Shown piece after piece: positions 1 to 63,203 of a stretch of 63,203 nucleotides of DNA. Both the position numbers and the translations under genes were made by a program. The stretch is from Candidatus Poribacteria bacterium (GTDB lineage: Bacteria > Poribacteria > WGA-4E > WGA-3G): contig PYJA01000089.1 of the NCBI GenBank assembly GCA_003635185.1, forward strand, positions 1 through 63,203, in the 5' to 3' direction. The notes below the pieces were generated by a model. That model had not been told where the DNA came from and searched no databases. It worked only from the letters and a program-made list of their open reading frames with translations. How positions within the stretch are numbered: position 1 is the first letter of the stretch; the number at the start of each line of letters is the position of its first letter.

Positions 1-302
1 TCAAGCTCCAAACTAACAGGGGTGCCGGGAGCAAGCTTAGGTTTGGAGGCCTGCTTTTTCGCAAAGGCACGTATCCATTTCAGCACAGCAGGCATAGAGA
101 CATCAAAAAGTTTTGAGATAGCATGCATTGAAATGCCATGAGAATATAAAAGCACAGACAACCTTTTATGACCGGGTGGATATCCTCTGGGTGTCGTGCG
201 CGTCCATTGATACCCACACGCTTTACATTTATAGCGTTGAGCTTCGTTGACGAACCCGTTTTTCACAAAGTGCTTGTTTTGACATCTTGGACAACTTTTC
301 AT
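1..302 (-). CDS. IS1-like transposase, N-terminal part (cut by window edge)
   Basis: The reading frame is open from the ATG at 302 to the window edge, so about 100 residues are visible and the C-terminus is missing. It begins MKSCPRCQNKHFVKNG and has a four-cysteine zinc ribbon (CPRC and, some 19 residues on, CKACGYQW). A helix-turn-helix follows (SMHAISKLFDVSMPAVLKWI), as in the InsA part of IS1-type transposases. The visible frame stops at ..GTPVSLEL, just where the InsB-like catalytic part (D-E-x-W) would be expected. A strong ribosome binding site (GGAGG) lies 6 bases before the ATG. The IS1 assignment rests on the zinc ribbon/HTH arrangement; an IS1595-type element is the main alternative. 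Confidence 0.75.
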   Translation of the reverse strand, partial: MKSCPRCQNKHFVKNGFVNEAQRYKCKACGYQWTRTTPRGYPPGHKRLSVLLYSHGISMHAISKLFDVSMPAVLKWIRAFAKKQASKPKLAPGTPVSLEL

Positions 303-359
303 GATATCCTCCGAGTAAAGTGAATTGTTGTTATGGAGGGGACAGAGTAACAACACTTA
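1..359 (-). mobile_element. End of an IS1-like insertion sequence (partial)
   Basis: The transposase starts at 302 and reads out of the window. The 57 bases upstream contain a small inverted repeat (GTTGTTA 327-333 and TAACAAC 348-354), which is a plausible terminal region. The outer boundary near 355-359 is a guess because the other end and any target duplication lie outside the window. Confidence 0.4.
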
Positions 360-386
360 AGTCAATAAAAAATCGTCTAAAGGACA

Positions 387-415
387 TTGACACCCTTTGT
401 CCAATATGTTATCAT
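387..415 (+). promoter_or_regulatory. Probable sigma-70 promoter for the 519 gene
   Basis: TTGACA at 387-392 and TATCAT at 410-415 are separated by 17 bp. The nearest downstream gene start on the same strand is 519. Confidence 0.45.
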
Positions 416-518
416 TTAGAAAATTGTTTTGATGCATCACAGTTTAGAGGGGCTGCGAACTTGAACATCATTATTTGGTTAACACCCTCGGATTTTTTAA
501 GCACAAAAGAGATATGCA

Positions 519-1187
519 ATGATTATAATTGATCTGCACGAACTACTGACTTGGATAAGCATCCTAATAACGGGTATCGGTGTAGTATGGCTTTTTATAT
601 GGATTGGCTATCTTTTGGATAAACGCTTTGACTCCGAGCTCCTCACGCTATTTATATGGGTCGTTGGGTTCTTTTGTGGGATATTTGTCATTTACGCTCT
701 TGTGGAAACGCACACAGAGGAGAAAACAATGATTATGACGCATCTTGAACGCGTATGGATTGAATTGAGAGAGAGAGCAATAACTTATCTAAATGAACTC
801 TACCAGTATTTTATTGAATTTTTAATCCCTGTGGGGCTTGCGTTTCTTGTGTATTTCGCAGTTTTTTGGGGTATTTGTGAGAGTATCCAGTTTCTTAAAG
901 AGAAGCGACGCGCCAGAAGCCACTCCCGTGAACCCCTCCGTCTCCCGAAAGAACCGCTTTTTGTAAAATTTTTTCGGCGGCTTCGGATTTTCTTTATAAT
1001 TTTATGCGTAATTCTTATTTCTTATGTCAGTTATACTGTTATAAGCGTTTTGCTGAAATATGGTTTGCTGAAATATATAGTCAGCATACTTGCGTTATGT
1101 GTGTTCCTTTTGGGGATACTGATCGCTACATCTATTTATAACAGGAGACATACACATGAAAACACAGAAACACCCCCTCACCCGTAG
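519..1187 (+). CDS. Polytopic membrane protein of unknown function
   Basis: I do not recognise the family. The 222-residue product has about five hydrophobic segments (roughly residues 8-32, 41-65, 98-124, 152-178 and 184-207). Basic linkers lie between them, for example KEKRRARSHSRE around 128-140. The C-terminus is short and histidine/threonine-rich. A sigma-70-like promoter sits about 100 bases upstream. The annotated ATG is preceded only by a weak purine-rich stretch. The end of the gene overlaps a possible 27-codon ORF that has a better ribosome binding site. Confidence 0.65.
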   Translation: MIIIDLHELLTWISILITGIGVVWLFIWIGYLLDKRFDSELLTLFIWVVGFFCGIFVIYALVETHTEEKTMIMTHLERVWIELRERAITYLNELYQYFIEFLIPVGLAFLVYFAVFWGICESIQFLKEKRRARSHSREPLRLPKEPLFVKFFRRLRIFFIILCVILISYVSYTVISVLLKYGLLKYIVSILALCVFLLGILIATSIYNRRHTHENTETPPHP

Positions 1188-1239
1188 AGAGAAACTGCTA
1201 ATCAGCGGTCTTTGTGGGATTGCGATTTTGTTTGTATAG
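1156..1239 (+). CDS. Possible 27-residue membrane peptide
   Basis: A short frame starting MKTQKHPLTRREKLL and ending in one hydrophobic stretch (ISGLCGIAILFV). It has a good ribosome binding site (AGGAGA, 8 bases before the ATG) and overlaps the end of the upstream membrane protein gene by 32 bases, as coupled genes often do. It could equally be the truncated start of a longer membrane protein. Confidence 0.3.
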   Translation: MKTQKHPLTRREKLLISGLCGIAILFV

Positions 1240-1270
1240 TGATAAAGATTTCTCTAAAGGAGATACCAGC

Positions 1271-2154
1271 ATGGCTCACATTTGGAGAAAAGAACGGACA
1301 GACCGCAGTAGAATCCTTGATAAATTCTACACGAAACAGGAAGTAGTCAAAAGGTGTTTAGATGAAGTCCATCAACCACCTTACATCTATGATTGCGTGA
1401 TAGAACCTTCTGCGGGAGATGGTGCTTTCTATAAAAATATTGAACATGACACCAAAATAGCAATTGATATTGATCCACAACATGATGAGATTGTCAGAGG
1501 TGACTGGTTCAATTATAATATAAGTGAAGATTACGAGCGTGTATTAGTTATAGGGAATCCGCCGTTTGGTCAATATCAGAAACTCTCTTCAAAATTTATA
1601 TCCCATGCTATTTCATTTCGTAATGTCCAAACAATTGCTTTTATTTTACCAGATGTTTATAGAAACATACACGGCAAAAAATATTACCATATAATTGGAG
1701 AATAGTTTCCATCACCGCATTAGGAAAGAATTGTTTTACATTAGAAGGAAAAGACTACCATGTGCCAGCGAGTTTCTTCATCTTTGATAAATCAGAAGGA
1801 AAAGATTTAAGAGTTGATCCGAATGCCTACACAGAAACAAACGATTTTAAATTCTCAAATAAAGATGATTTTGACATATTTGTATTCGGTGCTTCGCCAA
1901 AAAGAATTACAAAAAATCCGACACCAAACAATAGAGGATACTATCTAAAGTCAAAAATTCCAGTAGAAGATTTAATCTCTCGAATCAAAGCAGTTGATTG
2001 AAATGGAAATTCTTGTGCAAATGGTGGTGTATTTTGGCTTACAAAATATGAATTTTTGGAACAATACATTAAATGCCATGAACCAAATAGAAAAAAAGAG
2101 AGTCCGTTGAGATGGATTAACAACTATCACAAAGAGGGTGGCATTTTTCAATAG
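1271..2154 (+). pseudogene. Broken SAM-dependent adenine-type DNA methyltransferase
   Basis: The first part encodes a SAM-binding motif (EPSAGDGAF) and the catalytic motif NPPFGQ of amino-methyltransferases. The likely start is the ATG at 1271 with AAAGGAGA upstream. At about 1662-1672 the coherent protein moves from frame 2 to frame 1 (DVYR, then KHTRQKILPYNWRIVSIT). That frame continues through HVPASFFIFDKSEG, meets TGA at 1999-2001, then reads on sensibly (NGNSCANGGVFWLTKYEF) to TAG at 2152-2154. One frameshift plus one internal stop make this a decayed gene. The TGA most easily replaces TGG. No restriction partner is adjacent. Confidence 0.8.
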
Positions 2155-2171
2155 TATATCACATTTTCTAT

Positions 2172-2960
2172 ATGCAAAAGATTAAAATAAAAAACAAATT
2201 AGAAATAGGAAAAATGAGGCATAGCGGGCAAGCCGCAGCAAAGGTTTTGCAGGCAATTGCAGATACGATTCAGCCGGGGATAACGACTTACGAATTAGAA
2301 ATGGTCTCCCGTAAAATGATTGCTAATCTAAACGCTAAACCATCGTTTTACGGATATGTAATTCCGGACCACAGTCCTTTTCCCGCCACAATCTGTGTCT
2401 CTCCCAATGACAAAGTCATTCACGGTATTCCTGATAAGAGAGAAGAATTGCTGGAAGGTGATATTATCGGTGTGGATACCGCTGTGAGTATTGGCGGCTA
2501 TCACGGGGATAACGCCTTTACTTTTCCAGTAGGAAAAATATCTACCGAAGCACAGCGATTACTTGATGTGACGAAAGATTCGCTGTATGCTGCAATAGCG
2601 GAAGCGAAGCCAGGGAACCGTATTGGGGATGTCTCTTTCCAACTACAAAACGTTGCTGAAAAGGCAGGGTTCTCCGTAATTGAGGATTTTGCTGGGCACG
2701 GTATCGGTAGACACTTGCATGAAGAACCGCAAATATTAACTATTGGCAAACGGGGACGTGGTACCCGTTTGCGTCCGGGGATGGTACTGGCAATTGAGGC
2801 AATGGTCAACGCTGGACACTCGAGCGTAGATGTTTTGGAAGATGGGTGGGGTGTTATGACATCAGATGGCAGTTTGTCCGCCTTTTTTGAGCATACGGTG
2901 GCTGTTCTTTCAGACGGGCCTGAGATTTTAACGGAGAGTCCAATATGGGAAAAATTTTAA
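2172..2960 (+). CDS. map: Methionine aminopeptidase, type I
   Basis: Removes the N-terminal methionine from new proteins in the cytoplasm. The 262-residue length is normal for the bacterial type I enzyme. All metal and catalytic residues are visible: H84 (KVIHGIP), D102 and D113 (GVDTAVSIGGYHGDN), H176 (GHGIGRHLHEEP), E209 (LAIEAMV) and E240 (FFEHTVAV). The gene overlaps the start of ccmC by 16 bases, so the two are probably translationally coupled. Being upstream of cytochrome c maturation genes rather than in a ribosomal operon is mildly unusual. Confidence 0.97.
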   Translation: MQKIKIKNKLEIGKMRHSGQAAAKVLQAIADTIQPGITTYELEMVSRKMIANLNAKPSFYGYVIPDHSPFPATICVSPNDKVIHGIPDKREELLEGDIIGVDTAVSIGGYHGDNAFTFPVGKISTEAQRLLDVTKDSLYAAIAEAKPGNRIGDVSFQLQNVAEKAGFSVIEDFAGHGIGRHLHEEPQILTIGKRGRGTRLRPGMVLAIEAMVNAGHSSVDVLEDGWGVMTSDGSLSAFFEHTVAVLSDGPEILTESPIWEKF

Positions 2961-3724
2961 TGGCTATCTTTCGAGTTTGCAGACAGGGATTTTGTTCTTC
3001 GCTGCGCTTTGTTGCTACAGAGTTTCGGGAAATATTTTCTGCACTCCGAATTTTATATGAATCTCGAATGGCTTTCGCTATCGCCGCAGCCATGTTTTTC
3101 ATCTCCCTCTTTCTTATCTTTGGATATGCAGAGGTTGAAAAAACAATGTTAGAGGTACAGAAAATTTTCTACCTCCACGTTTCAGCTGCGATGACCGTTT
3201 ATCTGGTATTCGGTGTAAACTTTATATTTAGCATCAAATATCTAATTAAACGCAAACCTGACGATGATCTACTGGCAGTATCAGCAGCAGAAATAGGTCT
3301 TGTTTTTTGTACTATTGTGCTGCTTTCTGGACCAATTTGGGCAAAATATGCTTGGAATACATGGTGGAATTGGGAAGCACGACTCACGAGTACGCTTGTT
3401 CTCTGGTTAATGTACGTTGGGTATTTCATTCTCCGTTCAGCTTTAGCTGAAGACAACCGCAAACTCTATTCAGCGGTGCTTGGTATTATCGCCTTCTTTA
3501 ATGTACCGATAGTCCATTTTGCCACAAAATTGTGGAAAGGAAAACTGCATCCAGCACGTGGTACCAAATTTAGTGAAGAACCTACAATTTTATATACATG
3601 GATTGCAGTTTTAGTAGCATTCATTGTACTTTTTTCACTATTATTAATTCTGCAGTATCAGATCAAAAAAACGGAGTCGCGCTATGAGGTGATTCGCCGG
3701 AAACATATAGAGGAGACATCTTGA
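2945..3724 (+). CDS. ccmC: Cytochrome c maturation protein CcmC (haem handling)
   Basis: Integral membrane protein that passes haem to the periplasmic chaperone CcmE during c-type cytochrome assembly. Of 259 residues, the tryptophan-rich periplasmic motif is WNTWWNWEARLTST at 137-150, and the flanking haem-ligand histidines are H78 (YLHVSAAM) and H191 (PIVHFATKLW). About six transmembrane helices are visible. A GGAGAG ribosome site precedes the ATG at 2945; a second ATG at 2960 overlaps the map stop. The N-terminus is about 40 residues longer than a typical CcmC. ccmA, ccmB and ccmE are not in the window. The c-type domain of the 17673 protein is one possible local client. Confidence 0.92.
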   Translation: MGKILMAIFRVCRQGFCSSLRFVATEFREIFSALRILYESRMAFAIAAAMFFISLFLIFGYAEVEKTMLEVQKIFYLHVSAAMTVYLVFGVNFIFSIKYLIKRKPDDDLLAVSAAEIGLVFCTIVLLSGPIWAKYAWNTWWNWEARLTSTLVLWLMYVGYFILRSALAEDNRKLYSAVLGIIAFFNVPIVHFATKLWKGKLHPARGTKFSEEPTILYTWIAVLVAFIVLFSLLLILQYQIKKTESRYEVIRRKHIEETS

Positions 3725-4116
3725 TGCGAATTGTAATTATAGTTAGTTTTCTAATCATTGTCGGTTTAGTGTTCTTGGCAATTCAGGTGCCCACTTTGGA
3801 TCAGAAAAAGATTGACGCAGCAATCAAAGAAGCAATATCACAATCTCAAGTTGCTACGGAGGATGAAGACACTGTCCGACAAACTGTCACCCTTTCAATA
3901 GATAAACTTGAAAAGGCACAACGCACACGCCTCAAATATCTTGTCTCTGCCTATCTCGTTATATGGTTGGTTTTCATGCTCTACTTAGTGCGATTGGGGA
4001 GGCAGCAGCAGGCATTAGACCAACGTCTTGCGCAATTAGAACAGGAAACATCCGATAGTGGAGAAGAAACTATGATTGACTCTTATGAGTCAATTGATAG
4101 AACTCATAGTGAATAG
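3721..4116 (+). CDS. CcmD-like haem exporter accessory protein with N-terminal extension
   Basis: Overlaps ccmC by four bases (ATGA). The 131-residue product has an N-terminal membrane helix (residues 3-23), a polar middle, then a CcmD-like stretch at about 76-100: Y-x-x-S-A-Y-x-x-x-W followed by a helix and R-x-x-R-Q-Q. CcmD is normally 50-70 residues, so about 70 residues here are extra. The position after ccmC supports the call, but the similarity is short, so I give no firm symbol. Confidence 0.65.
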   Translation: MMRIVIIVSFLIIVGLVFLAIQVPTLDQKKIDAAIKEAISQSQVATEDEDTVRQTVTLSIDKLEKAQRTRLKYLVSAYLVIWLVFMLYLVRLGRQQQALDQRLAQLEQETSDSGEETMIDSYESIDRTHSE

Positions 4117-4150
4117 GTATCTGAAGTAGAATGAGGCATCAAACATACCC

Positions 4151-6037
4151 TTACTGTTTTGTCACTTCTACTCCCTGAAAAACCAGATGACCTTTTTCAA
4201 ATTTTTTATCGTCATCCTCTGTCATCTCGTAATGAATAAAAATCGCATAACTCCTTCCTTTTTGAAAAGTCATGTTTTGTAAAGAGAATTTATCATCATT
4301 TTTCGCGATAGGGTTTTTAGCGGTGAGCATCACGGTTCCCCTAACTTGTGTTTTCTTTGTAGATACTTTAACATTTGGATTGTCACTCACATTTTCCTCA
4401 GTACCTTCAATAGATTCTGCATGTACTTTTACGACCATGTCTCCATACACGTTGCCATTTACAGGGGTATAAAAGAAAGTTAGCTTATATTGACCTGACT
4501 GGTCAGGTTCAAAAAAATACAGTGCATCGCTTTGCTCTACCGGGTTAATTTTTTCTGTAGGAAGAATGATTCTATCCTCAAAGCGGGGACGGTAACCGGA
4601 AGAGGTGTCGCTTTTATATACCCTTTCTGTTTTGATCTTTGTTATAGGTCGGTGAAATCCGCCGCGCAGAATAATCACATTTTGGCTATCCCCGGCCCAT
4701 GTGCCTCGATCACTTTTCCTCAGAACGCCTTTTCCCTTTGTCCCTTTAATTTCATAAAAATACGGAAGGATCTTTTGATAGCAAAAACTATTATACCCTC
4801 TCCATGTATAGAGAAGTACACTGCCTGCATTATGGCCTAACGCAAAGGTATGTCCTACCTCATGATTATAATCCATATGCTCATTGATTCTAACCCTTTG
4901 TCGCATCCCACCTCCCGCATCGGCATTGATCACTTGGGAATAATAAGGTTTATTCTCTCCGCTCCATTTTTTCCATCCAAAAAGCGGTGCCATTTGGTGC
5001 TCTGTATGGTAAAGATGATATACCTCTCTGAGGATCCCTTTGTGCTCTATAGTCTCTAGTATTTTATCGATTTCTGCTTTGAGTCCATCTCCATAAGCCA
5101 TCCACCCTTGGGCATAGTTTGGGGCATCGGGGTGGATTTCAACTCTTATTGGAAACTGGCTATAACCCTTTGTATACGACTTGCCTACAATCGTGTTGAA
5201 ATAGTAAGAGTCATAAGTGAAAGAGCCGCGTCTCACCCAATGATAATATTCTGGATGAAACGTATAGTATTTCGGAAGGGTTGCTTCCTTATCTCCTGCT
5301 CTATCCGCCTTGTCCTCTTTCTCTTGAGTCACACGCATCGCATCTGTTGCTTCCTTATCTCCTGCACTATCCGCCCCTTCCCATCCCTTGGGAACAACAC
5401 ATATCTGTAACAATAAAAAAGGACTCGCCTCAAATAAGGTGATACACTCCTTTGCAAAAATCGTTCGTTTGCTGGGTTTATGGATGATATTCAAAGTGTA
5501 GACTTTATTAATACTCTCGACTAACCCACCCCCTAAATACGCCTTTGGCTGAATGACAATGCTGTCTTTGATAAAACTTTCCATCCCTTGAATACCTACA
5601 TGAAACTGCCCGCTCTTGTAATCATTATAAGTCGGAACGACTTGACTGTTCTCGTCTGTTAATTCAAACGTGTGCTCCTTAAAGAAAGTCGCTAAACGTG
5701 AGTTGTCACTGAGGGTAATCGATAGACGTGAGTAGGGCGTTATAACCAACCTGCCTTCGTGTTCTTTATTTTCGTAAATTGTCTTTGGAATGAAGTCTTT
5801 TCGTAAATCCTCACCTAATGCGTATTCATAATAAGTGGCAAGTTCCCTATTGTGTTTGGCCAGTTTAACTCTTTTATTTATAAATCGCGGATGACTTACA
5901 GGAACAAAATTAATGGCACTCACAAAGATATCAGTAGGCTCCTGCAAAATAGCAGTAGGCTCTTGCATCTGACTCCAATGACCACACCCACTAAAAACGC
6001 TAAAAAGCAAAGCCAGTATAAGAAAATGGTATTTCAT
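4151..6037 (-). CDS. Lipoprotein with HExxHxxxxxH zinc metallopeptidase motif
   Basis: Of 628 residues, the N-terminus is a lipoprotein signal (hydrophobic to about 15, lipobox VFSGC with C18), so the protein should be anchored outside the cytoplasm. HEVGHTFALGH at 392-402 is a metzincin/M66-like zinc site. The C-terminal third looks like beta-sandwich modules. Two places show recent duplication: EPTAILQEPTDI near 26-37, and two DxAGDKEAT copies at about 223-231 and 245-253. AAGGAGAT precedes the start. It is convergent with the ccm genes. The peptidase family is inferred from the motif only. Confidence 0.82.
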   Translation of the reverse strand: MKYHFLILALLFSVFSGCGHWSQMQEPTAILQEPTDIFVSAINFVPVSHPRFINKRVKLAKHNRELATYYEYALGEDLRKDFIPKTIYENKEHEGRLVITPYSRLSITLSDNSRLATFFKEHTFELTDENSQVVPTYNDYKSGQFHVGIQGMESFIKDSIVIQPKAYLGGGLVESINKVYTLNIIHKPSKRTIFAKECITLFEASPFLLLQICVVPKGWEGADSAGDKEATDAMRVTQEKEDKADRAGDKEATLPKYYTFHPEYYHWVRRGSFTYDSYYFNTIVGKSYTKGYSQFPIRVEIHPDAPNYAQGWMAYGDGLKAEIDKILETIEHKGILREVYHLYHTEHQMAPLFGWKKWSGENKPYYSQVINADAGGGMRQRVRINEHMDYNHEVGHTFALGHNAGSVLLYTWRGYNSFCYQKILPYFYEIKGTKGKGVLRKSDRGTWAGDSQNVIILRGGFHRPITKIKTERVYKSDTSSGYRPRFEDRIILPTEKINPVEQSDALYFFEPDQSGQYKLTFFYTPVNGNVYGDMVVKVHAESIEGTEENVSDNPNVKVSTKKTQVRGTVMLTAKNPIAKNDDKFSLQNMTFQKGRSYAIFIHYEMTEDDDKKFEKGHLVFQGVEVTKQ

Positions 6038-6355
6038 TTGACATCTCCTTTTTTTTGGGAAGAATGTTTATTGAAAAGTTTGGAAAATTTTTACGCAAGA
6101 AGTAGTTTTGGACTTGCAAATTTCCTAAATTTGTAGTGGTATCTCACAATTCCATTTAGATTTTGATAACTGGTCATGAGTTAGCCTCCAAAAAGTAGAT
6201 TGTTACAAGTTTAACAGAGACTAACTAAAAAAACAATTAATTCGTTATAATGTGTATTGTCAATATCACCTGGAAACGCGAGATTGCGTATTTGACAGGT
6301 GTAAAATATGTTGGTGTAGTCCCTTTGTAAGAATCCCAAAATGTGTTTTTGGAAT
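6038..6355. other. Intergenic region between two minus-strand genes
   Basis: I see no gene here. Bases 6091-6120 (TTACGCAAGAAGTAG then TTTTGGACTTGCAA) closely match 17358-17386, so this is one copy of a short dispersed repeat. A TTGACA on the minus strand (6263-6258) is followed only by a weak -10. Confidence 0.5.
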
Positions 6356-7303
6356 TTATAAACTGACAAGCCAATTAGATAATGAGGCAATTTGATCTGC
6401 GTTTGTTAAGTTAGCTGCGTTCTTAAGTGTTCCTTCCTCAAGATGTCTCCAAATTTCTTGTGCCATGCTGTCAACAATAACAGCCCCGATAAAAAAGAGA
6501 GTTGGTGATAAATTTTTAGATGCAAAAGCTGTTCTGATACGAGTTAGTGCAGTTTGTGCCGTTTTCCAATGTTCGTCGGCACCTGCTGGATCAATTCCTC
6601 CTTTTAGTTCGCCAAAAGCAATAAATTTTTCAGGAATTCTATAAGTCGCAGGCTTAATTTCGTCTGGAGCACAATGAAGTAGACACATATCAATGTTTTT
6701 CTTCACTAATGGAATAGTTCGGTTATAAATTAGCGTTCGTATTTCACCATCCCTTTTCCAACTAAGTGCTTTGAGACTCAATTCTATATCCGCTTCACCA
6801 TTCTTTCCCTCAATCCATGTGTTACTAACAGCGTTAAGCCATTGATAAGCTGTTTCAGTCAGAGTCAGGGCAGAAATGATTGCTCGGGTTAGTTTTCTTT
6901 CTGCTAACTTGCCCGCAATGTTTCGCATCACACCACCTAACGAATCTCCACGTGTCAACAGAAATCGATAAACTAATTCCTCTACAAACTCTGTGCCAGC
7001 AGGTTCTAAAAAATTTTCTATTAATTGTTCTATTGCTCTTGTTTGGTTGACCTCATCTGTGTACCCAAGTGCCTTATCTGAAAATCCTGCAGCTGTTAGT
7101 AACGCGGGTCGAATCTCATCAATTTTGAGTAAATCAATAGGGGTTTTTGCCTGTGATGCAAAAACTTTGAATGCCCGTGCTTGCTCGACAAAAGGCGTTG
7201 CCTGCCGATTCCTTTCCAATGCAAGAGCGACAAAACCAGAGCGAATTTCTTCAGGGGGAGTTATGAGATCGCTGCTATTAGATAAATGTTGAATATTCGA
7301 CAT
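6356..7303 (-). CDS. AvaI/BsoBI-family type II restriction endonuclease
   Basis: The cytoplasmic product should cut unmethylated DNA, by family CYCGRG. From the preferred ATG at 7303 it is 315 residues, close to known members (about 315-323). The signature is FGELKGGIDPAGADEHWKTA, holding the E-x-K of the catalytic core and the downstream histidine. A longer frame starts at 7417, but it would overlap the methyltransferase gene by 140 bases. The 7303 start overlaps it by 26 bases and begins MSNIQHLS. The ribosome site is weak, so coupling to the upstream gene is likely. Expression after the methyltransferase fits a protective order. The exact target sequence is inferred from the family. Confidence 0.85.
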   Translation of the reverse strand: MSNIQHLSNSSDLITPPEEIRSGFVALALERNRQATPFVEQARAFKVFASQAKTPIDLLKIDEIRPALLTAAGFSDKALGYTDEVNQTRAIEQLIENFLEPAGTEFVEELVYRFLLTRGDSLGGVMRNIAGKLAERKLTRAIISALTLTETAYQWLNAVSNTWIEGKNGEADIELSLKALSWKRDGEIRTLIYNRTIPLVKKNIDMCLLHCAPDEIKPATYRIPEKFIAFGELKGGIDPAGADEHWKTAQTALTRIRTAFASKNLSPTLFFIGAVIVDSMAQEIWRHLEEGTLKNAANLTNADQIASLSNWLVSL

Positions 7304-8732
7304 TATCTTTTTTCCAAACATACACGCATTTACGAAGTGGTATGCGGCCATACATACCCATTTGCTGACTGCTATTTCCCTTTTTTCCTGGCACAACGAG
7401 GATTTTTTCAACTTCAAATCCCAACGTTCTTGCTATATCAGACAAAATCAAGTCTACGGAAATACCAACGCCCGCGTAGCGAACATTGTCATTCACCATG
7501 AAAAGGCGTGCATTCGGTTTTAACACACGGAAACACTCTCCAATGACACACGCCATTTCAGAAAAATAGCCGCGCACCATTCTCGGAATGCTGTTGTTGT
7601 TTAATGTGCCAGCTGCCTTTTCATGTTCAAGATAGGTATTAATTGTTTTGAGCAATTTCTGATTATTGGCTGCTTCTATAAACGGAGACCATTTCGGGCA
7701 GATTTTTAACAAATCTTTCTCTCTATTTTCTACGGTGCAACTGAGCATTTCCTGTCGTAAATTAGAAACTTCTGCATGTGTGAGACCTAACATCGCCAAC
7801 TCAAGAGCGTAAGTACGGGTGTAATCATATCGATTACAATAAGGTGGCGAAGTCATGATCGCAGTATAAGATTCTGTTTCTAAAGTAGGTAAAATTCCAA
7901 GACAAGAACCTTTGAATAAGTTAATACCACATGATGTTTGTGTAACAGGAAAGAGTGTTATTAGTGTCTCGGCAGAAGTTACATCTGATAATATCTCTTT
8001 TAGTTTGGCGGTTATTGCAGGCGCGAATGAAAGAATTTCACCCTTATTGAACGGCTTTGTGCCTGGTCGTATTTTGCCTGAGCGCGCATCCCAACGTAGA
8101 TATTGCCCATCTTTTCGCGTATAACTGATTGATTCTAAAACGCACAACAATGAGAGACGAAGAATGGCTTGAATTATCTCATTTTCATGTTGCATCGCGC
8201 CCCTATAACGTTCGATTGCATCTACCGTTTCAGAGGGATAAGCGTTTTCCGTAATCCGAAATGTACTAAACGGCACTCTCTGCGGAAAATCCTTCCACGG
8301 TTGTGAGGCGATCCATCGTTCAAGTGTAGCAGTTTCACTTGTGGTCAAACCACTTTGCAATAAAAGTCGTGTTTGGATAATTTCTTGTCCAATAGGTAGT
8401 AATTCTATTCCATCAGCGTGGATATTTTGTTCACTTGCAGCAAACAAGGCCGTGCCTATTCCTGCAAACGGATCAAGCACTTTCCCCTGTGTGCCACCTT
8501 CATAATTACTCAAAAAGTATTCAACAAGTCCCGCTGAAAATGCTTCTTTGTATTTATACCAATTATAGGCAGGTTTGTCTTTGTTTCCCTGAAAGCTCAC
8601 GATCTTCCGAGACAAAAAAGGGGCTATTGAGAATTGCGATTTGAATTCTTCGGTGAGTTCAGCGTCAAGTGCGGTGATTTCGTCACGCAGCTCTGCCGCT
8701 TGCGATTCAAATTCGTTTTCTCGAAAAGTCAT
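7278..8732 (-). CDS. Modification DNA methyltransferase (SPPY type) of the AvaI/BsoBI-like system
   Basis: SAM-dependent methyltransferase expected to protect the site cut by its neighbour. Motif I is VLDPFAGIGTALFAA (about residues 86-100). Motif IV is TSPPYCNRYDYTRTYALELA near 300; SPPY usually goes with N4-cytosine methylation. About 200 residues separate the motifs, which may hold target-recognition parts. I prefer the ATG at 8732, which has AAGGG five bases upstream; a GTG at 8738 would add two residues. The gene overlaps the endonuclease start. The modified base is not provable from sequence. Confidence 0.9.
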   Translation of the reverse strand: MTFRENEFESQAAELRDEITALDAELTEEFKSQFSIAPFLSRKIVSFQGNKDKPAYNWYKYKEAFSAGLVEYFLSNYEGGTQGKVLDPFAGIGTALFAASEQNIHADGIELLPIGQEIIQTRLLLQSGLTTSETATLERWIASQPWKDFPQRVPFSTFRITENAYPSETVDAIERYRGAMQHENEIIQAILRLSLLCVLESISYTRKDGQYLRWDARSGKIRPGTKPFNKGEILSFAPAITAKLKEILSDVTSAETLITLFPVTQTSCGINLFKGSCLGILPTLETESYTAIMTSPPYCNRYDYTRTYALELAMLGLTHAEVSNLRQEMLSCTVENREKDLLKICPKWSPFIEAANNQKLLKTINTYLEHEKAAGTLNNNSIPRMVRGYFSEMACVIGECFRVLKPNARLFMVNDNVRYAGVGISVDLILSDIARTLGFEVEKILVVPGKKGNSSQQMGMYGRIPLRKCVYVWKKDNVEYSTFI

Positions 8733-8740
8733 AAGCACCC

Positions 8741-9505
8741 TTATTGATCACGATTCAGTATCTCATCCCAATTATGTTCGGGTGAGTAACCCAATTCTTT
8801 TTCTGCTTGCTTCCAATCAAAACGCGAGTCTGATCGTCCTGCGACTGCGTTATACGCGCCGTAAGTAATCTTTTCTGTTTCAATTGCACGTTCCACACAC
8901 TGTGCGACATCCCTCGGATCAACATAAACAAACCAGGGATCTGTTACAACATCAGGTGCTGAAGGACCGGGATTAAGCCCATCCCCTGCAATAACGCCCG
9001 GGCGGATATGAATAACTTTCAAACCGTGTGCTTGATGGTAGGCTAAACCTATCTGTTCACCGAGATGCTTTGCCAGGGCATAATAAAGATCGCCTGCGCC
9101 GAACTGAAATGGATCATCTACCTGATACGGTAATTTGGAACCAGAGGCAGGTGGGCATGCCGAAATACTGGAAATGTTAACCAATTTTTGCACGCCTTGC
9201 TTCACACAAGCTTCGGCAACATTCCATGTGCCTTTTACCATCACATCAGCGAATAAGGAGATCGGTTTACCGTGCCGTTCCCGCACCAATGCAACGAGGT
9301 GAACGACAGCATCCTGTTCGGCACATGCTGCTTCAAACTCATAAGCATTTGTAACATCTGCTTTGATAAATGTTGTCCCATCAAAATCGATATTCGGTTC
9401 AACAATATCAGTCAGCGTCAGTTGATATTTACTGTGTAACCGCTCAATGATAAATTGCGCGAGGTAGCCAGCGGCACCCGTAATCAGGACCTTTTCAATT
9501 GCCAT
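8741..9505 (-). CDS. NAD-dependent epimerase/dehydratase (extended SDR)
   Basis: The 254-residue cytoplasmic protein has a Rossmann start (VLITGAAGYLAQFI, residues 6-19) and the SDR catalytic pair YYALAK around 136-141 with a nearby serine-rich strand (NISSISACPP). It is likely to act on a sugar or sugar nucleotide; the substrate cannot be read. It lies 8 bases after the selenoprotein gene and ends 8 bases before the preferred methyltransferase ATG, so it belongs to one transcript running from 11605. A Gfo/Idh/MocA gene two places upstream suggests sugar metabolism. Confidence 0.9.
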   Translation of the reverse strand: MAIEKVLITGAAGYLAQFIIERLHSKYQLTLTDIVEPNIDFDGTTFIKADVTNAYEFEAACAEQDAVVHLVALVRERHGKPISLFADVMVKGTWNVAEACVKQGVQKLVNISSISACPPASGSKLPYQVDDPFQFGAGDLYYALAKHLGEQIGLAYHQAHGLKVIHIRPGVIAGDGLNPGPSAPDVVTDPWFVYVDPRDVAQCVERAIETEKITYGAYNAVAGRSDSRFDWKQAEKELGYSPEHNWDEILNRDQ

Positions 9506-9513
9506 GATTTCAA

Positions 9514-9858
9514 CTATCCATTTGCGAACGGTACGTCAGTATAGAGTGCATCGTTGTAGCCAACATAAAAGACATTCCCCGCTTTAACCGTCGGCGCACG
9601 CAAACTACCACTACGTCCTAAAACTACTTTGAGGATTGATTCGCGGTTATCTTCATCGGGAACGAAAGTTTCTACGCTTTTACCTTTTGCAGCCACAATT
9701 TGCTCAGCAGAACTCATTAAGTCCCATACAGCATCTGCCTCTAACTTCTCTTTTCGAGCATCTGTTTTGTTTTCTGCTTGTAAGTTGTTTGTGTCAAGAA
9801 CCTCTTGCACTTTTTTGCATGAGTTTCAACTATTCCGAAAATAGATCCAATCTATCAT
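9514..9858 (-). CDS. ArsC-family selenoprotein (in-frame UGA read as selenocysteine)
   Basis: From the ATG at 9858 the frame reads M-I-D-W-I-Y-F-R-N-S, then TGA (9828-9826), then N-S-C-K-K-V-Q-E-V-L-D and on to TAG. The product is 114 residues with U11-x-x-C14 where thioredoxin-fold ArsC-like proteins have C-x-x-C. The C-terminal part (LGRSGSLRAPTVKAG, then FYVGYN) fits the ArsC/Spx-like fold and its R-x-P motif. The ATG has a strong GGAGGAATTGAA leader and overlaps the upstream stop (ATGA). A SECIS-like hairpin follows the TGA. A simple ORF call would start at the GTG at 9810, inside that hairpin, and lose the active site. Likely a thiol/selenol oxidoreductase; arsenate reduction is not shown. 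Confidence 0.9.
9791..9828 (-). promoter_or_regulatory. UGA codon and bacterial SECIS-like hairpin
   Basis: Fifteen bases after the TGA comes GTGCAAGAGGTTCTTGACAC (9810-9791). It folds into an 8-bp stem (GTG/CAC and CAAGA/TCTTG, one bulged A) with apical loop GGT. The loop lies 24-26 bases past the UGA, within the usual range for bacterial SECIS elements bound by SelB. A small G-containing loop is typical. The folding was done by eye. Confidence 0.65.
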
Positions 9859-10895
9859 TTCAATTCCTCCACAGGAATAAATTTACCCGTATTGCGACTT
9901 TTAATTGCCGCTTCAATTAATGTGAGTGTTTGAAGCGCGTCAGCAAAAGTCGAACGAATTAAAGTTCTATCTTCTGTTTCAATTGCCCGTAACCACGCTC
10001 CCGTTTTGTCTAAACCTAAACTGTTTTGTGAAGCAGCAGGTTCATTTATTGTTTCACCATTGAGATAACCACGAATAGCATTGTCTGTCATATTCGCTTG
10101 CAAGCGTAAATGTGGCCCTACGACTTCAACATCAAAACAGAATCCTTCGGTCCCACAGTGATTCATGTGTGTTCCGAAAACACCGTTGTCCAATTCGTAA
10201 GTCATCTGTATAGCATTTTCTGCGTCGAATTCGGTTCGTTCTAACGCCATATTTTTGATTGTTAATGCATGTGCTTGTAAGGGTTTCGGGTTTCCCATAA
10301 CGTATCGTGCGCAATCCAGCACGTGCACTGCTTGCTCTGCTAAGGGACCGCCACTAATCTCAGACTGTAGAAACCAGGTAGGCATTTGAAAATCGAGATA
10401 ATAATTGATTGTGCAAACTGTTCGCACCAGATGGACTGTCTCTGAAGCAATTAATGCTTTCAGTTGTTCATAAAGCGGGTGATACCGAAGTTGAAAGCCA
10501 ACAGCTGCCATTACATCCGCCTTTTCAACACATTCAAGACATTTCTCTCCATCACTTATATTCAGGGCAGGCGGTTTTTCTATCATTAGAGCGATGCCAT
10601 GTTCACACGCCATCTGGATAGGTTCAAAACGAATAGGGGGTGGCGTTGTAATCACCACCCCGTCCATTTCTACATCAAAAAAATCACTTAGTCTATCGGT
10701 GGCAAGTTCAGCTTCAGCAGACGTTGCGAGTTCTTGTGCTGATTCAAGCTGCACATCGTGGACAGCAGCCACACGCGCCCCGTAGCCGGTTATTGCGTTG
10801 TGGTGATGCCTACCCATCCTGCCAGCGCCGATAATACCAATAGATAAAGGATTAACACCGCGATCACCTGTGCTCGCGGTGGATTTTTGTTGCAT
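9855..10895 (-). CDS. Gfo/Idh/MocA-family oxidoreductase
   Basis: NAD(P)-dependent dehydrogenase of the glucose-fructose oxidoreductase/inositol dehydrogenase family, 346 residues. The Rossmann motif IGIIGAGRMGRHHHNAI is near residues 18-34, and EKPPALN (near 105) is the usual E-K-P active-site motif. The substrate, probably a sugar or inositol, cannot be read. Its ATG overlaps the stop of the upstream LamG-type gene (TAATG) and its own stop overlaps the selenoprotein start (ATGA). There is no strong ribosome site of its own, so translation is probably coupled. Confidence 0.93.
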   Translation of the reverse strand: MQQKSTASTGDRGVNPLSIGIIGAGRMGRHHHNAITGYGARVAAVHDVQLESAQELATSAEAELATDRLSDFFDVEMDGVVITTPPPIRFEPIQMACEHGIALMIEKPPALNISDGEKCLECVEKADVMAAVGFQLRYHPLYEQLKALIASETVHLVRTVCTINYYLDFQMPTWFLQSEISGGPLAEQAVHVLDCARYVMGNPKPLQAHALTIKNMALERTEFDAENAIQMTYELDNGVFGTHMNHCGTEGFCFDVEVVGPHLRLQANMTDNAIRGYLNGETINEPAASQNSLGLDKTGAWLRAIETEDRTLIRSTFADALQTLTLIEAAIKSRNTGKFIPVEELK

Positions 10896-11605
10896 TACTT
10901 AAGTTTTAAGTTACCCCATGTCACGGCAATTTTACCTTGCGGTTCAACTGGTGTTGCGGTGCCGCCAGGTGTTACGACGAATATGTTGTCGTACTGGGCG
11001 TGTTCAGCACCACTCATGCGGAACCCAATTTTTCCAGATGAGAAAGCAGCTTGTGAATCAGTCCATTCACTCACAAAAGATAAATCGTCAACATCGCCAC
11101 CTACGGGTCCAATGTACGCTTTAAAATTGGAACCTTTCCGCACCTCAAATTTTGCACGGTACCAGACATTTGCTTTCCGATCAACACCATCTTCAAATGC
11201 GCCTGGTTCCGCAGCCCATCCACCATTGACTCTTCTATGCCAACGGATGTGTTGGGGAGTATGACCAGATGCATCGGTGGAGACTTGGTGCATATAAATG
11301 TTGTTACCGTCCGTTCCATGGAACACAAACCCTGTTAAGCCGTTCTGCATCGCTTTAAAATCAGCATAATAATCGTATTCTTCGGGAAACTCATCAACGC
11401 TAAGACCGACTTCGCCGCCTGGCACGAAAAGCACACTATTACCGAGTACATCATGCCCATCAGCATTGTCTTCAATTGTCCAAGTACCTTGCGGTGCCCA
11501 TTTTGATTCGTCAATGTTCCCACCCTCAAAATCATCATGAAATAGAAGTTCAGCAGAGACGGTGCCAACGCACAAAATCATTGCTAAACAGATTAAATAT
11601 CGCAT
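10895..11605 (-). CDS. Secreted concanavalin-A-like (LamG/DUF1080-type) protein 1
   Basis: Signal peptide to about residue 18 (cut after VSA), then a jelly-roll of about 190 residues starting LLFHDDFEGGNIDESKW. Such folds usually bind or cleave glycans; no catalytic residues can be assigned. It is a tandem paralogue of the gene at 11814-12524, same length and colinear. The C-terminus ends VEPQGKIAVTWGNLKLK, a tail shared with the next two genes. AAGGAGATG precedes the ATG. It leads the transcript running through the oxidoreductase, selenoprotein and restriction genes. Confidence 0.85.
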   Translation of the reverse strand: MRYLICLAMILCVGTVSAELLFHDDFEGGNIDESKWAPQGTWTIEDNADGHDVLGNSVLFVPGGEVGLSVDEFPEEYDYYADFKAMQNGLTGFVFHGTDGNNIYMHQVSTDASGHTPQHIRWHRRVNGGWAAEPGAFEDGVDRKANVWYRAKFEVRKGSNFKAYIGPVGGDVDDLSFVSEWTDSQAAFSSGKIGFRMSGAEHAQYDNIFVVTPGGTATPVEPQGKIAVTWGNLKLK

Positions 11606-11720
11606 TTTATATCATCTCCTTGTGATAAAGCGTAAAACTGGACGACTCTGCCGCCAATTCAACCTTTATCAATTTAGATTATTTTAATGTAGCAGTTAAT
11701 TCTACTACAATTTGTTTGTA

Positions 11721-11750
11721 ATTATACCATTAATTCCTTTTAACGAGTAA
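11721..11750 (-). promoter_or_regulatory. Possible extended -10 promoter for the 11605 gene
   Basis: On the minus strand TG-G-TATAAT (11729-11721) is an extended -10. TTACTC (11750-11745) is a weak -35 at 18 bp. It lies about 115 bases upstream of the ATG. Confidence 0.35.
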
Positions 11751-11813
11751 TCAAAAGTAAGATGTCCTACTTTCAAATAAAGAATAAGTGCAAGATTCTC
11801 ACCTTTTGACGGC

Positions 11814-12524
11814 CTATTTCTTTTTAAGATTCCCCCATGTCACCGCGAGTTTGTCTCTCGGTTCAACGGGAAAGATATTAAATTCAGGCGTAGCCACGAC
11901 AATGTTATCATATTGTGCGCGCTCACCACCACTCATCCGTATCCCAATTTTTCCCTTCTCAAAAGCCTTTTGACCATCCGTCCATTCACTCACAAGCGTA
12001 AGGTCTTTATCTTCTACGCCGACATCACCGAGATATACCTTAAATTTGTAGTCTTTACGGACCTCAAATTTTACACGGTACCATACATTTTGGTCACGAT
12101 TCACTTCATCTGCAAACGGTTCGGCATCAACAGCATAATTACCATTTACTTTTCTGTGCCAGCGGATGTGTTGCGGTGTATGCCCGGAACCAGCTGTTGA
12201 AACTTGATGCATATATACGTTATTGCTGTCTTGACAGTGAAAACAAAAGCCTGTCAAACCAGCGGATACGGTTTTAAAATCAGCGTAATAATCGAACTCT
12301 TCGGGAAACTCATCAACGCTGAGACCAATCTCACTATTCTGGACGGCAAGCACTTTTTTGCCGAGAACATCGTGGTCATCAGCATTATCCTCAATTACCC
12401 AAGTGCCCTGTGAAGCCCATTTTGCCTTGTCAACTTCACCCCCCTCAAAGTTATCTTCAAACAGAATTTCAGCTGAAACGGTGCTAACACATAAAATCAG
12501 TGTCAAATAGATTACATATCGCAT
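11814..12524 (-). CDS. Secreted concanavalin-A-like (LamG/DUF1080-type) protein 2
   Basis: Paralogue of the 10895-11605 product, also 236 residues. Signal peptide to about residue 18 (VSA), then ILFEDNFEGGEVDKAKW and the same jelly-roll with matching HTPQHIRWHR. The C-terminus is VEPRDKLAVTWGNLKKK. AAGGAGAT lies 6 bases before the ATG. Only 18 bases separate it from the upstream discoidin-domain gene, so the two are probably cotranscribed. No enzyme function can be read. Confidence 0.85.
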   Translation of the reverse strand: MRYVIYLTLILCVSTVSAEILFEDNFEGGEVDKAKWASQGTWVIEDNADDHDVLGKKVLAVQNSEIGLSVDEFPEEFDYYADFKTVSAGLTGFCFHCQDSNNVYMHQVSTAGSGHTPQHIRWHRKVNGNYAVDAEPFADEVNRDQNVWYRVKFEVRKDYKFKVYLGDVGVEDKDLTLVSEWTDGQKAFEKGKIGIRMSGGERAQYDNIVVATPEFNIFPVEPRDKLAVTWGNLKKK

Positions 12525-12542
12525 TTTAATCTCCTTATATTG

Positions 12543-13262
12543 TTAGAATTTATCAGTTTTAACCTGTGCCCAAATTGTCGTTAGTTTAGCAGTTGGTTCA
12601 ACCGCCATCGGATCATTACCACCATAAATCTCAATTTCATCAATTCGTGCATCATTATTCAAGCGAATGTGAATGCGCACCCATCGTGCCTCTACATCGT
12701 CAAAGGTTATCTCAGTGGTTTTGCTGATCGCTGCACCTTTGTGAGTATAAACCTTTGTCCATGTGTTCGCTTCGGAGTTTGCATCTGCCTTAGTTGTTGC
12801 AACAAGTATATCAAAGTCTGCCGTCATCCTGTCAAGAAAATTTTGTGCATGGTCACTACCGAAATAGATGCGGTTTACATTCGCAACAGCACCGATGTCA
12901 ATCTGTGCCCAACCGGGTACTGCGTTGATAATCCAACTACGGCAATTGTTATAGAATCCATCGTTAAGGTATTCTGTACAATGCCGTTGCGGACACCAAC
13001 CCCCTAACAGTGAAGAAGCGTTAGGTTTAGCGTCTTTCAGTAGTGCTAAATTCGGTTGATTATCCCGAACTGTTGGCACAAATTCGGGGCCCGCTATACC
13101 AGCAGGGGCATCACAAGCATCCGTTGCCGCTTTGATGTCCTGCTCCTTGAATTCATAGCTTCCAAATTTTTCCGGTCCCTTGTCTTCATCATGGAGCGCT
13201 ATAGCACCGGGTGCAATTAACATTATTACTATCACAAGCAAAGAAAAAGTTGTAAATCTCAT
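12543..13262 (-). CDS. Secreted F5/8-type C (discoidin) domain protein
   Basis: The start is set at the ATG at 13262, which has AAGGAGGG nearby; a frame from 13313 would put 17 charged residues before the signal peptide. The product is 239 residues: signal peptide to about 23, a charged linker, then a discoidin-like beta-sandwich from NLALLKDAKPNASS to WVRIHIRLNNDARIDEIEIYGG. Such domains usually bind carbohydrate or membranes. The C-terminus (AVEPTAKLTTIWAQVK) carries the tail found on the two LamG-type neighbours, although the fold is different. Confidence 0.85.
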   Translation of the reverse strand: MRFTTFSLLVIVIMLIAPGAIALHDEDKGPEKFGSYEFKEQDIKAATDACDAPAGIAGPEFVPTVRDNQPNLALLKDAKPNASSLLGGWCPQRHCTEYLNDGFYNNCRSWIINAVPGWAQIDIGAVANVNRIYFGSDHAQNFLDRMTADFDILVATTKADANSEANTWTKVYTHKGAAISKTTEITFDDVEARWVRIHIRLNNDARIDEIEIYGGNDPMAVEPTAKLTTIWAQVKTDKF

Positions 13263-13420
13263 CGGAAATCCCTCCTTATAGAACCAGAAAATGTGAATTA
13301 GAATGCGCGACAAAGGGTTTAGGTAAAAACATGAGAAAATATGGATAGCTAATTATCCATATAGTGTTTAATAGGATAGCATATTTCGCGCAAAAATACT
13401 ACAATATTTCACACATGCGA
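13263..13420. other. Upstream region of the discoidin gene with a 9-bp inverted repeat
   Basis: ATATGGATA (13339-13347) and TATCCATAT (13354-13362) form a perfect inverted repeat with a 6-base loop. It lies about 80 bases upstream of the 13262 start and could be an operator. I see no clear promoter. Confidence 0.35.
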
Positions 13421-13813
13421 CAGGGTTATTTAGTTTTAAGAGTTTTTCGTTATTGAGTTGGACTCAAAGTTAGGACCCCAGGTCGGTAGGTGCGGTTTCC
13501 TAACCACACCATAAGCGTCAATTTAAGAAAAGAATTATGCGCTAAATGCCCCAGGCCGGTAGGTTCGGTTAGAAACCGAACCGGATCGGACGCAGAAACC
13601 TTCACCTATCCTATCCACTCAGCAGTGCTGCTCAACAAAACACCCAGGATTCGCCTGGGCTCAGTCCGGTTCGGTTACAAACCGAACCTACCGGGCCTGG
13701 ATGCACGCTAAATTGACGCTTATGGTGCGGTTAGGAAACCGCACCTACCACCCTTGGTCATTAACTTTGAGTCCACCTCAATAACGGAAAACTCTTAAAA
13801 CTAAATAACCCTG
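13421..13813. repeat. 393-bp nested inverted repeat, MITE-like
   Basis: The outer arms (13421-13525 and 13709-13813) are nearly perfect reverse complements over about 105 bp, starting CAGGGTTATTTAGTTTTAAG. Inside them is a second pair (about 13551-13589 and 13662-13700) around CCGGTAGGTTCGGTT, and at the centre CCCAGG-ATTCG-CCTGGG (13643-13659). No coherent coding frame is present. It looks like a non-autonomous element or a very long cruciform. A target duplication could not be fixed. Confidence 0.8.
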
Positions 13814-13837
13814 TGAATGATGCGAGAAGGTTGACAT

Positions 13838-16800
13838 TTATTCGGTAACCATTTGCACAGAACTTGAATATGCCGGTGGCATGGAATTTACCAACGCATC
13901 TAACATTTGATTGTACCGTTCTTTGTCGTTTGCATTCTTGCTTGCATCAACGACTTGTTTCCAAAAATGGTCTAATGAAGCATCGGCAGATAGAATACTT
14001 AGAGCATATTTGAAATATCTAAGTGCATCGTCATAGCGATCATTTGCAATATGCGCACGTCCAAGTGTCAGTGGGTAGTGATAGCTTATTTCCACATAGT
14101 CTTGTAAAGCACGTGTCGCATATTTTAGTGTTGTTTCTGGAAAGAGACCTTTTTCAAGAAGTTCTTCAGCAAACCAACGTTGGTAATATGCCTCCTGTCC
14201 GTTGACCTCTTTCTGTCGAAGTTTCAACCACTTAGCGTTGGCAATTTCAGCTTTATCGGCATCACCTATTTTATTGTAGAGATCGCCCAAAAGTTCGTAT
14301 AAGACCACACTCTCCTGCATTTTAGGTTCTATTTCTTCAAGAATAGCAATGCGTTTAGCCACTTGTCCTTCTTCAGCGTAAAGTTCGGAGATGGCGCGAA
14401 TTAAGGAATCATGCCTCACTTGTGTCAACGGTGCGTCTAATGCTCGCCGATATACCGCTTCAGCTTCAGAAATCTGGTTCTGTTTTATATATAAATTTGC
14501 TAATTGATTGTAGCGTTGGTATATTTTGGGATTAAGTTCTATTGCTTTCTCATAATAGGCTACTGATTTTGTAAAGTACTCATTCTTTAAATTTGCCAAA
14601 ATTGGACGGGTGTAAGGTTCAAGTTTAGCATTTCCTATGAGTTTACCATCATTTTTATGAGGTGAACTATCGGAAACGCGTCCTTGGGTTTCTTCGTCAA
14701 ATTTCCAATATCCGACTAATCCCGCTTCATCTCCGTCCAACTGCTTGTTCATATCGGAACGAATTTGTTTTTCAGTACGCGCGATGTTCCAAATTCGCAC
14801 TTCATCAATTAGTCCAGCAAAAGATGCGTGCTCAGATATTTCTTCTTCATGTGAACAACCGATACGGAATGGCAGTGTTGTCTTGGTCAAATTGTTCTGA
14901 CCTTTGAAATTACTTTTTCTGATTTCAGCACCGTTTAGAAATAACTTCACGCTGTCATTCCTTGCATCAATGGTTGCTGCAACGTGGTACCATTCATTTC
15001 TTTGGATAGATTCACTATTAGACGCAATCCATCTTATAAATTGTCCGTTTGGAGATGCGTCAAAATAAGCGCACCCTTCATCAAACAACCAAAGCGCGAA
15101 TTGACGATGAGAAAGATTAGGTGTTCGTTTGTCGCCTTTGAAAAGGACAGTCGTACAGGTGTTTGGAAAACCTGTGGGTTTGATCCATGCAGAAATCGTA
15201 ACTTGTTCGGAGATATTGTTTATGATCTCACTGTCCACAATTTCTACGTAACTCCCATCTCCATCTAAGCTAAGAGCCTTGTTTTCAATTACTTTGCCTA
15301 TCGGACGATCCACTCTTTGAAACAGATCACCCAACTTTATATACCAGTAGGGATTTTCTTCAGGTTGCAGTTTAGTAAGTTTTTGATACTGCTCAATTGC
15401 TTGTTTAATTTTATCTGTGGCTTCATAACTTTCAGCAAGTTCCGAGATGAGGTTGGGATCGTTAGGGTTCATCTCAACCTTTTTCAGTTGTTCCGGTATC
15501 CATTTTTCATAGAATTTTCCTTCTTTGGCGATTTCACGGATTGCATTTTTTGCCCTACTTTGTGTGCCTGATTCCTGATATATATCATAAGCTTCTACGT
15601 AACGTTTTGTCTCACGGTAACTTTTCGCAAGTATTTCGCGCAAAGTCCCTTGAATCCTACTATCTGCATCGTTATCACTCTTTTCAATAGCGGATTTGGA
15701 GAGTTCAATTGCCGGCTCATACATCCTATTTTCAATGCAGATTGTTGCGAGCGCACCAAGAAACCACACATCCTCTTTTTCACTGCTGGATGCAAGTGCC
15801 TGTTTAGCTTGATTGAGCATCTCTTTGGCTAATTCAGGCTGTTTATTTCTTTTCAAAGCAGCCGCAGCATAATAGAAATAACGGACATCGTTAGGTGCTG
15901 CTTTGCCAAGTGCTTCATACATTTCAGCAGCTTTTTGATAGTCCCTTTCATCCCAATATATTCTTGCCAATATTGTGAGTGCCACCGGATTATCTTTATT
16001 TTCTTCAAGTTTACCCTCATAATGCGTTTTTAACACTTCAAGTTTATCTTGGCTCTTGAAAGCAGCAATCAATGAATCGCGTGCAGTCTCTATTTCGTAT
16101 ATCGCTGCAATTCTTGCAGAAGTCACTGTAATTCTTTCCGCAGTAAAGGACCTTGGTTTGCTGTTTGTATCCGAATTTGCCTCTGTCTGATATGGTTCTA
16201 TTGCTGAGTCCATATCACCGAGTTGTACATATACCTTAAGCAATTCAGCAGAGATTCTTTCTTTCTGATATGAACTGATTGTCATATCGAGTGATCTCTT
16301 ATAGGCATTAAGAGCTTTTTCCAATTCTCCAGTTTTGTGAAAATATTCGGCACGTGCTTTCTGCATCTCATAAGTGATTGTGCCATCATCTTCAGCTTTT
16401 TGTAATTTCTCTTCCAAATTCCCATGATAGCGATAGAAATTGATCAATTGGCGTTCAACATCCTGCCGCTCTGATGCTGATGTAGCTGATAGAATTGCAT
16501 TCTTTAATGCGATTTCAGCAGCATCTATGTCCTCATTGAAAAAATTAAGTTTTGCAAGTTTGAGATACGTTTGCTTATCACCGTATCCTAATTCAATTGC
16601 TTTTTCATAGTTGGCGATGGCTGCAGTTTCATTACCTTCTGCTTCATAAACTTTTGCGAGCCGTGCGTAATGGACACCAACTTCCGGCTGTGTTTGGATG
16701 TATGCCTGCGCGATTTCAAGCGCCTCGTTGTGTTTGCCAGCAGCTTGTAGACTATCAACAAGTCCATCTTGATACATTATGTTTTCTGGGTCAGTTTCAA

Positions 16801-17098
16801 GCAGTTTGCTGTAGGTTTGCGCAGCTTTTTCGTCCTGATTTATGCGTGTGTAAAGTGTTGCGAGTTGTTCGCGAGATTCAAAATCTTCAGGTGCGCCCTT
16901 CACAATTCGTTCGTAGATTTCTATTGCTTTTTCTATCTCGCCACGTTCTACGAATTTTTGTGCCGCTGCGATGAATTCTTGTGTTATCGAGCCCTCTTGT
17001 TCGTTGCTCATCTCCTCTACTCCAAGTTCTGCAACGAAAGTAACCACTGTGATTAACAGGAAAATGATTAAGAAGAAAGATAATTTTGTGTGTGCCAT
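13838..17098 (-). CDS. TPR - LamG - TPR protein, probably exported
   Basis: The start is set at the ATG at 17098 (MAHTKLSFFLII), preceded by AGGAGATATATTTCA; 17146 would put basic residues before the signal. The product is 1086 residues: N-terminal hydrophobic signal/anchor, about a dozen TPR units to about residue 590, a LamG/concanavalin-A-like domain at about 610-820 (SLDGDGSYVEIVDSE ... GLIDEVRIWNIART ... GYWKFDE), then more TPRs. LamG domains usually bind glycans and TPRs bind proteins. A jelly-roll set inside a TPR array is unusual. I suggest an envelope scaffold; no enzyme motif is visible. Confidence 0.88.
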   Translation of the reverse strand: MAHTKLSFFLIIFLLITVVTFVAELGVEEMSNEQEGSITQEFIAAAQKFVERGEIEKAIEIYERIVKGAPEDFESREQLATLYTRINQDEKAAQTYSKLLETDPENIMYQDGLVDSLQAAGKHNEALEIAQAYIQTQPEVGVHYARLAKVYEAEGNETAAIANYEKAIELGYGDKQTYLKLAKLNFFNEDIDAAEIALKNAILSATSASERQDVERQLINFYRYHGNLEEKLQKAEDDGTITYEMQKARAEYFHKTGELEKALNAYKRSLDMTISSYQKERISAELLKVYVQLGDMDSAIEPYQTEANSDTNSKPRSFTAERITVTSARIAAIYEIETARDSLIAAFKSQDKLEVLKTHYEGKLEENKDNPVALTILARIYWDERDYQKAAEMYEALGKAAPNDVRYFYYAAAALKRNKQPELAKEMLNQAKQALASSSEKEDVWFLGALATICIENRMYEPAIELSKSAIEKSDNDADSRIQGTLREILAKSYRETKRYVEAYDIYQESGTQSRAKNAIREIAKEGKFYEKWIPEQLKKVEMNPNDPNLISELAESYEATDKIKQAIEQYQKLTKLQPEENPYWYIKLGDLFQRVDRPIGKVIENKALSLDGDGSYVEIVDSEIINNISEQVTISAWIKPTGFPNTCTTVLFKGDKRTPNLSHRQFALWLFDEGCAYFDASPNGQFIRWIASNSESIQRNEWYHVAATIDARNDSVKLFLNGAEIRKSNFKGQNNLTKTTLPFRIGCSHEEEISEHASFAGLIDEVRIWNIARTEKQIRSDMNKQLDGDEAGLVGYWKFDEETQGRVSDSSPHKNDGKLIGNAKLEPYTRPILANLKNEYFTKSVAYYEKAIELNPKIYQRYNQLANLYIKQNQISEAEAVYRRALDAPLTQVRHDSLIRAISELYAEEGQVAKRIAILEEIEPKMQESVVLYELLGDLYNKIGDADKAEIANAKWLKLRQKEVNGQEAYYQRWFAEELLEKGLFPETTLKYATRALQDYVEISYHYPLTLGRAHIANDRYDDALRYFKYALSILSADASLDHFWKQVVDASKNANDKERYNQMLDALVNSMPPAYSSSVQMVTE

Positions 17099-17238
17099 TG
17101 AAATATATCTCCTAATGATTTTTTCTATACACATTTTCGGATGCACCTTTGCACTGTTTAGCGAAATAATTTACTTACTATGACGACTTGTTCTAGTTAC
17201 GCGGCAGTTTTGTTGTTTTTCACAACTGTCCATATTCT

Positions 17239-17296
17239 GTAGGAGCGATCTCTGAATCGCGACCCGTAGTAGTCGGGAATCGGAGTTCCCTCCTAC
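17239..17296. repeat. 58-bp inverted repeat
   Basis: The ends GTAGGAG and CTCCTAC pair partly (GTAGGA/TCCTAC). An inner GCGATCTCTGAATCGC hairpin and CCCG...CGGG pairs lie between. It looks like a short dispersed palindromic element. Confidence 0.55.
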
Positions 17297-17513
17297 CTTT
17301 GAGACAACAGGTATCAGCATATTTTCATTGTAAGACGGTGTTTCTATGTCCAAAAACTTACGTAATAAGTAGTTTCGGACTTGCAATAAAATTTAAAAAT
17401 CGTTTTAAATCCTTATGTGGACCACATTTTCGCTTGTTTTAATCGTGCAAATATGATATAATTTAGATAAGAAATTAGGGGGTTGATGAAGATAAAAAAA
17501 TAAATTGGGTAAT

Positions 17514-17621
17514 TTAGCGAGATTAGGAAATCTCGCCAGCAGCAAGTGTACACCTCTGCTGGCGAGGCAGGGAATGCCTAAATGGCATTGGTCCCGTTGA
17601 TTTCTTCCTAACCTCGCTAAC
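17514..17621. repeat. Compound palindromic element (GGTT-AGGA-AACC type)
   Basis: The outer arms TTAGCGAGATTAGGAA (17514 on) and TTCCTAACCTCGCTAA (to about 17620) pair. Inside, CTCGCCAGCAG (17532-17542) pairs perfectly with CTGCTGGCGAG (17556-17566), and AATGCC/GGCATT forms a further stem. It resembles elements at 13489-13745 and 24368-24430. Confidence 0.65.
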
Positions 17622-17672
17622 GTAAAGGTAATTATGGATTTTACTATAACATAACGCGCTGGAGAAGATAAC

Positions 17673-20600
17673 GTGAAGAATAGCAAGAAATTCATTGCCC
17701 TCATTTCTGCAGTATGGATACTCATTTTATTTTATCAGAATGTCCAAGCACAACAGAATCTGGCACAAGAAGCGTACGCTATCTTTGAACAATCCTGCCT
17801 AATATGCCACGGTGAAAACGGAGCCTATCGGGAATCACTCATTATTGAACACACAGCACTTATTGAAGGTGGTGCAGTCATCCCTGGAAACCCAGAGGAT
17901 TCCGTGTTCTATCAACGGCTCATTGAAACGGACATTGCCAAGCGGATGCCACTCGGACAACCGCCACTTGCCCCCGAAGCGATTGAGACGATCCATCAAT
18001 GGATTGCAGCAGGCGCACCCGATTGGGACGCTATTCCCAAACCAAAACCCGACTTTATTACAAACGATACACTTCTTGAAACGATTGAAAACCACGTCAA
18101 TTCTCTTTCACCGCGGGACAAATCGTTCGCCCGTTATTTTACATTAACACATCTCTATAACGCAGGTGAAACGACTGAAGCACTCAACGCGTATCGGCGC
18201 GCCCTCTCAAAATTGATTAATAGCCTCTCTTGGGGACGCAAGGTTGTTAAGCCTCAACCGATTGATGCCGAACAAACGCTTTTCTACATTGACTTCCGTG
18301 ATTACGAATGGGATGTGCGAAACGATGCATGGACACAGATTGAACAAACGTATCCCTACAAAATAACGTTTGATGCGCCGACACAAGCACATCTCCGCGA
18401 AAAACTAACAACCCTACAGCAAGAGATGAATTGCGAAGTGCCGTTTATCAATGTGGATTGGTTTCTTGCAACTGCCTCGCTGCCACCGCTCTACCATGAC
18501 ATACTCGCGCTACCCGAAACAGACCGCGAATTAGAGGCATCCCTTGAGGTATTCGTTGCTGAAAACCTGCTAAATGCACCGGGAAAACGCGTTTGGCGTG
18601 CGGGTTTCAATAATTCCCGTGTTTCAAGACACAATCGCGTTGTTGAGCGTCACATATCACGGTATGGTGCGTATTGGAAAAGTTATGACTTTGCGGGGAG
18701 TGCGGAGTCACAGAATATCTTTACACATCCACTTGATTTCACACACGACGGTGGCGAAATTATCTTTAACCTACCGAACGGGTTGCAGGCATACTATCTT
18801 GCAGATGGCGACGGTAACCGACTTAATGAAGCACCGATAAGCATTGTTTCTAATCCCGCTGTGGGTGATCCGACAGTTCGCAATGGTCTCTCCTGCATCG
18901 GTTGCCACACAAAGGGGATGCAGACGTTTGAAGACGAGGTGCGTGCTGTTGTTGAACAGATCGAGAACCCACCTTTTAACAAAGATCGCGCATTAGACCT
19001 CTATGTTGAAAAAACGGTAATGGATGAACTCGTTGAAGAGGATACACAACGTTACAGAGATGCACTTGAAGCGGCAGGTGGTGTGTTTGGCGGTATTGAA
19101 CCGGTCCAACGATTGCATGAGGCGTTTCAAACACCTCTCAGTGCTGCACATGCTGCAGCTGCGGTTGGCTTGGAAACTGACGTGTTCCTTGAAAAGATAA
19201 GCAAAAGTCCAACTTTGCAAAACTTATTAGGGACATTGGTGTTAGAAAATGGCACGGTAAAACGCGACGCATGGACATCGGATTTTCACGATGTGGTTTC
19301 TGGGATCAACTCTCCTGATACCGTCCCGCCACCTGTTGTGGAGCGACCAGAAATTATTCCTGGTGCTGGTGTCCACATTCCCGATCCAAATTTACGCGCA
19401 ACACTTAATAGAATACTGGACAAACCCAGTGACGCACCTATCACTATAGAAGAAATGGAAAGTTTTAATGGATTTGGTTTTCATGGAACACGGTTACATA
19501 GTCCCATCGGACCCTGGATTGAGGGAAGGAATTTGCATTACGCTGGCATACAAGATCTGACCGGATTAAATTATGCTATTAATTTACAATCATTATCATT
19601 GGCGGGAAATGATATAACTGACTTGACACCAATTATGAAACTCCCAAATCTTGTAATGCTTGACATCGGCAATAATGATAAAATATCAGACCTTTCACAA
19701 ATTGCGAAACTGCCAAATCTTAAAGAGCTTTATATTGCCAATAATGATAAAATATCAGACCTTACACCGATGATAGGTCTAAAAAAATTGGAAGTGTTTG
19801 TATTTGAAAATTGTCCTGAAATAACAAGTCTTTCAGCATTAAAAGGGTTAACAGAATTGAAACATATACAAGCCGGACACAATTTCAAGATTTCGGATTT
19901 GTCACCATTGGCTGGAAAAGAAAAATTCAAGAGTATTCTTCTTTGGGGACCGCCTATAAGTGATTTATCGCCATTAGCAAACTTACCTAATATTGAAAAC
20001 ATAAATATGTGTGGAAATGAAATATCTGTGATACCGTCTTTTGAAAATGCTCCTAAACTCAAAACATTATATATTTTTAATAATAATGTTTCTGATGTCT
20101 CTACTTTACAAAATCTAAAGGGTTTAGAACGTTTAAATCTAAGGGATAATAAGATCACAGATATAACGCCACTATCAGGGTTGACCAATCTAAAATGGTT
20201 AGACCTCACTGCCAATCCAATAACAGATTTTTCGCCATTGGCGGAACTTTCGCAGAATACAAATATAATTGCAGGTAGTGTTAATATTCCGGACCGAAAC
20301 TTACGTGCAGCAATAGCAGAAGCGCTCGGTAAAGATGGGACTGGGGTTATACCGATTACGTTTGAAGAGATGGCAACATTAACACAACTAAGAGCAAGTG
20401 ACAGGGACATTAAGGACTTAACAGGACTTGAGTTTGCGATAAATCTGGAAGAGATGTGGATTGGACATAACCCTGTGTCCGATCTGGCACCACTTGCCGG
20501 ATTGAAAAATTTTATTGGTTTACATGCCTGGGAAACCCGTATATCTGATCTCTCACCACTTTCGGGACTGACAAAACTGAGATGGTTAGACTTTGGGCGC

Positions 20601-23600
20601 ACCCCAACAGATGGAAATAGAAAGTTAATTGGGAGTTTGGATTTGACACCCCTGGCAGAGATAACAAGCCTAAAAAAATTGACGTTTTATGCATGTGGCA
20701 TACAAGACATTTCATCACTGGCAGGGTTAACAGATTTGATTACATTAGATATTTCTAATAACTCCGTAACAGATTTATCACCCATTGCGGGGTTAATTAA
20801 CTTGGAGAATTTAGGAGTTAGGCACAGTGGCATATCAGATATAACGCCTCTGGCAGCATTGACTAAATTGAAAAATCTGGATTTCCGCGCAAACAACATA
20901 TCGGATGTATCGCCTTTGGCAGGACTGGTAAATTTGGAGTTTCTTAACCTTTATGGTAATTCAATATCAGACATTTCTCCTTTGGAAGGATTATCTGTAT
21001 TCCCTATGAATACTTGGTGGGTTGGAAACCCGGGTTCTGCTTACCCCGGACCGACGATAGAGGGTCCCTGGTTGTGGTTGAATTTGTCTGCTAAACATTT
21101 TGACACAGATTGGTTGGCAGTCGCAAGTGGTGGCACTGTAACCGAGCAACAAGTTGCCACGTACGGTGCAGCAGAGGGAACACTTGTTGGAGACAGCATG
21201 TGGAAAACTAGCAGAATTGACCCTAATTCCTATAACATTAATAGATTGCTGGACTCTTTTGGTGGAGAGTACAGAACCCGAAAGTACAACGGGATTTACG
21301 GTTTTATCGTCTTGAATTCACCTCAGGAACAGAAAACAATAATGCTTCAAGGAAAATCAACTGGCAATTCTATAAAAATCTGGATCAACGGTGAGTTGGT
21401 TCATAAGGATATTGAAACAATTGGTGATGGTCATCGTTATGATCGATTTTTTCCTGTTACGCTGAAAGAAGGAACAAATATTTTGTTAGTTGCAAGTCAG
21501 AATACAAATAATTTTCGGGCATGGACAGGCTTTTTCGCATTTGAAGAAGGCACAGAGTATACAGTGCTAAATACTTCGGATATTGCTATTCCCGATCCAA
21601 ACCTCCGCGCGGTAATCGTAGAGACCCTTGGCAAAGAGGATACTGTTCCAATTACGTTTCAAGAGATGGCAACGTTAACAACCTTAAGAGCAAGTAACAA
21701 GGACATTAAAGATTTAACAGGACTTGAACACGCTATAAATTTAGAAGAGTTGTGGATTTCAGAAAACCCTATATCTGACTTATCACCACTATCCGGATTG
21801 AAAAACTTTATAGGTCTACACGCGTGGGATACCGATATTACAGATTTGTCGCCACTTGCCGAAATGTCCAAATTGAGATGGTTAGATTTCGGTCGCACAC
21901 CGATATCCGACCTATCTCCTTTAGCAGACATATCAAGCCTGAGAAAACTAACAGTTTATGCAGGTAGTAACTTAAATGATATCTCACCGCTAGCAGAATT
22001 AACAGGCTTAACATTTTTGAATCTTGGCGGTAATAGGATATCGGACATATCACCCGTTGCGGGGTTAATCAACTTGGAATCTCTAATAGTTTACCACGGT
22101 GGTGCACTAACATCTGACTTATCGGCTCTGGCAGGATTGACAAAGCTAAAACACCTAAATCTTCGTGATAAAAGAACAATATCCGATCTATCACCGCTAT
22201 CGGGTTTAACAGAATTAACATCATTAATACTTTTCGGTAATATTATATCAGACTTATCTCCACTATCCACTCTAATCAATTTGGAAGAATTAGACCTTAG
22301 TGAAAATTTAATATCAGACATATCTCCCTTAGCAGTATTAACAAACTTAGTATCACTCAATCTCGCAAAAAACAGTATCTCAGACATATCCCCTTTGTTA
22401 GAATTGGGCAATATAAAGAGTTTAAATCTCAATGATAATTTGATAACAGACACTTCTCCTTTAGAGAAATGGTTTTCCAAAGACACATACATTAAGTTTC
22501 TTAGAAATCCAGGTGTTCCCAAAGATGGCCCGAACATATTAGGTCCCTGGCTGTGGATGTTAGTCCGAGATCGACACCTTGATAGTACAACGGATTTGTT
22601 GGCAGAGGCAAGTAATGGATCGGTAACAGAAGATCAGATTGCTGTTAATGGCGCAACGCCAGGAACATTTGTAGGAGATATACAGTGGACAACTCACAAT
22701 ATTTCTACCACAGGTAAACAAAACCTGCTGGATGTGTTACGCGATCTCGGTCAATCGAATTATTCAAACTATGCTGAAATACACAATAATGTTCTTTACG
22801 GTTCCATGGTATTATATTCTCCACGAGAACAGCAAACAACAATATTTGTAGGCACCGATGGGCACCATAAGATTTGGCTAAATGGGGAATATGTCCACAA
22901 TGATTTAGGTTTTCAAAGAAGCTACTTCCTTGATTACGATATGTTTTTTTCTGTCACGTTGAAACAGGGAATAAATATGTTGTTAGTTGCAATTGACGGC
23001 GGATACTGGTTTAACTGCTTCCTCGGATTCGCAGAAGGCACAGAATATACAGTGGTACCGCCTGATGTTCGCTTAACATTTTCTACATCCGAAACAAACC
23101 TTCTCACTGGCGATACATTCACGCTAAATCTCAACGCAGAAAACATCACTGATTTAGCAGGGTGGCAAACAGATATAGTGTTTGACCCGAATGTACTGGA
23201 AGCAGTTGAAGTCACCGAAGGCGATTTTTTGAAGTCAGAAGGTAGTGCCACCTTTTTCCAAGGCGGCACGATTGATAACACGGGGGGTAAAATTAAAGGT
23301 ATGTTTGCGGCGCGACAATCTGAAGGGGGTGTGAGTGGCACAGGCACGCTGCTCTCCGTAACATTCATGGCAAAAGCTGGCGCCGAAACACAAATTACGC
23401 TGGAAAACTTCGAATTCGGTGCAAGTGACGGTACGATCATACCTACTGTTCCGCCAAATATTACGATCACTGTCGGAGAATATCCGGCATGGGATGTAAA
23501 TCAGGATGGACGGGGAAGCATTCTGGATCTGATACTTGTAGCGCAAGACTTAGGTTCAGGCGCGCCTGCAAACTTGCGAACAGATGTAAATAGAGATGGC

Positions 23601-24107
23601 GTTATCAATGTGCAAGACCTCATTATTGTGTCACAGCACATCGGTGAATCAACAGACTCTGCTGCGTCTCCTGTACTTGCAATGGACAACAAGGAATTTA
23701 CACTTATAATGGTCCAGGCATGGATAGATCAAGCGCAGGCTGCAAATGACGGTTCACTTGCTTTCCGACAAGGGATAGAGAACCTTCAGAAACTTTTGGC
23801 ATCGATGCTTCCTGAAAAGACAACACTGTTGGCAAACTATCCGAATCCGTTCAATCCAGAGACGTGGATACCGTATCACCTCGCGAAACCAGCGAATGTT
23901 ACTTTGACGATCTATGCTGCAAATGGAGCGATTGTTCGGACATTGGCGTTAGGGCATCAGGCCGCGGGTATTTACCAGAGTCGGAGTCGTGCGGCGCATT
24001 GGGATGGCAAAAACAGTGTGGGTGAGTCTGTGGCAAGTGGTGTCTATTTCTATACGCTAACAGCAGGCGATTTCACCGCAACGCGAAAAATGTTAATTTT
24101 GAAGTAA
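17673..24107 (+). CDS. Giant secreted cytochrome-c / LRR / cohesin / dockerin protein
   Basis: 2144 residues from a GTG with GGAGAAG upstream. In order: signal peptide (1-26); planctomycete-type cytochrome c with CLICH at 42-46 and a later CIGCH at 408-412, so two covalent haems are possible; then three blocks opening with IPDxNLRAxI (about 565, 871, 1306) that hold internalin-like leucine-rich repeats (I-S-D-L-S-P-L-A-G-L). Two carbohydrate-binding-like modules (about 1131-1300 and 1624-1795, IWINGELVHKD) follow LRR blocks. A cohesin-like domain (1800-1935), a dockerin pair (DVNQDGRGS near 1941, DVNRDGVIN near 1971) and a FlgD-like C-terminal module (YPNPFNPETW, about 2056-2144) end it. Probably cell-surface adhesion; redox activity is open. 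Confidence 0.9.
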   Translation: MKNSKKFIALISAVWILILFYQNVQAQQNLAQEAYAIFEQSCLICHGENGAYRESLIIEHTALIEGGAVIPGNPEDSVFYQRLIETDIAKRMPLGQPPLAPEAIETIHQWIAAGAPDWDAIPKPKPDFITNDTLLETIENHVNSLSPRDKSFARYFTLTHLYNAGETTEALNAYRRALSKLINSLSWGRKVVKPQPIDAEQTLFYIDFRDYEWDVRNDAWTQIEQTYPYKITFDAPTQAHLREKLTTLQQEMNCEVPFINVDWFLATASLPPLYHDILALPETDRELEASLEVFVAENLLNAPGKRVWRAGFNNSRVSRHNRVVERHISRYGAYWKSYDFAGSAESQNIFTHPLDFTHDGGEIIFNLPNGLQAYYLADGDGNRLNEAPISIVSNPAVGDPTVRNGLSCIGCHTKGMQTFEDEVRAVVEQIENPPFNKDRALDLYVEKTVMDELVEEDTQRYRDALEAAGGVFGGIEPVQRLHEAFQTPLSAAHAAAAVGLETDVFLEKISKSPTLQNLLGTLVLENGTVKRDAWTSDFHDVVSGINSPDTVPPPVVERPEIIPGAGVHIPDPNLRATLNRILDKPSDAPITIEEMESFNGFGFHGTRLHSPIGPWIEGRNLHYAGIQDLTGLNYAINLQSLSLAGNDITDLTPIMKLPNLVMLDIGNNDKISDLSQIAKLPNLKELYIANNDKISDLTPMIGLKKLEVFVFENCPEITSLSALKGLTELKHIQAGHNFKISDLSPLAGKEKFKSILLWGPPISDLSPLANLPNIENINMCGNEISVIPSFENAPKLKTLYIFNNNVSDVSTLQNLKGLERLNLRDNKITDITPLSGLTNLKWLDLTANPITDFSPLAELSQNTNIIAGSVNIPDRNLRAAIAEALGKDGTGVIPITFEEMATLTQLRASDRDIKDLTGLEFAINLEEMWIGHNPVSDLAPLAGLKNFIGLHAWETRISDLSPLSGLTKLRWLDFGRTPTDGNRKLIGSLDLTPLAEITSLKKLTFYACGIQDISSLAGLTDLITLDISNNSVTDLSPIAGLINLENLGVRHSGISDITPLAALTKLKNLDFRANNISDVSPLAGLVNLEFLNLYGNSISDISPLEGLSVFPMNTWWVGNPGSAYPGPTIEGPWLWLNLSAKHFDTDWLAVASGGTVTEQQVATYGAAEGTLVGDSMWKTSRIDPNSYNINRLLDSFGGEYRTRKYNGIYGFIVLNSPQEQKTIMLQGKSTGNSIKIWINGELVHKDIETIGDGHRYDRFFPVTLKEGTNILLVASQNTNNFRAWTGFFAFEEGTEYTVLNTSDIAIPDPNLRAVIVETLGKEDTVPITFQEMATLTTLRASNKDIKDLTGLEHAINLEELWISENPISDLSPLSGLKNFIGLHAWDTDITDLSPLAEMSKLRWLDFGRTPISDLSPLADISSLRKLTVYAGSNLNDISPLAELTGLTFLNLGGNRISDISPVAGLINLESLIVYHGGALTSDLSALAGLTKLKHLNLRDKRTISDLSPLSGLTELTSLILFGNIISDLSPLSTLINLEELDLSENLISDISPLAVLTNLVSLNLAKNSISDISPLLELGNIKSLNLNDNLITDTSPLEKWFSKDTYIKFLRNPGVPKDGPNILGPWLWMLVRDRHLDSTTDLLAEASNGSVTEDQIAVNGATPGTFVGDIQWTTHNISTTGKQNLLDVLRDLGQSNYSNYAEIHNNVLYGSMVLYSPREQQTTIFVGTDGHHKIWLNGEYVHNDLGFQRSYFLDYDMFFSVTLKQGINMLLVAIDGGYWFNCFLGFAEGTEYTVVPPDVRLTFSTSETNLLTGDTFTLNLNAENITDLAGWQTDIVFDPNVLEAVEVTEGDFLKSEGSATFFQGGTIDNTGGKIKGMFAARQSEGGVSGTGTLLSVTFMAKAGAETQITLENFEFGASDGTIIPTVPPNITITVGEYPAWDVNQDGRGSILDLILVAQDLGSGAPANLRTDVNRDGVINVQDLIIVSQHIGESTDSAASPVLAMDNKEFTLIMVQAWIDQAQAANDGSLAFRQGIENLQKLLASMLPEKTTLLANYPNPFNPETWIPYHLAKPANVTLTIYAANGAIVRTLALGHQAAGIYQSRSRAAHWDGKNSVGESVASGVYFYTLTAGDFTATRKMLILK

Positions 24108-24445
24108 ATTTTGACAGGAAATTGCATTATATAACATAAGTTGTTATTTATGTAGCACAAACTGTTAGTTTGTGCATCTGTGGAACACGGAGAATGCCAT
24201 TGAGCGAATGCGCGTATGGCATTCGCCATGATTCATACCGTTGATTTACTAAAAGTTTGCGCTACAAAGACTTTTACCGAGTTTACGTTAAATAGAAAAT
24301 ACCAATGTTATAGTAAAATCCAAAAATATGTGGACATTTCAATGAACAACAATCCCCACACCATCACGCTGGTGAGGTTAGGAAACCTCACCAGCAGAGG
24401 GGCCCGCTGACGAGGTTTCCTAACCTCGTCAATGTAAAAGTAATT
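24108..24445. other. Intergenic region packed with palindromes
   Basis: GCACAAACT-GTT-AGTTTGTGC at 24155-24175 could end transcription of the 17673 gene, but it lacks a T tract. GAATGCCAT/ATGGCATTC pair at 24192-24224. Two perfect hairpins follow at 24368-24430. Bases 24431-24470 resemble 17622-17660, so this upstream region may be an old duplicate. No gene seen. Confidence 0.55.
24368..24430. repeat. Two adjacent perfect hairpins (GGTT-AGGA-AACC family)
   Basis: GCTGGTGAGGTT-AGGA-AACCTCACCAGC occupies 24368-24395. GACGAGGTT-TCCT-AACCTCGTC occupies 24409-24430. The loops AGGA and TCCT are complementary, so the second unit is the first read from the other strand. The unit recurs at 13489-13510, 13724-13745 and, less perfectly, 17514-17621. 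Confidence 0.7.
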
Positions 24446-25720
24446 ATGAATTTCACTATAAAATACGTCACGATATTCATTCTCTTTAGCACTTTCGGAA
24501 ACCTCGCTTTAGCCAACCGTGCCAATGAATTCTACCAAAGCGGCATAAAATATGCGGAAGAAGGACGGTATAGTCCGGCACTCAAGGCATTTGATGCAGC
24601 AATCCGTTCAGCGAAAGCAGGGACAGATAAAAACTGGCTTGCGGAGGTTCATTTTCAGAAAGCGTCCGCTTACTATGCATTAGAGAAATTTGAAAAGGCA
24701 GTATCGGAATATAAAGAAGCTATCACACACAATCCAAATTCTACTGTTTTCTACAACGCACTCGGTATAACGCACTCAGAACTCAAACAATATAACGCGG
24801 CGCTTGATACCTTTAAGAAGGCGTTAACGTTATCACCCAAGAAAGCAGAACCACACTATAATATAGGATTAGTTTATCTGAAACAGGGGATTTTTCCACC
24901 TGCTGTTGATGCTTTCAAACAAGCTGTCGCTATTGATGCAAAATGGGCAAATGCCCATTACGGACTTGCTGAAGCGTCCCTGAAACAAGGACTTCTTTCC
25001 CAAGCAGAAAAATCTTATGTGAAGGCAATTCGTCTTAATCCCGATGGAATCGGTGCGAATTTAGGTTTAGGACAGGTCCATGCTAAGCAGAAACGTTATG
25101 AAAATGCTATAACTCAATTTCAAAAAGTGATTGAAATTCAGAGTGATAACACAGAGGCACATTACCAACTCGCCCAGGCATATATCAAACTTGGACAGAA
25201 AGAAAAAGCAGCGTCAACAATGGCGTTCTTCAAAATCCTCCGCCACACCGACCCACTTCTTCAAAAAGCTCAGAAGTGGGTCAAAATTCATCCAGATGAT
25301 CCAAAAGGCTATAATAATCTTGGTATCTTGTACCTAACGCGTAAACGGCATAACAAAGCAATTGAAAACTACAAACGCGCCATTTCGCTATCTCCGACTT
25401 TAACCGCTGCGCATTACAATTTAGGGCTTGCCTACCACAAACAAGAAAAATTAAAACTCGCAATTGAGGCATATCAAAAAGCACTCTCTCTTGATGCTAA
25501 ACTCGCTATTGCCCATAACAATATCGCTGTCTGCTATACTGAATTGCAAGCAGATCTTGATAAAGCACTAACCCACGCCCAAACTGCCACAGACCTTGCA
25601 CCAACTGAGGCTAATTATTGGGATACGCTTGCCACGGTTTACACCCAGCTTGGACTAAACAGTGAAGCAAAACAAGCCCGCCAAAAGCAGGTCTCCCTTT
25701 TATCTAAATCAAAAAAATGA
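24446..25720 (+). CDS. Exported TPR-repeat protein
   Basis: 424 residues: signal peptide to about 23 (ending LALA), then about ten tetratricopeptide units, e.g. AEPHYNIGLVYLKQGIFPPA and AAHYNLGLAYHKQEKLKLA. Probably a periplasmic protein-binding scaffold. It overlaps the next gene by four bases (ATGA). A TPR protein coupled to a CRTAC1/ASPIC protein is a recurring pair in environmental bacteria; the joint function is unknown. Confidence 0.9.
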   Translation: MNFTIKYVTIFILFSTFGNLALANRANEFYQSGIKYAEEGRYSPALKAFDAAIRSAKAGTDKNWLAEVHFQKASAYYALEKFEKAVSEYKEAITHNPNSTVFYNALGITHSELKQYNAALDTFKKALTLSPKKAEPHYNIGLVYLKQGIFPPAVDAFKQAVAIDAKWANAHYGLAEASLKQGLLSQAEKSYVKAIRLNPDGIGANLGLGQVHAKQKRYENAITQFQKVIEIQSDNTEAHYQLAQAYIKLGQKEKAASTMAFFKILRHTDPLLQKAQKWVKIHPDDPKGYNNLGILYLTRKRHNKAIENYKRAISLSPTLTAAHYNLGLAYHKQEKLKLAIEAYQKALSLDAKLAIAHNNIAVCYTELQADLDKALTHAQTATDLAPTEANYWDTLATVYTQLGLNSEAKQARQKQVSLLSKSKK

Positions 25721-27420
25721 GAAGTGTTTGCTATCTTCTACTATGTTTTATTTTCTTGAGTACTCCCGCCTATACGGAGGTTCAATTCGTTGATGCCACT
25801 GCCGCTGCAGGAATTGACTTTAAACACTATGATGGCAGAAGCGGTGAAAAATATCTCATTGAAACGCTCGGTTCTGGTGCACTCTTTTTTGACTTTAACG
25901 TTGATGGTCACCTTGACCTATATATTGTTAATGCTGCACACATCCCATCGCCTACCCAACCAGTAGAATCTGCTGATAAAAACAACTATCTTCCAACAAA
26001 TAAACTGTATCAGAACAATGGTGATGGCACTTTTACTGACATTACTGAAAAAGCTGGTGTTGGCGGGACTGGATACGGTGTCGGTTGTGCTGCCGCAGAT
26101 ATTAATAACGATGGCTTTCCTGAAATATACGTTACAAACTTCGGAAGCAACCGCCTCTACCAGAACAATGGTGATGGCACTTTTACTGACATTACTGAAA
26201 AAGCTGGCGTTGGTGACAAACGTTGGGGAACAGGTTGTGCATTTTTGGATTACAATTTAGATGGGAATGTTGACCTATATGTTGTCAACTATATGATATT
26301 TTCTACTGAGGGAAACCAAGGATGGCTCTCACGCGGTGCCCGTATCTATTGTAGTCCAGTAGACCAAATGGATAACAGGCGTTTCAAGAGTGAACCGGAC
26401 ATTCTCTATCGTAATAACGGAGATGGCACTTTCACAGATGTTACCGATGCAGCTGGCATTTCACACCGTGCCCTCGGACTCGCTGTTGCTGTTGGGGATT
26501 ATGATAACGATGGCGACCCTGACCTACACATCGCTAACGACATGGAACCTGACCTGCTTTACCAAAACAGTGGTGATGGCACATTTATTGATATAACAGA
26601 TCTCACTGGGACAGGGTACGACGAAAATGGCATGCCCGGCAGCGGCATGGGGAGTGCTTTCGGTGACTACGATAACGACGGGGACCTTGATTTAGTTGTG
26701 AGCAATGCACCATCCCAACCTGTACTTCTTTTTCATAATGAAGAGACGCTATTTTTTACGGATACATCCTTTGCTTCAGGAATTGGGGCGGTGACTGTTC
26801 CTTATTTCAAGTGGGCAGTCGAATTCTTCGATTACAACAACGATGGACTCCAAGACATCTTCGTTTCCAACGGACATCTTCAAGATAACATTGCACTTTT
26901 TTCGGATGCTACATATCCACAAACAGACCTGCTTTTGCAGAACATTCACCGAGATGGGAGACATACTTTCTCCGATGTTTCTGCAGAAGTCCGGTTAACA
27001 CAATTGACTAAAATGGTCGGTCGAGGTGCAGCTTTTGGAGATTACGATAACGATGGAGATATTGATATTTTTCTCAATCACTCCAATCAACCTGCCAAAC
27101 TGCTTCGCAACGATGGCGGAAACAGTAATAATTGGATTACAATTCACACAATCGGTACGCAGAGCAACGCATCTGGAATCGGCACAAAAATTACTTTGAA
27201 AGCAGGCACACTCTCACTCTTCAAAGAGGTTCATAGCGGGTCCAGTTATCTCTCACAAAACGATCTTCGCGTTCACTTTGGGCTTGAAAAAAACACAAAA
27301 ATTGACTCTCTTGAATTCCGCTGGCCAAGTGGGCATACAGATAACTTTTCTGATCTGAAAGCAAATCAGGTACTCCATATTAAAGAGGGACAAGGAGTTG
27401 TAAACGGACAAAAAGATTGA
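25717..27420 (+). CDS. CRTAC1-family protein: FG-GAP/VCBS repeats with ASPIC/UnbV domain
   Basis: 567 residues, signal peptide to about 21 (STPAYTE). At least seven FG-GAP-like units follow, each with a calcium-loop pattern (DFNVDGHLD, DYNLDGNVD, DYDNDGDPD, DYDNDGDLD, DYNNDGLQD, DYDNDGDID), so a calcium-binding beta-propeller is likely. The last 100 residues are an ASPIC/UnbV domain (GIGTKITLKAG ... RVHFGLEKNTKIDSLEFRWPSG). Two propeller blades share an identical 47-base stretch (26011 and 26161), a sign of recent internal duplication. Surface protein of unknown target. Confidence 0.92.
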   Translation: MRSVCYLLLCFIFLSTPAYTEVQFVDATAAAGIDFKHYDGRSGEKYLIETLGSGALFFDFNVDGHLDLYIVNAAHIPSPTQPVESADKNNYLPTNKLYQNNGDGTFTDITEKAGVGGTGYGVGCAAADINNDGFPEIYVTNFGSNRLYQNNGDGTFTDITEKAGVGDKRWGTGCAFLDYNLDGNVDLYVVNYMIFSTEGNQGWLSRGARIYCSPVDQMDNRRFKSEPDILYRNNGDGTFTDVTDAAGISHRALGLAVAVGDYDNDGDPDLHIANDMEPDLLYQNSGDGTFIDITDLTGTGYDENGMPGSGMGSAFGDYDNDGDLDLVVSNAPSQPVLLFHNEETLFFTDTSFASGIGAVTVPYFKWAVEFFDYNNDGLQDIFVSNGHLQDNIALFSDATYPQTDLLLQNIHRDGRHTFSDVSAEVRLTQLTKMVGRGAAFGDYDNDGDIDIFLNHSNQPAKLLRNDGGNSNNWITIHTIGTQSNASGIGTKITLKAGTLSLFKEVHSGSSYLSQNDLRVHFGLEKNTKIDSLEFRWPSGHTDNFSDLKANQVLHIKEGQGVVNGQKD

Positions 27421-27445
27421 CAATGGAATTTAGATAGGGTATCAT
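27417..27445 (+). promoter_or_regulatory. Sigma-70 promoter for the PhyH-type gene
   Basis: TTGACA (27417-27422), 17 bp, TATCAT (27440-27445). The -35 overlaps the stop of the CRTAC1 gene. The downstream ATG is at 27519. Confidence 0.6.
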
Positions 27446-27518
27446 AACACCAATATGATATTTGTATAAAACGGAAAGTTACAACAGATTTGAAATATTT
27501 TAGGGAGAGAACTTATCA

Positions 27519-28340
27519 ATGGCAATTACGGATGCGATGCCAGAACTCAAACGTAAACTACAATTTTTCCCTGTTGAAAACGGAAATCCATCAACGTTGA
27601 CACATGAGCAAATTCAACATTTTAATGAAAACGGATTTATCAGTCCTTTAGACGTTTTCTCTGAAGCGGAAATCTCACAACACCGTGAGTACTTCAACCA
27701 ACTTATGGAAAAAGTTTTGGCAGAAGGTGGAAACGGTTATTCCATTAATGGCTGGCATACACGTTGTGCAGGCATTCACGACCTCATTACCGAAGATAGA
27801 ATACTGGATTACGTTCAGGACCTACTTGGTGAAAACCTTATCTGCTGGGGAACGCACTATTTCTGCAAGCTGCCTGGCGATGAAAAACAGGTCAGCTGGC
27901 ATCAGGATGCCTCTTACTGGCCACTCTCACCGAGTAAAACCGTTACTGTATGGCTCGCGATTGATGATGCCTCCGTTGAAAACGGCGCGATGGCTGTTAT
28001 TCCAAAATCACATTTACATGGACAGATCGCGTTTGAAAGAAGCACAGCAGAAGAAAAGAATGTGCTTGGGCAGACGGTTCATGCACCAGAACAGTTTGGT
28101 GATGCACCCGTACCGTTTGAAATGAAAGCAGGGCAGCTTTCGTTGCATTCCGATTTACTATTGCACGGTTCAGAACCGAACACCTCTGATCGGCGGCGAT
28201 GCGGTTTAACAATGCGATTTGTCCCACCAGAAGTCCACGCATCAAACAATTGGAACCAACGGGCTATTATTGCCAGAGGTACCGATCCGAACGGGCATTG
28301 GGTTCACAACCCGCGTCCCGCTGAGGATAGCCTCCCGTAA
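27519..28340 (+). CDS. Phytanoyl-CoA dioxygenase (PhyH) family protein
   Basis: 273-residue Fe(II)/2-oxoglutarate-dependent oxygenase. The first facial-triad ligands are H-x-D in SWHQDASYWPL (about 125-135), and the distal histidine is in LLHGSEPNTSDRRRCG (about 213-228), with the arginine that binds 2-oxoglutarate close by. VWLAIDDASVENGAMAVIPKSH is typical of the family. AGGGAGAG lies upstream of the ATG. The substrate is unknown; this family is highly expanded in some marine lineages. Confidence 0.92.
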   Translation: MAITDAMPELKRKLQFFPVENGNPSTLTHEQIQHFNENGFISPLDVFSEAEISQHREYFNQLMEKVLAEGGNGYSINGWHTRCAGIHDLITEDRILDYVQDLLGENLICWGTHYFCKLPGDEKQVSWHQDASYWPLSPSKTVTVWLAIDDASVENGAMAVIPKSHLHGQIAFERSTAEEKNVLGQTVHAPEQFGDAPVPFEMKAGQLSLHSDLLLHGSEPNTSDRRRCGLTMRFVPPEVHASNNWNQRAIIARGTDPNGHWVHNPRPAEDSLP

Positions 28341-28370
28341 CAACAATGTCAACTATGTATTTCCGTAAAT

Positions 28371-29681
28371 ATGAATAAAAATAATAGCTCCGAAAGCGTG
28401 TTCCGCTACTTCTCAGAGTTCGTTGATCTTCCAAGACGTATCCTTTTTGCTGCATTCGCAATCTCTGCTGCCGCGAGTTTCCTTTTATGCGGATATGAAT
28501 TTATCCGCGCCGTCTCAGATTCCTTATTCATTGAAGTGTACACGGCAGACAACCTTCCGTGGGTAATGGCGGCTGTTCCACCCAGTGTGCTTTTAATTCT
28601 TTGCCCCTATGGACTTCTCCTCTCGTGGCTTGGTGCCACGCGCACCTTAGCGATAACCTCTATCCTATCAGGGGCTTTGATCTTATCATGCTATTTTGCA
28701 CTTTTAAGCGGGATAGGTTTTGCTGCTGCTATTATTTATGTTTTTCGTGAAGCGTACATTGTAATCATCCTTGAACAATTCTGGTCTTTTGTCAACAGTA
28801 CTCTCACATCTAAACAAGCAAAAACGATAAATGGCCCTTTTTGTGCAATTGCCTCAGTCGGATCCGTTGTGGGAGGGAAGCTTGTAGCAAGATGGGCAGA
28901 AACACTGGGATCAGAAACGTTACTTGTGTTTGCTGCCAGTTCCCTCATACCAGCGGCAATTTTTGGTGTTGTCGCCTACGTCCTTGCCGGAGAACCAAAA
29001 CCAACTGTGGCTGAGGAAGGTGGACGGCGTGGTCACTTAGGATTGAAGACGTTTTTTAGTTCTAAATATCTGGTCTTCATAGGTTTGCTGATTATAAGTA
29101 CTCAAGTCATCTCAACTGTTCTTGATCTCCGATTCAAAGGTCTGGTAGAAATGGATTTCCCTGTCAAAGACACCAGAACTGCGTATATCGGCAACTTTTA
29201 TGGAAACCTTGGCGCGGTCTCAGCCGTTTTGCAACTGATTGTTGTGCCTTTAGCACTCCGATTTGTCTCTATCCGGCTTACTCACATCGGTATTCCAATA
29301 GTGCATCTGGTCAACGGACTTATTTTGACGCTTACACCATCCCTGCGTACTGCAGCAAGAGCCTTTCTAACATTTAAAGCGCTTGATTATTCACTTTTTC
29401 GTGCTGGCAAAGAATTATTTTATATACCGCTTTCCTATGATGAACGTTACCGAGCGAAACAGATTATTGATTCTTTCCTATACCGTTCTGCCAAAGGTGG
29501 TAGTGCGGGCATCATTGCATTAATTGGTCTGGGTATAAAAACTATTCCCGGTATGGCCTATTCCATTGCTGCTATGGTAGCATCATGTATATGGGGCGGA
29601 CTTGTTACGAATTTGACATCACAATATCAAAAAATAGAAAATATAAATAAAAATGTTGACAATGAAACTCACATTGTGTAA
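28371..29681 (+). CDS. Npt1/Npt2-like (ATP/ADP translocase-related) membrane carrier
   Basis: 436 residues with about 11-12 hydrophobic segments, in the inner membrane. KALDYSLFRAGKELFYIPLSYDERYRAK is cut here as the motif DYSLFRAGKELFYIPL (about residue 334 on), which marks the Npt/TlcA-like branch of MFS carriers. Free-living bacteria carry such homologues with unknown substrates, so nucleotide exchange is not established. It starts 30 bases after the PhyH gene. A promoter for the next gene lies inside its last codons. Confidence 0.8.
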   Translation: MNKNNSSESVFRYFSEFVDLPRRILFAAFAISAAASFLLCGYEFIRAVSDSLFIEVYTADNLPWVMAAVPPSVLLILCPYGLLLSWLGATRTLAITSILSGALILSCYFALLSGIGFAAAIIYVFREAYIVIILEQFWSFVNSTLTSKQAKTINGPFCAIASVGSVVGGKLVARWAETLGSETLLVFAASSLIPAAIFGVVAYVLAGEPKPTVAEEGGRRGHLGLKTFFSSKYLVFIGLLIISTQVISTVLDLRFKGLVEMDFPVKDTRTAYIGNFYGNLGAVSAVLQLIVVPLALRFVSIRLTHIGIPIVHLVNGLILTLTPSLRTAARAFLTFKALDYSLFRAGKELFYIPLSYDERYRAKQIIDSFLYRSAKGGSAGIIALIGLGIKTIPGMAYSIAAMVASCIWGGLVTNLTSQYQKIENINKNVDNETHIV

Positions 29682-29684
29682 AAT
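29656..29684 (+). promoter_or_regulatory. Sigma-70 promoter for the lipoprotein/liv genes
   Basis: TTGACA (29656-29661), 17 bp, TAAAAT (29679-29684), overlapping the end of the carrier gene. The next ATG is at 29722 with AGGAGG. Confidence 0.65.
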
Positions 29685-29721
29685 ATAGTATAGAAACTTA
29701 CAGTGAAGGAGGACAAAGTTT

Positions 29722-30504
29722 ATGACGCATCATAAATTGAGAAGTTTCCAAAGACAACATCTGCACTTTGGTATACTTTTTTTAGTAGGTGTGTTTTTGG
29801 TTGGTTGTGCAGTTGCACCCCAGCCTTCGGTTGAGGTCCACATAGAGCCAATTGAGGGACGCGCTGACACAAAAATTCATCCTGAAACAGGTGCCGTCAC
29901 CGTTTTACAAAAAGGGGTTGCTGTTACCATTGAACCCCTTGATGAAGTGGAGATTTTTGAACTAACGGATGACCCGCGTATCAATCCATATCTTATTGTA
30001 GGCAACCATGGGAATGTTGAGTCTATCTATACAGTTTTTGAAATGACTGTCCACAACCTTGATACGCCACGAGTTTTAGTTGAAGAATCAGCGGTGCTAC
30101 TGGATAAGAATGGGGCTCAGTACGCTAACCTTCCTTACGATTACTTTGAAGACCTTTACGACAACGTAACTCGGTCTGAGCAAAACGCTGAACCCGCAAG
30201 AACATATCCACACTATCATTCGCCTTATCGCAGTTATTATCCACACTACCGAACTTATGTGGATATTGCAGCATTAGAGGAAGGACAGGCGATAGTTGCG
30301 GAAAGCCTGTTTGAGAGTGGAAAGTTGTTTAAGGGGGCTAAGCGGCGTGGACTTTTAATCTTTGAAAGACTTAATCCTGATAATACCGAAATGCGGATTA
30401 TTGTCCCTGAAATCAGTGTTGTACATTCAGAGGACAAACAGGAAAAATTGAAATTTAAATTTGACTTTCGGCAAGTCGTTGCAGAAAAATCTGCTACAGA
30501 ATAA
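29722..30504 (+). CDS. Lipoprotein of unknown function
   Basis: 260 residues with a lipoprotein signal (LVGVFLVGC, lipidated C near residue 29). The rest is a soluble domain with a tyrosine/histidine-rich stretch around 155-175 (YPHYHSPYRSYYPHYRTY), possibly a flexible or metal-touching loop. I do not recognise the family. AGGAGG precedes the ATG. It lies 14 bases before the ABC binding-protein gene and probably shares its transcript. Confidence 0.75.
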   Translation: MTHHKLRSFQRQHLHFGILFLVGVFLVGCAVAPQPSVEVHIEPIEGRADTKIHPETGAVTVLQKGVAVTIEPLDEVEIFELTDDPRINPYLIVGNHGNVESIYTVFEMTVHNLDTPRVLVEESAVLLDKNGAQYANLPYDYFEDLYDNVTRSEQNAEPARTYPHYHSPYRSYYPHYRTYVDIAALEEGQAIVAESLFESGKLFKGAKRRGLLIFERLNPDNTEMRIIVPEISVVHSEDKQEKLKFKFDFRQVVAEKSATE

Positions 30505-30518
30505 AAGGAGTATTGAAA

Positions 30519-31730
30519 ATGAGAAATTGGTTTGTAGGGTTGTTATTAGTGTCGCTTGTATGCGTTTGGGGATGCCAACCTCCAGACAAGAAAACAGACG
30601 AAGCACAGGATGAAACACAGGGAGCACAACAAGAGTTGAAAGTTGCTGTTGCAGCACCCTATACAGGGGGTGCCGCTGCATTTGGAGATATGATCAAACG
30701 AGGTGCTCAACTAAAAGAAAAAGAAGTTAACGAAGCTGGCGGAATCAACGGCATGAAATTGACGCTGCTTTTTAGAGATGATGCTGGCAAAGGGTCAGAA
30801 GCAAGCCTCGTGGCAGAGCGCATTGCTAACGACAACGAAATCCTTGCAGTTGTTGGACATTTTAACAGTGCTTGTTCGTTAGCTGGTCAAACTATTTATG
30901 ATCGTGTTGGTATTGTAGAACTCTCCCCCGGTTCAACTGCTGTAGAGGTATGTGAAGGGAGCAAATGGACCTTTCGTAATTTATATCGAGACGATTTTCA
31001 GGGAAAATTCATTGCGCAATATATAGATAACGTGTTGACTGATCTTGAGTCAGTTGCTGTCTTTTTTGATAACGATGATTATGGGCGTGGTTTAAGAAAC
31101 GCGTTTGTCGCTGAAGTCGAAAATACAGAACTTACCCTTGTTGCTTCAGAAGCTTACGAAAGGGATACTACCAATTTTAAGGCGCAATTGACCAGCATTA
31201 AATCCAAAAAGCCGGACGCTATTTTTATTTCTGGACTCTATACCGAAGCTGGCTTGATTGTAAAACAAGCACGGGAAGCGGGGATCATCGCACAGTTTTT
31301 TGGAGCAGATGGTATTGATAATGCCGATTTTTTGACAACTGCTGGTTCAAGAGCTGCAGAAGGAACCTATATTACGACTCCTTTTTTATTTGGTGCGGAT
31401 GACAAAAAAGCTCAGGAAATGGCTTCCAATTTTGAAAAACTTCACGGTGTGCCGCCAGATACCTGGGCTGCTTTAACTTACGATGCTGTTGGAATGATTG
31501 CCGAAGCTCTTCAAAAAACTTATAATCCGGAAGCATCGGTTGCAGATAATCGAACGGCTATCCGAGAACATTTAGCCGCCATAGATACGTCTGAAAAAGG
31601 CTACAAAGGGATCACAGGTTTAACCTATTTTGATCATAATGGGGACACGATTGATAAACCGGCTTATGTGAAGACAGTTAAAGATGGGAAATTTGTTGCA
31701 GCCGAGAAACAACTGGGTAATTTGAAGTAA
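30519..31730 (+). CDS. Branched-chain amino acid-type ABC transporter substrate-binding lipoprotein
   Basis: Periplasmic-binding-fold type I protein (LivJ/LivK family), about 403 residues. I choose the ATG at 30519 with AAGGAG 8 bases upstream; a TTG at 30513 would add two residues. Lipoprotein signal VCVWGC. The mature part shows KVAVAAPYTGGAAAFGDMIK near the start and ALTYDAVGMIAEAL toward the end. The ligand could be a branched-chain amino acid, amide or urea. Two permease genes follow. Confidence 0.93.
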   Translation: MRNWFVGLLLVSLVCVWGCQPPDKKTDEAQDETQGAQQELKVAVAAPYTGGAAAFGDMIKRGAQLKEKEVNEAGGINGMKLTLLFRDDAGKGSEASLVAERIANDNEILAVVGHFNSACSLAGQTIYDRVGIVELSPGSTAVEVCEGSKWTFRNLYRDDFQGKFIAQYIDNVLTDLESVAVFFDNDDYGRGLRNAFVAEVENTELTLVASEAYERDTTNFKAQLTSIKSKKPDAIFISGLYTEAGLIVKQAREAGIIAQFFGADGIDNADFLTTAGSRAAEGTYITTPFLFGADDKKAQEMASNFEKLHGVPPDTWAALTYDAVGMIAEALQKTYNPEASVADNRTAIREHLAAIDTSEKGYKGITGLTYFDHNGDTIDKPAYVKTVKDGKFVAAEKQLGNLK

Positions 31731-31733
31731 TTG

Positions 31734-31763
31734 ATTTTGCCTTTAAAAGTTTAAGGGCAAAAT
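31734..31763 (+). promoter_or_regulatory. Stem-loop between binding-protein and permease genes
   Basis: ATTTTGCC (31734-31741) pairs perfectly with GGCAAAAT (31756-31763), and the inner TTAA/TTAA can extend it. It starts four bases after the stop codon and has no T tract. Such hairpins often stabilise the binding-protein mRNA relative to downstream permease genes. Confidence 0.5.
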
Positions 31764-31806
31764 GTTCTGTGAGACATCTTTCCATAATGGGGACTAAAAA
31801 TAAGAA

Positions 31807-32724
31807 ATGATGGCGCAAATTTTGGAACAATTAATCAATGGATTGGTACTCGGAGGCATCTATGCGCTTATTGCCGTTGGTTACACAATGGTTTACGGTA
31901 TTATCCAATTGATCAATTTCGCCCATGGTGAGATTTACATGTTTGGTGCCTACATTGCCCTTATGTTTATAGTGATGGGTGTACCGTTTTGGATAGCAGT
32001 GCCGCTTAGCATGCTTCTCTGTGCCATTTTAGGAATGTTGATTGACTTTGTGGCATACAGGCCCCTTCGAAATGCACCGCGTTTATCAGCACTGATAACA
32101 GCTATCGGTATATCGCTTGCATTACAAAACCTCGCGCGAATGATTTGGTCGGCGAGACCTCGTCAATTTCCTTCTGAATCTCTACCATCTTTTTTTCTTA
32201 GTGAAGTGACTCAAACAGGCGAAGTTATAAATGCTATACTGCTTCCTGGAGGCGGTATTTTACCTTTTCGTGACGTGTTTATTCTCTTGTTAGCAGTTGT
32301 TTTAATGGTTGTCTTAAACATGTTAATTTACTTAACCAAAATTGGAAAAGCGATGCGTGCATGCGCACAAAATGCGGTCGCAGCGAATTTGATGGGAATT
32401 AAAACGAACCATGTTATTGCAGTAACGTTTGCTATCGGTTCTGCTTTAGGCGCGGTTGCAGGTATCATGGTTGGATTGAGTGAAGTAGTTACACCAACAA
32501 TGGGATATTATAAAGGAGTCGCTGCATTTGCAGCTGCCGTTCTTGGTGGGATTGGTAGTATCTCTGGAGCAATTTTCGGTGGGATCGTGATTGGGATAGC
32601 CGAAGTATTTGGCGCTGACATTCACTCTGGTTATCGGATAGCGTTTGCATATATAATCATGATTCTTGTGATTTTGATTCGTCCATCTGGTTTATTTGGA
32701 AAATCGACAAGTACACGCGCATAG
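31807..32724 (+). CDS. livH: Branched-chain amino acid ABC transporter permease LivH
   Basis: 305-residue inner-membrane permease with about eight helices. It opens with LINGLVLGGIYALIAVGYTMVYGIIQLINFAHGE, of which GIYALIAVGYTMVYGI and the INFAHGE motif are diagnostic. The cytoplasmic EAA-like loop is near GKAMRACAQNAVAANLMGI. It pairs with the permease that starts 24 bases later. Confidence 0.95.
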   Translation: MMAQILEQLINGLVLGGIYALIAVGYTMVYGIIQLINFAHGEIYMFGAYIALMFIVMGVPFWIAVPLSMLLCAILGMLIDFVAYRPLRNAPRLSALITAIGISLALQNLARMIWSARPRQFPSESLPSFFLSEVTQTGEVINAILLPGGGILPFRDVFILLLAVVLMVVLNMLIYLTKIGKAMRACAQNAVAANLMGIKTNHVIAVTFAIGSALGAVAGIMVGLSEVVTPTMGYYKGVAAFAAAVLGGIGSISGAIFGGIVIGIAEVFGADIHSGYRIAFAYIIMILVILIRPSGLFGKSTSTRA

Positions 32725-32748
32725 CGAAACTGGGGATATAAGTCTTAG

Positions 32749-33756
32749 ATGCGAGATAAATTAACACCCAAAAACATTATTTTCTGTCTATGTATCTGTT
32801 TTTTACCACTGTTGATGTATGGTATTGATGGTATAGAGAGATTCTTATCAATTGACTTTGGTTGGCCGGGTGGAGATTACGTAATACGGATCGTTGTTCG
32901 TGCCTGTCTCTACATGCTTCTCGCTGTCGGATTAAATATCGTTTGTGGTTTTACAGGACTGCTTGATCTCGGATATGTAGCCTTCTATCTGATTGGAGGT
33001 TATACAGCTGGGTTATTGATGCAGCGTCTTGGTGTTCCTTATTGGTTTGCATTGCCGCTGGCTGTGCTACATGGCACCGTGTGGGGCTTATTGCGTGGAA
33101 TACCAACGTTACGACTTACAGGCGATTACTTTGCAATTGTCACATTCGGATTTGCTGAGTTGTTCTTTCGTGTAGTGAGAAACGAACAATGGTTAATTGG
33201 TGCTCCAAACGGACAACTCCGTGGAATTCCATCACCAAGTCTTTTTGGGATAACGTTCAACCAAAACTGGCACAACTATTACCACATTCTTATTCTGCTA
33301 ATATTCGTTGTCTTTATTACCTATAGATTGCAGAATTCTCGTGTTGGCAGAGCGTGGGTTGCAATTCGCGAAGACGAGAATGCCGCAGAAAGTATGGGGA
33401 TTAATGTTGGTCGTTATAAATCGCTTGCTTTTGCAGTGAGTGCTGCAATTGGAGCATTGGGAGGATGCTTCATCGCACAATTTCAAGTCAACATTAGTGC
33501 ACCTTTTTTCGAATTCTGGGAATCAATCCTGATCCTCTGCATGGTGGTCCTCGGAGGAATGGGAAGCATCAGAGGTGCGATGATAGGTGCAGCTATTCTT
33601 GGCTCATTGGGTGAAATTTTACGTGAAGTTCTTACAGTTCTTACCCGATTTACTGAATATCCCGAATTAGTAGGCGCACGATATCTCATTTTTGGTATTG
33701 TCCTAATTTTGCTAATGCGATTCCGTCCGGGTGGTCTTATTTTCAAGAAAACATAA
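32749..33756 (+). CDS. livM: Branched-chain amino acid ABC transporter permease LivM
   Basis: 335-residue permease, second membrane subunit. Typical motifs are LNIVCGFTGLLDLGYVAFYLIG, seen here as GLLDLGYVAFYLIGGY (about 76-91), and the cytoplasmic loop GRAWVAIREDENAAESMGI (about 201-219). The operon then stops: 39 bases later a convergent gene ends, so the ATPases LivG and LivF that normally follow are absent. Confidence 0.95.
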   Translation: MRDKLTPKNIIFCLCICFLPLLMYGIDGIERFLSIDFGWPGGDYVIRIVVRACLYMLLAVGLNIVCGFTGLLDLGYVAFYLIGGYTAGLLMQRLGVPYWFALPLAVLHGTVWGLLRGIPTLRLTGDYFAIVTFGFAELFFRVVRNEQWLIGAPNGQLRGIPSPSLFGITFNQNWHNYYHILILLIFVVFITYRLQNSRVGRAWVAIREDENAAESMGINVGRYKSLAFAVSAAIGALGGCFIAQFQVNISAPFFEFWESILILCMVVLGGMGSIRGAMIGAAILGSLGEILREVLTVLTRFTEYPELVGARYLIFGIVLILLMRFRPGGLIFKKT

Positions 33757-33795
33757 ATTACATTTCAGTATTTCAACAAAGTTGATTCAAAACTC

Positions 33796-34812
33796 TCACC
33801 AAACCTCCCTTTTGTTTCTCCATCTTTGAATAAGCAACTCACCTATCAAAAAAATCAGCACCAACCCAACAAACCATTGAAACCTTTCTTGATACTCACC
33901 ATCAGCATGCACCCTGAATTTCTGTTTTTCGAGTCGTGCTAAGTCCTTCGTTAACTGAGCGATACCCGCATTTGCATGGTAATAATTTCCATTTCCTGCT
34001 TTTGCAATTTCACGTAGACGTTCCGCATTCAATGCAGTTAGCACCAGCTTTCCATCAATATCTCGCTTATATCCTGCGCTTTCAATTGGCAGCGGTATCG
34101 GAACAGGTTTATCTGAAGAGCCGACACCAACACAATAGATATGTACCCCCTCCCTTTTAGCTGCTTTTGCTGCTTCCATAGCATCTGTCCCAAAATCCTC
34201 ACCATCCGTAAAAAGAATCAACACTTTTTGCCCACTGGAATCGGAATTTGTCAACTCATTTTTATCTGAAATGAATCGAGCAATTGCGACCTCAATTGCA
34301 TTGCCGATACGGGTGCTGCTATGGACAAGTGTTTCGGGAGTCATTGCTGCTAAAAATTCTCTGAGCGTAGAGGCATCGCTTGCCAAGGGATATACCACAA
34401 TACTTGCTTCGGCAAAATAAAGCAAGCCAAAACGATCACCTTCAAGCTGTTCCAACAAAGAGAAGATCACATCTTTGGCATGCGTTAGCCGTCGGACAGA
34501 GTTGTTATCTGTAGCAAGCATACTCGTAGAAATATCCAGTGCAAGCATAATATCTAACCTTTCAGTCACTGTTTCAGGTTTACCCCCCCACTGCGGCTGC
34601 GCTATTGCGATCGCTACAAAGAGATAACTTAACATAAACAACGCTGCTTGAATCTTGTGTCGTTTTAGATATGTCGGATTCACATTGCTTTGGAATAGCA
34701 GCATTGCGTTTCGCTTCATGCGCAATCCAAAAAGAAGCAATAGAATTAAAATAGGCAACCCGACCCATAAAAAAAAGAGGAACTCTGGATTGCCAAAACG
34801 AAACCAATTCAT
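33796..34812 (-). CDS. BatA/BatB-like von Willebrand factor A membrane protein
   Basis: 338 residues: an N-terminal helix (about 10-28), a second helix (about 55-70), then a VWA domain facing outward and a C-terminal helix (about 312-330). The MIDAS site begins DISTSM (D-x-S-x-S) and includes the later FTDGEDFG aspartates, so metal-dependent ligand binding is likely. Bat proteins usually sit next to a MoxR ATPase and DUF58 gene, none of which is here. Confidence 0.88.
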   Translation of the reverse strand: MNWFRFGNPEFLFFLWVGLPILILLLLFGLRMKRNAMLLFQSNVNPTYLKRHKIQAALFMLSYLFVAIAIAQPQWGGKPETVTERLDIMLALDISTSMLATDNNSVRRLTHAKDVIFSLLEQLEGDRFGLLYFAEASIVVYPLASDASTLREFLAAMTPETLVHSSTRIGNAIEVAIARFISDKNELTNSDSSGQKVLILFTDGEDFGTDAMEAAKAAKREGVHIYCVGVGSSDKPVPIPLPIESAGYKRDIDGKLVLTALNAERLREIAKAGNGNYYHANAGIAQLTKDLARLEKQKFRVHADGEYQERFQWFVGLVLIFLIGELLIQRWRNKREVW

Positions 34813-34848
34813 GTTGTTGTAACGTCAAATTCTGGACGAAAATAATCT

Positions 34849-36540
34849 TTACAAATTAAAATTTAACCACTGGATACGATCCTTATATTTCTGAACTTCT
34901 ACTTTTGCCCTTGCCTGATTCCAATCGTTGCTTTCAACGAGAAATTGTGCTATTTGTGGTGCTATGTCAAACCCTTGTCCCTGCGTCCATCCGATGCGGG
35001 TACGTCTCCAAAGTAAGTCTTCTAAAGTCATTGCCATTTCTCCCCAATAAGCATACAGAATTTCTGCTTTCACAAAAGGAAGAGACATCGTAATAGACTC
35101 CGCAAGGGTAGCATCCTGATTAACAAACTCCTGAATGCTTTGATACCCTCGAATCCCGTACCTTTGGATTAGACGCTCCTTATCAACTAAATGTGTGCTT
35201 TCTTTATTAGCGTCATATCTGTTAAGTCCATCTGATATGGCACTCGGCAAGGGACAGACAGCAGTTTTGCATCTACGGGGCACACTTAGTGATTTTGCCA
35301 AATAGTCTGCCGTTTCCTCAGCAATTAGACGGTGTGTTGTCAATTTTCCACCATAAACATATAAAATACCACTCGGACTTTCAGTGATGATATGTTCTCT
35401 CGAAACGAAATTACGGTCATCACTTACTTGCTTAGCATGGTTGGTAGCGATAAGAGGACGTACGCCCGCGTAAGTACCGATAATAGAACTCCGATCTAAC
35501 GACATATTTGGGAATATCCGCTGCGCTTCTGAAAGCAGATACATTACCTCTTTTGTAGAGGGACGAGCCGACTCCGGCCCACCTTCTGGAGTCGTTTCGG
35601 TTGTGCCGACAATAGAGGTATTATGCTCACCAGGTAAAATAAAAATTGCGCGTTGTTTTTCATTGTTCGACTTTTCTGCATGTGTATATGTCACGATACC
35701 GGACTGAACTGCGGTATCTTCAGCATGACAACGTGGCAAGATAAGATGAATTCCTTTGGCATTTTTAGTTACCAATCGCGGAACACCATCGTAACTGGGG
35801 TCTTTACACCATAACTGATCGGTCCACGGACCTGTTGCAGAGACGATTTTGCGCGCAGCGATCTCAAAACATTCACCAGAAATAACATCCTTAGCCATTA
35901 TGCGATGTGTTGGATTTGACGCGTCGGGTTGGGCAATAAACTCAAGAAACTGGACGTAGTTTGCCATTACGCCACCATGCCGATGCGCGTCCTTGAGAGT
36001 TGCAATTGTCAATCTTGCATCATCAACCTTGCTATCCCAAAGAACAACACAACCTTTTAGGCCATTTACAGCAACAGGACCGACCATGGCTTGTATTTTA
36101 TGGACATCAAGAAGTAATTTGGCTTTTTCTGTTGTATCTGATTTTGAGAGATGATTATAGTATTGTGCAGCGAGTCTAATCCCTGTAAGTGGATATGGAT
36201 CCCCTTTGTAACCAAGAATCGCTATCGGTATCGGTTTAACAAGGTTGGGGGCAATATGAATCAAAGTTTCCCGTTCTTTGCGTGCCTGTTTCACAAGAGC
36301 GATATCGCGTTTTGCCAGATAGCGAAATCCACCGTGAATAAGCTGGGAACTTGCACCACTCGTTCCACAGGCAAAATCGCCTTGCTCAATTAGACCTGCT
36401 CTAATGCCACCGTTTAAAGCAATGTCTCGAATTAGACCTGCACCGACAATGCCACCGCCGATAACCAACACATCTAACGGTTCCGTCTTTAAGGTTTTTA
36501 TATTCTGGGTACGAGTATTGCTCGAAAATTCGACTGACAT
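34849..36540 (-). CDS. glpD: FAD-dependent glycerol-3-phosphate dehydrogenase
   Basis: Oxidises sn-glycerol 3-phosphate to dihydroxyacetone phosphate at the membrane, feeding electrons to quinone. 563 residues, a normal length. The FAD-binding start is DVLVIGGGIVGAGLIRDIAL (about 23-42), followed by SSQLIHGGFRYL. The C-terminal region has the RRTRIGW segment of the family. It begins 10 bases after the aminotransferase gene ends. No glycerol kinase or facilitator is visible. Confidence 0.95.
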   Translation of the reverse strand: MSVEFSSNTRTQNIKTLKTEPLDVLVIGGGIVGAGLIRDIALNGGIRAGLIEQGDFACGTSGASSQLIHGGFRYLAKRDIALVKQARKERETLIHIAPNLVKPIPIAILGYKGDPYPLTGIRLAAQYYNHLSKSDTTEKAKLLLDVHKIQAMVGPVAVNGLKGCVVLWDSKVDDARLTIATLKDAHRHGGVMANYVQFLEFIAQPDASNPTHRIMAKDVISGECFEIAARKIVSATGPWTDQLWCKDPSYDGVPRLVTKNAKGIHLILPRCHAEDTAVQSGIVTYTHAEKSNNEKQRAIFILPGEHNTSIVGTTETTPEGGPESARPSTKEVMYLLSEAQRIFPNMSLDRSSIIGTYAGVRPLIATNHAKQVSDDRNFVSREHIITESPSGILYVYGGKLTTHRLIAEETADYLAKSLSVPRRCKTAVCPLPSAISDGLNRYDANKESTHLVDKERLIQRYGIRGYQSIQEFVNQDATLAESITMSLPFVKAEILYAYWGEMAMTLEDLLWRRTRIGWTQGQGFDIAPQIAQFLVESNDWNQARAKVEVQKYKDRIQWLNFNL

Positions 36541-36550
36541 TTTCTAAAAT

Positions 36551-37981
36551 TTATACCGTATTCTCTTTGAGGGTATTGACTAACAATTCTGCATGATCGG
36601 ATATTTTGCGAATTGCTGTAAGTATCCGTTCTGCTGCTTTTGGAACTGGTTTCGTTAAGAGTGGCAAAAATACTAATTGTGAACACACTTTCTCGGTAAT
36701 AGGTAGGTCTCCTGGAGCATATCCTTCATAATCTCCTCCCATTTCAGATGTACAGAGAGCCCCTCGGCCATTTGTAAAAATATCAAGCCCCATCATAAAA
36801 AGTGGAAGGGTGTGCAGCAAGGGGTACGGATTGCTATTTGTTGGCAAACTCCCTGAAAAAACAGGCACGCCATCACCGACCATGAGTGGATAAGGATTAT
36901 TATTTGCCAAGACACCTTCTTTGCGTAAAGCGTGAGCAAACATTGGTGCGGGCAGGCCGTGCATCTCCTCCTCGCGGTAACAGATAGGAAATCCAAAGAA
37001 CGCTGCTGGTTCCGCACCTGTATATTGTTCAATAGCATGCACTCCTGGGATATTTTGTAATTCTTCTCTTATTTCTTCTATATACTTGCGACGGTTTACG
37101 TTGAGTTCGTCAAGTTTCTGCAACTGCACCGAAGCAATGCCAATTGCTACCGGATGCGCGCGATATTTTACACCTAACCCCATAGGTGGAAGATGTGCGT
37201 AATTAAGAGCAGCAGGATCCAACACAGGATCTCCAATACTATTTATGCCGCGATTCACTTGACCTAACAAACAGGCGCGTTCAAAAACTGTTATATCATC
37301 TGTAGCAAGCATCCCACCTTCGCCAGCACTTACCGCTTTGCTTCCTTGTAAACTCCATGCACCGACTTGTCCGATACTGCCACACGGCTTACCTTTGTAA
37401 GACGCTCCGTGCGCGTGTGAACAGTCTTCTATCACAGGCACGCCTGTTTCTTCACTGAGCGCCATCAGTGCCTCCATATCACACACGTTACCCCATAGAT
37501 GTACTGCGACAATCGCTTTTGTCCGCTCTGTAATGCGCTGTCGAACATCGTTAAAATCAATAAGTAACGTTTTTGGATCGACTTCGCAAAAGACAGGTCT
37601 TGCGTTTAGCATTAAAGCAGGTGTTATAGAACCCATCCATGTATACGTCGGACAGATAACTTCATCACCCGGTCCAACCCCGAGCCCGAACATAGCACTA
37701 TGTAACGCAGCAGTACCATTGCTTAGACTTATAGCAAATTGGGTCTGGTGGCGTTCACGCCATATCTTCTCAAATTCCTGAACAACGGAAGACCCTCCGG
37801 ACAGTTCGTTCCGCAACGTCATTTCATAGGCAATCTGTGCTTCTACTTCAGTGATTTGATGCCATTGATCTAATTTTGGGAATGGTGCGTCCTCCGATAT
37901 TTCAAAAACTGGTTTTCCACCTAAAACAGCGGGAAGGTTTTTTGTGCCGATCTCAGTGTTAGAAAATTGCATATTTTTCAT
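36551..37981 (-). CDS. DegT/DnrJ/EryC1/StrS-family aminotransferase
   Basis: 476-residue PLP-dependent enzyme of the sugar aminotransferase family. The PLP lysine is K215 (SLQGSKAVSAGEGG), with D186 in VIEDCSHAHG and the cofactor loop SNGTAALHSAM (87-97). Members make amino sugars or 3-amino-5-hydroxybenzoate-like precursors; length and neighbours do not decide which. It is longer than the usual 370-430 residues because of insertions after residue 320. Probably cotranscribed with glpD. Confidence 0.92.
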   Translation of the reverse strand: MKNMQFSNTEIGTKNLPAVLGGKPVFEISEDAPFPKLDQWHQITEVEAQIAYEMTLRNELSGGSSVVQEFEKIWRERHQTQFAISLSNGTAALHSAMFGLGVGPGDEVICPTYTWMGSITPALMLNARPVFCEVDPKTLLIDFNDVRQRITERTKAIVAVHLWGNVCDMEALMALSEETGVPVIEDCSHAHGASYKGKPCGSIGQVGAWSLQGSKAVSAGEGGMLATDDITVFERACLLGQVNRGINSIGDPVLDPAALNYAHLPPMGLGVKYRAHPVAIGIASVQLQKLDELNVNRRKYIEEIREELQNIPGVHAIEQYTGAEPAAFFGFPICYREEEMHGLPAPMFAHALRKEGVLANNNPYPLMVGDGVPVFSGSLPTNSNPYPLLHTLPLFMMGLDIFTNGRGALCTSEMGGDYEGYAPGDLPITEKVCSQLVFLPLLTKPVPKAAERILTAIRKISDHAELLVNTLKENTV

Positions 37982-38110
37982 CGTATTTTGCCAGTGTTAT
38001 GATTTTGTAAAGGTTCTAAATTATTGTATTGATCACAAACCTTCGGATCAATGATTTAAAATATTGGCTGGATTTACCTTGAATTGAAATTAGTAGAAAA
38101 TCCAAAACAA

Positions 38111-38139
38111 TTGTTTTTATATCTTGCCTGTGTTATACT
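38111..38139 (+). promoter_or_regulatory. Possible promoter for the 38270 permease pair
   Basis: TTGTTT (38111-38116), 17 bp, TATACT (38134-38139). The leader to the TTG start is about 125 bases. The rest of the 288-base gap (37982-38269) shows nothing else I can name. Confidence 0.45.
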
Positions 38140-38269
38140 AACAACACTTGTAAGCTTGGTACAAAAGAAAACGTTGTAAATCTAACCAAGTTTACATTTA
38201 TACATAATATCACGTTTGCGATAAACTGTCAATTTTTTGTGACTTGGCCTTTACATCTCTGAGAAGATT

Positions 38270-39355
38270 TTGAATATCCGCCAATCTTTTACTCCGTTGT
38301 TCAACAGTCTGGTTGTTCAGATTCTACAATTAATCCGTAACCTTTTGCCGCCGTTGCTTGCGATCTGCGGATTTTTTCTTTTATGTGGGATTGTGTTAAT
38401 CCTAAGGGGACAGAACCCATGGGAGTTTTATACAACAATCTTTATCAGTGGGTTTTCCAGTTTTGATGAAGTCGGTAGTGTGCTGTTTAATTCAACACCA
38501 CTTATTTTTACAGGACTTGCTGTCGCTATAGGATATAAAGGCGGATTGTTTAATATTGGTTGCGAAGGACAACTCTATGTCGCTGCCTTTGCTGCTGCGT
38601 GGGTAGGTATGCATCTAAACCTCCCTTCTGTTATATTAGTGCCTTTTTGTATAAGTGCTGCAATGATTGCGGGGAGTATTTGGGGAGCGGTGCCTGGGTT
38701 CTTAAAAGCGAAATTCGGCGCACATGAAGTTATCAACACAATTATGATGAACTTCATTGCGCTTGCCGTAACGAATTTCCTCGTCATATCTGTTTACCGT
38801 GAACCGGATCAGATGGCCCCACAAACGTCTCAGGTCCATGAAGCAGCACGACTGCCGCGTCTATCAAATATGTTGCCTTTCCTCTCCCAGAGTAATCTTT
38901 TAGATGCAAGTTTTTTGATAGCGTGTTTTTGTGTTTTAATCTGCTATATCTTTTTAAAGCATACTCGGTGGGGGTACGAACTCCGTTTAGTCGGCAACGC
39001 GCCAGAAGTCGCTGAATATGGCGGCATCAATCCGCGTACAGTGACGGTGTGGGTGATGGCACTGAGCGGCGCAATTGCGGGGTTAGCAGGTGTCGCAGAC
39101 GTTATGGGATATCGACACAGATTCTCAGATGGTTTCTCATCTGGATGGGGTTTCACCGGAATTGCTGTTGCGCTTTTAGGTAGAAATCATCCATTCGGTG
39201 TTTTTGCATCAGCACTGTTATTTGGTTTATTCACTAAAGTTGCTTTGGACATTGAACTTATCTTAGAGGTGCCGCGCGGCTTATTTCTCGCCGGCCAGGG
39301 ATTACTAATTATTGCGTTGGTATGTATGGAAGGGATTTCAAAGAGAAATAATTAA
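38270..39355 (+). CDS. ABC transporter permease, nucleoside/BmpA-system type (first)
   Basis: 361 residues from a TTG preceded by GAGAAGAT. Ten or so hydrophobic segments. VAIGYKGGLFNIGCEGQLYVAAF, here shown as GGLFNIGCEGQLY (about 102-114), and NTIMMNFIA (about 159-167) mark the YufP/NupB-like permeases that work with BmpA-type nucleoside-binding proteins. It overlaps the next gene by one base. No binding protein or ATPase is adjacent. Confidence 0.9.
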   Translation: MNIRQSFTPLFNSLVVQILQLIRNLLPPLLAICGFFLLCGIVLILRGQNPWEFYTTIFISGFSSFDEVGSVLFNSTPLIFTGLAVAIGYKGGLFNIGCEGQLYVAAFAAAWVGMHLNLPSVILVPFCISAAMIAGSIWGAVPGFLKAKFGAHEVINTIMMNFIALAVTNFLVISVYREPDQMAPQTSQVHEAARLPRLSNMLPFLSQSNLLDASFLIACFCVLICYIFLKHTRWGYELRLVGNAPEVAEYGGINPRTVTVWVMALSGAIAGLAGVADVMGYRHRFSDGFSSGWGFTGIAVALLGRNHPFGVFASALLFGLFTKVALDIELILEVPRGLFLAGQGLLIIALVCMEGISKRNN

Positions 39356-40197
39356 TGATTTTAGATTTGATTCCAAGCACATTGCGAATGACGACACCTT
39401 TAGGATTCGCAGCACTCGGTGGAATTTGCTCCGAACGATCAGGCATAATTAATATTGCCCTTGAAGGTATGATGCTCATTGGGGCGTACGGCTATGTAGT
39501 TGGTGCACATGTATCCGGTTCAGCTTGGGGTGGGTTATGTATTGGCATCGGTTTAGGAATTGTATTAGCCTTGTTGCACGCAGTAGCCACAATTACTTTT
39601 CACGCTGAGCAAATTGTCACGGGGGTTGCCATTAACATTCTCGCATTGGGCATCATAGAATATCTTGTACCGACCAAAGAACGCGTGCCAGGATTACCTG
39701 AGTTGAAGCTGCCAATTATCGGTTCCTACAGTATACTCGTTTATCTATTGCCTATACTGATGGTGGCAAGTCATATCTTGCTTTTCAAAACACCGTGGGG
39801 ATTGCGATTGCGTGCTGCTGGAGAATCAACCGAAGCACTCAAAACGCTCAGTTTAAGTCGCGCTAAATGGCAATATTTCGGTGTAATATTGAGCGGTATC
39901 TTGGCATCAATAGGCGGTTGTTTTCTGGTATCCGATGTCCATGTCTTTACAGAAGGCATAATAGGAGGACGGGGATATGTAGCGTTAGCAGCAGTTATCT
40001 TCGGAAATTGGTGTCCGCTTTACGGTGTTGCTGCATGCCTACTCTTCGGATTTGCAACCTCTTTTGAAATCACGAATCCGTGGGCGATACCTGAGCAGCT
40101 GATAAAGATATTTCCATATATTTTAACTATGATCGTGCTTGCTGGGCTTGTTGGTAGATCGCGTCCGCCAGCAGCTCTGGGAAAAATGGAACCCTAA
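39355..40197 (+). CDS. ABC transporter permease, nucleoside/BmpA-system type (second)
   Basis: 280 residues; the ATG overlaps the previous stop (TAATG). GGICSERSGIINIALEGMMLIGA (shown in part: SERSGIINIALEGMML, about 25-40) and EQIVTGVAINILALGI (about 86-101) are typical of the YufQ/NupC-like partner permease. The two subunits should form one membrane channel; substrate inferred as a nucleoside or related compound. Confidence 0.9.
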   Translation: MILDLIPSTLRMTTPLGFAALGGICSERSGIINIALEGMMLIGAYGYVVGAHVSGSAWGGLCIGIGLGIVLALLHAVATITFHAEQIVTGVAINILALGIIEYLVPTKERVPGLPELKLPIIGSYSILVYLLPILMVASHILLFKTPWGLRLRAAGESTEALKTLSLSRAKWQYFGVILSGILASIGGCFLVSDVHVFTEGIIGGRGYVALAAVIFGNWCPLYGVAACLLFGFATSFEITNPWAIPEQLIKIFPYILTMIVLAGLVGRSRPPAALGKMEP

Positions 40198-40317
40198 CAA
40201 TCTGGAAAAGAATCTTTTAAGAACATCCGCCATTGACTTTGCCATGTTTTCTACTTCCAACTCGTGTGTCCATTGGTCAATAAGTGCAATCAAATCTTCG
40301 TGTTCATCAATCCAAAT

Positions 40318-41316
40318 TTAATGGCAATGAATACTTTTTGCAACCTCTTGTGCAAGGTTCTCGGAGGTTTCGTGGCGTCCAATTGATTGCACTACATAGA
40401 TACGGTTGGTCCGATGGCAGTGCCAAATAAAAAACGTAAGTCTTACCCGTTTTCGAAGTTTATCAAGTACCAACAAAGGTGAAAACGGCATACTGTCGTA
40501 AAGCCGTGTCTGCTGTCCGACAAAATTTATGTGTTCGTCTCCGTGCTCTTCGTGCAGTATTACTTCAAACCCATAACCCCGAATCGCTTTTGCGTAGCGC
40601 GCCCGAAACCAAGTCTCTAACGGATTCAGTTCTGACGTAAATTCGTTTAATAGCACCTCCGCAGGCCCGTAACGTTCAACGCTAAGTTTACGACTTTTCC
40701 CTCTGGCAAATGTAAACAACAGGTACCCGCTGAGCAGTTTCTGCTTTTCCAACTTGTAGTTTTTCGGAACAGCAAGCCTAAGACCATAAGCACTCCAAAC
40801 GGTGTGCTTTAGGTCTTCTTGGTCCGAAATAGATTGGAAGATGCGGAGCACCGTAGGTCGCCAATTTTCTTTTAGCCTCCCCATGACTTGGACAATGGTA
40901 ATCCGTTTAGTTTCAGGACTATGCAAAATCAACCCGTTTGCGCGGATGCCTCCTTTCCAACTGAACCCAAGTACTGTGTGCCCCTTTAAGAAATCTTCAT
41001 CTTTGATAAGGTCAACGTTCCGACGAAACGATACATTGCCACCACGTTTGTAGTTTTTACGGACTAACTTGAAGTATTCGTCGAGTGTTTTGTGTAGGTC
41101 AGGTTTTTTCTTTCGTGTTTTTGCCCATTTGAGTTCTAAGCGAGGCATCTCTGCGTCATCTAAACGGAGGTAGCCATTCTTCTCATCACCACTGATACCG
41201 CTAATTTCCCAAGTTGTCGGAATCTCTAACTGAATGCCCGCCCAACCAAATTTTTCAAATTTTCCCGCTGAAGAGGATTCTGCTTTAGGGGCAGAATCGG
41301 GTGATTTCTCCTTCAA
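40318..41316 (-). CDS. Unknown protein with two related halves
   Basis: 332 residues with no signal peptide. Two halves of about 150 residues look alike: GWAGIQLEIPTTWEISG ... GYLRLDD near the start and SAYGLRLAVPKNYKLEK ... GYLLFTF in the second half, each ending in a V-Q-x-x-G-R motif. This suggests internal duplication of one beta-rich domain. I do not recognise the family. In the same frame the DNA after the TAA at 40318 stays open and protein-like for about 40 codons, so the gene may once have been longer. Confidence 0.75.
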   Translation of the reverse strand: MKEKSPDSAPKAESSSAGKFEKFGWAGIQLEIPTTWEISGISGDEKNGYLRLDDAEMPRLELKWAKTRKKKPDLHKTLDEYFKLVRKNYKRGGNVSFRRNVDLIKDEDFLKGHTVLGFSWKGGIRANGLILHSPETKRITIVQVMGRLKENWRPTVLRIFQSISDQEDLKHTVWSAYGLRLAVPKNYKLEKQKLLSGYLLFTFARGKSRKLSVERYGPAEVLLNEFTSELNPLETWFRARYAKAIRGYGFEVILHEEHGDEHINFVGQQTRLYDSMPFSPLLVLDKLRKRVRLTFFIWHCHRTNRIYVVQSIGRHETSENLAQEVAKSIHCH

Positions 41317-41350
41317 ATTGGCACCTCAGGACTTAGCAAATAACCAAAGT

Positions 41351-41458
41351 TTAATCGCGTATCGCGATTTGCTGCCACAAACGAATTGTTTTGTCGTCGC
41401 TTGCACTGGCAAGAGTTTTTCCATCGGGACTCCACGCAACTGAATTAACATTACCTAT
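41351..41458 (-). pseudogene. WD40-repeat remnant
   Basis: The minus strand reads [20 protein letters not shown] then [10 protein letters not shown] and stops at TAA (41353-41351). That is one clean WD40 blade ([23 protein letters not shown]). Upstream of it I see no start codon or further WD40 sequence, so it looks like the last blade of a lost or transposed gene. Confidence 0.7.
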
Positions 41459-41616
41459 ATTGATAAGTATACATACTATTTTGAACAGTGTGAAGAAAAA
41501 ACTGAGCAAATTGCAGGTAATTTAAAAAGAATTGGATAAATTCCCTTAAAGTTGACATCGCTTTCGGGGAATATAGGTGGGCATGATCCACCCGCCGACA
41601 ACAAAAAACATTACAA

Positions 41617-41730
41617 TTAACGATTCTGTAAGAGTTCTTTCAAGGCTGCTTTCTTCTTTTTTTTACGGCGTAACTGACGTTGGCGAATCTGTGTTCGCCG
41701 TCTCACTTGACCGCTTTTACTCCGTGCCAT
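41617..41730 (-). CDS. 37-residue, highly basic protein
   Basis: MARSKSGQVRRRTQIRQRQL then a run of R and K ending in ALKELLQNR: about half of the residues are K or R. The ATG at 41730 has a near-perfect Shine-Dalgarno (AAGGAGGT) and overlaps the end of the 379-residue gene by 14 bases, so it is probably the second gene of that unit. Composition suggests RNA or ribosome binding. I do not recognise the family. Confidence 0.65.
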   Translation of the reverse strand: MARSKSGQVRRRTQIRQRQLRRKKKKKAALKELLQNR

Positions 41731-42856
41731 CAGTGTTACCTCCTTCTTCATAAGTTTTCGCGAGATACATTACAGTAGATTGGCAATGATCCTCAAATTC
41801 ATCCATCGCCATATCCAATTCTGCTTCAGAATATGCATGAAGTTGCACTCGACTTTCGGTTACGGTGATATAAAGTTCCTGTTTTTCATCAAAATAATCA
41901 AGTTGTGTCGCCGTCTCTTTTGCAAGAGAAGGGCCCTGCCATTTTTTCAAAACTTCTTTGATTGCTAAACCTTCAAAATTTTTGTAGAGTGCTTTTGCAG
42001 GCAGTGAATCCGGAGAAGGTATAGATTCTGACACAAGCGGATCATCTTCAGTTTCAATAATCAATGTGTCTAAGGGATCAACCTGTTGCGACTCAACATT
42101 TGCAGCGGAATGCTCTCTACCGATAGCATCTGAAAACATGTTTGACAGCGTTTCCTCATGTTGAGATTCAGAATCTTCATCTTTGTTTGCTAACACTTCC
42201 GAAACAATAGTTTTTACAATAGGATGTTCCTCGTGCAAAGGTGGCGGATTCTCTACCAACAGACGTAGCGTTTGCATACCAATCGCTTGAATCAACGGGT
42301 GTTCTACAAAAACATCTGGGGGCACTTCACTAAATAGAAATTGAGCGAAGAATGCTACCTCAGCAAGATCACGCTCCCCTGTACGTCTGAGACGATTTTC
42401 ACATGCTGATAATGCAGAAAGCAAAGTACGCATAAATTTGGGGGTAATTAAACGCCCTATAACCTCTGTTTGGAATCTTTCAAAAATTTCATGTCTATCT
42501 TGTGGATTGCCTTCCATATCATTATTGAAAAATGATATATCCGATTTTACATCTAAGGTATCAGAGGCAGCATACTCTGGAAATGCAGATTCTAACTCCG
42601 GTTTGATGTCTATAAGAAATTTCCCCATCTCAATGTACATCAAGTCTAAATCGAAGTGTAAACTTTCAAGTTCCGGCTCCTCAATCAAGTCAGGCGTTTT
42701 CACGAGGCACGTGTACAAACGTTCCTCATCCATCCTACCGTACGGAAGTCTGCGCTGCTTCTCGATTGCTAATTGTTTATGCCTGGTTTTCCGGTCGCGT
42801 TTGCGTTTTTCCCGCTTGCGGGCAACATTCGCTGACCGGCTTTTTTTCTTCGCCAT
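41717..42856 (-). CDS. Unknown soluble protein with basic N-terminus
   Basis: 379 residues. The first 35 are extremely basic (MAKKKSRSANVARKREKRKR and on), the middle is helical, and about 235-290 are acidic and low in complexity. No signal peptide or membrane helix. Together with the coupled 37-residue basic gene it may be a nucleic-acid or ribosome-associated pair. I do not recognise the family. Confidence 0.75.
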   Translation of the reverse strand: MAKKKSRSANVARKREKRKRDRKTRHKQLAIEKQRRLPYGRMDEERLYTCLVKTPDLIEEPELESLHFDLDLMYIEMGKFLIDIKPELESAFPEYAASDTLDVKSDISFFNNDMEGNPQDRHEIFERFQTEVIGRLITPKFMRTLLSALSACENRLRRTGERDLAEVAFFAQFLFSEVPPDVFVEHPLIQAIGMQTLRLLVENPPPLHEEHPIVKTIVSEVLANKDEDSESQHEETLSNMFSDAIGREHSAANVESQQVDPLDTLIIETEDDPLVSESIPSPDSLPAKALYKNFEGLAIKEVLKKWQGPSLAKETATQLDYFDEKQELYITVTESRVQLHAYSEAELDMAMDEFEDHCQSTVMYLAKTYEEGGNTDGTE

Positions 42857-43075
42857 GGTAATATTACTATATTTGATTGAACAATTATATTTTACATCTT
42901 ATATAAAATGTGCTCTGATCCGAATTTTGTATTTATTAAAGTATACACGAATACTATTTTACTGTCAATATCTATTTTGCGAAGGTCGTTGAAATGGTGA
43001 AAACTCAACTAAATAGATCGCTCACTATCTACAACTTTATGCTTTCCCCACTTCCCTACTCCCTACTTGCAATCA

Positions 43076-43104
43076 TTGCCGAATCTCCAACTTTGTGTTA
43101 TAAT
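43076..43104 (+). promoter_or_regulatory. Sigma-70 promoter for the EF-Tu-like gene
   Basis: TTGCCG (43076-43081), 17 bp, TATAAT (43099-43104), ending 43 bases before the ATG at 43148, which has AGGAGAAAGGG. The rest of the gap 42857-43075 shows no gene. Confidence 0.6.
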
Positions 43105-43147
43105 AAAACTAAGATTAGAGAAAAAATATCACCATTAGGAGAAAGGG

Positions 43148-44308
43148 ATGACAAACAGAAGAGAAATCGGGCATAACGGATTACCTATTTGTACACTCGG
43201 TGCGACCGGACACGGAAAAACAACATTAACAGCAGCAATTGCGAAGGTCGTCGCAAAAATCGGGTCAATTCGTTCAAACGTTGGTAATCAATTTGAACAG
43301 CAAGTACCACTTCACCATCCTATCCGAGAAGGTGTTAGCATTACCTATCGTGCAATTGACTACGAAACCAGTGGAAAATTCTATTCACAGATTGACTGTG
43401 AAACACACCTGGACATCGTTAAATTGCTGGTTAGTCGTACATTTGCTATCCACGGGGCAATTTGGGTGGTGGATGCTGTTGATGGTGTTACGCAAGAGGC
43501 TGAGGCACATCTCCGCATAGCAAACCATATAAATATACCTACCATCATTTCCTTTCTCAATATACGAGACACCGCAAAAGATGATGAACTGATAGATATT
43601 TGCCGACAAGAAATGCATGATTCACTTACCAAATGCGGATGGGAAGAACAGAGCAGTTCTATAATCGTTGGCGATGCCGATAGAGCATTAAGCTACAAAG
43701 GCGATCGAATCGGTGCTGATCATTGGAAACCGATTGTTGACCTAATATTTGCGATGAATCGGTGTATGCCAGCACCTATCAATCCTGAAAGTTTGCCGCC
43801 CATTATGCCGATCTATGAAATTGTTGAGGAACTAAAGGAACGTGTCACTGTGCGTGGTGAAATTGTGCAAGGACACCTCGCTGTCGGTCAAGCGGTAGAT
43901 ATCGTTGGAAAAGGCGACCGAATAAAGACAAAGTGCCTTAGCATTAAAGAGAATGAAGTCACTGTAGAGTCTGAACCCGATTGGTTGTCTGTTGGGCAGG
44001 TGCTGTGTCCACCTAAGACTATAAAGGCACATTCTGAATTTACAGCTCTCGTCTATCTACTTACACAAGAGGAAAGCGGCACGCATATCCCGCTTATTGA
44101 AAACGATAAACCTGAAGTCCATTTGTGGGGTATTGATGTGCCAGCGCGTCTACAACTTCCATCAGAATTATCAATTGTTACACCCGGCGCGAATGCCCAT
44201 GTTTCTTTTACACTTGAATTACCGCTTGCAATGGAAGTCGGCACAACGTTTGAGGTGAAGAAAATGGAATCACGGATCGGACTCGGTGTTGTGACTGCGG
44301 TTGTATAA
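43148..44308 (+). CDS. EF-Tu-like protein with altered GTPase motifs
   Basis: 386 residues, the length of EF-Tu (about 394), with three recognisable domains. G1 is GATGHGKTTL (EF-Tu GHVDHGKTTL). Switch I reads REGVSITYRAIDYET (EF-Tu RGITI...VEYET). G3 is DCETHLD where EF-Tu has DCPGHAD, so the catalytic glycine is lost. G4 is LNIRD where EF-Tu has NKCD, so the guanine-specificity lysine is lost. It therefore may bind a nucleotide weakly or differently. It is not SelB, which is much longer. AGGAGAAAGGG precedes the ATG. True EF-Tu must be elsewhere. Confidence 0.85.
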   Translation: MTNRREIGHNGLPICTLGATGHGKTTLTAAIAKVVAKIGSIRSNVGNQFEQQVPLHHPIREGVSITYRAIDYETSGKFYSQIDCETHLDIVKLLVSRTFAIHGAIWVVDAVDGVTQEAEAHLRIANHINIPTIISFLNIRDTAKDDELIDICRQEMHDSLTKCGWEEQSSSIIVGDADRALSYKGDRIGADHWKPIVDLIFAMNRCMPAPINPESLPPIMPIYEIVEELKERVTVRGEIVQGHLAVGQAVDIVGKGDRIKTKCLSIKENEVTVESEPDWLSVGQVLCPPKTIKAHSEFTALVYLLTQEESGTHIPLIENDKPEVHLWGIDVPARLQLPSELSIVTPGANAHVSFTLELPLAMEVGTTFEVKKMESRIGLGVVTAVV

Positions 44309-44321
44309 TTCGCTCTTAAAT

Positions 44322-45029
44322 CTACCGCGCAATGGCAATTGCATCACATAGGGCAAGGTCACCAGTATACAAAGCGCGCCCTATAATCGCACCACTTGCA
44401 CCGATCCCTTTTAATCTTTCAATATCAGAAAGCGATGTAACACCGCCAGAAGCAATGACATCTGCGGACACTGCTTTAACAATATCCGCAGTAGCCGTAA
44501 CATTAGGCCCTTTAAGCATACCATCGCTTTTGATGTCAGTGTAAATAAGCGTCTGGACTTCAGCCATCTCCACAGCAAATTTAACTGCAGATTTTTGAGA
44601 AATCTCTAACCACCCATGTGTAGCGACCATGCCGTCTTTCGCGTCAATACCTACAGCGATCCGTTCCCTGTGTTTTGCACAAGCCTGCTGGACCAAACTC
44701 GGTTGTTTAAGTGCAGCTGTGCCTAAAATAGCGCGGTGCACGCCTAACGCCAAAACAGCCTCCAACTGCTCCATATTTCTAATGCCGCCGCCAAGTTGAA
44801 CGGGGATGTCAAGTACATCAACAATCTCTCGGACAATATGTAGATTTGCCGATTCACCTTGAAACGCGCCATCTAAATCAACCAGATGCAAGTATTCTGC
44901 TCCTTCTGCTTGCCACCGCTTTGCCATCTCTACAGGTGAATCTGAGAATACAGTCTCCTGTTCCGCAATCCCCTGCACCAGATTAACACACTTGCCACCA
45001 CGTAGGTCTATTGCCGGTAAAATTTGCAC
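44322..45029 (-). CDS. hisA: HisA, ProFAR isomerase (histidine biosynthesis)
   Basis: (Beta-alpha)8-barrel enzyme that isomerises ProFAR to PRFAR. 235 residues. Catalytic D8 in AIDLRGGKCVNLVQG and the second aspartate in VGIDAKDG (about 127); phosphate loops GGIRN and ASGGVTS are present. It starts with GTG after AAAGGAAC. No other his gene is adjacent; it sits 16 bases after a sugar ABC permease gene and probably shares that transcript. Confidence 0.97.
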   Translation of the reverse strand: MQILPAIDLRGGKCVNLVQGIAEQETVFSDSPVEMAKRWQAEGAEYLHLVDLDGAFQGESANLHIVREIVDVLDIPVQLGGGIRNMEQLEAVLALGVHRAILGTAALKQPSLVQQACAKHRERIAVGIDAKDGMVATHGWLEISQKSAVKFAVEMAEVQTLIYTDIKSDGMLKGPNVTATADIVKAVSADVIASGGVTSLSDIERLKGIGASGAIIGRALYTGDLALCDAIAIAR

Positions 45030-45044
45030 TGTTGTTCCTTTCCA

Positions 45045-45944
45045 CTATTCCTCTCGGAAAATTCCAAGTAACTTCAATTGCGCTATTGAGATAATAGCAA
45101 TAATAATAAAAAGCACCCATCCGATTGTTGCTGCGTAACCGAGACGCATAAACTGAAACCCGTTTTTGTAGAGATACATTACAATAGTTGAACCCGCATC
45201 AGCAGGTTCACCGCCATTTGTTAAAATATAGGGCAAATCAAAGAGTTGGAATGAACCAATCATAGATACGACAACCACAAAGGCGATAACGGGTCGTAAA
45301 GAGGGTAATGTGATATGCACAAACGATTGCCACCAATTCGCACCGTCGACTGCTGCGGCTTCATACAATTCCTGTCGAATTCCTTGTAACCCCGCTAAAA
45401 AGAAGATCATGTTGAAACCCGCCCACTGCCACACACCTGTTAGAATGACAGCTGGCATTACATACTCGCCTTTACTGAGCCAGCCTATCTCTTTTCCAAA
45501 AAGTATAAATTCGTTGTTGATTAACCCTGCCCGTTGGTCAAAAATAAGATTAAAGATAATGGCTACAAACACACCAGCAACCAGAACAGGGGCAAAAAAG
45601 GCGAGACGTAGGAAATTTTTCCCTTTCACGAACTTTGCGTTCAGCAAAATAGCAAGTCCTAATGCTATCGGTAATTGGAGGATTAACGTGCCAAGCGCAA
45701 AATAGGTCGTATTCCATAGTGATTTCCAGAAGATCGGATCGCGAAGCAGGTCTGTGAAGTTACTAATGCCGACAAAGATTCGGCTCTGAAATCCGCGCAT
45801 CTCATAAAAACTCATGATGAGCGATGAGATTAACGGATATCCCATAAAGACGATAAAGAGAATATAAAACGGCGCTATAAAAAGATAAGGCGCAATTTTC
45901 TGTTGTTGATGCCAAAAGTTATATCTATTCCGTTCCGAATTCAT
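45045..45944 (-). CDS. Sugar ABC transporter permease (MalF/UgpA type)
   Basis: 299-residue inner-membrane protein with six helices. The EAA loop is ELYEAAAVDGANWWQSFVHI (about 191-210), which contacts the ATPase. It overlaps the binding-protein gene by 20 bases. The usual second permease (MalG/UgpE type) and ATPase are not next to it; hisA follows instead. Confidence 0.95.
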   Translation of the reverse strand: MNSERNRYNFWHQQQKIAPYLFIAPFYILFIVFMGYPLISSLIMSFYEMRGFQSRIFVGISNFTDLLRDPIFWKSLWNTTYFALGTLILQLPIALGLAILLNAKFVKGKNFLRLAFFAPVLVAGVFVAIIFNLIFDQRAGLINNEFILFGKEIGWLSKGEYVMPAVILTGVWQWAGFNMIFFLAGLQGIRQELYEAAAVDGANWWQSFVHITLPSLRPVIAFVVVVSMIGSFQLFDLPYILTNGGEPADAGSTIVMYLYKNGFQFMRLGYAATIGWVLFIIIAIISIAQLKLLGIFREE

Positions 45945-47304
45945 CTATAATCCCTTCTCCCCAACGTTCCTGATCTTTTGCAATAATTGATCTGACCTTT
46001 TCAGCAAGCTCTGTCAAAGCTTCTCTTGGTGTCTGCTTTTCTGTAACAGCATTGAAAATCGCATCATTCAGCAAATCCGCCGCTTCAGACCAATACGGAT
46101 TCTGATAGCGCGGTGGTAAATCAGGCGCAAGTTCAATAAACAATTCGCCAAGCGGTTGTCCGCCTAAGTAAGCGTCCGGTTCTTTATAAATTGGGGCATC
46201 CCATGCATCTTTGAGCGGCGGAATAATCCGTGTCGTTTCGTAACGGTTAATCAATCCTGCTTTATCAAAATAGGCGAATTTCAGTAGTTCCCATGCCAAG
46301 TCTGGATTTTTGCACTGCTTTGTAATACCGATCATTGTACCGCCGCGTGTTGTGGTGCGTCTACTACCTACTTCCCACGCTGGCATACCGATAGCCTTCC
46401 ACTTGCCAGCCATCTGCGGCACCTGACTTTTGAGGATACCGACATACCAATCTGGTGCAAGCACAGAAAGTATTTTACCGTCCTGCATCGCAGCAAAGTT
46501 GCTCGGATCGCCATGCCATGTCCCATAAACCGGCGTAGCGATCTTATGTTCATTAAACAGTGATGTAAAAAACGCTAAGGTTTCAATCGCAATTTCGTTA
46601 TCAATAACAACGTTTCCGTCGACATCAAAAAATCCACCACCTCTTTGCAGTAGTAGGTTAAAATAGTCGCTTTCTGTTTTGTTATCTAACACAATCGCAT
46701 ATTGGTCAATCTTGCCGTCACCATCAAGATCACGGGTGGCTTTCTTTCCTGCATTAATGAAGTCATCCCACGTTTCAATCTCGGTCATCTCAACACCCGC
46801 GGCTTTAAAAAGATCATCTAGATATAACAGGACTACGGGATGTAAGTCATGCGGAATTCCAAAAATTTTCCCACGATAAGACCAGGGTGTAAGACGACTA
46901 ACAACCAATTTTTCCATCCACCCTTCACTTTCTAAACGGGGACGCAGGTCAACAAAACCTATTTCGTCAATTGCCCCTTTTAAGAATCTACCAATAGGTG
47001 TTATTTCAACTTCAACAACGTCCGGTGCACCGAAGCCAGAAAGCAGGGCAGCGAGGAGTTTATCGTACATCGTGCCGCCATAATTAATCAGTTTCACATT
47101 CACATCCGGATGCTGTGCTTCAAAAATTGGTATGCGTGCTTGGTATTCTTCATAATGCGTATTGGCAAAAATCCAAAATTCCAGATTCTCACCTTTTTCT
47201 TCGGCAGGCGCAAAAATGAAGAAGCAAGAAATCAGAAAAAGCACCAACATGACCATCGGTCCCTTGCCGAGTGGAAAGCTCTCTAAATCATAAGGAATAC
47301 GCAT
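45925..47304 (-). CDS. Sugar ABC transporter substrate-binding protein
   Basis: 459-residue extracellular solute-binding protein of the maltose/glycerol-phosphate group, with an N-terminal membrane-targeting segment (about 14-32). LEFWIFANTHYEEYQARIPIFE, shown as WIFANTHYEEYQARIPIFE (about 43-61), is the usual opening. A calcium-like loop (DLDGDGKIDQY, about 192-202) is a common family feature. The ligand is probably an oligosaccharide. It leads the permease and hisA. Confidence 0.94.
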   Translation of the reverse strand: MRIPYDLESFPLGKGPMVMLVLFLISCFFIFAPAEEKGENLEFWIFANTHYEEYQARIPIFEAQHPDVNVKLINYGGTMYDKLLAALLSGFGAPDVVEVEITPIGRFLKGAIDEIGFVDLRPRLESEGWMEKLVVSRLTPWSYRGKIFGIPHDLHPVVLLYLDDLFKAAGVEMTEIETWDDFINAGKKATRDLDGDGKIDQYAIVLDNKTESDYFNLLLQRGGGFFDVDGNVVIDNEIAIETLAFFTSLFNEHKIATPVYGTWHGDPSNFAAMQDGKILSVLAPDWYVGILKSQVPQMAGKWKAIGMPAWEVGSRRTTTRGGTMIGITKQCKNPDLAWELLKFAYFDKAGLINRYETTRIIPPLKDAWDAPIYKEPDAYLGGQPLGELFIELAPDLPPRYQNPYWSEAADLLNDAIFNAVTEKQTPREALTELAEKVRSIIAKDQERWGEGIIDEFGTE

Positions 47305-47340
47305 AAACGCCTCTAAAATAAATCTGGCTGATTTGGAATT

Positions 47341-47381
47341 GTCAAATTTGACTTGACATTTTCAAATTTAACTATTAAAAT
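47341..47381 (+). promoter_or_regulatory. Promoter of the FmdB-type gene with a 12-bp palindrome
   Basis: TTGACA (47353-47358), 17 bp, TAAAAT (47376-47381). Just upstream GTCAAATTTGAC (47341-47352) is a perfect palindrome. On the minus strand it contains a TTGACA that could serve the divergent sugar-binding-protein gene (start 47304). Confidence 0.55.
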
Positions 47382-47435
47382 TTATCAAATCATGTGCATT
47401 TTATCAACTAAGAAATGAATGGAGGAAATTTCTAT

Positions 47436-47753
47436 ATGCCTACGTACGAATATAAGTGTCTTGAGTGTGATATTCAGTTTGAAAAATTTCAAGGTATTAC
47501 AGCACCACCGCTTGAAGAATGCCCTGAGTGTAACGGTAAAGTTAAACGGCTTATCGGAGCAGGTGCAGGATTGATTTTCAAAGGCTCTGGCTTCTATACT
47601 ACAGACTACCGGAGTGAAGGATACAAAAAATCCGCTGAAAAAGATAAAAACGCATCGTCAGACAAAAGCGATAAAAGCAAAAATAACGACAAAAAAGAGA
47701 AGAAAACTGACACAAGCAGCGAATCAAAGACCAAGTCCAGTGACTCTGACTAA
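47436..47753 (+). CDS. FmdB-family zinc ribbon protein
   Basis: 105 residues from the ATG at 47436 with GGAGGA upstream; 47415 would add seven unlikely residues. MPTYEYKCLECDIQFEKFQG and ECPECNG give the two C-x-x-C pairs of the zinc ribbon. The C-terminal half is a run of K, S and D, probably disordered. Members are thought to be regulators of small-molecule genes, but this is poorly established. Confidence 0.92.
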   Translation: MPTYEYKCLECDIQFEKFQGITAPPLEECPECNGKVKRLIGAGAGLIFKGSGFYTTDYRSEGYKKSAEKDKNASSDKSDKSKNNDKKEKKTDTSSESKTKSSDSD

Positions 47754-47799
47754 AAAGACACAATGCAGACTGGTTCAGGTTTGATTTTTAGGAGACGTT

Positions 47800-48741
47800 T
47801 TGCACAATCACAGCCACCAACATCACTATGAGGAAGGAGATGCACATAGTCATCAGACACACCTGCAGAAAAAATTTAAGATTGCAGTAGTTGTTACGTT
47901 TCTTGTCTTCCTTGGAGAACTTATCGGAGGAATTTGGTCAGGAAGCCTTGCGTTACTAAGCGATGCTGCGCATGTGATGTCGGATGTGCTGTCACTTCTA
48001 ATCAGTTGGCTGGCAATTTATCTATCAACTCGCCCTGCCACAGCATCCCGCACTTTTGGGTATCATCGTGCTGAGGTTTTCGCAGCGTTCCTCAACGGTG
48101 TATCACTTATCGCAATCTCCGGTTGGATTTTTTACGAAGCATACCACAGATATATTTCACCTACAGAAATTAAGGTGACTGCTATGTTTATTGTGGCATG
48201 TCTCGGCTTTGTTGCGAACCTGTTTATTTTATGGCAACTGCATGGTGAAAGTCATGGCAACCTCAATGTGCGGAGCGCGGTGCTGCATGTAATAGGGGAT
48301 ACGCTCTCCTCTGTTGCTGTTGTCATAGGTGGTGTGATTATCCTTTGGAAAGGATGGTACCCGATTGATGCGATCCTCAGTTTCCTTATCGGCGGGATTA
48401 TTCTTTTTGGTGCTGTTAACGTAACGAGGGAAGCGGTGCATATCCTGCTTGAAAACTCACCCCGTAATGCTGACGCGCATACCGTGGCAAAACATCTCTG
48501 CGATTTAGATGCCGTCAAGGATGTGCATGACATGCACATTTGGTCATTATGTTCCAATTATAGTGCCTTGAGCGCACACGTAGTCATTCACGAAAACACA
48601 CCCTTGCCGCATGATGAGATTCTGAAACAGATTAATGCCGAATTGCAACAACGTTTCGGCATCAACCATACAACCCTTCAACTTGAACAGGTTGCATGTA
48701 CACAAGCAGGCAATCTGCTATGCAACGCACAACATTCCTAA
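47800..48741 (+). CDS. CDF-family zinc/cadmium exporter (CzcD/ZitB type)
   Basis: 313 residues from a TTG with AGGAGAC upstream. The histidine-rich start (MHNHSHQHHYEEGDAHSHQ) is a metal-binding tail. Six membrane helices carry the two zinc-site motifs, DAAHVMSD (about 62-69) and HVIGDTLSS (about 163-171), giving the H-x-x-x-D pairs. A cytoplasmic ferredoxin-like domain (DVHDMHIWSL, near 244) ends it. Exports zinc or cadmium by proton exchange. Confidence 0.96.
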   Translation: MHNHSHQHHYEEGDAHSHQTHLQKKFKIAVVVTFLVFLGELIGGIWSGSLALLSDAAHVMSDVLSLLISWLAIYLSTRPATASRTFGYHRAEVFAAFLNGVSLIAISGWIFYEAYHRYISPTEIKVTAMFIVACLGFVANLFILWQLHGESHGNLNVRSAVLHVIGDTLSSVAVVIGGVIILWKGWYPIDAILSFLIGGIILFGAVNVTREAVHILLENSPRNADAHTVAKHLCDLDAVKDVHDMHIWSLCSNYSALSAHVVIHENTPLPHDEILKQINAELQQRFGINHTTLQLEQVACTQAGNLLCNAQHS

Positions 48742-48743
48742 CT

Positions 48744-49325
48744 TTACCCGTGTTCTTCTTTTAAACGGTGTGCTTTCCGAATCAGAGAGGTATCTTTTGA
48801 AAACCTCTGTGTCGCCCTGACGAGTCCATCTACATGCGATACCATATCCCGCTCAACCTGCACAATACGGTTCATCAGGTAAGGTTGGTTGCTCTCTCGA
48901 ATTGCTTTTCTTATGATAGAAAGCAGATACATATAAATAGTATCTGCCTCACTTCCTTCAATAGCGATTGCTATTTCAAACGCCTCGTCTAATGTAATTC
49001 TTCCACTTTCTACCTTCGATTCGTGAGCATCCAGAGCATCTGTAATCTCTTGAATGGAAATATCGGGTAGGGGGGCTATCGGTGAGGCAGATTTTTCGGT
49101 GTCTTCAGTAGAAGATATAGGCGTGTCAATTCCGAATGCCTCTACACACAAAGCGCGTCCGAAATCCACAAGAATATAGTGTTGCCACTCCTCGGTGCTC
49201 ATCTTTTCCCAAAATCGCGCTATCCGTTCATCAACATCCCCCAAAAGTAGCGCAAAAGATGCATATAATTTGGCTTGCCGCAGTTCAAGGTCTCGGCAAA
49301 TATCAAAAAGTTTTTCTAATGTCAA
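48744..49325 (-). CDS. Ferritin-like/rubrerythrin-like protein
   Basis: 193 residues from the preferred TTG at 49325, which has CAAGGAG; a GTG at 49382 would add 19 residues and overlap the next gene. Helices carry E (CRDLELRQAKLYASF), E-x-x-H (STEEWQHYILVDF) and, later, E residues (AFEIAIAIEGSEADTIY), the pattern of a di-iron four-helix bundle. Iron binding is inferred. No rubredoxin domain follows. Confidence 0.7.
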   Translation of the reverse strand: MTLEKLFDICRDLELRQAKLYASFALLLGDVDERIARFWEKMSTEEWQHYILVDFGRALCVEAFGIDTPISSTEDTEKSASPIAPLPDISIQEITDALDAHESKVESGRITLDEAFEIAIAIEGSEADTIYMYLLSIIRKAIRESNQPYLMNRIVQVERDMVSHVDGLVRATQRFSKDTSLIRKAHRLKEEHG

Positions 49326-49372
49326 TTTTTCTCCTTGTATTGGTGTGATGCGATAATCTGAAGTCCGTTCCT

Positions 49373-50473
49373 TTAATTCCACTCAATATCATCAAGAGTT
49401 GTTGCTGTTGCGACCTGTTCTAAAAGAGCGTCAAGACGGGTGGGGCTTCGCATCCTTGAGATTTTATGGATAACCGGACCGGGAACAGTGCCGATGCGTA
49501 GATCAAGCAGTTTTAAGAGAAACTCCCGTTTGGCTTGTATCTGTCCGCGTTTTTCACCGCGTTTTTCACCGCGTTTTTCACCGCGTTTTTCACCGCGTTT
49601 CTCACTTCGTTGTATAAGAGCTTCTGCACCTGTCATGATGATGTTTTCTACCTCCTTATCATGAGTTTGAGATTGTATAAGTTGCCTCAATTGTGCTTGT
49701 TCCGCTTCGGGGCGTTTAAAAAACACAAGAAAATATAAATATAGTAGCGCGTGGTTGTATAGGTCAGGATTTTCAGATGCTAACGCCTCCAAATGTGTAA
49801 GTGCCGCTGACAATGCCGCTTGCATTGATGTTTCATCTGCGTTTTCTTGTCGCAATACTGTCATTAACCATCCGAAAGGGTGATCAACTTCAGTAAACTT
49901 ATCTATGTCTTCACCCTTCACGCTAAGAAAGAGTGTCTCAAAAGTTGGGACAAAGGATGCCATCAACGCGGGTATATCCATCGCTGCGGAAAGAGAAATC
50001 GGGACCTCCCACCGTTGCGTCCCCGTATAAAAGACAATCGGGAGGATGGGACGCAAACGCCACTCCCTTATCGGAACTTTAGCATTTTTTTGCTCCATCA
50101 GTTGCCCGTGCCATATTTGGCACATATAAGACAACACCCGGTATCCCATCAAATGGTCAACGGTAGACTGATGCTCTATGAGGATATAGATAGTGAGTTC
50201 GCCATCTTCGGTTGTGTCCCGAAATGGCACAGTAAACACCATATCAGCCACTAAATCTCGCAACGTATCATCAACAATACTTCTGTTTTCTATCCTTGCC
50301 TGCATGAAGTCAAGCTGTTCTGCCAGTTCACTGGCAAGGATCAGGACTAACCCGTGTAAATGCTCCGTTTTTTTGAATAACCACCTTGCACTTTTGTCTG
50401 CAAAATGTCCTACTTTCGTATTAAATAAAGCGCGTATCTCTTCTAAATCTGCTATTTTGCTATCTGTTTGCAC
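49373..50473 (-). CDS. Rpn-family (YhgA-like) recombination-promoting nuclease
   Basis: 366 residues of the Rpn/YhgA-like group, with a PD-(D/E)xK nuclease core: DMVFTVPF, TIYILIEHQSTVDH (about 98-111) and LPIVFYTG. Known members promote RecA-independent recombination and are often annotated as transposases. Near the C-terminus is a tandem GEKR tract (about 294-313) made of five 12-bp units (49545-49604), a likely hot spot for length change. Confidence 0.85.
   Translation of the reverse strand: MQTDSKIADLEEIRALFNTKVGHFADKSARWLFKKTEHLHGLVLILASELAEQLDFMQARIENRSIVDDTLRDLVADMVFTVPFRDTTEDGELTIYILIEHQSTVDHLMGYRVLSYMCQIWHGQLMEQKNAKVPIREWRLRPILPIVFYTGTQRWEVPISLSAAMDIPALMASFVPTFETLFLSVKGEDIDKFTEVDHPFGWLMTVLRQENADETSMQAALSAALTHLEALASENPDLYNHALLYLYFLVFFKRPEAEQAQLRQLIQSQTHDKEVENIIMTGAEALIQRSEKRGEKRGEKRGEKRGEKRGQIQAKREFLLKLLDLRIGTVPGPVIHKISRMRSPTRLDALLEQVATATTLDDIEWN
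49545..49604 (-). repeat. Five 12-bp tandem repeats inside the Rpn-type gene
   Basis: The plus-strand unit CCGCGTTTTTCA is repeated five times, the last with one change. In frame it encodes repeated G-E-K-R. Copy number can vary without a frameshift. Confidence 0.85.
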
Positions 50474-50556
50474 TATACCTCCAAGACCATTTCTTCATTG
50501 TATAGATTAACATTAATCGGATAAGGTGTCAATAATGGGAATTCCTTAAAACTATT

Positions 50557-50705
50557 AGGACTTACGCAGTTTCTCTTAAAGTCCCCTTGATAAGGGGATT
50601 TAGGGGGCGGGCCCCATAGCGATAGCGTATGGGGAGATAAATCACTGAAATAACGGCTTTTTAACCCCCCTAACCCCTCTTATCAAGGGGGAATGCGTAA
50701 ATCCT
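50557..50705. repeat. 149-bp inverted-repeat element
   Basis: The ends AGGACTTACGCA (50557-50568) and TGCGTAAATCCT (50694-50705) pair in 11 of 12 positions. Inside, CCCCTTGATAAGGGG-type arms on both sides pair as well. No coding capacity. It lies between the Rpn-type and Gfo/Idh/MocA genes, touching the end of the latter. Confidence 0.7.
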
Positions 50706-50707
50706 GA

Positions 50708-51745
50708 CTACGTTTGTAATGGTAATGAAACCGCCGCACCAGAAGACATACTCCGTGTCACTGCTTCCGTAAACTCCATATACTTAACCCCGGTGTCAAA
50801 ATCGGTCCGTGTGATAACCTCCTGACCACGGATAGCATTCACAAATTCCTCTTCCACTCGCCATTCACCTTCTTCCTCAGCGGGAATATCAATCTCTTTC
50901 AGTTCATCATCTGCTTTTTGCCCACCGTCCAGTTTATTTCCTGAAAATCGTAAAGTTCCTTGACTACCGAAAATAAAGACTTCAGGCACACCTGCCAACC
51001 CTGTCACAGCAGAGATTTGCATGTGGAGTTGTGCCCCGCAAGCAAGCTCACCAACAACATCAACATGTTCAGGAATTCGGACCGCCCGCATCACACCGTC
51101 GGCATCAGGACGCATTTTGACAAACGTTTTCCCCATCGCCATAATTTTTGTCGCTTCTCCGACCCAGCGCATCAATGCCTCATACCAAATGCCCATGCTC
51201 ATAATGTTCATGCCACTGAGGTCAAAATCCTGTCGCCACTGCAGCGGTGCCTCGCTATCCAGAAACGCGCCGCCTGCACGCACTTCAACGGCAAGCACGT
51301 CTCCGATATATCCTTCGGCAATCAGACGTTTGATTGTGTTATCCACTCGGAGCGTCATCGGTGAAGGAACAATCTGCGCGGTCAATCGTGATTTCCGACG
51401 TGCCATCATACGCATTGCGTGTGTCTCACGGGCATTCATCGCCATGCGCGCTTCACACATCACATGCTTATTTGCTATCAGTGCTGACACAGTTGCACGG
51501 CAGTGCATATAGGGCCATGTCCCGATGACGATCGCATTCGTCTCTTTATCGTCAATTGCGTCCTGCCAATTGTCGTAGACTTTAGGGATTCCAAACTCGT
51601 GTGCTACCCGTTGTGATGATTCTCGACTCCGATTACAAACGCCAATAATCTCAACGTCTTCAATTGCTTGTAGTCCTGGGATATGTCGTGATGTTGTGTT
51701 TCTGCCTGCACCGATGATGCCGACTCGGACTGTTTCTGATGCCAC
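50708..51745 (-). CDS. Gfo/Idh/MocA-family oxidoreductase (second)
   Basis: 345-residue NAD(P)-dependent dehydrogenase. The Rossmann motif VGIIGAGRNTTSRHIPGLQ is at about 8-26. Where the family has E-K-P it has CEARMAMN (about 97-104), so the active-site lysine is replaced, and the chemistry may differ from the 9855-10895 enzyme. Its own strong promoter with an operator-like palindrome lies upstream. Confidence 0.92.
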   Translation of the reverse strand: MASETVRVGIIGAGRNTTSRHIPGLQAIEDVEIIGVCNRSRESSQRVAHEFGIPKVYDNWQDAIDDKETNAIVIGTWPYMHCRATVSALIANKHVMCEARMAMNARETHAMRMMARRKSRLTAQIVPSPMTLRVDNTIKRLIAEGYIGDVLAVEVRAGGAFLDSEAPLQWRQDFDLSGMNIMSMGIWYEALMRWVGEATKIMAMGKTFVKMRPDADGVMRAVRIPEHVDVVGELACGAQLHMQISAVTGLAGVPEVFIFGSQGTLRFSGNKLDGGQKADDELKEIDIPAEEEGEWRVEEEFVNAIRGQEVITRTDFDTGVKYMEFTEAVTRSMSSGAAVSLPLQT

Positions 51746-51774
51746 GCCTTTGCTCCTCCACCTTTTGTGTTGTA

Positions 51775-51809
51775 ATTTTGATTTTATCAGAAAATCAAAA
51801 TCATGTCAA
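51775..51809 (-). promoter_or_regulatory. Promoter and 11-bp palindrome upstream of the Gfo/Idh/MocA gene
   Basis: On the minus strand TTGACA (51809-51804), 17 bp, TAAAAT (51786-51781). ATTTTGATTTT-ATCAG-AAAATCAAAAT (51775-51801) is a perfect inverted repeat covering the spacer and -10, as a repressor site would. Confidence 0.65.
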
Positions 51810-52261
51810 GCGTAATGATTTAGGAAGCGTGTCACGTTATCGTGATATGTTTTATTTTTTTACTGAACTTATAGCGAGTAAGAGCTAAGAACTCAATGTA
51901 AATAGACATCTAAAGTGGAAAGAATAGGACATAAAGTATCCCTTTTCTTTCCCTATTGGACAACATCCTTATGTTTTACTCAATATAAGTTCCATAAAAA
52001 AGCAAGAAATGCAAGTACGGCCGGGCCCTTCTGCCTGAATCGCGGATTTATCAGATTACGCGGATTTTTGGGGTTCTGTGTAATGACATTTTGTAACCTG
52101 CGTTGTGCCTGATCCTAATTTTGAATCAGAAAAAATGTCCCTGCATTCAGATTGGGTTTGTTGAACGTTGTTTAAAATCCGCGTAATCTGTGTAATCCGC
52201 TAAATCCGCGATTCAGACACACATGCAAAAAACTTTATACACCCCTTTATTGCCTAAGACA
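51810..52261. other. Intergenic region with a palindromic repeat
   Basis: No gene seen. Its main content is the inverted repeat at 52035-52216. The antiporter gene ends at 52262, so terminators of neither gene were recognised. Confidence 0.5.
52035..52216. repeat. 182-bp inverted repeat (CTGAATCGCGGATTTA type)
   Basis: CTGAATCGCGGATTTA followed by ATCAGATTACGCGGATTTT (from 52035) pairs with AAAATCCGCGTAATCTGTG and TAAATCCGCGATTCAG (to 52216). The short unit AATCCGCGTAATC recurs within the arms. Probably a dispersed non-coding element. Confidence 0.65.
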
Positions 52262-53299
52262 CTAATGCATATCTATAGAAAATATATAGCTGAGAATTGT
52301 CACTAAAACATAAGTTCCGACCAATACGACCCCAAACGGCCGTTTCAATTGACTGCCCGACACGAATATCCCAATGCGAAAGACAATTAAAATAAATACC
52401 ATGGCTGGAAACAGGAATTGGAAAAATTTTCCAGATGCTTGTAAACCGGCTGGCGTTGCAGCAGCCGAAACGCCAGCAACAAAGAGAACATTCAGAATAT
52501 CTGCACCTATGATGTTTCCGACTGCCAACTCACCATGTCCACGTCGAACTGCTGTTATCGCTGTTACAAGTTCTGGTAGCGATGTGCCAAAAGCGACAAG
52601 TGTTGCTGCAATGATTTCCTCTGGCACGTTAAACCTAATTGCAAGGGTCTTCACAGTTGGAATGAGGATTTGTGCGGAAATAACAACGATTGCAATTGAC
52701 CCAATGAGTTTAAGAAGTGTAATAAATGTACTAGATCCCTGCGGTTCTGTTTCTGCATCGTGTTCGGAGGTAGATGTTATTGATCCTGCCCATCGGATGG
52801 ACTGCCACACATATAATCCTAACAAAACAACAAAAACTATGCCTATGTATTGATAGAGCGTCCCGCCTTGACTAAAGACTTTTGCAGGAGATGACCATGG
52901 GAAACATGCCAGTACCATGAGTATTCCAGCACTAACCTGAACATTGGACAACCGTGATGCTAACTGACGATTAAAAGATAATGGTGCAATTAACGATGCT
53001 AAACCGAGAATAAGTCCTGTATCACAAATAATTGAACCGACTGCGTTTCCGAGTGCCAGTCCCGGTTCTCCTTTGATAGCAGACAGCACGGAAACCGCTG
53101 CTTCTGGTGTTGTTGTGCCGATGCTCACAATTGTTGCACCGATAACCGCTTTCCCTAAACCCCACCGAGTTGAAAGTACCACTGCTTCATCTACCAGCCA
53201 ATCTGCGCCTTTGCTGAGTGTGTAAAGCATCACCGCTATGATAAGAAAAAGGACTACACTGGGTAATCCTCCAATAAGATGTTCAATCCACTGTTCCAT
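52262..53299 (-). CDS. Sodium/calcium antiporter (CaCA family)
   Basis: 345 residues, about ten membrane helices, with both alpha repeats: ATIVSIGTTTPEAAVSVL (about 56-73) with GNAVGSIICDTGLILGLA, and ATLVAFGTSLPELVTAI (about 230-246) with GNIIGADILNVLFVAG. The glutamates in T-P-E and L-P-E are the ion ligands. It moves calcium against sodium or protons at the inner membrane. It is transcribed away from the Cmr operon and shares its operator region. Confidence 0.95.
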   Translation of the reverse strand: MEQWIEHLIGGLPSVVLFLIIAVMLYTLSKGADWLVDEAVVLSTRWGLGKAVIGATIVSIGTTTPEAAVSVLSAIKGEPGLALGNAVGSIICDTGLILGLASLIAPLSFNRQLASRLSNVQVSAGILMVLACFPWSSPAKVFSQGGTLYQYIGIVFVVLLGLYVWQSIRWAGSITSTSEHDAETEPQGSSTFITLLKLIGSIAIVVISAQILIPTVKTLAIRFNVPEEIIAATLVAFGTSLPELVTAITAVRRGHGELAVGNIIGADILNVLFVAGVSAAATPAGLQASGKFFQFLFPAMVFILIVFRIGIFVSGSQLKRPFGVVLVGTYVLVTILSYIFSIDMH

Positions 53300-53338
53300 T
53301 AACTATAAATGTTCCTTCCCATCTGATATTTTATGTAT

Positions 53339-53431
53339 AGATTATCACAGAGACTTGGCAAAGTCAAATCTTTTGATGCATCGATGCGATGCATCAAAAG
53401 ATTTGACAAAAAAGTGATGTTTTGGTAGTAT
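53339..53431. promoter_or_regulatory. Divergent promoters joined by a perfect 45-bp inverted repeat
   Basis: GTCAAATCTTTTGATGCATC + G (53363-53383), loop ATG, then its exact complement (53387-53407): 21-bp arms without mismatch. Plus strand: TTGACA (53403-53408), 17 bp, TAGTAT (53426-53431), for the Cmr operon. Minus strand: TTGACT (53367-53362), 17 bp, TAATCT (53344-53339), for the antiporter. Each -35 overlaps the outer end of one arm, so one protein bound to the repeat would block both. Confidence 0.75.
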
Positions 53432-53487
53432 TTATCTATAATGAATTTGCACATTTGCCCAACACCTTCATATATAAGGACTGCACA

Positions 53488-54390
53488 ATGAAAAAGACTG
53501 AGTTAAATCTTGAAACCGTGACACCGATGTTTCTTCATGGACATGACAACAAGATAGTGGAACTTCGTCCACCACCTTTCAAAGCACTGTTCCGCTATTG
53601 GTGGCGGACTGTGCAGGATTATGATACGGATACACTGCGGGAACAAGAAGCAGAGTTGTTTGGAAGTACAGATCGTAAGGCACCATTTTCAATCCGCATT
53701 TCAGGAACAACGAAATTGAATATTATCAGAGAAAAACCGTTACCGCATAAACCTGATAATGATAGACTCGGTTTTAAGATGGATGCCTATGAAGGTGGAC
53801 AATCATTTGGCCTACATCTTATAACAAAAAGTGAATCTGATACTTGTCAATATAAACAAATTGCAAAGCTAGGTTTTTTGCTCGGTGGTGTGGGCAATCG
53901 CTCACGGCGCGGATTCGGTTCAATTCGGGATACCTCGTGGAATTTTCTAGACGTTGACAGTCTGCGACAGGAAGTTTTATGTGCACTCAACGCTTTCAGG
54001 ACGAATGTTAGATTTAAGAAATACAAATTCCATATAATAAAAAATGGTAATACTAGGACTTTTAGAATGATTAAATCACAAAGACCTAACAATTCGCAAC
54101 CAAAATATCCTGTCATTCAGCGTATCTTTTTCGGTGAATTAACGAATGATGTTAACGAACTCTTAAAAAAGATCGGTAAGGCTACCTCTGTTGCGAAACG
54201 AAACAATGGAGATTATACCCTCGGAGATGGTGATCCACGCATGGCATCACCTGTTATCGTCGGGATACAGAAGATTAACAATCAATATTTACCAGTTGTC
54301 ACACAACTTTTGTCGCCTTATCCGAACAACCAAAACCCCGATAATTTTGAAGAAAAACAATTTAATTTTATTGAAGACATCATCAAATAG
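53488..54390 (+). CDS. cmr1: Type III-B CRISPR RAMP protein Cmr1
   Basis: 300 residues from the ATG at 53488 (AAGGA upstream); a frame from 53422 starts inside the promoter. Begins KTELNLETVTPMFLHG, then PPFKALFRYWWRTVQ and a glycine-rich stretch (GGVGNRSRRGFGS, about 132-144). Cmr1 caps the head of the Cmr RNA-targeting complex near the 3' end of the crRNA. Cas10 starts 10 bases later. Confidence 0.93.
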   Translation: MKKTELNLETVTPMFLHGHDNKIVELRPPPFKALFRYWWRTVQDYDTDTLREQEAELFGSTDRKAPFSIRISGTTKLNIIREKPLPHKPDNDRLGFKMDAYEGGQSFGLHLITKSESDTCQYKQIAKLGFLLGGVGNRSRRGFGSIRDTSWNFLDVDSLRQEVLCALNAFRTNVRFKKYKFHIIKNGNTRTFRMIKSQRPNNSQPKYPVIQRIFFGELTNDVNELLKKIGKATSVAKRNNGDYTLGDGDPRMASPVIVGIQKINNQYLPVVTQLLSPYPNNQNPDNFEEKQFNFIEDIIK

Positions 54391-54400
54391 GAGATTCTCC

Positions 54401-56311
54401 ATGACTGAAAATCAATCGCCACGTTTTATGCTTATGTTTACGATCGGCCCCGTGCAATCCTTCATTGAAGCAGCGCGGAAGACAGAGGATTTATGGATGG
54501 GCAGTTACATTCTGTCTTATCTCGTGGCGACAGCAATGGAAAAAGTTCAAAGTGACGGGGTTGAAATAATCTATCCTGCTATTGGAACCGAATCTCCGTT
54601 TAAATTTTGGAAGAAAAATTTTGCTACGCCATCTTTCCCGAACCTCTTTTTGGCAATTGGTGATGGTGTTAAGGTTTCTCAAGATAGTTTAGTTGAACGC
54701 GCAGGAAAAGCAGAAGATGCTGCAAAATCTGAATTTGAATCAATGGCAAAACGCGTGCTTGATGAGGCATTTAAAGCATCTCTCCCGTGGCATGGAACTT
54801 ATGTCCAAGAAATATATAATAGACAGATTCCCGATTTCTTTGATATCTATTGGGTGATTACGGAAGAAAAAACCGAGGAAGAATATGGCAAATGGTATGC
54901 CCGTACCGCGGGCAATCTCGCAGCAATTAAAAACTGCCGGACGTTTAAACAGATGAGCGAGTTTGGAAGAAAATGTTCGCTTGATGGGATTCGTGAAATA
55001 CTTCATAAGAAAGAAAATGAATCTATTGATGATGCAATGGAATGGTGGGATGATTTTGCTGAACGAAAGCGACAGTTTTGTCGCCCAAAAGAGGCACTCT
55101 GCGCAGTCTCATTGACAAAACGGATGGGGATGCATTATCTTAAAGAACACTCAAAATTCAGTGAAGAATTTGGAGACGACCCTCCCCAATTTCCGTCTAC
55201 ATCGGAAGTTGCAACAGCAGCTTTTAAAGAACAATTACGATGCAAATGTATAGTTTTGGGCATTTACACCGATTTTGTCAAAGAAGTGAAAAAGCTGAAG
55301 GATAGGAACGGCAACCCTGCGGATATTCCAAAGATTTCACCGTTACCAAAAAGCTCGGATTTTCTCCAACGAGAAAATAATATTGATGGTGAATGGCTTT
55401 ACGAAGAGACGTACAACGACTCTTATCTCGAACGTTACTACAACATTGATGCCAAAAAGGAAAAAACGCAGATTCAAATTCAGACTTGTAAGAAATTGCG
55501 CAGCAAACTTGTAGAGCAGCTTGAAGGGGAACCTGGGAAATACTATGCCGCCATTGCACTTGATGGAGATAATATGGGTGAAAAGAATAGGGAGGCAAAA
55601 GACAAAGAAGAGCATGCTAAACGTAGCAATCAGCTGATGAAATATGCTAATAAAGTACGTCGGACTGTTGAGGAGAAACATCTCGGCAAGTTGACATACG
55701 CAGGAGGTGACGACCTCTTAGCACTCGCAAATCTTAATGACCTGTTACCAATTTTAAAAAAGTTGCGGAAAAGATTCCCAAAATTTACGAGGGCTTCTGC
55801 TGGCGTTTGCATTGCGCACCACAAGATGCCACTCACCGATGTGATTCGACATGCACGACGGATGGAAAAGGAAGCGAAAAAAGTAGATAGAAAGGATGCA
55901 CTTGGGATTGCATTATATAAACACTCTGGAAATGTCAGTCAGGTAGTCACAAAGTGGGAACATAAAAATTCTGACGGTTGTAAGCTAAATGTGATTGATA
56001 TTGGTAAGAATTTGGTTAATCTATTGGAAAACGATGAAATTTCCAAGCGGTTTTTATATACTTTTCGTGATGCATTTGCAAAATTAATCGGAGATGACAA
56101 AAATCTCATGATTGAATTACCATCCGAACTTGTTGACAAAGAATTTAAACGTATTATTGGGCGAGCGTATAAAACGAAAGGACAAGAACTTGATAAAAGA
56201 AGTCAACGAACAGTCAACCAAACTTTAGACATTTGGACTAACTTCAACACTTTCACTGAATATATCAATTTTTTGGAAATTATTACTTTTATCTCAAGGG
56301 AGTCAAAGTGA
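54401..56311 (+). CDS. cas10: Cas10/Cmr2, cyclic-oligoadenylate synthase subunit, no HD domain
   Basis: 636 residues from the ATG at 54401 (AGGAGA upstream). Large subunit of the Cmr complex. It starts at once with the palm motif FTIGPVQSFIEAARKTEDLW (13-32), so the N-terminal HD nuclease is absent. A zinc-finger-like region holds CSLDG and FCRPKEALC. Palm 1 has ALDGDNMGE (about 384-392) and palm 2 the intact GGDD at 435-438. Product expected: cyclic oligoadenylate on target RNA binding, signalling to the CARF protein two genes on. DNA cleavage by this subunit is unlikely. Confidence 0.95.
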   Translation: MTENQSPRFMLMFTIGPVQSFIEAARKTEDLWMGSYILSYLVATAMEKVQSDGVEIIYPAIGTESPFKFWKKNFATPSFPNLFLAIGDGVKVSQDSLVERAGKAEDAAKSEFESMAKRVLDEAFKASLPWHGTYVQEIYNRQIPDFFDIYWVITEEKTEEEYGKWYARTAGNLAAIKNCRTFKQMSEFGRKCSLDGIREILHKKENESIDDAMEWWDDFAERKRQFCRPKEALCAVSLTKRMGMHYLKEHSKFSEEFGDDPPQFPSTSEVATAAFKEQLRCKCIVLGIYTDFVKEVKKLKDRNGNPADIPKISPLPKSSDFLQRENNIDGEWLYEETYNDSYLERYYNIDAKKEKTQIQIQTCKKLRSKLVEQLEGEPGKYYAAIALDGDNMGEKNREAKDKEEHAKRSNQLMKYANKVRRTVEEKHLGKLTYAGGDDLLALANLNDLLPILKKLRKRFPKFTRASAGVCIAHHKMPLTDVIRHARRMEKEAKKVDRKDALGIALYKHSGNVSQVVTKWEHKNSDGCKLNVIDIGKNLVNLLENDEISKRFLYTFRDAFAKLIGDDKNLMIELPSELVDKEFKRIIGRAYKTKGQELDKRSQRTVNQTLDIWTNFNTFTEYINFLEIITFISRESK

Positions 56312-57471
56312 GACTATTTCTACAAGCTAATGATACCTTCTTTTTTCGTGATGGTCGACCATTTACAAAAGGTGATCAATCGGAAGGATATTCTATTTTT
56401 CCTCCCTTACCTTCAACGATACTCGGAGCTTTAAGGACTGCATACATTGCCGAACATGGGGATTTGTCTGCTTTTTATGCAGGAAAAATGGCGATGACTA
56501 TTGGGACACCTAACTCACTGGGTTCTATAAATCTCAACGGCGTTTTTCTTGCAGACAGGGAATCCACAATCTATTATCCAATTCCACTTGATCTTGTAGT
56601 AAAAAAGAACGAAACTGCTAACAAATTATACATTCTTGAGGTAGGAACAGAATCATCTAACCACAGTTCTAATGCTTCACTCCCATGCCTTTTGAAATGG
56701 TTCAGTGCTGAGGATGTTGAGTCAGAAACAAATGGAAGATTAGAAGGTATAGTTATGACGGAGTATCTCCTGAGTAGACACAAAGAGTTTGATTTCAGAC
56801 CAATTGAAGACTTTGTTCGCTCTGAACCCAAAATCGGTATTGAACGCGATTATCGGACATCGGCTGCTAAGGACAACATGCTGTATAGGATTAATTTGTC
56901 TCGCTTTCAATCCCAATTCATCAAAACAAAAGAACGCAAGGCATTGTCAGATTTAGGGTTTGTCGTGGATTACGAGTGTGACATAGAACTACCTGAAAAT
57001 GGGATGCTAAAACTCGGAGGAGAAGGAAAAAGTTTCACCTATAAACAGAGTTTCTACAACCCAGATCCGCTTGCTGCAGAAGAAGATATGGCAGCACTCA
57101 AGGAGACTATCAGTTCATCAGGAGTTTTCAAACTCTATTTTGCTACGCCTGCAATCTTCAATCACGGATGGTTGCCAGAATGGATTGACAAGACCACATA
57201 CAACGCTCAATATGATTCATTGTCATTTGAGTTAATTACAGCAGCCGTTGGTAAACCGATTGCTATTGGTGGTTGGGATATGAAAAAGAATATGCCAAAA
57301 CCGACGTATCAGGCAATTCCTGCTGGCAGTGTCTACTATTTTAAAATATCCGATGGTAGTTGCATAGACTCTATCGTTAACACCTTTCACTATAAGAACA
57401 TCAGCGACCGTCAAGCAAAAGAAGGATTTGGACTCTGCTTTGTTGCCGTTTCTAATGGAAATAGAACATGA
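56308..57471 (+). CDS. cmr3: Type III-B CRISPR protein Cmr3 (Cas5-like)
   Basis: 387 residues from a GTG that overlaps the Cas10 stop by four bases (GTGA); AGGGAG lies upstream. The opening LQANDTFFFRDGRPFTKGDQ is diagnostic, followed by FPPLPSTILGALRTA. Cmr3 grips the 5' tag of the crRNA next to Cas10. It overlaps the CARF gene by four bases (ATGA). Confidence 0.94.
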   Translation: MRLFLQANDTFFFRDGRPFTKGDQSEGYSIFPPLPSTILGALRTAYIAEHGDLSAFYAGKMAMTIGTPNSLGSINLNGVFLADRESTIYYPIPLDLVVKKNETANKLYILEVGTESSNHSSNASLPCLLKWFSAEDVESETNGRLEGIVMTEYLLSRHKEFDFRPIEDFVRSEPKIGIERDYRTSAAKDNMLYRINLSRFQSQFIKTKERKALSDLGFVVDYECDIELPENGMLKLGGEGKSFTYKQSFYNPDPLAAEEDMAALKETISSSGVFKLYFATPAIFNHGWLPEWIDKTTYNAQYDSLSFELITAAVGKPIAIGGWDMKKNMPKPTYQAIPAGSVYYFKISDGSCIDSIVNTFHYKNISDRQAKEGFGLCFVAVSNGNRT

Positions 57472-58679
57472 AACATGTAATTACACCTGTTGGGACATCA
57501 CTTTTCACAAACGGTTCGAAAACTAATAGGAACATCCAGAATAGTTACGAGCGTATTGAAGATAAGCAGCATTCTGAATGGGATAACAATAGTACATATA
57601 TAGAACGGCTCAGAAGTATAAGTAATGAGTTTATTAGTGAAAACACAATATCCGCCACAGCTGAACTTCAAAGTACTGCTATAATTAAAGATAAAATTGA
57701 GGATAGAATAATAGTGTATCTTCTTGCTTCAGATACGATTTCCTCTCGATTAGCGGCAGAAATCTTAAGGGATCGAATTAATGATCCTAATTCTGTTTTA
57801 GGTGAAAATGTAACAGCTCACTTTGAACCAGAGAATGATGTGATTGGTAATTTACAGGTCAATAATACTGTAAACTTTTCAAGAGAAGGTATGCCTAACC
57901 TATTTCAAAGGATCAATGACATCAAAGACTGGAAAGCTGGCGGGGGTCAGAATCTCGCCATCAACATTACCGGTGGATACGGCGCAACCTTGCCTTATCT
58001 AACGATCTTCGCGCAACTTGAGGATGTACCACTTTACTACAATTTTGAGGATCAAGATGAACTTATTACCATACCGCAGGTACCATTGGCAATTGACTCA
58101 AACTTGATGGATAGACACGCTGGTGTACTTGCACAAATAGCCGATCGCATAGATGATTCTTTGCGTTGGCGCGCCTTTAAAAGTCAGAATAAATCAGCTG
58201 TGAGAGAGTTGGATGCTTTTATTTGGGAAGACAACGATCTCGGTGCAGAGTTGTCACCAATGGGTAATATTTTCTGGAATGACTATCTTAAAAGTCACTT
58301 CATTGTTAAGTTGCCTTCTTTCATGAACCGAGCAGCAAATGACGAGGTTATTAGAGAACTTTATGAAAGATTAAATAGAGCTTTATGTCCGAGTTATCTT
58401 ACCCCCGACTCTTGCTATCAAAGGCTTAGGGAGTTAGGACACAATGATGACTTAAACCACACCGGGCAAGTTAGGGGTCAGGATATATTCATTTTTAAAT
58501 CAACTGACCAAGATCAGGTGCGATTGATGTATTCCTTCGTGGTTAATGGACGAACAATCACCCAGATCACAATATTTGACAGACGTGGACATATAGAAAC
58601 GGAACAATATATCATTTGGAAAAATGAATTTGAAAACCTCCCTGAAATGAATTTTGAGACATACACCTTTGATATTTAG
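57468..58679 (+). CDS. CARF-domain CRISPR effector with RelE-like C-terminus (Cami1-like)
   Basis: 403 residues between cmr3 and cmr4. N-terminal CARF: VGTSLFTN (8-15), IIVYLLASDTISSRLAAEIL (about 83-102) and NITGGYGATLPYLTIFA (166-182), the cyclic-oligoadenylate pocket. A linker of about 80 residues follows. The last 120 residues (helices, then DIFIFKSTDQDQVRLMYSFV and TITQITIFDRRGHIETEQY) resemble a RelE mRNA-interferase fold; there is no HEPN R-x4-6-H motif that I can see. CARF-RelE proteins (Cami1) cut mRNA on the ribosome when activated by cA4. RelE homology is my reading of a short, divergent region. Promoter and start are shared with the Cmr operon. Confidence 0.82.
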   Translation: MKHVITPVGTSLFTNGSKTNRNIQNSYERIEDKQHSEWDNNSTYIERLRSISNEFISENTISATAELQSTAIIKDKIEDRIIVYLLASDTISSRLAAEILRDRINDPNSVLGENVTAHFEPENDVIGNLQVNNTVNFSREGMPNLFQRINDIKDWKAGGGQNLAINITGGYGATLPYLTIFAQLEDVPLYYNFEDQDELITIPQVPLAIDSNLMDRHAGVLAQIADRIDDSLRWRAFKSQNKSAVRELDAFIWEDNDLGAELSPMGNIFWNDYLKSHFIVKLPSFMNRAANDEVIRELYERLNRALCPSYLTPDSCYQRLRELGHNDDLNHTGQVRGQDIFIFKSTDQDQVRLMYSFVVNGRTITQITIFDRRGHIETEQYIIWKNEFENLPEMNFETYTFDI

Positions 58680-58693
58680 TAAGGACAACCAAA

Positions 58694-59695
58694 ATGTTTA
58701 AACAAGCAAAACCTCTTTTTTTAATCATAGAAACGCCGTTACATGCTGGCAGTGGTAGCGATCTTGGTATTGTAGATCTACCGATACAACGAGAGAAACA
58801 CACAGATTACCCGAAGATTGAAGCGTCCGGATTGAAAGGCAGTATCCGTGAAGTATTTGATGGAAAAACAGTAAGTGGACAAGTAAAGAATGATGAAGTT
58901 TTACTCGCGTTTGGACCCGAAACGGGGGATCTCCATGCGGGTGCACTTGGATTTACAGATGCACGCCTCTTACTTTTTCCTGTGAAATCTGTAAAAGGTG
59001 TGTTTGCGTGGGTAACGTGCCCCGCAGTGTTAGAACGTTTCAAACACGACCTTTCTATCTGTCAACCAACTATTAATTTTGTTATGAATATTCCTGATCC
59101 CAATACTATACCGAACAACAGTGAAATCATTGTGAAGGGCGAAGGAGATACTAAGAAAATTGTCCTTGAAGAATACACATTTCCTGTCACCTCTGACTCA
59201 AAATGTGAAGAAGTTGCTAACTGGATTGCCGATAAAATTCTGCCGTCGGATGTGAGTTACGATTATTGGCGTGTGAAGATGAAAAAAGATATCGTCGTGT
59301 TGAACGATGACGATTTCCGTGATTTCGTTATGCTCTCAACCGAGGTTATCGCACGAACCAAAATCGACAGTAACACTGGCACTGTGGCAACAGGTGCACT
59401 GTGGTATGAAGAATATCTTCCGACCGATTCAATTCTTTATTCGCTTGCATTAACAACACCACTATTTGTTAATGAGGAAAAGAAAAAAGGAACCCGTTTT
59501 GAAATTGACGCTCAGCCTCCCGAAAAGAATATTAGGGAAGCCAAAGAGGTTATGAAGTTCTTCATAGAAGGTTTACCAGATATCATCCAAATTGGCGGCA
59601 ATGCAACGATTGGCAAAGGGATAGTCCGCACACACATCTATCAAAATCAAGGAGGAAACGATGGCACAGGAAGTGACGACACCCAAGGGAATTGA
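58694..59695 (+). CDS. cmr4: Type III-B CRISPR backbone nuclease Cmr4 (Cas7)
   Basis: 333 residues. HAGSGSDLGIVDLPIQREKH (17-36) is the family signature; D28 matches the aspartate that cleaves target RNA in each backbone subunit. EASGLKGSIRE (about 43-53) is the RAMP glycine loop. Several copies form the helical filament with Cmr5. It overlaps cmr5 by 35 bases. Confidence 0.95.
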   Translation: MFKQAKPLFLIIETPLHAGSGSDLGIVDLPIQREKHTDYPKIEASGLKGSIREVFDGKTVSGQVKNDEVLLAFGPETGDLHAGALGFTDARLLLFPVKSVKGVFAWVTCPAVLERFKHDLSICQPTINFVMNIPDPNTIPNNSEIIVKGEGDTKKIVLEEYTFPVTSDSKCEEVANWIADKILPSDVSYDYWRVKMKKDIVVLNDDDFRDFVMLSTEVIARTKIDSNTGTVATGALWYEEYLPTDSILYSLALTTPLFVNEEKKKGTRFEIDAQPPEKNIREAKEVMKFFIEGLPDIIQIGGNATIGKGIVRTHIYQNQGGNDGTGSDDTQGN

Positions 59696-60095
59696 ACAGG
59701 GGCGTGCTACTCATGCTTATAAGGCAGTTAATGAGGTAGAAGAACAGTATAAAAAGAAGTATAAGACTGCTGTCAAGAAGGCACCCGTTCTTGTTAAAAC
59801 GAATGGGCTTGGGCAAACTTTGGCTTTCATAAAAAGCAAGGGTGGAAAATATGACGATAAAAAAAAGGAAATAATAAAAAACGGCTACGACATATTTTAT
59901 GAGCAAATTGGTGAATGGCTGCGTAGTGATGCTGCTAATCAATCGATTCCGGATGATGGAGAACTCGTTAAAGAGGTGATAAAACTTGATTCACACGACT
60001 ATCGACAGGTTACCATTGAAACGCTTGCGCTCCTTAATTGGATGCGCCGTTTTGTTGATGGACTCATGAAAGATGTGGAGGAGGATAATGAATAA
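59661..60095 (+). CDS. cmr5: Type III-B CRISPR small subunit Cmr5 (Cas11)
   Basis: 144-residue, all-helical, charged protein. GIEQGRATHAYKAVNEVEE (10-28) and VLVKTNGLGQTLAFIKSKG (43-61) match Cmr5. It forms the minor filament that lies along the target RNA. The ATG has AAGGAGG and lies inside the cmr4 end; its own end overlaps cmr6 by 8 bases. Confidence 0.94.
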   Translation: MAQEVTTPKGIEQGRATHAYKAVNEVEEQYKKKYKTAVKKAPVLVKTNGLGQTLAFIKSKGGKYDDKKKEIIKNGYDIFYEQIGEWLRSDAANQSIPDDGELVKEVIKLDSHDYRQVTIETLALLNWMRRFVDGLMKDVEEDNE

Positions 60096-61434
60096 TTATT
60101 GTCCATCGGATACAAGAGATATTGTTGAATTCAAATTCCTGTTCAGCTACTCGTTTAATGAAAACAATCAGAAAGACTTAAACCGTGAAGGTGAACCCCC
60201 AAGATATTTACGAAATAAATTTCGGCAGGAGGTTGAAATTGATCTTTCAAATAATGCCCAAGTTTGGGTTGGATCAAGGAATAATAGGTGGTTGGTAACT
60301 GATGGACAACAGAACTTCCCCATTAGAAAAGAAAATAATCAACTTAATGTCTACAAACGCCCCACTATTGAAAACTGCGCTTTAGAATATAGCTGTTTTC
60401 TGGAAATTGATCCACCAAGTAACATTAAAGATATTGATTTTCCAAGATATATTCAGCCCCCCGATCCGAGTCTTATCACCCAACTAAGAGATCGGCAAAC
60501 ACAACAACTCCAGCAATTCGTTTCGCGCGGCATTCAACTTTACTGCGTTGATGCAACGGTTGACTGGCGATTGGTTGTTGGACTCGGCAGTGAGCATGTT
60601 CAAGAGACAAGTATGACGCTCCACCACATCTACGGCATCCCGTATATTCCTGGCAGTGCCGTGAAAGGTGTCCTGCGGCATTGGTGGTTGCAGGTTCTGA
60701 AAGAGGATAAGAACTTCCTACAGCAGAATCCGGGTTTCATTAAAAGTAAGGACGAAATTGACGAATCCATCGCCTTGAAGGATCCCATTTTTCTCTCAAT
60801 TTTTGGCAGCCAAGAACAGCGCGGCGAAGTACGATTTCTTGATGCTTATTCTACCGAAGCAGTGCATTTTGCGATTGACATCATGAATCCACATTATCCT
60901 GACTACTACAGCGGCAGCAAACCACCAACGGATCATCAAAGTCCACGTCCTATCAATTTTCTAACCGTTGAGAAAACTAATTTTAGATTCGCTTTCTTGG
61001 CAGAAGATCAAAAACTACTATGTAAAATCAAGGATCGATTTGAAGATGCATTGGATATGAAAGGCGTTGGTGCGAAAACAGCAGTTGGCTATGGATACTT
61101 CAGAGATTTTAAAGACAAGACTGATACTATCACGGATAAACTTAAACAAGAACAAGAAGCAGCTGAAAAACAGCAAAAAGCTAAACAATTGGCAAGTCTT
61201 TCTCCTATTGAACGACTCGCGGAAGAAGTGAAAAGTCTTGCTGATAGTCAAGTAGACGAAGAGCGTGCTACTGAAATTTACAACAATGAACTTCCATCAC
61301 TCGAAAGCGATGACAAGCAAATAATTGCACAGGCATTGAAGACTTATTGGCAGCGTATCAACAAATGGGAGGGCGGTTCCGACAAGCAAAGACAAAAAGT
61401 GATGAAGGTTAAGTCAATTTTAGGTGAACGTTGA
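60088..61434 (+). CDS. cmr6: Type III-B CRISPR RAMP protein Cmr6
   Basis: 448 residues from the ATG at 60088 (GAGGAGG upstream). The RAMP signature GIPYIPGSAVKGVLRHWW is at about 182-199. The C-terminal ~110 residues form a charged coiled coil (KLKQEQEAAEKQQKAKQLAS) not found in short Cmr6 proteins, so it is longer than usual. With Cmr1 it closes the 3' end of the complex. Confidence 0.92.
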   Translation: MNNYCPSDTRDIVEFKFLFSYSFNENNQKDLNREGEPPRYLRNKFRQEVEIDLSNNAQVWVGSRNNRWLVTDGQQNFPIRKENNQLNVYKRPTIENCALEYSCFLEIDPPSNIKDIDFPRYIQPPDPSLITQLRDRQTQQLQQFVSRGIQLYCVDATVDWRLVVGLGSEHVQETSMTLHHIYGIPYIPGSAVKGVLRHWWLQVLKEDKNFLQQNPGFIKSKDEIDESIALKDPIFLSIFGSQEQRGEVRFLDAYSTEAVHFAIDIMNPHYPDYYSGSKPPTDHQSPRPINFLTVEKTNFRFAFLAEDQKLLCKIKDRFEDALDMKGVGAKTAVGYGYFRDFKDKTDTITDKLKQEQEAAEKQQKAKQLASLSPIERLAEEVKSLADSQVDEERATEIYNNELPSLESDDKQIIAQALKTYWQRINKWEGGSDKQRQKVMKVKSILGER

Positions 61435-61456
61435 ATGCCGAATAAAGTCAGTTGCC

Positions 61457-62434
61457 ATGCTCCAAAACTTCCGCTTCACCCGCTACCGCTTCACCTACAC
61501 CGTCCAAGAACCGCTAAAGATGCCAGCCCACAAAGGCAACATCTTCCGCAGCCGATTTGGATACATCCTGCGGCACATCGCCTGCATCAGCGATGAAAAC
61601 CAGTGCGAAAAAACCTGCCAGTTTCCAGAACGGTGTATCTATTCCAAATGCTTCGAAACGCCAGTCCCAGACGATAGCCCGATGTTACGCGATCAACCGT
61701 ATGCACCGCATCCGTTCATCTTGCAACCGCCGCGCACAGGGAAATTGGAATATGCACAGGGAGATACGCTCACCTGCAACCTGATCCTCATCGGTGACGC
61801 AATCAACCTATTGCCGTGGATTGTGCTAACCTTTCAAGAAATAGGTAAGAGACGCATCGGATTAAAAGGCAAACGCGGGCAGTGTCAACTTGAGAAAGTG
61901 GAATGCCTCGGCGCACACAGCACCCACCACGCGCAGACGATCTACACCGCAGAAACCGAGATGCTTGCGGATGATGGATTAATCCTTCGGCTTGACGATG
62001 TGATGCAAGATGCACCTCACAACACGAATGAGATTGAACTTGAATTTATCACACCCACCAGTATCAAGGTCAACGGACGCTGGACAAGTAATTTAACGTT
62101 TGAACATCTCATTCGAAATCTGCTGCGCCGGACCCGTTTCCTGAGCTATTTTCATTGTGGTGAGGACCTGGACGTGGATGCCCACGGCTTAATTGAGGCT
62201 TCCACCGCCGTCACGCATAATTCTCGTCTGAACTGGATTAGAAAGGATCGGTACTCTTACCGAGCGGAGAAATCTGTGCCGATGGGTGGATTTATCGGGA
62301 AAATCCGTTTTTCAGGTAAATTAAAACCGTTTCTGCCGTTTATCTATCTTGGCGAGTATTTGCACATCGGGCATCACACAGCATTTGGGTTTGGGCAGTA
62401 TCGCATAATCTCTACATCTATTCAACAGCTTTGA
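61457..62434 (+). CDS. cas6: CRISPR precursor-RNA endonuclease Cas6
   Basis: About 325 residues from the ATG at 61457; a GTG at 61424 overlapping cmr6 is the alternative. Cleaves the CRISPR transcript in the repeats. The C-terminal half matches the Cas6 RAMP fold: GGFIGKIRFSG, then YLGEYLHIGHHTAFGFGQY with the glycine-rich loop. Residues about 42-65 hold five cysteines (ACISDENQCEKTC, RCIYSKC), a possible metal site. Its base composition is richer in G+C than the cmr genes by eye. Confidence 0.92.
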   Translation: MLQNFRFTRYRFTYTVQEPLKMPAHKGNIFRSRFGYILRHIACISDENQCEKTCQFPERCIYSKCFETPVPDDSPMLRDQPYAPHPFILQPPRTGKLEYAQGDTLTCNLILIGDAINLLPWIVLTFQEIGKRRIGLKGKRGQCQLEKVECLGAHSTHHAQTIYTAETEMLADDGLILRLDDVMQDAPHNTNEIELEFITPTSIKVNGRWTSNLTFEHLIRNLLRRTRFLSYFHCGEDLDVDAHGLIEASTAVTHNSRLNWIRKDRYSYRAEKSVPMGGFIGKIRFSGKLKPFLPFIYLGEYLHIGHHTAFGFGQYRIISTSIQQL

Positions 62435-62618
62435 AAAGATTTTCAAACCAATTGAGTATCTCAGCTTGTTTAATAATGCCGAGACAGAGCAGAATCACAA
62501 AGATAATAGAGAGCCAAACGATGAAACGCACCGCATGTTTGGCGATACCAAGGACAAGCAGTATGGCGAATATGGCGACAACTATCAAAAATGGTGGGGA
62601 ACTGATTAATTCAGGCAT
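62418..62618 (-). CDS. Possible 66-residue membrane protein, antisense between cas6 and cas2
   Basis: Two hydrophobic segments (about 10-26 and 31-50) separated by a basic turn; begins MPELISSPPFLIVVAIFAIL. It overlaps the end of cas6 tail to tail by 17 bases. A minus-strand promoter (TTGACC 62705-62700, 17 bp, TATGCT 62682-62677) would serve it. No clear ribosome site, so it may not be real. Confidence 0.45.
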   Translation of the reverse strand: MPELISSPPFLIVVAIFAILLVLGIAKHAVRFIVWLSIIFVILLCLGIIKQAEILNWFENLFKAVE

Positions 62619-62676
62619 AATTCAGTGGACATCTTGGACTGTGATGTATAGCAACACAACTTTTTGTCTTACCAAA

Positions 62677-62705
62677 AGCATACCAAACATCCCGAAAAAG
62701 GTCAA
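62677..62705 (-). promoter_or_regulatory. Possible promoter for the antisense 66-residue gene
   Basis: TTGACC, 17 bp, TATGCT on the minus strand, about 60 bases upstream of the ATG at 62618. It lies just upstream of cas2 on the other strand. Confidence 0.35.
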
Positions 62706-62722
62706 GAGAAACTGGAGGTAAT

Positions 62723-63001
62723 TTGGTGTTCTATGTTATTTGTTATGATATTCCAGATGACCGAAGGCGTAACCAACTTGCAAAAGCACTGAAAGGATTC
62801 GGCACTCGTGTCCAATATAGCGTGTTTGAAGCACATCTGAACCGAAAACAATACGAGGAATTAAAACATATCGTTGCGGGTATTGTTGATTCTTCAGAAG
62901 ATTCGGTGCGGTACTACGCGCTCTGTGGTGCTTGTGCTGGACGTATCGAAGTGCCCGCTGTCGGAGATGTAACGGCAGAACCGAAGACGATTGTCGTTTG
63001 A
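62723..63001 (+). CDS. cas2: CRISPR adaptation protein Cas2
   Basis: 92 residues, normal length. Starts at TTG 62723 or GTG 62726 behind GGAGGTAA. FYVICYDIPDDRRRNQLAKA holds the conserved D9 at the end of beta-1; QYSVFEAHL is the second family motif. Cas2 is the dimeric scaffold of the Cas1-Cas2 spacer integrase. cas1 is not in the window; it may lie beyond the end or elsewhere. Confidence 0.95.
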   Translation: MVFYVICYDIPDDRRRNQLAKALKGFGTRVQYSVFEAHLNRKQYEELKHIVAGIVDSSEDSVRYYALCGACAGRIEVPAVGDVTAEPKTIVV

Positions 63002-63203
63002 AACGCCTGCAGCGTCCTTTATACAGCACGGACGCATTCCCCTCGCAAAGATGGCATTCCCCGTGTGGCATGCCAAATGAACTTTGACGTTCAAGTTCGG
63101 TAATATTTAAGTTTGTTTACATGCGAGAGCAAGTTTGCTGTCTCCATGCAGTCCTACATACCGAAGTAGCTCGGTTGACCCGGAGGCAAATTGTGAAAGA
63201 AAC
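63002..63203. other. Region after cas2; possible leader of a CRISPR array
   Basis: No gene seen. GCGTCC/GGACGC around 63011-63033 can form a hairpin after cas2. The window ends in GCAAATTGTGAAAGAAAC, an ending like that of many CRISPR repeats (GAAAC). Only one copy is visible, so an array is a guess. Confidence 0.3.

Follow-up and report, generated by a model that had tools for sequence, protein, structure and literature searches.

A small ArsC/Spx-type gene of a Poribacteria bacterium with an in-frame TGA codon almost certainly read as selenocysteine

On the minus strand of a contig from Candidatus Poribacteria bacterium, a short frame that opens with ATG directly at the end of an oxidoreductase gene meets TGA at its eleventh codon. 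The question raised by this locus is whether the TGA ends translation or is read as selenocysteine (Sec). An earlier note, made from the letters of the window (the whole analyzed stretch of 63,203 nucleotides), had proposed the second reading and described the frame as an ArsC-like selenoprotein gene with a hairpin behind the TGA. Here we compare the frame, the hairpin and the Sec-decoding genes with those of related genomes, and assign the predicted protein to a family. The features of the locus are collected in Table 1.

Table 1. Features of the predicted selenoprotein locus (window positions)
Feature	Position	Strand	Remarks
Predicted selenoprotein gene	9514..9858	-	114 codons plus stop, predicted Sec at codon 11; read-through translation, NF041106.1 match
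TGA codon, almost certainly read as selenocysteine (U11)	9826..9828	-	TGA in 60/60 distinct loci; Cys (TGT) in L172, L182 and L189
Cys14 codon TGC, second residue of U-x-x-C	9817..9819	-	Cys in 60/60 distinct loci
GGAGG, likely ribosome-binding site	9866..9870	-	from the sequence
Bacterial SECIS-type hairpin	9791..9810	-	8 bp, loop GGT 9802-9800, bulged A 9794
Gfo/Idh/MocA-family oxidoreductase gene	9855..10895	-	Pfam PF01408, 69 bits; upstream
NAD-dependent epimerase/dehydratase-family (SDR) gene	8741..9505	-	Pfam PF01370, 83 bits; downstream

The reading frame and the column of the TGA codon

Read through the TGA, the frame runs from ATG (9858-9856) to TAG (9516-9514) and encodes a protein of 114 residues with the N-terminus MIDWIYFRNS-U-NSCKK, in which U11-N-S-C14 forms a U-x-x-C motif. 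The purine block GGAGG or a similar one also precedes many orthologues. With TGA taken as a stop, the plain open reading frame call starts at GTG 9810 and comprises 98 amino acids, and because of this start the U-x-x-C redox motif is lost from the call. The start codon, the GGAGG, the TGA at codon 11 and the motif described in the earlier note were all found in place, as was the truncation with loss of the redox site that it had foreseen. When the whole window was scanned for frames that read through a TGA, have a Cys near it and continue for at least 60 codons beyond it, the selenoprotein frame was the only one listed. A scan for promoters and terminators gave fewer sites than were obtained in shuffled sequences.

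The gene was found in 47 of 59 genomes (the source genome included), and each of the 47 matches contains one in-frame TGA, one match also spanning a TAA. Across the source phylum, it was found in 70 of 84 genomes, again with one in-frame TGA in 70/70 matches; 69 of these matches score over the cut-off, and the remaining one (G047) is partial. In a second phylum, the gene scores over the cut-off in 28 of 395 genomes (28/28 with one TGA), with 8 more below it. One class of that phylum has matches in 166 of 257 genomes; among the 150 matches listed of 168, one TGA is present in 145 and none in 5. The codon itself was TGA in all of 79 loci read (60 distinct), and the 30 loci read from the second-phylum class comprise 27 with TGA and three with TGT, which places Cys at this column. 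Sec and Cys therefore alternate at position 11. No Cys form was seen at this column in the 84 genomes of the source phylum, hence the alternation comes from another group. The notion that the family always uses Sec was dropped, as five members were listed without a stop and three of these were read as Cys.

Upstream of the TGA, Trp4 and Arg8 are each present in 60/60 distinct loci, and Arg8 is encoded by six different codons; because of this invariance across codons, the stretch 5' of the TGA is taken as coding. Downstream, Cys14 is nearly invariant in alignment A2. In one locus (L161 of G136), the motif is U-x-x-S, the second Cys being replaced by Ser (TCC). The earlier note had recommended aligning the homologues to look for Cys or Sec at position 11, and had named as adverse the case in which all of them start downstream of the TGA and lack such a column. 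The homologues begin upstream of the TGA and carry Sec or Cys at position 11.

These observations bear on a reading in which the TGA is a true stop, so that a leader or coupling peptide of 10 codons would follow the Gfo/Idh/MocA-family gene and the functional protein of 98 amino acids would be made from GTG 9810. The stop codon of the Gfo/Idh gene (TGA, 9857-9855) overlaps the start of the frame within ATGA (9858-9855), an arrangement that could couple translation, and a product of this length is what the plain call provides. However, (i) in both groups, conservation at the protein level extends to the residues upstream of the TGA and to the TGA position itself, (ii) the three TGT-bearing loci have Cys at this column, (iii) the U-x-x-C motif would be lost with a start at 9810, and (iv) the GTG codon at 9810 is kept in just 36 of the 60 distinct loci. 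We regard a true stop as highly improbable, and read the TGA as a Sec codon in what follows.

The hairpin behind the TGA codon

The predicted SECIS-type hairpin, GTGCAAGA-GGT-TCTTG-A-CAC, occupies bases 16-35 after the TGA, with a spacing of 23 nt between TGA and loop, and its stem has 5 uninterrupted base pairs above the bulge and 8 in all. The pairs and the GGT loop agree with the 8-bp hairpin of the earlier note, which had placed it 15-34 bases after the TGA and had left the bulged A unmentioned. Within the family NF041106 (see below), this bulged A in the stem is the difference of the hairpin of the poribacterial branch. A bacterial SECIS model with a minimum free energy threshold of -7.5 kcal/mol is given in Fig. 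2 of a 2026 review (PMC13188914). The comparison with SECIS models suggested in the earlier note had a mixed outcome: the loop, its G, the stem and the spacing fit the model of that figure, and the energy of the hairpin with its flanks alone, -7.0 kcal/mol, is short of the threshold. An Rfam scan of positions 9600-10000 gave no match up to E = 5.

To judge the hairpin against the background of the window, a loose SECIS rule that disallows bulges was applied behind every TGA triplet on both strands. It found a hairpin behind 722 of 2357 triplets, with 19% scoring equal to or above the best unbulged hairpin of the selenoprotein gene. Since such hairpins are this common under the loose rule, a single one is weak evidence.

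Conservation of the hairpin was assessed in 47 distinct sequences against 500 shuffles. Pairing was found in 93.6% of cells, compared with 88.9% in the shuffles and 22-54% with the partner strand slid. Two-sided changes affect 16 cells, compared with 4.8 under shuffling, and the covariation score of 0.148 (0.067 under shuffling) was equalled by none of the 500 shuffles. Pairs with a two-sided change number 3 versus 1.8, a value that 60 of 500 shuffles reach. Compensatory changes are seen, for example, in the second pair, where 10 sequences have C-G in place of U-A, and in the pair adjoining the loop, where 3 have C-G in place of A-U. RNAalifold recovered 4 of the 8 pairs, with no covariation among those four. 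Codons within the stem are frozen: Leu at +10 is CTT in 60/60 loci, with six codons possible, Glu at +8 is GAG in 57/57 and Asp at +11 is GAC in 57/57, whereas Ser at +2 uses four codons. The conservation of the TGA together with a covarying hairpin is far beyond chance.

The lowest-energy fold of the 45 nt differs from the hairpin and reaches -9.4 kcal/mol. As a candidate functional element, this alternative fold was rejected because it has no compensatory change: 89.4% of its cells are paired, and zero pairs are changed on both sides.

That UGA is read here as another residue, through a changed code or unspecific read-through, would account for the open frame and nothing more. Against it, UGA serves as the stop codon of the ordinary Gfo/Idh gene next door, Cys occupies the column in all three members read that lack TGA, and the downstream hairpin is conserved. 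We consider this explanation improbable in the extreme. For the preferred reading, selenocysteine, knowledge of the family suggests that SelB carrying Sec-tRNA(Sec) would bind the hairpin (9810-9791) with its G-first loop 23 nt downstream of the UGA, and that selenocysteine would be inserted as residue 11.

Genes for selenocysteine decoding

The search for selA, selB, selC and selD that the earlier note had called for was answered in part. In the source assembly (G000; 4.57 Mb, 81.7% complete), selD is present (G000:C15:29458-30384, corresponding to L112:4459-5385) with 371.6 bits against a cut-off of 125. This selD has itself an in-frame TGA at the active site, C-A-G-U-A-S-K, and its frame is otherwise intact. 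No selA, selB or selC was found over the curated cut-offs in this 81.7% complete assembly; the best selB match (L001) was rejected as SelB of this genome, its sequence of 399 amino acids being recognized by eye as EF-Tu. The earlier note had held that a genome with no selABCD would speak against its reading. Taken literally, this is unfavourable as to selA, selB and selC, with selD present.

Over the cut-offs, the 59 genomes (the source included) contain selB in 53, selA in 50, selD in 52 and a tRNA-Sec match in 53, the last being counted at the gathering score, where a few matches near the threshold may be other long tRNAs. Among the 47 genomes that bear the selenoprotein gene, selB is over the cut-off in 45 and selA in 42; those lacking selB are G000 and G010 (82% and 73% complete), and selA is also lacking over the cut-off in three further gene-bearing genomes, G006, G021 and G048. 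The genome of locus L074, from another phylum, has SelB at 368 bits.

Absence of selA, selB and selC over the cut-offs would also be expected if the species had lost Sec decoding and the gene were a relict ending at codon 11. Several findings argue against a relict. By the selenoprotein, the nearest relative is G004, with 96% protein identity, and it has selA, selB, selC and selD over the cut-offs, ARAGORN detecting a tRNA-SeC in its locus L086. The hairpin of the source gene is intact, as is the selD frame save for its active-site TGA. In G004, selC and selB adjoin, and contig C106 of the source assembly (L132:1-1067) corresponds to the dapB side of this block with a 93% match and then breaks off, at the place of selC/selB in G004, within a transposase gene (PF01609) cut short by the end of the contig. 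On the far side of the G004 block, neither signal peptidase I nor lepA has a DNA match in the source assembly. Both of these genes are near-universal. Similarly, of the 19 kb surrounding the G004 selA, the source assembly matches only a few many-copy stretches. The likewise missing signal peptidase I, lepA and selA surroundings fit missing contigs and the completeness of 81.7%.

Because the relatives mostly have the genes, C106 ends in a transposase gene and the assembly is 81.7% complete, the absence of selA, selB and selC from the source assembly looks like an assembly gap. The argument that a genome without selABC refutes the Sec reading was rejected by the contig comparison with G004, and we hold loss of Sec decoding, with the gene as a relict, to be very improbable. 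The claim of the earlier note that UGA is decoded as Sec is supported by the Sec/Cys column, the covarying hairpin, the Sec machinery of the relatives and the selD of the source genome; on these comparisons, the in-frame TGA is almost certainly read as selenocysteine.

Protein family, genomic neighbourhood and probable role

The read-through protein matches the NCBIfam model NF041106.1 (ArsC_rel_Se_1, 'ArsC family (seleno)protein') with 125 bits against a curated cut-off of 85, over positions 1-107 of 107, and contains the U/C-x-x-C motif; 48/48 aligned members match this model at E <= 0.001. For Pfam ArsC (PF03960), it scores 17.9 bits, below the cut-off of 24, and for Spx/MgsR (TIGR01617), 23 bits, below the cut-off of 75.05. 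For each glutaredoxin model matched, among glutaredoxins such as YruB, NrdH and others, its score is likewise under the cut-off; similarity exists to the YruB model, which 33 of the 48 members match at E <= 0.001. A profile of the 48 members compared with solved structures retrieved Spx chains first (E about 1e-5) and YffB next. In the alignment to Spx (e.g., 1z3e), the Sec column falls on the first Cys of CTSC, so that U11-x-x-C14 parallels this motif, and the invariant L-R-A-P falls on LRRP; by score, the protein is not a member of Spx/MgsR.

The weak similarity to Pfam ArsC and the family name could suggest a true arsenate reductase with a catalytic Sec. Against this stand the score below the ArsC cut-off, the absence of TIGR00014 (arsC) from the matches of the read-through protein up to E = 1, the order of the nearest solved chains, Spx and then YffB, and the neighbourhood, since no arsenic genes were recognized among the neighbours examined. 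A true arsenate reductase is thus unlikely. By the curated tests, the predicted protein is no arsenate reductase and is nearer to Spx and glutaredoxins; the label 'ArsC-like' of the earlier note holds at the level of the fold and fails as a family assignment by PF03960 and by the structural comparison. Most likely, judging from the motif and the sequence relationship to Spx and glutaredoxins, the protein is a selenol-disulfide oxidoreductase.

Another small gene of ArsC/Spx type was observed in two loci, at L166:1468-1809 and L167:1486-1830; its in-frame TGA yields U-T-T-C and is followed by a hairpin. One of the two passes the Spx/MgsR cut-off (L166, 80 versus 75 bits) and the other is just below (L167, 72.7 bits); this gene apparently encodes a Sec-containing Spx/MgsR-like protein.

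Within the family of the source organism, 31 of 49 loci (two genomes being counted twice) have a Gfo/Idh/MocA homologue upstream of the gene, and 16 have an SDR homologue downstream of it. In other families, the arrangements include selA directly upstream on the same strand (L106 and L108 of G036 and G039) and an amidohydrolase gene upstream (L098 and four loci like it). In another phylum (L074 and L149), the gene lies beside that of a TIGR03169-like oxidoreductase, which scores below the cut-off and is related to the oxidoreductase domain that precedes SelD at its N-terminus, and a rhodanese-like gene follows downstream. The neighbourhood was discarded as a clue to function, as no gene order is kept across families (49 and 30 loci).

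Two further groups of genes were observed nearby. At 6356-8738 on the minus strand, adjacent genes encode a restriction endonuclease of the BsoBI type (PF09194, 471 bits) and a DNA methylase-like protein (PF01555, 31 bits), likely a restriction-modification pair; homologues of the endonuclease and the methylase occur near the selenoprotein gene in 10 and 17 of the 49 related loci, respectively. At 10895-13313 on the same strand, genes for secreted-looking proteins share a similar C-terminal tail, about 'KLAVTWGNLK'; those at 10895-11605 and 11814-12524 are alike, and homologues are found upstream of the selenoprotein gene in many relatives.

That Sec-containing ArsC-like proteins exist, as the earlier note stated, is borne out by published lists. 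Table 1 of the 2026 review (PMC13188914) includes NF041106 as 'Arsenate reductase-like protein', UxxC, with one Sec, under 'Predicted with high confidence', and ArsC-like selenoproteins also appear in earlier surveys (PMC1794560, PMC2398784 and PMC9312934). As far as the lists of the review go, its NF041106 selenoproteins (e.g., MDE3003982.1) belong to the same family, with U-x-x-C and one Sec, and no difference at the family level separates the present protein from them. The ArsC-like proteins of PMC1794560 and 'Arsenate reductase 2' (cd03032, UxxC) of an ocean metagenome in PMC2398784 resemble it, by their description, as ArsC/Spx-type bacterial Sec proteins. According to PMC5649159, most of the symbiont bins of a marine sponge, which represent several different phyla, contain SelA together with SelB, and most of the related references lack them. 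Within the paper collection covered by our literature search, no paper on selenoproteins of Poribacteria was found.

With a probability that we put at a little over 0.9, the product of the gene is a small selenoprotein of thioredoxin fold, belonging to the family NF041106, with SelB-dependent Sec at codon 11 and a selenol-thiol redox centre at U-x-x-C. In this best-supported account, Sec insertion is suggested by comparative evidence, and the oxidoreductase role by the motif and the relationship to Spx and glutaredoxins. The U-x-x-C motif and the invariant L-R-A-P, placed like LRRP of Spx, would form the redox centre, which may reduce or exchange a disulfide or a similar oxidized sulfur or selenium substrate. 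A bolder and rather doubtful proposal is that in Poribacteria and some other bacteria the protein serves as a near-core, selenium-dependent redox sensor, Spx-like, with a selenol replacing the sensing thiol, and possibly reports selenium or oxidant status to transcription or selenium metabolism.

The reading holds, and the case is of an ordinary kind: the protein is an additional Poribacteria member of an already listed selenoprotein family. Since the redox site goes missing when TGA is called as a stop, annotation pipelines that lack Sec logic would mis-annotate this gene and its relatives as well. As the gene is present in 70 of the 84 genomes of the phylum, it is a good marker of Sec use there.
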